From: Candidatus Hinthialibacteria bacterium OLB16
Lineage (GTDB): Bacteria; Hinthialibacterota; Hinthialibacteria; OLB16
Assembly: GCA_001567115.1 (NCBI GenBank)
Contig: LMZT01000133.1
Coordinates: 1 to 36,136 of the forward strand
DNA: 36,136 nucleotides
Direction of reading: 5' to 3'
Position numbers and translations under genes: made by a program. Each line of letters begins with the position of its first letter. Positions within the stretch are counted from its first letter, which is position 1. Shown piece after piece: positions 1-36,136 of the stretch. The notes below the pieces were generated by a model. That model did no database searches. It had not been told where the DNA came from and saw nothing but the letters and a program-made list of their open reading frames with translations.

Positions 1-2
1 GG

Positions 3-704
3 CCCAATGGCCAGATGCACCTCGTTCGCACCTTCGCACTCAAAATCGCCGGTCAGACCCCCAATCTCAAGACTGTCCTCCTCACCGATATCAGCGATGC
101 CCGCCTCGAATCGGTGCAGGAACGTTACACCCCGATGGCACGGCAGGCCGGTGTGCGCTTTGTGACCCTCAATCCAAATCACCCCGAATACGAGAAAAAA
201 CTCGATGAAATCGCTCCGGATGGATTCAATTTCCTGGTCGCCCTCTGCCCTGTTCCTCCCGTGATCGAAGCCGCTATCCGCCGCCTCAATCAGTATGGCG
301 TGGTGAACCTCTTCGCCGGATTCAAACGCGGCGAAGGGATTCTCAACATGGGAGATATCCACTACGACCAGATCACCATTTCAGGCAACAGCGGCAGCCG
401 CATCGATGACATGTATTCCGTTCTCAAAAAGGTTCAGGATGGGTACCTCAACACCGATTCGAGTGTCTATGCTGTTGTCGGGCTTGAAGGGGCCAAGGAG
501 GGTGTTCTGCAGGTCCGCGATGGAAAAGCCTTCAACAAGATCCTGATTTACAGCCAGTGCAGAAATCTGCCTCTCACTCCCGTGTCCGAACTGGCCGACC
601 AGCTGCCTTTCCCGGATGATGTCCGTGAAGAGGTTCGCAAAGGGCATTGGTCTTCCCGGGCGGAAGAGGTGCTGCTGGCATCCCGCTGGGGCAATGGTTC
701 CTGA
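3..704 (+). CDS. Medium-chain (zinc-type) alcohol/polyol dehydrogenase, C-terminal part, cut by window start
   Basis: The reading frame is open from the first bases, and the residues before the first ATG (PNGQM) continue the glycine-rich nucleotide-binding turn of medium-chain dehydrogenases. The real start therefore lies upstream and the ATG at 15 is internal. What remains is the NAD(P)-binding half: the cofactor fold, then VVNLFAGFKRGEG and the ITISGNSGS segment, which correspond to the usual 'G-G-x-x-x-G' and 'TGSYG' regions. The catalytic zinc-ligand domain is missing because it is outside the window. The family oxidises or reduces sugars and polyols such as sorbitol or sorbose 1-phosphate; the substrate cannot be told from this half. 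A hairpin terminator follows about 50 bases after the stop, so this gene probably ends its transcription unit. Confidence 0.8.
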   Translation, partial: PNGQMHLVRTFALKIAGQTPNLKTVLLTDISDARLESVQERYTPMARQAGVRFVTLNPNHPEYEKKLDEIAPDGFNFLVALCPVPPVIEAAIRRLNQYGVVNLFAGFKRGEGILNMGDIHYDQITISGNSGSRIDDMYSVLKKVQDGYLNTDSSVYAVVGLEGAKEGVLQVRDGKAFNKILIYSQCRNLPLTPVSELADQLPFPDDVREEVRKGHWSSRAEEVLLASRWGNGS

Positions 705-750
705 GTTGATTCAGAGCCTCCCAGCCTGTTTGTGATACCCTGAGAAACCA

Positions 751-790
751 GGGGGGTGTTCTCCAGCCGGATGACACCCCCTGATTTTCC
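751..790 (+). terminator. Probable rho-independent terminator after the dehydrogenase
   Basis: GGGGGTGT at 752-759 pairs perfectly with ACACCCCC at 774-781 around a 14-base loop, followed by GATTTTCC. The T run is short, so termination may be moderate. It separates the dehydrogenase from the secreted phosphoesterase. Confidence 0.5.
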
Positions 791-799
791 CCAACATCC

Positions 800-2484
800 G
801 TGACCAGACACAAAACATCCCCTGCCCTGGCCTTCTTCATGGCACTTCTCCTGTTCGGGATGGCCCTCCCGGCGGCTGCAGAAAACGCCAGGGGGGTGGT
901 TTATGCCGACCTGAACCGGAATGGCGCCCGCGACCCGGGTGAAAATGGTGTTCCAGGCGTCCTCATCACCAACCTGCGCGATTTTGTATCCACCGATCCT
1001 GAAGGGCAGTGGGCCATCGACATCAACGAGGGAGATTTGATCGTCCTGATCAAACCTGCTGGCTATGACCTGCCGGTCAATGACCTGAACCTGCCGAAAT
1101 TTTATTACATCCACAAGCCGAAAGGTTCACCTGATTTTCAACCCGGAAATCAATCAAACAGTTTTTTCAGGGCCTCTACGATCGTGTTTTCCGCAAAACT
1201 GACCGGGATGATCATTACCCCGGGGTTCCCCCGACCGGACCGCTTCCGGCCTCGATCGACTTTGCCCTTGACCCACAGACCCAGCCCTCCTCCAGATTCG
1301 ATGTCCTGGTGACCGCCGATCCTCAACCTCGCTCGATCGAGCAGGTGCATTACCTCCGGGATGATGCAGCAGCCGAGATGATGACTGAGGAAAAGGTTCA
1401 GCAGGCCCGTTTCGGTGTAGTCCTCGGGGATCTGATGTCGGATCACCTCGATCTGCTGGAACCTTACAACCAGGTCATGGCCCGGATCGGGAAACCTCTT
1501 TTCAACATCATTGGAAACCATGACATCAACTTCGACTCCCCGGAGGATGCCCACAGTGATGAAACCTGGCACCACCATTTCGGCCCGCAGTATTATGCCC
1601 TGTTTGAGGGGGAAGCCCTGTTTGTCGCGCTGGATAATATCCACTGGCATCACCTCCCTGAGAAAGCGGATGCGAATCTCCCTTCAGAAAAGAAAGGGAT
1701 CTGGGATCCGAAGCTGGGCGATGAACAGCTGGCCTGGCTGGCCCGCCTGCTTGAATTCCACCCCAGAGACAAACTGCTGGTCCTGATGATGCATGTCCCC
1801 CTCGAGATCAATGGGGCCGGATATATCAGCGACCGCCAGGCGCTGTATGACCTGCTGCTGGATCGAAAGGTGCTGGTGCTGTGCGGCCATCTTCATGCCC
1901 AGAACCATTTCTTCATCGGCGCTTCTTCTGGCTATAAAGGGAATCCTCCCATTCACCAGCTGACCAATGCCACTCTTTCGGGAGGCTGGTGGAAGGGCCG
2001 CAAAGATGACCGCGGAATCCCCTCCGCCTGGTGCATCGACGGAGTGGAGAATGGGTATTCCATCCTGTCGGTCTCTGGCAGCCATTACACCACCACCTAT
2101 AAAGCCCTGAACCGCTCCTGGTCGCACCAGATGATGATTCATTCCCCTTCGGGGCAGGTCCAGCCGGGTGAAAAGATTCTGGTCAACATTTTCGCCGGCT
2201 CCGAAAAATCCCAGGTCACCTTCACCCTGGATGGCCAGGTCGAAACCCCGCTGGAGCGCACCATCGCTCCCGATCCCCTGATGGTCCGCCTGTGGGAGGA
2301 GCGCGATCCGGATGATGGCGACTCGGCTGCACGCCCCTCACCGGAAGTGCTCCACCTCTGGACCGGGAACCTCCCGGAGGGGCTTTCCGAAGGGCTGCAC
2401 TCGATCGTTATTCGTGAGCTCGATCAGTATGGGAGCCTTCATTCAGCCGCAGGCCTGTTTGAAATCACCCCATCAGCACCCTGA
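800..2484 (+). CDS. Secreted calcineurin-like metallophosphoesterase with N-terminal SdrD-type B domain (single-base frameshift at 1162-1168)
   Basis: A GTG start gives a signal peptide (hydrophobic core FFMALLLFGMALPAAA, cleavage near AAA-E). Next comes a calcium-type B-repeat-like segment (GVVYADLNRNGARDPGENG) and the family linker YYIHKPKGSP. The frame then ends at 1312, while the rest of the protein continues in the -1 frame: PGVPPTGPLPASIDF, then the metal-binding motifs ADPQP, GDLMSD, GNHD, MMHVP and GHLHAQN. A C-terminal beta domain follows. Adding one T to the T6 tract at 1162-1167 restores a 561-residue protein, as in Bacteroides-type secreted phosphoesterases with MetallophosN/C domains. 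The tract lies in a T TTT TTC heptamer in the correct phase for -1 slippage. The family hydrolyses phosphate esters outside the cytoplasm; the substrate is unknown. No good ribosome-binding site is seen; an in-frame ATG at 839 is an alternative start but would shorten the signal peptide. Confidence 0.8.
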
Positions 2485-2761
2485 AGAGAGTTGTTTTGGG
2501 TGTGTCAGGATATCAGCCCACCGGGAAACTTCACTGTGCCATTCCGACACACTCACCCCACCCAATCCCAGCCGTGGCTCTTCTGAAAACCTCCCTGCAA
2601 ACAGTGTGATATCGATCGTATCCCTTTGAGGACATGGAGGTTAGTGAACCTACTCCGGAATGCCGGGGTGGATTGGCACTCGAAATGCTCATGTGTGAGT
2701 CGATACCCTGTTGTTGGGTGTGCTAGCCGATTCAACAGCATAGAAAGGAGCGCAAAGCGCA
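2485..2761 (+). promoter_or_regulatory. groESL leader; no gene seen, two distant CIRCE-like half-sites
   Basis: No convincing coding frame is present. TTGGCACTC at 2673-2681 matches the left CIRCE half-site (TTAGCACTC) at 8 of 9 bases, and GTGTGCTAG at 2718-2726 matches the right half (GAGTGCTAA) at 7 of 9. They are 36 bases apart instead of 9, so this is not a standard HrcA operator. A good ribosome-binding site (AGAAAGGAG) at 2742-2750 serves groES. I could not identify a convincing -35/-10 pair. Confidence 0.25.
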
Positions 2762-3058
2762 ATGTCGAAGTCAAAAATTACCCCTTTGGCCGATCGAATC
2801 CTGGTGCGGCGCATCGAGGAGGAAGTTGCCAAGGTTGGCAGCCTGTATATTCCAGACACTGCCAAAGAAAAGCCTCAGCAGGCTGAAGTGATTGCAGCCG
2901 GTCCCGGAAGAGTCAAAGAGGATGGGACCAGAGTCCCGCTGGAAGTTCAGGTTGGAGACAAGGTGTTGATCAGCAAGTACGCCGGCACCGAAATCAAACT
3001 CGATGGTGTCGAACATCTCATCATGCGCGAAGACGATGTTCTCGCGATCATCAAGTAA
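2762..3058 (+). CDS. groES: Co-chaperonin GroES (Cpn10)
   Basis: The 98-residue protein is a full-length Gro[16 protein letters not shown] at the N-terminus, a mobile loop region around residues 17-35 ([14 protein letters not shown]), the VIAAGPGRV strand, [16 protein letters not shown], and the C-terminal [10 protein letters not shown]. It caps the GroEL ring during ATP-driven protein folding in the cytoplasm. The start follows AGAAAGGAG by about 11 bases. GroEL begins 48 bases downstream with a near-identical ribosome-binding site, so the two form the classic operon. The mobile loop reads SLYIP where many homologues have GGIVLP; this is a modest sequence difference only. Confidence 0.97.
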
Positions 3059-4744
<1,686 letters not shown>

Positions 4745-4772
4745 TCCCGCCGCTGTTCCTGCGAACACCTCG

Positions 4773-4811
4773 AAAGGCCGGAGGATGGATTTCCTCCGGC
4801 CTTTCCTCTTT
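4773..4811 (+). terminator. Strong rho-independent terminator of groESL
   Basis: A perfect 13-bp stem (AAAGGCCGGAGGA at 4773-4785 with its complement at 4792-4804) encloses a 6-base loop and is followed by CCTCTTT. It ends the groES-groEL unit. Confidence 0.9.
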
Positions 4812-4903
4812 ATGGCGCATCACGCTTGCCCCTTCAGCCGGGATTGAGTTCTGCCGAAACTAGAAGGGGGCAGTCTGCCCTGTTTGAGTTTGTCGGCAGA
4901 AAG

Positions 4904-5746
4904 ATGATGAATTTGTCTCAGTTCAGCGATCCCGGCCCGGTTGTGGTTGAACAGGCTCCATCAGACCTGCTGCGCCCATTTCGGTCCGCTCGCCAGTGGT
5001 TCGAACAGGCCTGCCGCCATGCCGGGGCATTATCGATCCTGCTGGGCATGGCCCTGGTGCGCATCTTCCAGCCGCCTTTCCGCTTCCGCCAATGGATTGC
5101 CCAGATGGAACAGGTGGGAGTCCATTCCCTGGCGGTGGCTCTCTTGACCGCAACCTTCACCGGCATGGTCATGGTCCTTCAGACCGGTGTGCAGCTGGGC
5201 AGATTCCAATCGGAAACAATGACCCCCGGCATCGCCGGCATCGCCCTGCTGCGCGAAATCGCACCGGTCCTCACGTCACTGGCCATCGCTGCACGGGTCG
5301 GAGCCGGAATTACAGCCGAACTCGGCACCATGAAAGTCACCGAACAGATCGATGCCCTCGAATCGATCGGCACTGACCCGATCCACTACCTGGTGGTGCC
5401 TCGCCTGGTGGCCTGCATGGTGATGGTGCCGGCGCTGACCATCCTCGCCGACATGGTCGGCATTCTCGGGGGATGCCTGATCGGTGTCACCAAACTCGGA
5501 ATTTCAGTCCGCTCCTATCTCGACATTACTTTCCACTGGGTGGCTCCCCAGGATTTTTACAGCGGCTTTCTTAAAACGATCGTTTTCGGCGGGATTGTCG
5601 CCACAATTGGGTCTTACCTCGGGCTGCGTTCGAGCGGAGGAGCCGAGGGGGTGGGGACCTCCACCACACGCTCCGTGGTTGCCGCATTTATTCTGATCCT
5701 GATTTCGGACTATTTTCTGACCGAAATCCTTCTCAAGGTGCTTTGA
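4904..5746 (+). CDS. mlaE: MlaE-family ABC permease (MCE lipid transport)
   Basis: The protein matches the MlaE/Ttg2B permease family: an N-terminal amphipathic region, then the conserved core GIAGIALLREIAPVLTSLAIAARVGAGITAELGTMKVTEQIDALESIG, which holds the E-A-P-V and ELGTM-V-EQIDAL signatures, and about five membrane segments. It forms the inner-membrane channel of a phospholipid ABC transporter with the ATPase and MCE protein encoded next. I chose the ATG at 4904 (280 residues, close to the usual 260); the frame is open back to a TTG at 4826, but that would start just behind the groEL terminator and adds unconserved sequence. The ribosome-binding site is weak. It ends one base before the mlaF start, so translation is probably coupled. 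Confidence 0.92.
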   Translation: MMNLSQFSDPGPVVVEQAPSDLLRPFRSARQWFEQACRHAGALSILLGMALVRIFQPPFRFRQWIAQMEQVGVHSLAVALLTATFTGMVMVLQTGVQLGRFQSETMTPGIAGIALLREIAPVLTSLAIAARVGAGITAELGTMKVTEQIDALESIGTDPIHYLVVPRLVACMVMVPALTILADMVGILGGCLIGVTKLGISVRSYLDITFHWVAPQDFYSGFLKTIVFGGIVATIGSYLGLRSSGGAEGVGTSTTRSVVAAFILILISDYFLTEILLKVL

Positions 5747-5747
5747 G

Positions 5748-6572
5748 ATGATTTCGGGCATTGAGGCGACCCGGATCGATCCGGCAATATCTCCGAAACC
5801 TGAAGCCCGCATCCGCCTGGTGGATGTTCATCTGGCCTTTGGCCCCCAGCGTGTATTGCGCGGGGTCAATCTGGAGATATTCAGCGGCGAAACCCTGGTC
5901 GTGGTAGGCCGAAGCGGTGAGGGCAAATCGGTCCTGCTCAAGGTCATCGATGGCATCCTCAAGCCCGATAAAGGCGAGGTGTGGGTCGAAGACCAGCGGA
6001 TCGACACCCTGCCGCCGCGTGCGCTCAATGAGTTCCGCCGCAGGATCGCCATGGTATTTCAGGGGGCGGCTCTTTTTGACAGCATGACTGTTGAGGAAAA
6101 TGTCGCTTTCCCCTATCGGGAACGACGCCTTCTGGCAGACAAATCGATCCGGGAACGTGTGGTCGAAAACCTCCGCCGGGTCCACCTGGTCGATCCAGGT
6201 GTCCTCAGGAAAAAACCGGCCGAGCTGTCGGGCGGCATGAAAAAAAGGGTGGGAGTGGCAAGGGCCTTGTCCATGGAACCGGAGATCATTCTGTGGGATG
6301 AGCCGACCACCGGCCTCGATCCGGTGACTGCCGATGCCATCAATGATCTGATCCTCGAAGTTCAGCAGTCCACCCATGCCACCTCGGTGGTGGTGACCCA
6401 TGACATGGCCAGTGTTTTCAAAGTCGGCAACCGTGTCGCCATGCTCAATCAGGGAGTGATCGTTTATACCGGCACAGTCGAGGAAACCCGTGAAACCGAA
6501 AACGCCATGGTCAGCCAGTTTGTCCAGGGGCGCGCCCAGGGGCCTTTAACGGAGGGGCTTCCAGTTGGCTAG
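5748..6572 (+). CDS. mlaF: MlaF-family ABC transporter ATPase (MCE lipid transport)
   Basis: This 274-residue nucleotide-binding subunit drives the MlaE permease. The Walker A is GRSGEGKS (residues 54-61), the Q-loop lies in AMVFQGAALFDSMTV, the signature is LSGGMKKRVGVARAL, the Walker B is ILWDEPTTGLDP and the H-loop is VVVTHD. The LSGGM-KRV signature and the QGAALFDSMTVEENVAFP segment are characteristic of MlaF/Ttg2A rather than general importers. About 20 residues precede the usual start of the ABC domain. The gene starts one base after mlaE stops, and its end overlaps the TTG start of the MCE gene, showing a three-gene translationally coupled operon. Confidence 0.95.
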   Translation: MISGIEATRIDPAISPKPEARIRLVDVHLAFGPQRVLRGVNLEIFSGETLVVVGRSGEGKSVLLKVIDGILKPDKGEVWVEDQRIDTLPPRALNEFRRRIAMVFQGAALFDSMTVEENVAFPYRERRLLADKSIRERVVENLRRVHLVDPGVLRKKPAELSGGMKKRVGVARALSMEPEIILWDEPTTGLDPVTADAINDLILEVQQSTHATSVVVTHDMASVFKVGNRVAMLNQGVIVYTGTVEETRETENAMVSQFVQGRAQGPLTEGLPVG

Positions 6573-8346
6573 AAACCGCTCCGAAATCATTGTCGGCCTT
6601 TTCGTGCTGATTGTGCTGGCTGTGGCCGGGTATATCATCCTCGCCATCCAGGGCAACCCTTTCGAAAAGACCTTTCCGATTTCGGCCATGTACACCCGTG
6701 TCAGCGGAATCAAACCAGGAACCTCGGTCTCGCTCGCCGGGCACCAGATCGGCCAGGTCGAATCGGTTGTTCCACGCCCCGATCTGCGCATGATTGAAGT
6801 CCGCATGGCCCTGGCCGAAAGTTACCAGAGCGCGATTCTCAATGATGCCACCGCCACCATTGTCCCGGTCGGATTTCTCGGGGATGTCATGGTGGAAATC
6901 ACTTATGGCCGGCTGGGGGTTCCGATCCGTCCGGGTGAGATTCTCGAGGGTGGAGAACCCTTCGACTGGCAGCACATGATCAAAGGCGCCGCCAGTGATT
7001 TCAGCCATGCCATGCAATCTGTTGACCGTGTGGTCGGCAATGAGAAATACCAGGAGGATCTCGGCAAAATCCTCGACAATCTTTCTCGCTTCACAGACAC
7101 TCTGAACAATCTGGTCATTCCTGAAGACCGTGCCCAGCTCGACCAGATATTTGCCTCTCTGAAAGAAATGAGCGGGAAAATCGGCGATGCCGCCGGAAGC
7201 CTGCAGGCCTTGATCGAAGACAACCGGGAAAATCTGTCCACCTCTCTTGCCAATGCCCGCACCATCAGTGAACAGGTGAAAGGCGAGGTGGCCCCGCAGT
7301 TCTCTGAAGCGGCCAGAACCTTTGCCGACCTGGGAACCCGAATGACTGCACTCACCGAGAAAATCGACACATTTGTCGAAGCCAACAGTGTCAATGCCGG
7401 GGAGGCCATCACCGGAATCAAGGAAAGCACACGCTCGCTGCGGGAAACACTCGACACAGCAAAGACTTCCCTTGAACGCCTCAATGAAGGGCCGGGAACT
7501 CTGCATGACCTGCTTTACCGCGAAGAAACCAGCCGGGAGTTGAATGCCACTCTGCGCAGCGCACGCGGCTTTTTCGAAAAGTGGACCGGACTCGGCGATG
7601 GGTTGCAGGTTAAAGTCTCCGCTGAAGCCAAATGGTTTTTCGATGACCCCCTTGGCGATCATTCCCGCCAGGATTTCCGCACAGTCATCACACAGCCTCC
7701 ACCTGGGATCGATATTCGTGGTTACAGCGAAACCTGGAGCGATGGCGATGCGAACCGCGCCGAATGGGATGTGGCCGGGCAGGTGTGGTTCGGCGACTAT
7801 GGCATCCTGGCTGGAGTCGATGATGCCGGATTTGATCCGGATCTGGATCTGCTGTTCCTCGGGAAAGTTCCCAGCTCCGGAGGCAGGCTGGTGGCAGGAT
7901 TCGGTATTCTCGAAGGCGAGGCCGGCGCACGGCTGGAGGCCCACCTGATTCCCGACCTGCTGTATCTGCGCCTGGATGGCATCGGGTTTACCACCGATGA
8001 CAAGGAACGGCTGGATCTCTCCCTGCGTGCGCAGGTGTGGGAAAATCTCCATATCCTCGGCGGTTTCGAGAGCCTGGTCGGCTCACCCGAGCGGCGCGCT
8101 TTTGCAGGGCTGCGCTATGAATTCGGCAAGAAATTTGGCGCAAAGGAAGAATCCGAGACGGGCGGGGACGACGACACCTTCGATTCCGATTACAGCAGTG
8201 AAGTGGAAAAGAGCGGCTATGAATCCACTCTATCCCCCGGCAAGGATCCCTTCTCGGATGATGAATCCCTCTGGGAAAAGAAAAAGGGGCAGGAACTCAT
8301 CCCCGCGGAAGAAGCCCCCTCCATCAAACCCCTCAATGGCCTTTGA
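6565..8346 (+). CDS. MlaD-like MCE-domain protein with long helical stalk and C-terminal beta-rich domain
   Basis: A TTG start follows GGAGGGG (6551-6557) by seven bases and overlaps the end of mlaF. Residues 8-28 form a membrane anchor. An MCE domain follows (about 38-130; SGIKPGTSVSLAGHQIGQV and VPVGFLGDVMVEI are typical). Residues 140-340 are mostly helical and probably coiled coil, as in MCE proteins that bridge the periplasm. Residues 346-520 are different: alternating, aromatic-rich short strands (WDVAGQVWFGDYGILAGVDD; AGLRYEFGKKFG) resembling outer-membrane barrel strands. An acidic tail (521-593) follows. At 593 residues it is far longer than MlaD (about 180). Family knowledge says MCE rings carry phospholipid between membranes. 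That this protein also contacts or enters the outer membrane is my inference from the C-terminus. Confidence 0.85.
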   Translation: MARNRSEIIVGLFVLIVLAVAGYIILAIQGNPFEKTFPISAMYTRVSGIKPGTSVSLAGHQIGQVESVVPRPDLRMIEVRMALAESYQSAILNDATATIVPVGFLGDVMVEITYGRLGVPIRPGEILEGGEPFDWQHMIKGAASDFSHAMQSVDRVVGNEKYQEDLGKILDNLSRFTDTLNNLVIPEDRAQLDQIFASLKEMSGKIGDAAGSLQALIEDNRENLSTSLANARTISEQVKGEVAPQFSEAARTFADLGTRMTALTEKIDTFVEANSVNAGEAITGIKESTRSLRETLDTAKTSLERLNEGPGTLHDLLYREETSRELNATLRSARGFFEKWTGLGDGLQVKVSAEAKWFFDDPLGDHSRQDFRTVITQPPPGIDIRGYSETWSDGDANRAEWDVAGQVWFGDYGILAGVDDAGFDPDLDLLFLGKVPSSGGRLVAGFGILEGEAGARLEAHLIPDLLYLRLDGIGFTTDDKERLDLSLRAQVWENLHILGGFESLVGSPERRAFAGLRYEFGKKFGAKEESETGGDDDTFDSDYSSEVEKSGYESTLSPGKDPFSDDESLWEKKKGQELIPAEEAPSIKPLNGL

Positions 8347-8367
8347 GGCCATTGACCATTGAGGTTT
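8331..8367. terminator. Two mutually exclusive hairpins between convergent genes
   Basis: TCAATGGCC (8333-8341) pairs with GGCCATTGA (8347-8355), and alternatively CCTCAATGG (8331-8339) pairs with CCATTGAGG (8356-8364), both perfectly over 9 bp. A short TTTG follows on the plus strand. It lies exactly where the mlaEFD operon meets the leftward gmhA-like gene, so a bidirectional terminator is likely. Confidence 0.55.
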
Positions 8368-8375
8368 GCGGCTGT

Positions 8376-8943
8376 TCAGTCCAGCGCTTCGATCACCTCA
8401 GCGAAGTAGTGCAGAACCAGAAGGTGAGCCTCCTGGATGCGCCCGGTATCTGTGCCGGGAACCACAATGGCGTAATCACACAGATCCCTGGCAGTCCCAC
8501 CATCCCGGCCTAACCACCCGATAGTCAGCAGGCCTTTGGCCCTGGCGGCCTTCAATGCGGCCACCACATTCGGGCTGGTGCCGCTGGTCGTCAATCCGAT
8601 GAACACATCCCCGGGCTGCCCCAGGCCTTCCACCTGGCGGCTGAAAAATGCATCCGGACCAAAATCATTGAGGATGCAGGTCGATGCTGCCGTATCGGTC
8701 CCGAGGGCGACCGCAGCATAGGGGCGGCGGTTGTTCCTGAACCGGCCGATCACCTCCCCGGCAAAGTGCATCGCCTGCGAACAGCTGCCCCCCATTGCCG
8801 GCTATCAGGACCCGTGAGCCTGCCGCAAGACGCTCAGCCAGGGCCTGGGCCGCCTGGGTGATTATCGGCTCCAGAGGTTTCAATAAATCGAGTGTTTTCT
8901 GTGAGGCTTCGATCAAATCGGACAGTTTTGGAACTTGTTTCAT
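8376..8943 (-). CDS. gmhA: Phosphoheptose isomerase-like SIS-domain protein (single-base frameshift in the C6 run at 8788-8793)
   Basis: The N-terminal part (start at 8943 behind GGGGAG) reads into VLIAGNGG and then loses frame. The remainder continues in another frame as GGSCSQAMHFAGEVIGRF, TDTAASTCILNDFG, FSRQVEGLGQPGDVFIGLTT, SGTSPNVVAALKAAR and DTGRIQEAHLLVLHYFAEV. These are the conserved blocks of GmhA, which converts sedoheptulose 7-phosphate to heptose 7-phosphate for the LPS core. Removing one G from the G6 run (C6 on the plus strand) joins them into 188 residues, the normal length. The break sits inside the substrate loop, so the unrepaired product would be inactive. GmhA and DiaA-type SIS proteins are similar; the RIQE-H segment favours GmhA. 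The gene stands alone, convergent with the MCE operon. Confidence 0.8.
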
Positions 8944-8959
8944 GAACAGTTATCTCCCC

Positions 8960-8980
8960 GGCCCGCATCCCATGCGGGCC
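8960..8980 (-). other. Perfect hairpin in the gmhA-like leader
   Basis: GGCCCGCAT (8960-8968) and ATGCGGGCC (8972-8980) form a perfect 9-bp stem with a 3-base loop, just upstream of the GGGGAG ribosome-binding site of the leftward gmhA-like gene. On the plus strand it is followed by TGTTTCT. It could block read-through towards the secretin or structure the gmhA leader; the sequence does not decide. Confidence 0.45.
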
Positions 8981-9016
8981 TGTTTCTATAATTCAAACCT
9001 CGAAAGGTTCCATTTT

Positions 9017-9044
9017 AAAAAAAGGCGCCCAGGGCAAGGGCGCC
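9017..9044 (-). terminator. Rho-independent terminator of the secretin gene
   Basis: Read leftward, GGCGCCC, a 7-base loop and GGGCGCC (9024-9044) are followed by seven T residues (A7 at 9017-9023 on the plus strand). This is a textbook terminator about 60 bases after the secretin stop codon. Confidence 0.88.
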
Positions 9045-9106
9045 AAAAGCCACAGCAGAGGTGGTGGGTGAAACTTACGCTTCCTGTCTGTTGCAACCCG
9101 CGGGTT

Positions 9107-12100
9107 TCATCGCCCGAAATCAGGTGTCAACAGTTTTTTCATCTTGCTCCACATCCCCTTCTTCGGCTCGGGTTTCTGTTCATTTGTGTTCGTCTGCGGA
9201 ACCACCATTGCAACCGGCTCGGCCTGATGCGCGGGTGGAGGCGCATACCGGCTCCTGGGATTCTGCTGTTCGCGGATATGCCTCGGAGGAACCGGACGGG
9301 CCTGGCTGAGATTGGCCGAACGCCCATCCAGCAGGTTGTCCCAGGTCTCCTCAGTCAGCGCGCCACCCGAACGGGATTCGAATCCGGCTGGCGGTGACAG
9401 CTTGCGTCCCACATTGGGAACCGGTGATTCATCCGGCACATAAGGCACCTCCCAGGATTCAGCCCCCATCGAACCTGAGGGTTGCCCCATCGGGGTTCCG
9501 CCACTGGCCCGGGTTCCTGAAAGGGTGGTCCATTCCTGATTCTTGCGGGCTGTGCCGCCGGAGGGAGCCCAGCCTTTGCTCAAAGGTGGATCCGACCAGA
9601 GATCCTCTTCTCCGCTGCGGGTCTGAGGCTGCCCTGTGGAAGGAGCCGCTGACGGATCAGCAGGCGCCTGGGGTGAAGCCGGTGCAACTGGAGCAGCCGG
9701 CTGGACAGGCTGCGTGGGCGCGGTACCGGCGCTGATGGAGGAATTCACGGCTGGCGGTGCTGTTGCTGCAGGTTTGCCTGCCGGCGCTGATTTCTTGAGT
9801 ATCTGCGGAGCCTCATCCTTTCGGTAACGGAAGGTCATATCATGCTTTTCCAGAGCTTCATGCATGACCTGGTCATAAGTTTTGTTAGTGGCATCGATTT
9901 CGATCGGGCTTTCAAATGCCTGACGGTCCACGGCGCGGTTGATGCCGAATTCACTCCAGTCTGTTCTCCCCACCTGGCGGATCAGGTCTCTGAATGTTCC
10001 CTTGAAGGATCCCAGGCTGGCGGCTGGCTTGCGCAGGGCCTGCACCGCATCTTCCCCTTCAAGCGGGGTGACCGCCCGGGGCGCTGTTTGCGGCTGTCCG
10101 CCTGCGCCATTCTTTTTCGGTGCGGCTTCCGCATCTGGTGCCGAGGGCTGCGGCTCTGCCGCGCTTTCTGCGGGCGCTTTCTCCTCAACCGCCGGAGCGG
10201 CCTCACGCGGAGTGGCGGCTTCCGGCTCCTCCAGCTGGCGGAGCATCTCCGACGCGCTGGAACCATTCTTCTTCAATTCACGCTTGAAAGCTGAAGGCTC
10301 CTCCAGTGGCTCGGCTTTGCCGGCGTCATAGGCACTCATGAACTCCGCGGTTCGATCCACAAAATTCCCGCTCTCATCCAGGTAGCCCCAGCGCCCATTC
10401 CGATTGATCCACTGGGGTTCTCCTTCAGTGGACCAATCGAGGTTCTCGAGATCCTCTCCTTCCGGAATCCCGGCCAGCTGGGCATCTCCCATGGTTGTTT
10501 TCCGCTTGCCTTCCAGTTTTGAGAAGGATTCCTCATCCTGCTCATACTTCTCGAAAGGAGTGTCCAGATTGAGGATATGCGGTGTGATAAACAGCAGCAG
10601 CTTGCGTCGGTTATCCGCTTTTGAAAGCGATGAAAAGAAGTACTTGAACACCGGCACCTTGTTGATAAAGGGAGGACCGGCATTGTTGTTTGCAATCCCC
10701 CGCTGCAGCAGGCCTCCGATGGCCAGGGTGCGGCCATCTTTCAACACTGCGGTCGTTTCGATATTGGCTGTCAGAACCCGCAGGCCGGTCGTATCACCAC
10801 CGATATCGACACGCCCCCCATCCGGCGGAAGCTCGCTGTTTTCAAGCCCGATATAGAGCTCCACATACCCCTTCTCGCTGATGTTCATCGCCTCGACAAT
10901 CAGGCGGATGCCGACCTCACGAACCGCTGGGTCACAATGTCTCTTGAAGATCCCGAATAAATGTCATCCCGGAAGCTGCGGACACCAATCGGTTCCTCCG
11001 AACCGACTGTCAACCGTGCCTCTTCTTTTCTCTCCACGATCAGCCGGGGGCTGGCGATGGTCTGCGCCTGTGTTTCGGATTCAGTGGCCTGCAGGGTCGC
11101 CAGGAGGTTCCCGGCATCCAGCGCCGCAAACTGAACCGCTCCGCTTCCTGTCAACTGAAGTATCGACTGCCCATCCAGAAGGGTCCTGCCGAGAAATGAA
11201 GTTTCATTTTCAACCGCATCTCCGGCGACGACTGTCGGATTCCAGTTGAAGGCATAACGTGAATCGACATTCAGTATTTCCGCCTCGACAAAGACCGCCG
11301 GCCGCGGCAGGTCATAGGCTTTGATCGCTTCGGCGATCCGATCCAGCCGCTCCGGGGTGTCCTGGACAATGATCTTGCCGGTGTATTCATTCGACACCAG
11401 CTTCCCTTCTTCACTCAAAAGGCCCAGCTCATCGAGCATGTCCACCACATCCTCGACTTCATGGAAGCTGATGGTGAAGACACGGATTTCTTTCTTGATA
11501 TCGATGGTCTCCACCAGCTGCTGGATTTCCTGAAGATTTTCAAGCGTGGTTCTGACAATCAGCTGGCTGTTGGCGACATCGACAGTCAGCGCCCCCTCTT
11601 CCAGATCGGGCAGCCTCTCACGGATCATGTCGGCCACCTCATTGGGATCCCCATACAGAATCGGGAATACTGTGCTCTGCTTGGGAATGTCCACCCGGTT
11701 CAGAAATTCTTCGATGCGTGCAAGGGCCTCGGGTATGTCACGCACCATGATCAATTTCTGGTTATCCAGGGCGAGTGCATCCGCCGAAGGGCTGTTGGAA
11801 AGGAAATTACGAACCAGGTCCAGCATCTCCGATGGACGGTTGAATCGGACCGGAAACTGTTTTTCAACGATGTTTTCCGCTGCAACCGGCTTATCGGTGC
11901 CTGGACGAATCATCACACTGTCAGCCTGATAATCGATCCATAACCCATACAGGGTCGCCATATCATCGAGGACTTCACGTATTGTCTTTTGAGTCTTGAC
12001 ATTGAGGTTGACAACAATTTTCGGATCGACATTCCCGGCCACATTGATGTTCACTCCGCCGAGAGTGGAAAGGAGGTCAACAACTTCGGTCAGCTTCTGG

Positions 12101-12411
12101 TCAGTAAAGGCGACATCAAAAATCGGTGTATCGAGGCCCTTGGGTGTGCTGTCTGCGTCATCCGCGGAAGCCTCCGCGGTGGCATCGGGTGTGGCGGCTC
12201 CCTGTGCCCAGCCCGGCTGGACCGGGACAAGGCTGTAGAGAACTCCCATCAGAAAAAAGAGAGCGGGAAGTTTACTCCTGATTGCAGCTTGAAATCTGAA
12301 GCGCGGTATCCATCCCCCCCCAGGACGAACACGCACTCCGCTGCTCCCCTGCAGCAGTGTGCCCTGACATGAATTTTCCCCCCGACTTTGGCAACCCTTC
12401 CAGGGGCTCAT
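9107..12411 (-). CDS. Secretin (GspD/PilQ-type outer-membrane channel) with large C-terminal extension (frameshift near 10918)
   Basis: The leftward reading gives a signal sequence (ALFFLMGVLYSLVPVQPGWAQ), an N0/STN-like domain (FDVAFTDQKLTEVVDLLSTL), repeated N-domains (FPILYGDPNEVADMIRERL; RVFTISFHEVEDVVDMLDEL), then the secretin core up to IASPRLIVERKEEARLTVG. The frame breaks at TQRFV and resumes as EVGIRLIVEAMNI; one missing base near 10918 explains it. The core then ends with the signature LAIGGLLQ...KVPVFKYFF and LLLFITPHIL. Repaired, the protein has about 1101 residues, versus about 650-700 for GspD. The extra 480 residues hold a WINRNGRWGYLDESGNFV segment, Ala/Pro-rich linkers and a second STN-like domain (about 799-874). 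It would form a multimeric outer-membrane gate, but no other type II secretion or pilus genes are in the window. The exact start is uncertain; a promoter at 12444-12471 is compatible with the ATG at 12411. Confidence 0.85.
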
Positions 12412-12443
12412 TCCCGGATCAGCTCATGGTCGCCTGATGGTGT

Positions 12444-12471
12444 TATATACGAGAACGGATCCGCATTTCAA
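12444..12471 (-). promoter_or_regulatory. Sigma-70-like promoter for the secretin gene
   Basis: On the minus strand TTGAAA (12466-12471) is followed after 16 bases by TATATA (12444-12449), or after 18 bases by TATAAC. It lies in an AT-rich 223-bp gap between mnmG and the secretin and places the transcript start just before the ATG at 12411. Nothing else recognisable was seen in that gap. Confidence 0.5.
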
Positions 12472-12634
12472 GAGTAACTTTTGCAAAACCCGGTAGAATG
12501 TGTGAAAAATAGGCCATTCATGGTATTCGCAACCATCTCAGGAATATACATTTACAATATGAGGCATAACAATCGACTTGATATGGTGTGAAAGATGTGA
12601 AATAATCGGTTCAGGCAGCCGATAATGGTTTGTT

Positions 12635-14572
12635 TCAGCCCTCTTTCCCGGTTTCATCCTGCTTCTTTCCATCCCCATTGCGAAGGTGTGACATCAGGAC
12701 CGCAATATCTGCCGGGGATACCCCCTCCACACGCGAGGCCTGGCCCAGTGTCATCGGCCTGATTCGATCCAGCCTGAAGCGCGCCTCATTCCTCATGCCG
12801 CCAAGATTGAGGTAATCGAGATTCACCGGAATAAGCTGCGACTCCAATCGCTTCTGCTGCTGGATCTGCCGCTGCTGGCGATCGATATATCCATGGTATT
12901 TGACCGCGATTTCGACCTGCTCCACCACACGGCTGCAGTGGTTCGATTCCGGCCGTTCGCCACCCTCCAGAATCCAGTCCAGATCCGCATGGTTCACACC
13001 AGTCCGCTCGAGGACTTCCGCCAGGCTCGATGGTTTTTTGAAGTCCCCGGGACTGATCGCCTCGACCCGTTGGCGGATATCGAGACGCGGTGCGATCCGT
13101 GCACCCTCAAGCCTTTCGATCTCCGCTTGAATCTCCTGCTGAAGCCTTCTGACTTCAGCCCCACGGGACTGCGAAACCAGGCCGACCGCTGCCGCGCGCT
13201 CTGTCAGGCGCAGATCGGCATTGTCCTGGCGAAGCAGCAGGCGGTGCTCTGCACGGCTGGTGAACATTCGATACGGTTCAGTGGCGCCACGGGTTGTGAG
13301 GTCATCGATCAGCACACCTGTGTAGCCCTCATCCCGTCCAAGAATGAATGGCTCCCTGCCCTCGAGGCACAGGGCGGCATTGGTCCCGGCGATAACCCCC
13401 TGGCAGGCAGCCTCTTCATACCCAGAGGTTCCATTGATCTGGCCTGCCAGAAACAGATTCGGTATCGACTTCACTGCAAGAGTCGGATACAGCTGGGTCG
13501 GATCGACATAGTCATATTCCACTGCATACCCCGGCCGTACCATCTCCACTTCTTCAAGGCCTTCGATTGTCCGCAGAAAGGCCAGCTGCACCTCCGCCGG
13601 CAGCGAGCTGGACACCCCATTGGGATAGATTTCGATGACATCCAGGCCATCCGGTTCGAGAAATATCTGGTGGCGCGGCTTGTCCGTGAAGCGTTTGACC
13701 TTGTCCTCGATGGATGGGCAGTAACGCGGGCCGACACCTTGAATCTCACCGGAGAAAAGAGGCGAACGATCGAAGTTGCGCCTGATGACCTCATGGGTCC
13801 GCTCGTTGGTGTGGGTGATATAACAGGGGAGCCCCTCCTCGATCAGAGGAGCAACATCCGCACTCCGGCTGAACGAAAATCGATAATCCAGCGGTTCACT
13901 GGGCTGTTTTTCCAGTATGGACCAGCAGATGGTGTCCCGGTGCAGCCGGGCCGGAGTGCCTGTTTTAAGCCTCCCCATGCGCAATCCGAGCGCGGCGATT
14001 GAAGACGACAGATGCTCCGCGGATTCTTCTCCAACCCGCCCGCCAACCGACTTGACCTCCCCCTGGTGCATCAACCCCTTGAGGAAAGTCCCGGTGGTCA
14101 GAATCACAGCCCGGAATTCAAATTCCCGCCCATCCACCAGGCGCAGCCCGATCACCCGGTATCCGGAATCCGCAGTGGTGTCCCGGTCAAAAATCAACTC
14201 GCAAACCTCACCTTCATACAGGGTCACCCCCGGCTGATGCGCCACCGCCTCACCGGCCACAAAACTGTAGTGCTTCCGGTCACACTGGGCACGCGGGCTT
14301 TGCACCGCCGGGCCTTTGGAACGGTTCAACATGCGGAAGTGGATCATGGCCTGATCGGTGAGGTGGGCCATCGCGCCGCCCAGCGCATCCACCTCCCGTG
14401 CGATCTGCCCCTTGGCGACTCCACCGATCGCGGGATTGCAGGACATCTGAGCAATGCGGTTTTTATCGAATGAGAAAAGCCCGGTATTCATCCCCAGGCG
14501 GGCCGCCGCCAGAGCCGCCTCCAGGCCCGCATGGCCTGCACCCACCACTGCAATATCCATCTTCGGAGTCAT
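12635..14572 (-). CDS. mnmG: tRNA uridine-5-carboxymethylaminomethyl modification enzyme MnmG (GidA)
   Basis: The 645-residue protein is full length. It shows the N-terminal FAD-binding [19 protein letters not shown], the family signature [36 protein letters not shown], the [20 protein letters not shown] block, [15 protein letters not shown]-type region, [20 protein letters not shown], and the helical C-terminal domain ending in [15 protein letters not shown]. With MnmE it makes the cmnm5U modification at the wobble position of several tRNAs in the cytoplasm. MnmE is not in this window. The start is 46 bases after the upstream permease gene, without a clear ribosome-binding site; an ATG four codons further in is an alternative. 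It is the last gene of a long leftward series. Confidence 0.97.
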
Positions 14573-14618
14573 TGCCGCTGAAAAGAAAAAGGCTGGAGTC
14601 CAGGTTCGGCCATGAAGG

Positions 14619-15587
14619 TCACCTGAGCCGGATGCGGGGATCGGAAATTGCCAGCAGAAGATCCGCCAGCAGATTCCCGGCTATCAGAAGCACTGTGCCC
14701 ATCAGAAGCGACGCCACCACAAGGAACTCATCCTGGGCGAAAAGCGCTTCGACAACAGTTCGTCCCAGCCCCGGATAAGACATGACTGTTTCGACCAGAA
14801 CCGCGCCGGACAGCAGCCCCGAGAGTGAAAAACCAAACAGGGTAATCAGTGGATTGATGGCATTGCGCACCGCATGTTTCCCGATCACCACACCCTCGCC
14901 AAGCCCCTTGGCCCTGGCAGTTGTGAGGTAATCGGCGCGCAGCTCATCCAGCAGGCTTCCGCGCATCTGCCGCATATAGGTGGCCAGTCCGGACGCTGCC
15001 AGAACCACCGCGGGAAGAATCAGGTGATGAAGGATGTCTCCCACTTTTCCCAGCCAGGACATGGAATCATAGTCGATCGAGCGCAGCCCTCCGACCGGAA
15101 ACAGGCCGGTCACTTTGGCGAACAGCAGAGCCAGCAGCGCCAGAAACACCCCCGGAATGGACAGGCCGAGGAAGGCGATCGCTGAACAGATCCGGTCGGT
15201 CCAGGAGTACTGGCGGGTGGCGGAGAGAATCCCGAGCGGAATGGCGATCAGCCATTCAAGGACAGTCGCCAGAAGCGCGAGGATAAATGTGTTGTACAAT
15301 CGCTCCGCAATCACCGGTGTGACCGGACGCTTGTTGGACACCGAATAACCAAGATCGAGATTCAGCACCGCCCCCTTCAGCCAGGCGGCATAACGCAGGA
15401 ACCAGGGCTGGTCCAGCCCGTATTTGACTGTCAGCTGGTCGATCACCTCAGTTGGAATGGCCGGATTGAGCTTCCACACATCGAGCACATTTCCCGGCGC
15501 CAGGTCAATCAGCAGAAAGGTGAACAGCGGCACCAGAAACAGCACCGGCAGGACCTGCAGCAGCCGCCTGAGGATATAGGTCTTCAT
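14619..15587 (-). CDS. Peptide/nickel-type ABC transporter permease (DppB family)
   Basis: The 322-residue protein begins with the DppB-type [19 protein letters not shown], has the APGN segment of the first periplasmic loop, about six membrane helices, and the cytoplasmic EAA-type loop ([13 protein letters not shown], then [14 protein letters not shown]). It ends SDPRIRLR, typical of the family. It would form half of the inner-membrane channel importing oligopeptides or related solutes delivered by the binding protein encoded immediately upstream. Its ATG abuts the stop of that gene (TAGATG), so translation is coupled. The partner permease (DppC-like) and ATPases are not found; mnmG follows directly. 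Confidence 0.92.
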
Positions 15588-17330
15588 CTACTCTTTGATA
15601 AAAATCTCATCGGCATTCCAGACATCGCGCGGCCGCACGACCCGTGGGCGCATATTACCGAACTTGTTCCGGACCGCCAGGTAGACCTTTGAATTGACCA
15701 GCCAGGCCATCGGCTGGTTTTCCGCATACTGCATCTGAATATCCCGCCAGATTCGCTTCTGGGCGGCATCATCCGGTGTGGCCAGAAAATCCTCGATCAG
15801 CTGATCGACTTTCGCCTCCCATTCGGTGGCCGGGGTCTTCTGGTTCGGGAACCAGGAGTGGGTGCGCCCGGAGGAACGGTAGACATTCAGGCCCGAAAGG
15901 GGGTAATCACTGCCGGTCAACCCCAGCAGGCAGGCCTCATAATCGAAAGAGTCCGCAATGGCGGTCACCAGGGTGTTGAAGTCCACCAGCTTCATCCTTC
16001 CATTCAGGCCTGCTTCTTTGAAACTTTCCTGAATGATGTTCCCCATGCGTTCACGGATGCCATTCTCACGGTTGGTGATAAAGGTGAACTCGATTGGGTT
16101 CCCCTGGGGATCTTCACGAATCCCATCCCCATTGCGGTCGATGAACTGCAGGCTGTCCAGAATTCTGCGCGCTGCATCGAGATCGTATTCAAACTTGGGA
16201 ATGTCCGGGTTGTACCACTCCGTGTTGGCCGGCGATATCGGGCCATAAATCGCCTCTGCACGCCCCCGGAAAACATTACGGATGATTCCCTCCCGGTTGA
16301 TGCAGTGGGAGATGGCCTTGCGGAACTCGACATGGGTGAACCAGGCCAGCTTATGGGGTGGTACGAAGGGCTGATGGGTCTGGGGATTGGTTCCTGTGTT
16401 CTGATTGAACCAGAGATGGTTTTCGCCGAGATCCACTCCCAGCTCATAGATCGTGAAATTCCCCTTCTGCTCCTGGTCCTTGAAGCGCTTGTATTTGTCC
16501 GGCGAGATTCCATGCGAATCGGTCTTCCCCGCTTCAAAAGCGACATCCATGGCGGCCAGGTCGGGAACATTGAGCAGGATGATTTCATCGAGGTAAGGCA
16601 GGCGGTTTCCGGCTTCATCCTTGCGCCAGTACAGGGGGTTCTTTTCCAGAACCACGCTTTCCCCGGAAAGGTACTGCTTCAGCCGAAACGGGCCTGTGCC
16701 AACCACATCCTTTGGCGGGGTATCCACATTCAGCGCTTCGGTCAGCTGCCCTTTTTTCCAGGCCTCTTCAAGTTTGTGTTTCGGGATGATCACCAGTGAG
16801 GTGGCGATGGACCTTTCAAATGGCCCATAGACCGCGGGCAGTTTGATTTCGACTGTGCGGTCATCCACCTTGCGGTATTGAAATTTCTGCCCTTTCACCT
16901 CGAGGAAGCTTCGAGCCGGATTGATGACCTGATCGTCATAGATGACATCCAGCGAAAAGATCACATCATCGGCAGTGAGCGGTGTGCCGTCATTCCACAG
17001 TGCTCCTTTGCGCAGATGAAAGGTCCAGGTCAGAAAATCATCACTGTGCTCCCAGGAGGAGGCCAGGACCGGAACGATCTTCTTTTTTTCCAGGTGGTAG
17101 CTGATCAGGCCTTCATAGATATGCTGAATGACATCACTGGATGAGGATTCATTGGCGGTGACCGGATTGAAAGTCTTTGGATCCCCGAGTGCTGCGAGGA
17201 TGATCCTGCCGCCAGGCTTCCCGATTTCAATTCCGGTGGCGATGTCAAAATCGATGTCTTCGGAGAATGCCTTCCCTGAAAAACTCAGGAGGGTAAAAGC
17301 CGCCACCAGTGACAAAACTATCCGCATCAT
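15588..17330 (-). CDS. Periplasmic solute-binding protein, family 5 (peptide-type)
   Basis: From the ATG at 17330 (preceded by GAGGTG) the protein has 580 residues and a signal peptide (MRIVLSLVAAFTLLSFSGKAFSE). The frame is open to 17459, but that adds a hydrophilic leader incompatible with export, so I rejected the longer start. Family features: SSSDVIQHIYEGLI, the conserved TFHLRKGALWNDGTPLTADDVIFS block, VVGTGPFRLKQY, and FRKAISHCINREGI. It captures a peptide or similar ligand in the periplasm and hands it to the adjacent DppB-like permease. The EGNLxxxxWRKDEAGNRLPYLDEI-type segment is often seen in members from anaerobic and PVC bacteria, but the ligand cannot be predicted. Confidence 0.9.
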   Translation of the reverse strand: MMRIVLSLVAAFTLLSFSGKAFSEDIDFDIATGIEIGKPGGRIILAALGDPKTFNPVTANESSSSDVIQHIYEGLISYHLEKKKIVPVLASSWEHSDDFLTWTFHLRKGALWNDGTPLTADDVIFSLDVIYDDQVINPARSFLEVKGQKFQYRKVDDRTVEIKLPAVYGPFERSIATSLVIIPKHKLEEAWKKGQLTEALNVDTPPKDVVGTGPFRLKQYLSGESVVLEKNPLYWRKDEAGNRLPYLDEIILLNVPDLAAMDVAFEAGKTDSHGISPDKYKRFKDQEQKGNFTIYELGVDLGENHLWFNQNTGTNPQTHQPFVPPHKLAWFTHVEFRKAISHCINREGIIRNVFRGRAEAIYGPISPANTEWYNPDIPKFEYDLDAARRILDSLQFIDRNGDGIREDPQGNPIEFTFITNRENGIRERMGNIIQESFKEAGLNGRMKLVDFNTLVTAIADSFDYEACLLGLTGSDYPLSGLNVYRSSGRTHSWFPNQKTPATEWEAKVDQLIEDFLATPDDAAQKRIWRDIQMQYAENQPMAWLVNSKVYLAVRNKFGNMRPRVVRPRDVWNADEIFIKE

Positions 17331-17391
17331 CTCTCTCACCTCGGTTTGTGTCGTGGTCCTCGATCCATTTTGAGGATACAGGATGAAAGGA

Positions 17392-18342
17392 TCAATCCGC
17401 GAGTGGATCTTCGGAGGGTTCCATCTCTTCACCCGCATATCCGAAACGCCGCAGGGCATCCGGGTGTTTCCTCCAGTCTTTCACCACCCCGGCTCGAAGG
17501 TCCAGGAAAACTTTCTGCCCCAGCATCTTTTCGATTTCCCGGCGTGAGTTGACCCCGATTTTTTTCATCATCTCACCCTTCCTGCCGATCATGATGCCTT
17601 TCTGCGAGTCGCTTTCCACAACAATCAGCGCCGAAATCACGATCGGGTGGTCCTTCCCCTTGTCTTCTATCGACTCGATCAGGACCGCTGTGGCATAGGG
17701 CAATTCTTCATGCGTGGCTGCATAGATCTGCTCCCGGATCAGTTCCGAAATCTGAAACTTCATCCCGCGGTCAGTCACTGTGTCCTCAGGATAATAGACC
17801 GGCCCTTCAGGCAGGTGGGATCGCAGGGCATCCAGCAGTGAATGGATTCCCGAGGTGTGCAGCGCCGAAATGGCGATCTGCTCCACCGATCCCTCCACCA
17901 CAGCCAGAAATTTCTCCCAGGCACGCGAAAGCGCATCCGGGCGCAGGCGGTCGATTTTATTGAGCACCCCGATGAAGGGGATTCCAGCCTCCCGCACCCG
18001 TTCGACCACGAAGGCATCGCCTCCTCCAAAAGCCTGTTCCGCGTCCAGCAGCACCACAGCGATATCCGCATCCGCCAATGCCCCGAATGCCTGGCCGACC
18101 ATGAAGCGGTTCATCTGCTCACGCGCCTTGTGGATGCCCGGCGTGTCGAGAAAGATGAACTGGCAGTCCTTCTCGGTCCGGATCCCGGCAATTCGGTTCC
18201 TCGTGGTCTGGGGCTTGTTGGAAACTATCGCCAGCTTGGTTCCGACCAGCTGGTTCAGCAGGGTCGATTTGCCCACATTCGGCCGTCCCAGCAGGGACAC
18301 AAAACCGGAACGGAATCCTTCGGGTGAAGTCAATAAAGACAT
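17392..18342 (-). CDS. era: GTPase Era
   Basis: The 316-residue protein is complete. GTPase motifs: G1 GRPNVGKS, G2 region KPQTTRNRI, G3 DTPGI, G4 NKID, G5 SALHTSGI. The C-terminal KH domain is clear (VESDSQKGIMIGRKGEMMKKIG, then KVFLDLRAGVVKDWRKHP). Era binds the 3' end of 16S rRNA and helps mature the small ribosomal subunit. It sits 48 bases downstream of an unknown membrane-anchored protein and 61 bases before the solute-binding protein, all leftward. The ribosome-binding site (AGG) is weak. A slightly longer acidic C-terminus (EEMEPSEDPLAD) is the only deviation from standard Era. Confidence 0.97.
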   Translation of the reverse strand: MSLLTSPEGFRSGFVSLLGRPNVGKSTLLNQLVGTKLAIVSNKPQTTRNRIAGIRTEKDCQFIFLDTPGIHKAREQMNRFMVGQAFGALADADIAVVLLDAEQAFGGGDAFVVERVREAGIPFIGVLNKIDRLRPDALSRAWEKFLAVVEGSVEQIAISALHTSGIHSLLDALRSHLPEGPVYYPEDTVTDRGMKFQISELIREQIYAATHEELPYATAVLIESIEDKGKDHPIVISALIVVESDSQKGIMIGRKGEMMKKIGVNSRREIEKMLGQKVFLDLRAGVVKDWRKHPDALRRFGYAGEEMEPSEDPLAD

Positions 18343-18390
18343 GAGTGAACCTGCATTTCGCTCAAGTGAGCTGTCATTCCGGCTGCCATA

Positions 18391-19410
18391 TCAGGGGGCC
18401 GATGGGGTGGCCGGTTCAACCTGGCCACCCGGCTGGAAGAGCATGATATCTTTGCCCTGCATGCCGACCTGCCTGTTTCGGCGCAGGATCGCATTGATGT
18501 TATTGCGCCGGAATCCGGCAGGAATCTCGGGGACAAACCGGTCATCCGGAATCTTCTCATTCCAGGCGGTTTCCTGGTAGGCCTGAATCATGTAATTTTT
18601 CAGTTCCGAATCAAGGTAGACCGACCTGGCCAGATTCCCATCGGCCGCATTGAAAACATCCTCACGGATCGACATCTCCCCAAGCCCGTCTCTTGTCACC
18701 GGGAGGATGCCCCTGTACCGATTCTGTTTGATCCTCGCACGCATGGCATGATTCAGCCTCATGCGCACATGGATGCGGTCTCCATCCGAGGTCTTCTCGC
18801 GCCGTGCCTCGAGAAATTCTTTCAAACGTTCTTCATAAGGCATCCCAAACAGCAGATCCTTGTAGGGATCTGCCAGTTCCGATGCGCTTTTGACCTTCAT
18901 CGGACCAACAGCATCCTGGGAGGCCCGGTCGGTCACATTCAGATCCAGATCATGAACATTCTTTTTTGCATAAGAAATCACCTGCATGTGGGTGACATCG
19001 TAAACCTCGCACTGGTTGGGCTGGAGTTCATACCCGGAACCCTGGTCCTGGCTGTTTTTCAAGCGGCTGGTGAACGATCTCAGTATCCAGCGATCGGGTT
19101 TCGAGGCATCGAACCAGAATTCAGCCTCCACAGCCTCTCCGGGAGTGATCCCCACAAAGGACATTCGTGTCCGGATATGAGCAGAGGAGTAATTGCGCGC
19201 CTGCTCATCCATGGCCTGGTAGAGCGGCAGGATGTCCTCTTGTGTGAGAACAAAAGAGGTCTGCAGATCCGGCTCTTTTGAGACCACTTCCGGTTCAACC
19301 TGGGGCGGTTCAGGAACCGGCTCTTCACGGGTATTGAACAGCAGCAGAGCCAGAAGGATCGCTGCCACGACAACACCCGCAAGAACACTGATCAATGGGG
19401 TCGGCTTCAT
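18391..19410 (-). CDS. Unrecognised membrane-anchored periplasmic protein between cinA and era
   Basis: I do not recognise this 339-residue protein by name. Residues 8-26 (VLAGVVVAAILLALLLF) form a single N-terminal membrane anchor, followed by a proline/glutamate-rich linker (EEPVPEPPQVEPEVVSKEP). The remaining part is soluble and presumably periplasmic. The stretch with FWFDASKPDRWILRSFTS is reminiscent of LolA-like or outer-membrane-lipoprotein-sorting folds, where beta strands report properties of a model or substrate; this is only a weak resemblance. The C-terminus is basic (GFRRNNINAILRRNRQ). It starts four bases after the cinA stop, so the two are probably co-translated. No catalytic motif is visible. 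Confidence 0.75.
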   Translation of the reverse strand: MKPTPLISVLAGVVVAAILLALLLFNTREEPVPEPPQVEPEVVSKEPDLQTSFVLTQEDILPLYQAMDEQARNYSSAHIRTRMSFVGITPGEAVEAEFWFDASKPDRWILRSFTSRLKNSQDQGSGYELQPNQCEVYDVTHMQVISYAKKNVHDLDLNVTDRASQDAVGPMKVKSASELADPYKDLLFGMPYEERLKEFLEARREKTSDGDRIHVRMRLNHAMRARIKQNRYRGILPVTRDGLGEMSIREDVFNAADGNLARSVYLDSELKNYMIQAYQETAWNEKIPDDRFVPEIPAGFRRNNINAILRRNRQVGMQGKDIMLFQPGGQVEPATPSAP

Positions 19411-19414
19411 CGGT

Positions 19415-20686
19415 TCAGGCCATTTTCTGCAGCAGGCGGCTCAAGGCGGTGACTGCCGCACGCTCGCGGACAGCATCCCGGTCACCTGGAAATTCATAAC
19501 GGTGCGTTTCGATTCCAGGCTTGTTTCCAATTCCGATCCAGACCAGTCCCACCGGTTTGTCTGAGGTTCCTCCTCCCGGCCCGGCGATCCCTGAAATCGA
19601 GATTCCCCAATCCGCTCCGGTTGCCTCTAAAATTCCATGGGCCATACATCGGACAGTTTCTTCGCTGACAGCCCCATGGTGTTCAAGGGTTTCGGCAGGA
19701 ACCCCCAGCAGGTCCTGTTTCAGGCGGTTGTCATAGGAGACAACCCCGCCCAGAAAAATATCGCTGCTTCCAGCGATTTCTGTCATCCAGCTCGATAACA
19801 GGCCCCCTGTGCAGGACTCAGCAACCGCCAGCTTCTCGCCTCGATGCCGCAGCCGCTGGGAAACCACTTCTTCCAACTCCCGCGCTGGCAGCTGGCCCTC
19901 CCGGAAAGAATCCCACCTTTCATAAACATACTCAGGAAACAACACCTCTGTCCGATCGGCGATTTCAGTCAGAATCTCAACTGCCCGGGGATATTCGGCC
20001 GGCAGGCTGATGGTCACATCCACACGCGCCACCCGGATCAGTGAGGACAACTCGATTTCCGGATAGGGGGCCAGCAGCGGACGCATTTTCTCATCGATGG
20101 AGGACTCCCCCATCTGCGCGAATCGGAGCAGGATCGAGTGCGGCGGCGACGGCCATTGGTACCTGTGGATGAGGTACGGCAGCGCCTGTTCATGCCACAT
20201 CGGATTCAGCTCCCGGGGCGGCCCAGGCAGGGCGATCACGGTGCAGTCCGGCCAGTCAGGCGGCTCAAATACCAGCCCCGGCGCAGTCCCGTGATCATTG
20301 TGGAACCAGGTTCCATGTTCCGGGACCAGAGCCTGGCTGCGGTTCGAAGAGGAAATCGGGCGGCCCATGCGTTCATAACGATGCCTCAGGTCCTCCCATA
20401 ACTCCGGTTCCTCACGCAACCCCACTCCAGTGGCTTTGGACAATCCTTCCCGTGTCAGATCATCGAGGGTCGGCCCCAGTCCGCCGGTTGTAACGATTAC
20501 CGCTCCAGGGGCCAGATACCTGCGGACACAGGCCTCTTCCTCCCCTGCCTGATCGTGAATGATCTCGCAGGATGCCACTCTGGCGCCATGCAGCGCCAGG
20601 CTCTGCGCAATTGTCTGGAGATGGAGATCCCGGCGTTTGCCCGACAGGAGTTCATCGCCGATCAGAATGAGATGAATCGGATTCAT
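19415..20686 (-). CDS. cinA: CinA family protein: MoCF-like domain plus C-terminal nicotinamide-nucleotide amidase domain
   Basis: The N-terminal half (MNPIHLILIGDELLSG, then VIVTTGGLGPTLDDLT and ALPGPPREL) is the MoCF/molybdopterin-binding-like domain, which in related CinA proteins hydrolyses ADP-ribose. The C-terminal half has the PncC-type amidase blocks AVAESCTGGLLSSWMT, GGVVSYDNRLKQDLLGV and SGIAGPGGGTSDKPVGLVWIG, which deamidate NMN back to nicotinate mononucleotide in NAD recycling. I start at the ATG at 20686 (423 residues, normal length); the frame extends to 20842 but those residues do not match the family. No clear ribosome-binding site is visible. It lies 49 bases after the glycosidase-like gene. 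Confidence 0.94.
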   Translation of the reverse strand: MNPIHLILIGDELLSGKRRDLHLQTIAQSLALHGARVASCEIIHDQAGEEEACVRRYLAPGAVIVTTGGLGPTLDDLTREGLSKATGVGLREEPELWEDLRHRYERMGRPISSSNRSQALVPEHGTWFHNDHGTAPGLVFEPPDWPDCTVIALPGPPRELNPMWHEQALPYLIHRYQWPSPPHSILLRFAQMGESSIDEKMRPLLAPYPEIELSSLIRVARVDVTISLPAEYPRAVEILTEIADRTEVLFPEYVYERWDSFREGQLPARELEEVVSQRLRHRGEKLAVAESCTGGLLSSWMTEIAGSSDIFLGGVVSYDNRLKQDLLGVPAETLEHHGAVSEETVRCMAHGILEATGADWGISISGIAGPGGGTSDKPVGLVWIGIGNKPGIETHRYEFPGDRDAVRERAAVTALSRLLQKMA

Positions 20687-20735
20687 ACACGGCAGAGTAT
20701 GTCGGTTTATCGAGTCAATGTCACCTGACCGACCC

Positions 20736-22372
20736 TCAGCCTTTCGGCACAACCAGGCGGAAATCGGCGGATTGGTTCTGGTTGTTGGCCAGGCGTGCAC
20801 CAGGAAGTTCGAATGCCACTGTTTTCCAGCCGACCCTCCCACTCAATGCAACCGATTCACTCGATTTGTACATTCCATGGTAACCGGCCGAAAGATCCCA
20901 GGAATCATACTCGACATGGACTGCATCGGTTCCACCAAAACGGTTCTGGCCGGGGCGGGTGGGCACCTCGAAAATTTCGACCTCGAGTTTGACACGGTCC
21001 CGTGTGGCAAAGGCGAATGAACCTCCACACGGAAATAGAGATAAGAATCGATTGTTTCTATCAGATTCCCCTCTCTGGTCTCGACTGTTCGGAAAGCCCC
21101 ATCCTCCGCCTGGACCGCTTCGATACCCTGGGGGCCATTCCGGGCTGTCCAGGAGGCCCGCTCAGCATTCCGCCAGGGGCCTGGCAGCGGCTCGGCGATC
21201 CCCTTTTTGAAGGCGCGGGCATAATCGGCGGTTATCCTGAGGTATTCATCCCCATATTCCACAGTCGGGCAGATCTCGGTTCCCTCGTGAAGCTCATTCC
21301 AGGTCTCCACCACAGTGATCGGCGCCGGGGACCTCAGGGCATGTTCCCAGGCTTCGCGATAAAACCGGCTGTCTTCCCGTTCCCGCAGAACCTTGCTCCC
21401 GCGCGGCAATCCATGCACCGCGGAGTTATCGAATCCCGGCCCAACCGAGTTGATCGACAGGCAGGTTGGCTTGATCGCTCCTCCCCACTGGTAAATCCAA
21501 TCCGCACCCGCCTCCTGAGACCAGTCGCTATGGGCGATGAAAAGCGGGACTGCACCGCCAAACTCCTGTGCGAAGTGTTCACGGGCATAACCAAGCACAT
21601 GGCTGTCATGCCCGCTCGCAAACTCGGATGCATACAGCCAGACCAGCGGCTTTTTCTCCCACAATGCCCAGAATCTGTGCGGCACCAGAGAGTAGAAGTC
21701 ACGGATGGTGGCATAAAAATGTTTCCATCCGGCTTCGGTTTTCAGATCGATCTTGCCACCCTGCTGATAGTTGAATGGCGACTCGAAGGTGAGGGTCGAT
21801 GTGTCATAAAACATCCCGATGCGCGGGTTCGGCTTTCCTTCCTTTTCCCGTTTGTCGAGTGCGGCGGCAAGAGCCTTCAAACCACGCTCAGACCAGGCGG
21901 CGACCACATGCCCATCTTTGCCATACCGGCCCGGAACTCCCCAGAACACCGGCAGGAGGATATCGATCCCGGCCGACAGCATCCGATCGATCTGGGTGGA
22001 ATGCCAGGCGGGATTGTCAAAATCCCACTCCTTCAAATCGACCGGGTGGTTGGTCAGGGCATCCAGTGGTTTCTTTGAATTGAGATATCCAGTGGCAAAC
22101 TCGATGTGGCTGCGATTATAGGCCGGATCGCATAATTCTCCCGCGCAGCCATCTTTCCACTTGTACCAGTAAAAATAATATGCTGCCACCAGGCGATCTC
22201 CTGTCGCCCAGGTGGGAATCGATGCAACCTCTGTGGCCGAGACTGGCATGAAAGACCCGGGGGGATCCGGCAGCGCCTGGCATTGGAGATCCTGAAGGTT
22301 CGCCATCTGGCACAGAAAGGCCGCCAGGACAAACCCCGCGGCCCGGATGCATGACCCTTTTCCGCTGTTCAT
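20736..22372 (-). CDS. Secreted glycosidase-like protein (GH71/GH99-like, DUF5010 type), frameshift near 20990
   Basis: The ATG at 22372 follows a strong ribosome-binding site (GAGGAGG) and starts one base after the topo VI B stop; a signal peptide follows (AAGFVLAAFLCQMANLQ). The sequence VAAYYFYWYKWKDG, MLSAGIDILLPVFWG, FYDTSTLTFESPF and ITVVETWNELHEGTE describes a TIM-barrel enzyme of the GH71/GH99/DUF5010 type; E in WNELHEG is a likely acidic catalytic residue. The tail is a beta domain: DSYLYFRVE, then after the shift EVEIFEVPTRPGQNRFGG and VHVEYDSWD. One missing base near 20988-20995 (GTGTCAAAC) reconnects the two frames, giving 545 residues ending at VVPKG. Its substrate is unknown, probably an extracellular polysaccharide. 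Placement right behind a topoisomerase subunit is odd. Confidence 0.75.
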
Positions 22373-22373
22373 A

Positions 22374-24126
22374 TCAGGCCTCCTCCTCATTTTCGACTGT
22401 TTCCTCAGAGGACTCTCCCCCTGTGATTTCCTCAATCTCTTCCTCTTCGCCAACCGCTGAAGCACCGCCACGGCTGGCTTCGAGAACTTCTGTCAGGTTG
22501 GAAACGACCCGTTCTTTATCGCTGTCTGAAATCGCCAGTATTTCCTGGAGCGCGATGCCGATGTGGGGAAGATATTTTTCGATGTACCCCCGTTTGCGCC
22601 GCTCATCCGCCTGGCGTTTGCGAAGCCGGATATGGCTGGCCAGCTTGCGCCCGCATTCCTGAAGCGCCAGCTTCACCTCCCGCGTGATCTCATCGTAATC
22701 AGCGATGGCCTCTTTGCTCTCCGAGGTAAAGGGCACCCACACCGAAGCGATATGGACAAAGATCACCGCCGGGCCGGCGGGAAGCGCGCCTCTCGACTGG
22801 GACAACCCATAATTCCTCCAATCGGTCGAAACCACCCCATCGGTAATCGCACAGCCGGACTGCTGGTACAGCAGCGGCACACGGTTCGCAAACCGGTACA
22901 GGGTCACCAGATCATCGCTGGGAAGATCTCCCCCCCAGGCGACCCCAGCCTCGACCAGAAACGGATTCCCGCGATACACCGAAGGCGGGCGTGTCACCGC
23001 AACCGTGAAATCCGCTTTGATGCGCCCTGTCAGGCTCTTGATGATCAGGTCTTCGCCGATGGGTGAGATGCAGTTGGTCGGCGGGGCCGATGATCTTTGT
23101 GGAGTTGATCGACTGAGTACAGTTTTTCAGCCCCATGGGCAGCCACCCGCGAGGTGTAGGTCTGAACAGTAAAACCCGCCCCCCGGCAGATATCCTCTGC
23201 GACTTTGGGTGTAATGCGTGAAAACTCATGCTGCAGAAAAGGTCCCAGGTTGGGCTCTTTGGTGTCCCTGAGCATCTTGATCAGCATCCCCAGTTCAACT
23301 CCATAGGGATGCGGCTTGATCTCGGTCGGCTGCCTGGGCAGTTCATCTGTTTCACGGGGGTAAAACACCTCCACCCCCTCCGGGTTGATATACCTCAGGC
23401 TGGTATGCGGATTGGCCAGAGCCGTCGCTTCAAGGTACTGATCCACCGAATGCCGCCCCTTCTGATAGCGGGCTTCCAGCTCGATGCTGACCTCGGTGCC
23501 TGTCCTGGCGTATTCCCACTCGACATCGGCCTCCCTCACAATCTCCGGATTGTTTCGCCGTGTATCGATATGAAGTTCGTAGTAGTGCGCCGGTTTGCGC
23601 GGAGAGGGGCGTGAAGTGATGATGATCGGCTTGCCGGTGGTCAGCTGGCCATACATCCCGGCGGCGCTGATTCCGATTCCCTGCTGCCCGCGGCTCTGCT
23701 TCAGGGAGTGAAACTTGGAGCCATACAGCAGCTTGGCGAAGATCTTGGGAATCTGATTCTTGACAATCCCCGGTCCATTATCCGCCACAGTCACCCGCAT
23801 CCGTGTTTCGGAAATCGGGTCGATTTTAACCTGAATATCCGCCAGGATGCCCGCCTCTTCACACGCATCCAGCGAATTGTCCACCGCTTCCTTGATGGTG
23901 GTTAACAGGGCTTTTCGGGGATTGTCGAATCCAAGCAGGTGGCGGTTTTTCGTGAAAAATTCCGAAACCGAAATCTCGCGCTGCTTGCCCGCCAGACGCT
24001 GTGCCTGGGATTCGGTCTCATGCGGCTTTGCGGAACCGTTTTTTTGGGTGCAACTTTTTCCAGCTGGGCCTCCCCCTCCAACTCAAACAGGCTCAGCTGC
24101 TCACCAGTTTCCTTGTTTTCAGACAT
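22374..24126 (-). CDS. top6B: DNA topoisomerase VI subunit B (three single-base frameshifts)
   Basis: The GHKL ATPase signatures are present: EAVDNSLDACEEAG (N-box), VADNGPGIV, and SRGQQGIGISAAGMYGQ. They are followed by an H2TH region and a transducer domain with GPPTNCISPIGEDLI and WVPFTSESKEAIA, which holds the switch lysine. This subunit binds ATP and closes the strand-passage gate for subunit A. Three shifts break it: one A lost from the A7/T7 run at 24039-24045, one A gained at 23123-23127, one C gained at 23083-23086. Repair yields 583 residues, with ISVSEFFTKNRHLLGFDNPRK preceding the N-box as expected. I start at 24126 behind GGGGAGAGAA. The N-terminus contains QLSLF (residues 10-14), a sliding-clamp-binding consensus. 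No A subunit is adjacent. A Glu-rich C-terminal tail follows the transducer. Confidence 0.85.
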
Positions 24127-24172
24127 TTCTCTCCCCCTGCCAGACCACTCCCGTCCATCCTGGCTCTCCATT

Positions 24173-24201
24173 TATATACCCCTGATGTTCCGAAGCGGCA
24201 A
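24173..24201 (-). promoter_or_regulatory. Sigma-70-like promoter for topo VI B
   Basis: On the minus strand TTGCCG (24196-24201), 17 bases, then TATATA (24173-24178). The predicted start point is about 40 bases before the ATG at 24126. It lies in the 131-bp gap after the RND gene and suggests topo VI B and the following genes can be transcribed separately from the exporter. Confidence 0.45.
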
Positions 24202-24257
24202 GACTCCTCCACCCTGCCAGTTCATTTCAGGCCGGAAGGAATTCGCCGAAGCGGGTT

Positions 24258-27200
24258 TCAATCCACTGAGCCTGTTCTTACCGGATGGGATCTGAAATCC
24301 TGGTTGAGGAGTGATTCATCGTACTCCTCCCGCAGCAACCGCACCCCAGAGTACAACTTGATTTCATCCAGAAGGGACATCAGCACCGGGATCACCACCA
24401 GTGTGAGAATGGTTGAAAAAGTCAGGCCATACACGAGCGATATCGCCAGTGGCACAAGGAAACTGGATGTCCCGCTCAGGCCGAACAGCATCGGAAAAAG
24501 GCCGGCGACAGTGGTCGCGCTGGTCAGGATGATCGGGCGGACACGCGAGCGTGAGGCCCACAGGATGGAACGCCAGCGATTCATGCCACGCTTCCTGGCC
24601 CGGTTGGTGAAGTCAACCAGCAGGATCGAGTGGTTCACCACAATCCCAACCAGTGCGACCACCCCCAGCAGCCCCATGAACCCGAGCGGCTCATTGTGAA
24701 CCAGCAGACCGATCAGCACTCCGACCAATGAAAGCGGAATGACCGACATGACCACAAATGGCTGCATGACCGAGTTGAATATGGTGGCGATGATGCCATA
24801 ATTGATCAGCATCGCCAGGGCGAAGGCCCGGCCAAGAGCTGCCATCGATTCCTGTGAATCCTCTTCCTCTCCGCCATAGTCGAAGAGGACCCCGGCATGA
24901 TCCTTGGAAACATTCCCATACCGGTCCTGCATCATCTGGTTGATTTCCCGGGAGGTGATGTAGACCCCATCCACATCCGCCGTGACTGTCACTGTCCGCT
25001 TCTGGTTCCAGCGCTGGATCGAAGAGAAGCTGCGGCCATAATCAACCCTCGCGAAGCTATCGAAAGGGACCATTTCACCCTTATCATTGCGGAATTTCAT
25101 GATGCGGATATTTTCAGGAGAAGAACGGTACCCTTCGGTGAACTTGACATGGATTTCGACTTCTTCCTCACCCCGTGTAAATGTGGTGGCCAATCCTCCT
25201 GCGAAGGCATTGCGAACTTCACGGGCAACTTCAGCCACACTGATCCCGAGATCAGCCGCACGCCTTTCATCCACATCGATGCGGAACTCTTCTTTCCCCC
25301 ACTCGAAATCATCCTTGATGTCTTTCAGTCCAGGCACTGTACGCAGGTAAGATTGAACCTCTTCAGAAATTTTGAGGATTGTGGGGTAATCCTCGGCCAT
25401 GATCCGGAATGTCAAGGCCGAGCCGACCGGCGGTCCACCTCGATCCTCCTGGAACTCAATGCTCATCATGCCGGGAATCTCAGGGAAATTCTTTCTTGAC
25501 AGATCCATGATGTCCTTGCCGCTGATTCCCGGGCGGACAGCGGATTCGGTCAGGTCCACAACAATCTGAGCCTTCCCGGAGCCATATTTCATCTGTCCGG
25601 TCGAGGCATCCTCAATAAATCCGACACGTGTGACCACGGCCTCGATGTAATTCTTCGGCAATCCGAGCAGATGTTCCTCAACCAGCTCGATCGCTTTTTC
25701 GGTCTGTTCGAGACGGGTGCTTTCAGGCATCTCGAGGTTGATCATGAAAAACACAAAATCATCATTCTTAAATAATTCAAACTTCATGCGCATGGATGCA
25801 TACACTGAGAAGGACACCAGCAGGCTCAGTGAAACCACCATGAATGCCAGGCGATGCCGCAGGCACAAAACCAGGAAGGACACATACCGGCTCAGGAAGG
25901 ATGGGAACCACTGGTTCGGACTGATCCAGCACGCATCGAAGCGGTTCCCACACCACTGGGCAATCCGCATCACCCGGGTGAAAGCATGCATAACTGCATA
26001 CACCAGGCTCCAGATTCCGAACGCCAGCATCCTTCCCAGCAGAACCAGCGGCCGCACCACCACCGGATACCGTGCCATGGGAGATCGAATCCCTGAGTCG
26101 GCCACAGCTTTTCGGATCGGTGCGCCCCAATGGTCCACCTTGTCCCAGTTGACCGGGTCACCAAATACCGCAAGATGGGTGGGCAGGCAGATCATCGCCT
26201 CGATTACCGAGGCGACAAGCGCAAAGGTGACCACCAGCGGTATGGACTGGCAAAACTTCCCCATGATGCCGGTCATGAAAAAGATCGGCATGAACGAGGC
26301 GATCGTGGTTGTCACCGAGCCGATCACGGACCAGAACACTTCTCCGGTTCCTTTGATCGCAGCAGTGACCGGATCGAATCCCATGGAGCGGTAACGGTGG
26401 ACATTTTCCGCAACTACAATTCCATCATCGACCAGCATTCCAAGGACGATCATCAATCCAAACATCGATATCATGTTGAGCGAAAGGCCTGTGAAGTACA
26501 TCATCACAAACGCTCCCATCATGGCGAATGGGATTCCTGCTGCAGTAAACAGCGCCATCCTCCCATTCAAAAACAACCTCAACAGCAACAGGCAGAGAAA
26601 CAGTCCCTGAATGCCATTGGATGTCAGCAGATCCAGCCTCTCACGGACCATGAAAGAAAGATCCATGCTCTGCCTGGCCATCACCCCATACGGCAGATCT
26701 TTTTCAATCCTGGCGAGCGCCTCCCGCACTTCACGCACAATCTGGACAGAGTCCCCGCCGGGCCTCTGTTTCACCTCGAGGTTGATGCAGCGCTCCCCAT
26801 CCAGCCGGCCGATGTTACTCGCCTCTTCGAAGGTATCTCGAACATCGGCGATGTCCGCCACACAAACCCGTCCGCCCTTGTTTTCCGCCTTGAGGACAAC
26901 ACGCTTGATATCCTGTGGATTGCTGTAGAGCTCCTTGGTCCGGATGATGAACTCCTCACCGGCAGTGCGCGCCAGCCCGGCGGCCAGGTCGAGTCCTCCC
27001 ACCTGAACTGCCCGGCGGACCTCTTCCAGGGTCAGCCCGTATCCATACAGGCGCCGAGGATCGATTTCGACCCAGATTTCCTCGTCACGTTCCCCGCCGA
27101 TGGTGACATCGCTCACCCCACGGACCGCTTTCAACCGGTCTTTGACATTATCCGCCACACGCTTGAGCTCATGCTCATTCACCGCGCCGGAGAGGGAGAC

Positions 27201-27623
27201 TGTGATCACCGGGAAATCGAAAACAAATTCGGTAACCACCGGCTTTTCCGCCTCGATCGGCAGATCCGGTATCACCTTATCGACTTCATTTTCCGCATCG
27301 CGCTGGACCTTCAAGGTGCTGGAGACCTTGGTATCCACTTCGAGAAGAATGATCGAACGCCCCTCGACTGTGGTGCTGCGCATGGTTTTGACTCCACGCA
27401 CATCCGAGAGCTCCTCCTCGAGAAGAACCGTGATGGTTTTCTCCATTTCATCGGCGGAAGCACGAGGGTAAATGGTGGTCACGAAGACAAAATCGGTTGA
27501 CACCATCGGAAAAAGCTCCCGCGGCAGCAGGAACACAATCACCAGGCCGGTCACCAGAAGGATGACCGTTATCAGGTTCACCAGAACCGGGTTGGTAACA
27601 GAAAATCGAGGGATGGCGTACAT
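24258..27623 (-). CDS. RND-family efflux transporter (AcrB/MdtB-like inner-membrane pump)
   Basis: The 1121-residue pump starts MYAIPRFSVTNPVLVNLITV and has two copies of the RND fold with 12 expected membrane helices. The proton-relay aspartates are in GMLVDDGIVVAENVHR (D399, D400), and the second half contains GIVVNHSILLVDFTNRARKRG. It would use the proton gradient to drive export through the adaptor and TolC-like channel encoded upstream. It starts 8 bases after the adaptor stop. It is longer than a typical AcrB (about 1050): the link between helices 6 and 7 is about 108 residues (484-592) and includes a hydrophobic stretch (521-546), an unusual insertion. The substrate cannot be read from the sequence. 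Confidence 0.94.
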   Translation of the reverse strand: MYAIPRFSVTNPVLVNLITVILLVTGLVIVFLLPRELFPMVSTDFVFVTTIYPRASADEMEKTITVLLEEELSDVRGVKTMRSTTVEGRSIILLEVDTKVSSTLKVQRDAENEVDKVIPDLPIEAEKPVVTEFVFDFPVITVSLSGAVNEHELKRVADNVKDRLKAVRGVSDVTIGGERDEEIWVEIDPRRLYGYGLTLEEVRRAVQVGGLDLAAGLARTAGEEFIIRTKELYSNPQDIKRVVLKAENKGGRVCVADIADVRDTFEEASNIGRLDGERCINLEVKQRPGGDSVQIVREVREALARIEKDLPYGVMARQSMDLSFMVRERLDLLTSNGIQGLFLCLLLLRLFLNGRMALFTAAGIPFAMMGAFVMMYFTGLSLNMISMFGLMIVLGMLVDDGIVVAENVHRYRSMGFDPVTAAIKGTGEVFWSVIGSVTTTIASFMPIFFMTGIMGKFCQSIPLVVTFALVASVIEAMICLPTHLAVFGDPVNWDKVDHWGAPIRKAVADSGIRSPMARYPVVVRPLVLLGRMLAFGIWSLVYAVMHAFTRVMRIAQWCGNRFDACWISPNQWFPSFLSRYVSFLVLCLRHRLAFMVVSLSLLVSFSVYASMRMKFELFKNDDFVFFMINLEMPESTRLEQTEKAIELVEEHLLGLPKNYIEAVVTRVGFIEDASTGQMKYGSGKAQIVVDLTESAVRPGISGKDIMDLSRKNFPEIPGMMSIEFQEDRGGPPVGSALTFRIMAEDYPTILKISEEVQSYLRTVPGLKDIKDDFEWGKEEFRIDVDERRAADLGISVAEVAREVRNAFAGGLATTFTRGEEEVEIHVKFTEGYRSSPENIRIMKFRNDKGEMVPFDSFARVDYGRSFSSIQRWNQKRTVTVTADVDGVYITSREINQMMQDRYGNVSKDHAGVLFDYGGEEEDSQESMAALGRAFALAMLINYGIIATIFNSVMQPFVVMSVIPLSLVGVLIGLLVHNEPLGFMGLLGVVALVGIVVNHSILLVDFTNRARKRGMNRWRSILWASRSRVRPIILTSATTVAGLFPMLFGLSGTSSFLVPLAISLVYGLTFSTILTLVVIPVLMSLLDEIKLYSGVRLLREEYDESLLNQDFRSHPVRTGSVD

Positions 27624-27630
27624 GGAATGA

Positions 27631-28947
27631 TCAGTACGACTTCATGTCCGAGAGCGATAGCGAAGGCGCTGGGGATACTCCATCTGTTCCAATTGGCATA
27701 TAGGGCTGCACCTCAACCGCCATTCCGACCCGGAAATCACTCGGTGGAGACACCACCACCGGAGTGCCCGGCTCCAGGCCAACCCGGATCACCACTTCAT
27801 CCCCATGGTCTTCCGCAATGGCGACTTTCCTCTGGCTCAGCGTGCCATCCAGCACCACCCAGACGAAATGGTTTTCATCATTCAGATGCACCCACTGGCG
27901 CTGGAGGGTGTAAGACTCGGGCAGTGGATCGAGGTTGATGCGCGCATAGGCGAAGGAACCGATGGGAGGAAGGTCGATGGTTTCCTTCCATGCAATCCAC
28001 AAGGGAAGTGAGTGCGTGGAAAAATTCAGAGCCTTCCCCAGCCGTGCTACCCGGCCCGGCGCAAGCGACCCCGTTGCATCGGAGTGAATTTCTGCCGCCT
28101 GTCCGATATCGATCCGGGATGCATTCTTCTCTCCGATTTCGGCGAACAGCCAGACCAGGTCCGGATCCTGGATCTCGAATATATTATCCATGGAGGCAAC
28201 CTGCTGGCCTGTTTCGACAGCCCGGCGTGTCACCACGCCTTTTATTGGCGAACGGATATGGGTCTGTTCCAAATCCCGTTGTGCCAGCTTTTCGCGTGAT
28301 CTGGCCAGGCTCAGGGTGGCGCTGGCTTCCTGAATATCAAACGTCTCATAACCTGCCAGCATCTTGGCAAGTTCCGCTGAAGCACTGTTCACCAGGGCTT
28401 TGGCAGCATCCAGGCGTTTCTGGAAAACCACCCAATCCCGGTCTGTCATAACTCCCGAATCATGCAGTGTCCTGTTCCGGTCAAGATTGGTTTCTTCCAG
28501 CAGGTAAAGCGCGCGGGCATTCTCGAGGCGGGCACGAATCGTATCCACATCCTCTGGACGATACCCACGGCTTTTTCTCTCAAAATCCGCCTGAGCACGC
28601 TCTCGTTCAGCAGTCGCTATTGACAGGTTCAGCTGAAAATCAACCGGATCGAGCTCCGCCAGGACCTCCCCGGCCGAGACTGCATCCCCTTCTCGAACAA
28701 GAACCTTTTGCACCAGGCCGGTGACCTCGGAATGGATATGGGCAATCTCCTGGCTGACCACACTCCCGTTTATTTCCAGGTATGGCTGCGCTGAAGAAGG
28801 TTGAACCGCAAGGACTCGTACTTTTTTGGTTTCAGGGGGTGGCTCAGGTGGAATTTCCCGGGTGCAGCCGGAAAAAATCAGCAGGCTTGAACAGGTTACG
28901 AACAGGACGGCAAAACTCGATCTTTGATATTTCTGTATGATTGCCAC
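27631..28947 (-). CDS. RND periplasmic adaptor lipoprotein (membrane fusion protein)
   Basis: A GTG start gives a lipoprotein signal with lipobox LIFSGC (cysteine near residue 28). The biotinyl-lipoyl half-motifs (VTGLVQKVLVREGDAVSAGEVLAELD and IRSPIKGVVTRRAVETGQQV) flank a long alpha-helical hairpin (about residues 110-225), followed by the beta-barrel and membrane-proximal domains. It connects the RND pump to the TolC-like channel. The 438-residue length is normal. The gene follows the TolC-like gene after about 200 bases; within that gap I see no gene and no certain terminator or promoter, so co-transcription is possible. No strong ribosome-binding site precedes the GTG. Confidence 0.92.
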   Translation of the reverse strand: MAIIQKYQRSSFAVLFVTCSSLLIFSGCTREIPPEPPPETKKVRVLAVQPSSAQPYLEINGSVVSQEIAHIHSEVTGLVQKVLVREGDAVSAGEVLAELDPVDFQLNLSIATAERERAQADFERKSRGYRPEDVDTIRARLENARALYLLEETNLDRNRTLHDSGVMTDRDWVVFQKRLDAAKALVNSASAELAKMLAGYETFDIQEASATLSLARSREKLAQRDLEQTHIRSPIKGVVTRRAVETGQQVASMDNIFEIQDPDLVWLFAEIGEKNASRIDIGQAAEIHSDATGSLAPGRVARLGKALNFSTHSLPLWIAWKETIDLPPIGSFAYARINLDPLPESYTLQRQWVHLNDENHFVWVVLDGTLSQRKVAIAEDHGDEVVIRVGLEPGTPVVVSPPSDFRVGMAVEVQPYMPIGTDGVSPAPSLSLSDMKSY

Positions 28948-29146
28948 GTAAGTCTACCGACTCTTTCTCTCCATCCTCTGCCCAGGTTTTCCTCACTCCG
29001 GCACCTGTCAGGATACCAGATCCATCGGAGCACGGAAAAGGCGCAATATAAAATTCCCATCTGTGAAAGGAAGTGCTTTTTCAGAAGGAACCTGCATTGG
29101 CTGGATTCCAGGACTGCATCACAGCCACCATCATTCGAACAGGCTG

Positions 29147-30973
29147 TTATTTGGCTGCCGCCATGGGAACCAGCTCTAGCCCCAGAGTGTCGATCAGGGT
29201 GCCACGAATCCGCTCGAGATGAATCACAGCCAGGTAATAATCGACAATTGCGCGTATCTGGGTTGCCTGGGCGCGAGCGTATGAATCCTGCACTTCCAGG
29301 AGGTCATGAGAGGTGGTGATTCCCTGTTCATGGCCGATCTTCTGCTTTTCCAGGCGGTCTTTTTCGGCACGAACCGATGCCGCAGCGGCCTCGACCTGCC
29401 GCTGCAGGCTTTCGATGGTCCGGACTGCCTGGCGGTGGTCGTAGTGGATGCGCTGCTCGGTGTCCCGAAGGAAAAATTCAGCCTGCGCAATCTGATACTG
29501 GGAGGACAGAACATCCGCTTTTTCCTTGCGCCGATAGAGGGGCATCTGGTAATTGAGTGCCAGGTTTGCGGAGGGATACTCGCCGCTGAACAACTCGCTG
29601 TGGTTCTGGTTGATGTTCTCACCCAATCCAGACTCAATCAGGGTCACAGCCGCATCCAGGCGCGGCCGAAAACGATCCTCAGCCAGAATCAACCCCTCGC
29701 GGGCATTCTGAACCGACACGCGTGCCATCTGAATCTCGGGATTCGTTTTCAGTGTCACATCCAATGAAACTGCTTCATCGACGGTAATCGGAGTAAATAC
29801 AGGAGGATCCAGGGGAATCAACGGGTTTTGCCAACCCTCACGATTCCGATCGATGGCGATCAGCTCCCGGATCCGGTCACGAGAGTTTTCAAAGGTATTC
29901 TGGGCTTCGATGACATCCCGCTCCCTTTGTTTCACTCCGGCTTCCGCCTCGAGAACATCGACCGCTATCAAGTCGCCATACTTGTAACGAATACGGTTTT
30001 CACGCAGCAGGTCGGCTGCCAGCCCAAGTGATTGGATGTTGATCGCCAGATCGATTCGTGCAAACACCATCTCCCAGTAAGCGGTGTGAGCGGCGAGAAG
30101 AGTATCCAGGGTCACCTGGCGCAGATCGAGTTCGGAGATGCGTGTGTTGTTATAGGCAATTCGAACAGTCGCCAGATTGACATTCGTTCCGGAGCCTTGC
30201 ATGAGGGGATGGACCAGACTGAAGGTCCCTGAGGTTCGATACTCCTGATCGAGTGGCTGCAAAAACCCGACACTGGTGTCGCTGCGGTTCATGTTCACCG
30301 CCAGCCCAACCTCGGTTCCAGTCACCAGCTTGCGCGTGACACCCAGCCCCGGATCATCCGAAGCATTTCCCAGCCCGAAATAATTCCTCTTCACCTTGTT
30401 GATCTGAGTGGCCCCAGCACCTCCTCCACCCGGGCCGCTGCCGCTCAAGAAACCGGCGCTTGGGGTATTGGTACGGCGGTATGTTATCACCGCAAAGCCG
30501 ACCGGATCGAAAACCGACCAGGCGCTATCGACTGAAAGCCCGGTAATCCTTGGATTCTGACGGGCCGCCAGGAGCGACAGGTTCCGCTGCAGAGTCTCCT
30601 TGACCACTTCAACCAGGTGAATCCCGCGCGAGCCGGGGGGCAGCTCGACCTGGGTGGCATTGATGATCGACTGAGTCTGGGCCACCAGGCTGGATGTGCT
30701 GGTGGCATCATTGATCTGAATCGGCAGATTGACATAGGAATTCACCAGGGGTGAATCGAGATCAATTTCCGAACCAACCGGTCCCTGGGTGGAGGAAATC
30801 GAACGGGCTGCGGTTGCCTGAGCCACCAACTGGGCCGAATCGACCTCAATCGGCTCATCCCCCGGCCACTGCGCCTGCGCTGATGTCCAGGTAATCAGAA
30901 CAATAAATCCAATAAATACACTGACCACCTGGCACCTGATAGCAGGATGGGGTGACCGACAGAGTTTCTCCAT
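29147..30973 (-). CDS. TolC-like outer-membrane efflux channel
   Basis: From the ATG at 30973 (GGAG ten bases before) the protein has 608 residues and a signal peptide (VVSVFIGFIVLITWTSAQAQ). An in-frame ATG at 30991 is possible but has a poorer ribosome-binding site. Two outer-membrane-efflux repeats are visible, each with the coiled helices of the tunnel (LAAHTAYWEMVFARIDLAIN; YSRAQATQIRAIVDYYLAVI-type end region) and SGTFSLVHPLMQGSG and LALNYQMPLYRR strands. The roughly 90 residues after the signal peptide (EVDSAQLVAQATAAR...) are extra relative to TolC. It would be the outer-membrane exit of the exporter with the adaptor and pump downstream. Confidence 0.88.
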   Translation of the reverse strand: MEKLCRSPHPAIRCQVVSVFIGFIVLITWTSAQAQWPGDEPIEVDSAQLVAQATAARSISSTQGPVGSEIDLDSPLVNSYVNLPIQINDATSTSSLVAQTQSIINATQVELPPGSRGIHLVEVVKETLQRNLSLLAARQNPRITGLSVDSAWSVFDPVGFAVITYRRTNTPSAGFLSGSGPGGGGAGATQINKVKRNYFGLGNASDDPGLGVTRKLVTGTEVGLAVNMNRSDTSVGFLQPLDQEYRTSGTFSLVHPLMQGSGTNVNLATVRIAYNNTRISELDLRQVTLDTLLAAHTAYWEMVFARIDLAINIQSLGLAADLLRENRIRYKYGDLIAVDVLEAEAGVKQRERDVIEAQNTFENSRDRIRELIAIDRNREGWQNPLIPLDPPVFTPITVDEAVSLDVTLKTNPEIQMARVSVQNAREGLILAEDRFRPRLDAAVTLIESGLGENINQNHSELFSGEYPSANLALNYQMPLYRRKEKADVLSSQYQIAQAEFFLRDTEQRIHYDHRQAVRTIESLQRQVEAAAASVRAEKDRLEKQKIGHEQGITTSHDLLEVQDSYARAQATQIRAIVDYYLAVIHLERIRGTLIDTLGLELVPMAAAK

Positions 30974-31100
30974 GGGCTTGATGCTCCACATACAGATTTT
31001 GATGCCCTCATCAACCCGGATTCAGTAGAAAAATCTACAAGGATCCCCAAAAAATCCCCGGGGTGAATCAGTTCTCCCCATCCCATGGCCCGGTACCAAT

Positions 31101-31120
31101 CATCCAGGTCGTCCTGGATG
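31101..31120. promoter_or_regulatory. Perfect palindrome in the exporter 5' leader
   Basis: CATCCAGG and CCTGGATG (31101-31108 and 31113-31120) form a perfect 8-bp dyad around TCGT. It lies just downstream of the predicted tolC transcription start, so it could be an operator or an RNA hairpin. Confidence 0.4.
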
Positions 31121-31139
31121 CAATCGAATACAGCGCCGA

Positions 31140-31168
31140 ATTATAACTTCAATTTACCATTCGGTAAA
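31140..31168 (-). promoter_or_regulatory. Promoter of the tolC-adaptor-RND unit with palindrome over the -35
   Basis: On the minus strand TTTACC (31163-31168), a 17-base spacer and a perfect TATAAT (31140-31145) make a good sigma-70 promoter. The -35 is the first half of the dyad TTTACC-GAAT-GGTAAA (31153-31168), placed where a repressor would block RNA polymerase. TetR-type regulators commonly control RND pumps from such sites, but no regulator gene is adjacent. Confidence 0.65.
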
Positions 31169-31216
31169 AGAGGTAATCCATCTGATATTATCGGCCCGAT
31201 TCGGGGATATCTGGAC
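31169..31216. other. Remainder of the exporter upstream region
   Basis: The gap between the TolC-like start (30974) and the UPF0145 gene (31418) is about 440 bases. It holds the promoter, the two palindromes and a possible small gene described separately; in this short remainder I see nothing further. Confidence 0.4.
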
Positions 31217-31381
31217 CTACTCTGCATCCTCCAGCCTCATCTGCCTGGAATGGCCTTTTTCAGAGGGTTTGGCTTTCTTCGCTTTCTTGAAGGTGACATT
31301 GGAACGATAGAATTTTGGATATTCGATCGTTTTACTCCAGCAATTTACCAGCCGACAGAGATTATCGCCGGAAGACATCAT
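31217..31381 (-). CDS. Possible small basic protein (54 residues) downstream of the UPF0145 gene
   Basis: A leftward frame runs from a double ATG at 31381 to a TAG at 31217. The product begins MMSSGDNLCRLVNCWSK and is lysine/arginine-rich in the middle (FKKAKKAKPSEKGHSR), ending RLEDAE. It starts 36 bases after the UPF0145 stop, so it could be co-transcribed. The only ribosome-binding hint is AGGG a few bases upstream. I do not recognise it, and a 54-codon open frame can arise by chance, so support is weak. Confidence 0.3.
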   Translation of the reverse strand: MMSSGDNLCRLVNCWSKTIEYPKFYRSNVTFKKAKKAKPSEKGHSRQMRLEDAE

Positions 31382-31417
31382 AGCCCTGAAAAACAGAAAG
31401 CCACTGCCGGCAACCCC

Positions 31418-31735
31418 TCAAATTCCCTCGATGACTACCGCTGTTCCACTCGCAGTGACCATCAGCATATTGCCGATGCACTCATAGTCCAGATCCACGG
31501 ATACAATCGCATTGGCCCCCAAAGCCAATGCCTGGTCGGTCATTTCCTCGACCGCCAGGTTCTTTGCACGGCGTAATTCGATCTCATAAGCAGCCGAACG
31601 CCCGCCAACCACATCGCGAATCCCAGCAAAGAAGTCCCGAAAGATATTCGCACCAAGGATCGCCTCACCGGTCACCAGTCCATGGTATCTGATGATTTTG
31701 TTTCCTTCCATCGAAGGGGTGGTCAATACCAGCAT
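31418..31735 (-). CDS. UPF0145 (YbjQ-type) protein
   Basis: The 105-residue protein is a complete YbjQ/UPF0145 member: [14 protein letters not shown], then [29 protein letters not shown], and the closing block [30 protein letters not shown]. The family forms small pentameric heavy-metal-binding-like folds; its cellular role is not established. I use the ATG at 31735, behind AGAGGA, instead of the longer frame to 31786. It follows the GH4 gene by about 115 bases in the same direction, so the two may share a transcript. Confidence 0.9.
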
Positions 31736-31850
31736 GTTTTTCCTCTCTTCCCGGCCCTTCCGGCCTGACAGATTCCGGCAGGGCATATCACTCGAATTTT
31801 ATGGGCACATCGAAGCAATGGGATCGCCTTCACCTCAGGTTCCCATCGAA

Positions 31851-33254
31851 TCAGGACTTGATCCCGTTTTTCCTGAACTGCGGGAGGTACTCCCTGAATT
31901 CCTCAAGGTAATCCATGAGCAGCTGGCGCGCAACTCTCGGATCATCCACCATGGGATCCAGCGCCAATGCCTGTAGGGCTTTTCCCTCATCCCCCTCCAC
32001 CGCCGCCTCCACACTCAGTTGAGCCAGCAATGCCTGGCGACGGCACAGTTCAGCCACCGGTTCCGGCAGGCTCCCGACCGCATGACCCAGAGGCCCATGA
32101 ACACCGACAGTCGCGGGAACCTCCACAATCGCACCCTCCGGCAGGTTCTGGATGTAACCACAATTCGGAAGATTGAGTGCCTGTTCATAAGAGTGGCTGT
32201 CCTGGACAAGGGCTGCTATCACCTTCTCGGCACGCTCCGATGGCTCATCCCGGAGCGGATCGATAGACACCTTCCCCCGGGCCATCCCATCAATCTCTTC
32301 CCACAGCCGGTCTCTTTTCCTGGAGGCAAGATCCAGATCATACCCCTGGATATCATAATGCTTCCACACCCCGCGAGACTGGTTATGGGTGTATGGGAGG
32401 TATTCACACATGTGGCAATCTCCCGGCACCGGGAAAAGGTTGAAAATCCGGGCCACTTCACAGGTGAGAGGTTCGAATCCCGGATCGGCCTTTTCCAGCT
32501 CCCGCCAGAGAAGGGGATAGAGATCCTCGCCTGTCTGGCGATCCCGAATCCCCAGCATCCAGGTGAAGTGGTTCAAACCGGCAGCATGGATATCGATCCG
32601 TGCTTCCGCCTGGCTCGAAATCAGCCTCGATAAGCGCTCCCGGTCGGGATCCTCCCAACGGAACCGGAACCCCTCCGGGATATTGAACCCCAGAGACTTC
32701 CCCAGGATCACTCCCAGCATCAGATAGCCGAATGAGATCTGGTGGCAGATCCCAATGGTCTTCAACCGACTGTATCGGCTGACAGCATAGCAGATGCGAG
32801 GGACAGGATTGGTGAAATTCAACAACCAGGCATCGGGCGCAAGCCTTTCAATATCACGCACAATCTCCATGACCACCGCCAGATTGCGTGCGGTATGCGC
32901 AAAGGCCCCCGGACCTCCATTTTCTGCATAATGCTCAATGCCGTAATGGCGTGCGATCTGCTCATCCCTGCGCCAGCATTTCTCCCGGTCGATGGCTATC
33001 GAAAGGATGACAAAATCGGCATCAGCAAGAACCTCACACCGGTCTGTCGAGCACACAATCCGGAAACCTGAATTCCACTCACGGTTCATCCGGCTGGCCA
33101 GGGCTTCGATTTTCTGAAGACCGCCCGGCAGGGTATCCACCAGACACAGTGTGCTGCCCTCGAGCCCCGGCTCAAGCAGTAAACGCCCCAGCACACTCAA
33201 TCCAAAAGAGGCGCTGCCAGCCCCGATCACGACAATCTTTGGTTTCCCGGCCAT
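31851..33254 (-). CDS. Glycoside hydrolase family 4 enzyme (NAD- and metal-dependent)
   Basis: The 467-residue protein has the GH4 Rossmann start KIVVIGAGSASFG, the FVILSIAIDREKC region, NFTNPVPRICYAVSRY, the metal-binding Cys in IGICHQISFG (C170-H171), and GLNHFTWMLG (N228-H229), a second metal/substrate contact. GH4 enzymes use NAD and a divalent metal for a redox-elimination mechanism on alpha- or beta-glycosides. The signature is CHQ here, not the CHS of alpha-galactosidases or the CDMP/CN-P of 6-phospho-glycosidases, so a non-phosphorylated substrate is likely but its identity is open. AAAGGAGGT precedes the ATG by about 12 bases. The cytoplasmic enzyme has no transporter gene beside it. 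Confidence 0.9.
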   Translation of the reverse strand: MAGKPKIVVIGAGSASFGLSVLGRLLLEPGLEGSTLCLVDTLPGGLQKIEALASRMNREWNSGFRIVCSTDRCEVLADADFVILSIAIDREKCWRRDEQIARHYGIEHYAENGGPGAFAHTARNLAVVMEIVRDIERLAPDAWLLNFTNPVPRICYAVSRYSRLKTIGICHQISFGYLMLGVILGKSLGFNIPEGFRFRWEDPDRERLSRLISSQAEARIDIHAAGLNHFTWMLGIRDRQTGEDLYPLLWRELEKADPGFEPLTCEVARIFNLFPVPGDCHMCEYLPYTHNQSRGVWKHYDIQGYDLDLASRKRDRLWEEIDGMARGKVSIDPLRDEPSERAEKVIAALVQDSHSYEQALNLPNCGYIQNLPEGAIVEVPATVGVHGPLGHAVGSLPEPVAELCRRQALLAQLSVEAAVEGDEGKALQALALDPMVDDPRVARQLLMDYLEEFREYLPQFRKNGIKS

Positions 33255-33288
33255 GCTCTGGTGAAACCTCCTTTCAGGTCAAATCGGG

Positions 33289-33325
33289 ATTATAAATCAA
33301 TTCGTTTTTGAAATCACATCAATTC
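33289..33325 (-). promoter_or_regulatory. GH4 promoter region with two direct repeats
   Basis: A perfect TATAAT on the minus strand (33289-33294) lies about 35 bases before the GH4 start. Just upstream, ATCAATTC occurs twice (33296-33303 and 33318-33325), 22 bases apart, about two helical turns. There is no good -35 at standard spacing, which fits activator-dependent control; the regulator is unknown. Confidence 0.4.
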
Positions 33326-33435
33326 TAATCGCGATATATTTCCTGAATGAAGCGGCCTGCTGGCCAAAAGCCATGATGGAATTGCCTGTAAAATCATGAT
33401 TTCCAACCCAAAACCACCAAAATCAGCCAACTATC

Positions 33436-33474
33436 TTGATTTAATATGCGGTATTCTGATAATATATTATTATC
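33436..33474 (+). promoter_or_regulatory. Promoter of the hybA-hybB-like operon with inverted repeat over the -10
   Basis: TTGATT (33436-33441), 16 bases, then GATAAT (33458-33463). The -10 is part of the perfect inverted repeat GATAATA-TAT-TATTATC (33458-33474), suggesting either a repressor site or simply strand-opening AT sequence. Confidence 0.5.
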
Positions 33475-33584
33475 GTACCAGAAATAATGGATGATTGGGG
33501 AACAGCGGAGCATCGGCCCCAGAGGACCGGCCCCGGATTCTCCGATCAACCCGCAGATTGGTACGGTGAAGGGAGCCTATTCTC

Positions 33585-34532
33585 ATGAAACTAGACCGCC
33601 GAGGATTCTTTCAAGTCCTCGCTGCCGGAGCCGCCGCCAGTCTCCCCGGTCAGTCCGCCCAGGCCTCCAGTCAGGAACACTCCCCAGAGGTCAGTGAGGA
33701 TCGCATTGGAATGCTGGTGGACACCACAGTCTGCATCGGCTGCCGGAAATGCGAGTTTGCTTGTGACCAGTCACACCAGCTGACCGGTCTGCCGCTGGAA
33801 ACTTTTGAATCCACAACAGCATTCGACCGCGACCGACGCATGAATGCGGATGCCTTCACTGTGGTCAACCGTTACAAAGACCCGGACAATCCACAGAAGC
33901 CCACCTATGTGAAAAACCAGTGCATGCACTGCCTTGATCCAGCCTGCGTGTCGGCCTGCCTGGTCGGCTCACTCAAGCTGAAAGATAATGGGGCTGTCAC
34001 CTATGATGCCTGGAAATGCATCGGCTGCCGTTACTGCATGGTCGCCTGCCCCTTCGAGGTTCCGGCGTATGAATACAAGAACCCGCTGACTCCCGAGGTT
34101 CGTAAATGTGATTTCTGCTATGAAAGGGTCACCAGCGAGGGGAAACTTCCGGCTTGCGCTGAGATCTGCCCGCCGATGTGTCTGACCTTCGGGAAGCGTT
34201 CCGAACTCCTCAAAATCGCCCATGAGAAGATTGCCGCCAATCCTGAGAAATACCAGGACAAGGTGTATGGTGAGACCGAGGTGGGAGGAACCTCCTGGCT
34301 GTACCTGGCCGGCAGAGATTTCTCAAAAATCGGATTTCTTGAACTGGATGGCCGTCCGATTCCGGAGTTGACCGAAACCATCCAGCATAATGTGTTTAAA
34401 TATGGCATCCCGCCGCTGATGGTTTATGGCCTGCTGGCCGCCACCATGTGGTCGATCAAGGATCATCGCAAACATGAGCCTGGCTCAGATGCGAAAAAGA
34501 AGGGAGCCGCCCATGTCGACAGTCAGAACTGA
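33585..34532 (+). CDS. HybA-like periplasmic four-cluster ferredoxin with Tat signal and C-terminal membrane anchor
   Basis: The start follows AAGGGAG. A twin-arginine signal (DRRGFFQVLAAGAAAS) exports the folded protein. Cysteine motifs for Fe-S clusters: C50-x2-C-x2-C-x3-C (CIGCRKCEFAC), CMHCLDPACVSAC, CIGCRYCMVACPF, and CDFC with a later ICPP, as in HybA/NrfC/DmsB proteins. Near the C-terminus YGIPPLMVYGLLAATMWSI is a single membrane segment, a HybA hallmark. It relays electrons between a periplasmic catalytic subunit and the membrane protein encoded next, whose start overlaps the last 20 bases. The catalytic subunit ([NiFe] hydrogenase or molybdoenzyme) is not in the window. I do not give the symbol hybA because the partner enzyme is unknown. 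Confidence 0.92.
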   Translation: MKLDRRGFFQVLAAGAAASLPGQSAQASSQEHSPEVSEDRIGMLVDTTVCIGCRKCEFACDQSHQLTGLPLETFESTTAFDRDRRMNADAFTVVNRYKDPDNPQKPTYVKNQCMHCLDPACVSACLVGSLKLKDNGAVTYDAWKCIGCRYCMVACPFEVPAYEYKNPLTPEVRKCDFCYERVTSEGKLPACAEICPPMCLTFGKRSELLKIAHEKIAANPEKYQDKVYGETEVGGTSWLYLAGRDFSKIGFLELDGRPIPELTETIQHNVFKYGIPPLMVYGLLAATMWSIKDHRKHEPGSDAKKKGAAHVDSQN

Positions 34533-35790
34533 ACGATTGAAAGGGCCGTTCTGGACTCCTGCGGTGTATGCCATGGCTGCCTTGATGGGGATTGGTTTTG
34601 TTTTTGGCATGATCCGGTTTTTCGGCGGCCTGGCGGCTGTGACCAATCTGACCGACAGCTATCCCTGGGGAATCTGGAAAGCGGTCAATGTGGCCGCCGG
34701 TGTTGCCCTGGCCACAGGTGGTTTCACTATGGCCGCCCTGGTCCATATCTTTCATCGCGAGCGTTATGCGCCACTGCTTCGGCCGGCGCTTCTGGTGGGG
34801 CTGCTTGGCTATACCTTCGGAGCGGTCAGCCTGTTTATCGACATCGGACGTTACTACAACATCTGGCACCCCATGTGGCCGAGCATGTGGCAGGGTGACT
34901 CCGCTCTGTTTGAAGTCGCGATCTGCATCATGACCTACCTGACCATCCTGTATGTCGAATTCATCCCCATCATCTGCGAACGATATATCGGCCGTGTGAA
35001 CCTTCCCGGCGCGCTGGCCCGCCTCAACCATGCAACCGACCGCTGCCTGAGGTTCCTTCAGAAGTGGCTGAATCAGATCCTCTCCGCTGTGCTGGTTCTG
35101 GGTGTGGTGCTCTCCTGCATGCATCACTCCTCCCTCGGCTCCCTCATGCTGGTCGCAAAATTCAAGATGAGTCCGCTCTGGTATACGCCGATCCTGCCAT
35201 TGCTGTTTCTGATGTCGGTCTTTGCAGTCGGGTTCGCTGTGGTGATCTGTGAATCTCTGGCAGTGTCCTGGGCCTTCGGGCGGCGCTTCCTGATGGAGGT
35301 TTTGACCCCTCTCAGCCTGTATGTCCTGATCTTCCAGGGGCTGTATGCCATCGCCAAAACCAGCGACCTGCTGATTCGCGAAGCCCATGCCACCCTCCTG
35401 GATGGAAGTCCGGAATCGATCCTGTTTCTTGTGGAAATGATCTTCGGGATATTCATCCCTCTCGGGCTGCTGGTGTCGCATCGGGTGCGCCGTTCCCCAT
35501 TCCTTCTGGGAATCGCCACCTTTCTGGTGATCTTCGGGGTGTTCATGAACCGGGTGAATGTATTCATCACTGCGTACCGTTCTCCTTTCGCCCTGGATCG
35601 CTACATTCCGAGCTTTTCGGAAATCATCATTACGATCGGCCTCCTGTCTGCTTTCGTTCTGCTGCACCGGATCGTTCTGTTTGTCTTTCCTATCCTGGCG
35701 GTGAATGAGGAACCGCATCACTCAACCCAGGAGGCTCCAGTGGCACTGCCCAGGCTGGAGACAGCAGGAGGGGTTCAGACAGGCGGATGA
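34513..35790 (+). CDS. HybB/NrfD-family integral membrane quinone-interacting subunit
   Basis: From the ATG at 34513, behind AAGGGAG, the protein has 425 residues and about ten membrane helices. NrfD/HybB features are visible: SYPWGIWKAVNVAAGVALATGGF near the start, DIGRYYNIWHPMWPSMWQGDS, CMHHSSLGSLMLVAKFK, and FMNRVNVFITAY. Family members lack haem and exchange electrons with menaquinone on behalf of periplasmic Fe-S proteins. Frame continuation upstream to 34426 lies inside the hybA-like gene and lacks a ribosome-binding site, so I rejected that start. The 20-base overlap with the Fe-S gene shows coupled translation. The tail is soluble and proline-containing. Confidence 0.93.
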   Translation: MSTVRTERLKGPFWTPAVYAMAALMGIGFVFGMIRFFGGLAAVTNLTDSYPWGIWKAVNVAAGVALATGGFTMAALVHIFHRERYAPLLRPALLVGLLGYTFGAVSLFIDIGRYYNIWHPMWPSMWQGDSALFEVAICIMTYLTILYVEFIPIICERYIGRVNLPGALARLNHATDRCLRFLQKWLNQILSAVLVLGVVLSCMHHSSLGSLMLVAKFKMSPLWYTPILPLLFLMSVFAVGFAVVICESLAVSWAFGRRFLMEVLTPLSLYVLIFQGLYAIAKTSDLLIREAHATLLDGSPESILFLVEMIFGIFIPLGLLVSHRVRRSPFLLGIATFLVIFGVFMNRVNVFITAYRSPFALDRYIPSFSEIIITIGLLSAFVLLHRIVLFVFPILAVNEEPHHSTQEAPVALPRLETAGGVQTGG

Positions 35791-35804
35791 CAGGCCTGAT
35801 ACCA

Positions 35805-35848
35805 GGGGAAAACGGGTTTTTCCCCCTTCCGGTATTCACTTTTACCGG
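35805..35848 (+). terminator. Two hairpins after the hybB-like gene
   Basis: GGGGAAAA (35805-35812) pairs with TTTTCCCC (35818-35825), and CCGGTA (35829-35834) with TACCGG (35843-35848). Neither is followed by a long T run, so they may be a weak terminator or processing sites separating the operon from the second hybA-like gene. Confidence 0.45.
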
Positions 35849-35859
35849 ATCCGCATTGC

Positions 35860-35888
35860 TTGCATTTAAGGCCAGATCTGACTAAGAT
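35860..35888 (+). promoter_or_regulatory. Possible promoter for the second hybA-like gene
   Basis: TTGCAT (35860-35865), 17 bases, TAAGAT (35883-35888). Both boxes match the consensus at four of six positions. The position, about 50 bases before the ATG, is reasonable. Confidence 0.3.
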
Positions 35889-35937
35889 AAGATTGTCGTA
35901 CGTGAATAGCAGTTGGCCTGTAAAATAGAGGAATCCC

Positions 35938-36136
35938 ATGAAACTGAATCGACGAGGCTTCTTTCAGGTCATGGCTGCCGGAACAGCGACCGCCCTGACC
36001 AGTCAACCCGCCCAGGCCTCGGATCAGGCTCAGGCCTCGAATCCGAATTCGATCGGGATGCTGGTTGACACAACTGAGTGCATTGGTTGCCGGAAATGTG
36101 AGTTTGCCTGCGATATGGCCACAACCTGACCGGCCA
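35938..36136 (+). CDS. Second HybA-like Tat Fe-S protein, cut by the window end (frameshift near 36117)
   Basis: The ATG follows AGAGGA. The product is very like the first copy: NRRGFFQVMAAGTATAL (Tat signal), IGMLVDTTECIGCRKCEFAC. The frame then reaches a stop (MATT, TGA at 36127-36129), but adding one G to the GG near 36116 continues as GHNLTG, matching SHQLTG in the first copy. The gene is therefore probably a real paralogue continuing past the window, with one base missing. A second Fe-S subunit this close suggests a duplicated electron-transfer module, perhaps for two different catalytic enzymes. Confidence 0.75.

Follow-up and report, generated by a model that had tools for sequence, protein, structure and literature searches.

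Two groups of described proteins are closest to the system analysed here, the archaeal topoisomerase VI (topo VI) enzymes and the bacterial proteins that bind the β sliding clamp, DnaN. Topo VI relaxes positive supercoils and decatenates DNA (PMC2643942; PMC11302465, available part). According to the same part of PMC11302465, the enzyme is of archaeal origin, topo IV is missing from the bacteria that have topo VI, those of Pseudomonadota and Terrabacteria excepted, and what topo VI does in bacteria is an open question; clamp binding is not discussed in that part. The clients of the bacterial clamp include PolC (C-terminal QLSLF), DnaE (internal QxxLF), Hda (QLSLPL), MutS, MutL and transposases, which share a short consensus given as QL[S/D]LF or, more generally, QxxLF (PMC12309361). 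In that study, the QLSLF motif of Bacillus subtilis PolC bound its own DnaN with a KD of 3.8 μM and the Escherichia coli clamp with submicromolar affinity, QLSLPL was a tight-binding peptide for the E. coli clamp, and glycine at motif position 3 weakened binding to the E. coli clamp. Topo II alpha and topo I are listed among the eukaryotic interactors of PCNA (PMC9690074), while no topoisomerase is among the bacterial clamp clients named in the reviews consulted. A search of the open-access literature (subscription literature and preprints were outside its scope) returned no earlier report of a link between bacterial topo VI and the clamp.

The window analysed here, a 36,136-nucleotide stretch of contig LMZT01000133.1 from Candidatus Hinthialibacteria bacterium OLB16, encodes a topo VI B subunit on its minus strand. 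Read from the ATG at 24126 the product is MSENKETGEQLSLFELEG, and its N-terminus from the same ATG is, in fuller form, MSENKETGEQLSLFELEGEAQLEKVAPKK. Both a GHKL domain (Bergerat fold, topo VI type) and a transducer domain were found, placing the product in DNA topoisomerase VI subunit B. The first open reading frame by itself scored 408 bits against NF003218 (cut-off 274), and the PF09239 transducer match scored 209 bits (cut-off 24). The closest solved protein is topo VI B of Methanosarcina mazei (2q2e). Like the archaeal proteins (NF003218 / TIGR01052), the window's subunit has GHKL, H2TH and transducer parts over its full length, and a Top6A partner is encoded in the same genome (contig C24, PF21180, E = 5.1e-60). 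Unlike archaeal topo VI B, in which about 13 residues precede the GHKL anchor, it has an added tail of about 45 residues, predicted to be disordered, that carries the putative clamp motif. The features are collected in Table 1.

Table 1. Features of the topo VI B gene in the window, and related loci with a motif at the other end of the protein
Feature	Position	Strand	Remarks
Putative β-clamp-binding motif QLSLF	24085..24099	-	topo VI B residues 10–14; QINLF/QESLF in family relatives
Topo VI B start codon ATG	24124..24126	-	same start position and Shine-Dalgarno in relatives
Shine-Dalgarno GGGGGAG	24131..24137	-	also found before the corresponding starts of G001 and G002
N-terminal extension, ending at the conserved GKQREISVSEFF segment	23990..24126	-	homologous extension of G002 predicted disordered
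A7 run, frame slip from extension frame to GHKL frame	24039..24045	-	no slip in relatives
Topo VI B GHKL ATPase and H2TH part	23045..24041 (ORF 23045–24082)	-	PF02518/PF13589; PDB 2q2e, E = 4e-95; NF003218
Topo VI B transducer part and C-terminal tail, different frame	22374..23126	-	PF09239, E = 3.5e-62
Nitrospira-lineage loci with C-terminal Qxx[LM]F			L047, L049, L069, L072, L073, L077, L078, L079

The ATG at 24126 is supported as the start because GGGGGAG also stands just 5′ of the homologous starts in both close relatives, G001 and G002. The window copy contains two frame slips, the second visible as an overlap of the GHKL open reading frame (to 23045) with the transducer open reading frame (from 23126), and the orthologues in G001 and G002 are intact. 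A GyrA-type gene of the same assembly is also split, into two pieces (contig C125:18302–19620), and is likewise intact in the relatives. Since this second gene is broken too, the breaks in both are probably base-calling or assembly errors rather than gene decay. A full-length topo VI B from the window's gene would depend on both slips being sequencing errors; the case for the motif is built on the intact relatives.

The sequence-only reading had placed a clamp-binding consensus, QLSLF, at residues 10–14 of this protein, 5′ of the first frameshift and in a probably unstructured extension before the GHKL domain. The pentapeptide was found there, encoded by CAG CTG AGC CTG TTT (24099 to 24085), and it conforms to the published consensus. 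Because it precedes both slips, the first of them near the A7 run, its reading is independent of any repair. The core of the G002 protein is 81% identical to that of the window's, with the N-terminus MPRTTAPDRQINLFEIR and the motif QINLF; the G001 core is 77% identical, with the N-terminus (V)SEAVIEKQESLFDVSQ and the motif QESLF. All three family members share Q1, L4 and F5, with an acidic residue following the phenylalanine, and the motif begins at residues 9–10 in each, its spacing from the start being equal within one residue. The flanks differ, as do 5–7 of the 15 bases inside the motif. The expectation that an alignment would show QLxLF kept while its flanks drift was thus borne out for Q1, L4 and F5. 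The possibility that close homologues lack the pentapeptide, which the same reading took as a refutation, was not realised: the consensus form is kept in G001 and G002. Exact QLSLF is rare, and no motif was found in the closest homologues from other phyla, G037 and G081. On these sequences the interpretation of QLSLF as a clamp motif is supported.

The AlphaFold2 model of the intact G002 protein had a mean pLDDT of 84.5 over the core, while residues 1–52, which include the motif, were below 50. The alignment is thin there, with few rows, so the model lends support, short of proof, to placing the motif in a disordered, accessible segment.

To see how widely such motifs occur, topo VI B sequences were collected by taking a named GTDB set, searching one order and four phyla, and adding further loci. 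In each, the open frame 5′ of the anchor ..ISVSEFF, which is invariant, was taken as the extension, to a maximum of 110 residues, giving 282 distinct sequences. A motif of the form QxxL[FL] or Qx[SDNT][LF]x[FL] was present in 78 of these, against 2.7 expected from composition-preserving shuffles (maximum 9 in 1000), a count to which a few matches 5′ of the true start may contribute, the extensions being taken from open frames and not from verified starts. The reversed patterns, used as a control, matched 2/282. Removal of similar extensions left 72 of 237 with a motif (2.4 expected). The stricter QL[SD]LF was found in 4/282 against 0.01 expected, leaving out the window copy, in which the frame of the motif differs from that of the anchor. 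Since these patterns had been picked after some data had been seen, an unbiased enumeration was added, in which all three-residue patterns within six positions (n = 35,542) were scored after removal of the 22 conserved residues next to the anchor. Q..LF ranked first (40 sequences, 0.48 expected), QL.L second and Q..F.F third. At the non-fixed positions L was favoured at position 2 and G, S or D at position 3, near the published consensus (PMC12309361). The median distance from the motif to an in-frame upstream ATG was 7 residues.

Motif-bearing members mostly have QxxLF, QxxLL or Qx[S/T][L/F]xF. With group names inferred from the named locus used as the centre of each search, the motif was present in 31/82 sequences of the Planctomycetota-type phylum of G105 (for example QLDLF, QLSLF, QRSLF and QADLF), in 15/48 from the phylum of G098, mostly as QLGLF, and in 16/58 from the phylum of G103, mostly as QGSFAF or QESFAF with one QRSLPL (L187). 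Many topo VI B proteins of the last phylum (loci L138–L196) carry, at the very N-terminus, a hexapeptide form M[ST][KE]Q[GE]S[FL]xF, which is likely a lineage-specific variant of the clamp motif. In the named GTDB set the motif was found in 13 of 80. It is therefore common in bacterial topo VI B and not universal. Because about two-thirds of the surveyed proteins, including those of G037 and G081, have no N-terminal motif recognisable by these patterns, clamp binding is not needed for bacterial topo VI in general.

In the folded core the motif pattern was depleted (15 matches, 43 expected), and C-terminal tails overall gave a weak excess (13 against 6.8). A general C-terminal tail motif across topo VI B was rejected, the overall signal being weak, although the signal is clear in Nitrospira: 8 of the 11 inspected Nitrospira-lineage proteins are without an N-terminal motif and have Qxx[LM]F in the C-terminal tail instead, about 30 residues before its end (QQELF, QQDLF, QLALF, QQALF, QIALF or QQEMF; loci in Table 1). 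Relocation to the other end of the protein would be hard to explain unless the motif itself were selected, an argument that has been made likewise for transposases (PMC4549789), whose clamp motifs also appeared independently and changed place. The A subunits inspected had no terminal motif, and carriage of the motif by Top6A instead of the B subunit was rejected. In a FastTree phylogeny of the cores, the motif is clustered, yet labile: its state must have changed at least 16 times to fit the well-supported branches. It has therefore been recurrently gained and lost rather than inherited as one stretch, and we accept from the sequences that bacterial topo VI appears to have acquired or relocated it repeatedly.

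The presumed partners are encoded in the same genome. DnaN was found on contig C48 (TIGR00663, 206 bits), and alignment to solved clamps showed that the T-D-G, P and M-P-M segments are retained; from the E. coli clamp, we take these to line the peptide pocket of DnaN. The internal clamp site of DnaE is QASFF in the window's genome and QVSLF or QANLF in the two relatives. Because the DnaE motifs have this form, QxxLF-type peptides are the most likely ligands of DnaN here. One GyrA/ParC-type A subunit was found per genome in the three family genomes, the window's own being the one in two pieces, and a simple pattern search did not find a GyrA box in this split gene. Among four loose control genomes without a listed topo VI B match (G143, G149, G292 and G235), three had two GyrA/ParC genes and one had a single gene. 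The single subunit in the family is consistent with the absence of topo IV reported in the available part of PMC11302465, and since it is the only one found, topo VI is probably the main decatenase.

The topo VI B motif is thus very probably a genuine β-clamp-binding motif on an N-terminal tail predicted to be disordered, through which topo VI would be recruited to clamps at the replication fork or in its wake. Position 3 of the motif is often G, which counts against clamp binding, given its effect on the E. coli clamp. A chance five-residue match in a low-complexity tail is scarcely credible: any single pentapeptide match could be random, and exact QLSLF is absent from most topo VI B, but the motif is conserved in the family with different codons, and 78 matches were seen where 2.7 were expected while the reversed motif stayed at chance level. 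We rejected chance on the shuffle, reversed-motif and unbiased-pattern controls together. That the motif survives from an archaeal PCNA-interacting (PIP) box, brought along when topo VI was transferred to bacteria, was also rejected and is very improbable. Topo VI is of archaeal origin (PMC11302465, available part), PIP boxes too begin with Q and a hydrophobic residue, and in Pyrococcus abyssi extracts the topo VI subunits were recovered together with NucS and PCNA (PMC4929162). Against this, the solved archaeal proteins (2q2e and 2zbk) align from residues 6–8 and so have no extension, five loci from archaeon-labelled genome bins are without the motif in their N-termini, where readable, QLSLFELE has no aromatic pair at positions 7–8 (the PIP box being Qxx[I/L/M]xxFF), and the motif state changes many times within bacteria. 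The rejection was made on the missing extension and the missing aromatic pair.

It is more conceivable, though still quite improbable, that the tail carries a short linear motif which merely resembles QxxLF and serves some other partner, for instance a clamp loader, an SMC protein or an adaptor not yet known. The predominance of Qx[S/T]FxF over QxxLF among the motif-bearing members in the phylum of G103 would fit such a partner. However, the unbiased consensus (Q1, L2, S/D/G3, L4, F5 and the hexapeptide form) matches the clamp consensus at every position, the DnaE clamp sites of the family genomes are of this form too, and QRSLPL of L187 is very like the E. coli peptide QLSLPL. A different question is what clamp binding would be for. 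That it serves repair or recombination, through break-making or the remodelling of stalled forks, and not replication-coupled decatenation, we consider unlikely. Many clamp clients are repair proteins (PMC9690074), and Spo11 evolved from the topo VI A subunit (PMC12203943, available part). On the other side, the single GyrA/ParC-type subunit of the family members implies that a decatenase is needed, and topo VI bacteria outside Pseudomonadota and Terrabacteria are without topo IV (PMC11302465, available part).

On the preferred reading, recruitment by the clamp, the topo VI B tail would occupy the pocket in which DnaN takes up hydrophobic peptides, in the manner of the tails of Pol III, MutS, Hda and other clients; with known clamp-binding proteins it shares the placement in a disordered terminal segment and the conservation of positions 1, 4 and 5. 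Clamps accumulate behind the fork on lagging-strand DNA, where precatenanes form. Docking would concentrate a type IIB topoisomerase on clamps at the fork or left behind it, and the tethered enzyme could remove positive supercoils as well as the precatenanes and catenanes of sister chromosomes; the clamp tether would thereby give topo VI a replication-coupled targeting. We infer from the motif physical binding, recruitment and a role in decatenation, and in bacteria apparently without topo IV the enzyme is probably brought to DNA that is being, or has just been, replicated. Because related motifs recur in many bacteria far above chance, the archaeal-type enzyme has probably been wired into the bacterial replication machinery. 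The fuller proposal, of a replisome-coupled decatenase whose clamp tether was repeatedly acquired, lost and relocated after transfer from archaea, is held with moderate confidence. As far as we found, direct recruitment by the bacterial β clamp is not known for any other type II topoisomerase, so that topo VI would be the first. It would differ from the bacterial clients named in reviews in being an archaeal-origin type II topoisomerase with an N-terminal motif, and would resemble eukaryotic topo II alpha and topo I in being a topoisomerase tied to a sliding clamp, although those are unrelated topoisomerases with another clamp and another type of motif. If so, the function of topo VI in many bacteria would be explained by its delivery through DnaN to newly replicated DNA, and the predicted clamp-binding tail, found across several phyla, makes that answer specific and cheaply testable. 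A transferred archaeal enzyme could then have joined an unrelated bacterial replisome on several occasions, by means of a tether five residues long that evolved at the N-terminus or at the C-terminus.

The two topo VI subunit genes are on separate contigs in the window's genome (C133 and C24) and in G002 (C7 and C11), and close together in G001 (C269), G037 (C128) and G081 (C25). One topo VI B gene (L099) is on a 34.7 kb IMG/VR contig catalogued as viral; with one relative among viral contigs, viral carriage was set aside as uninformative. In the window, an RND-type efflux set (AcrB-family pump, HlyD-type adaptor and outer-membrane efflux protein; 24258–30991, minus strand) lies directly 5′ of topo VI B on the same strand, and the downstream open reading frame (20843–22471, minus strand) has a weak DUF5010 / glycosyl hydrolase family 99 match.
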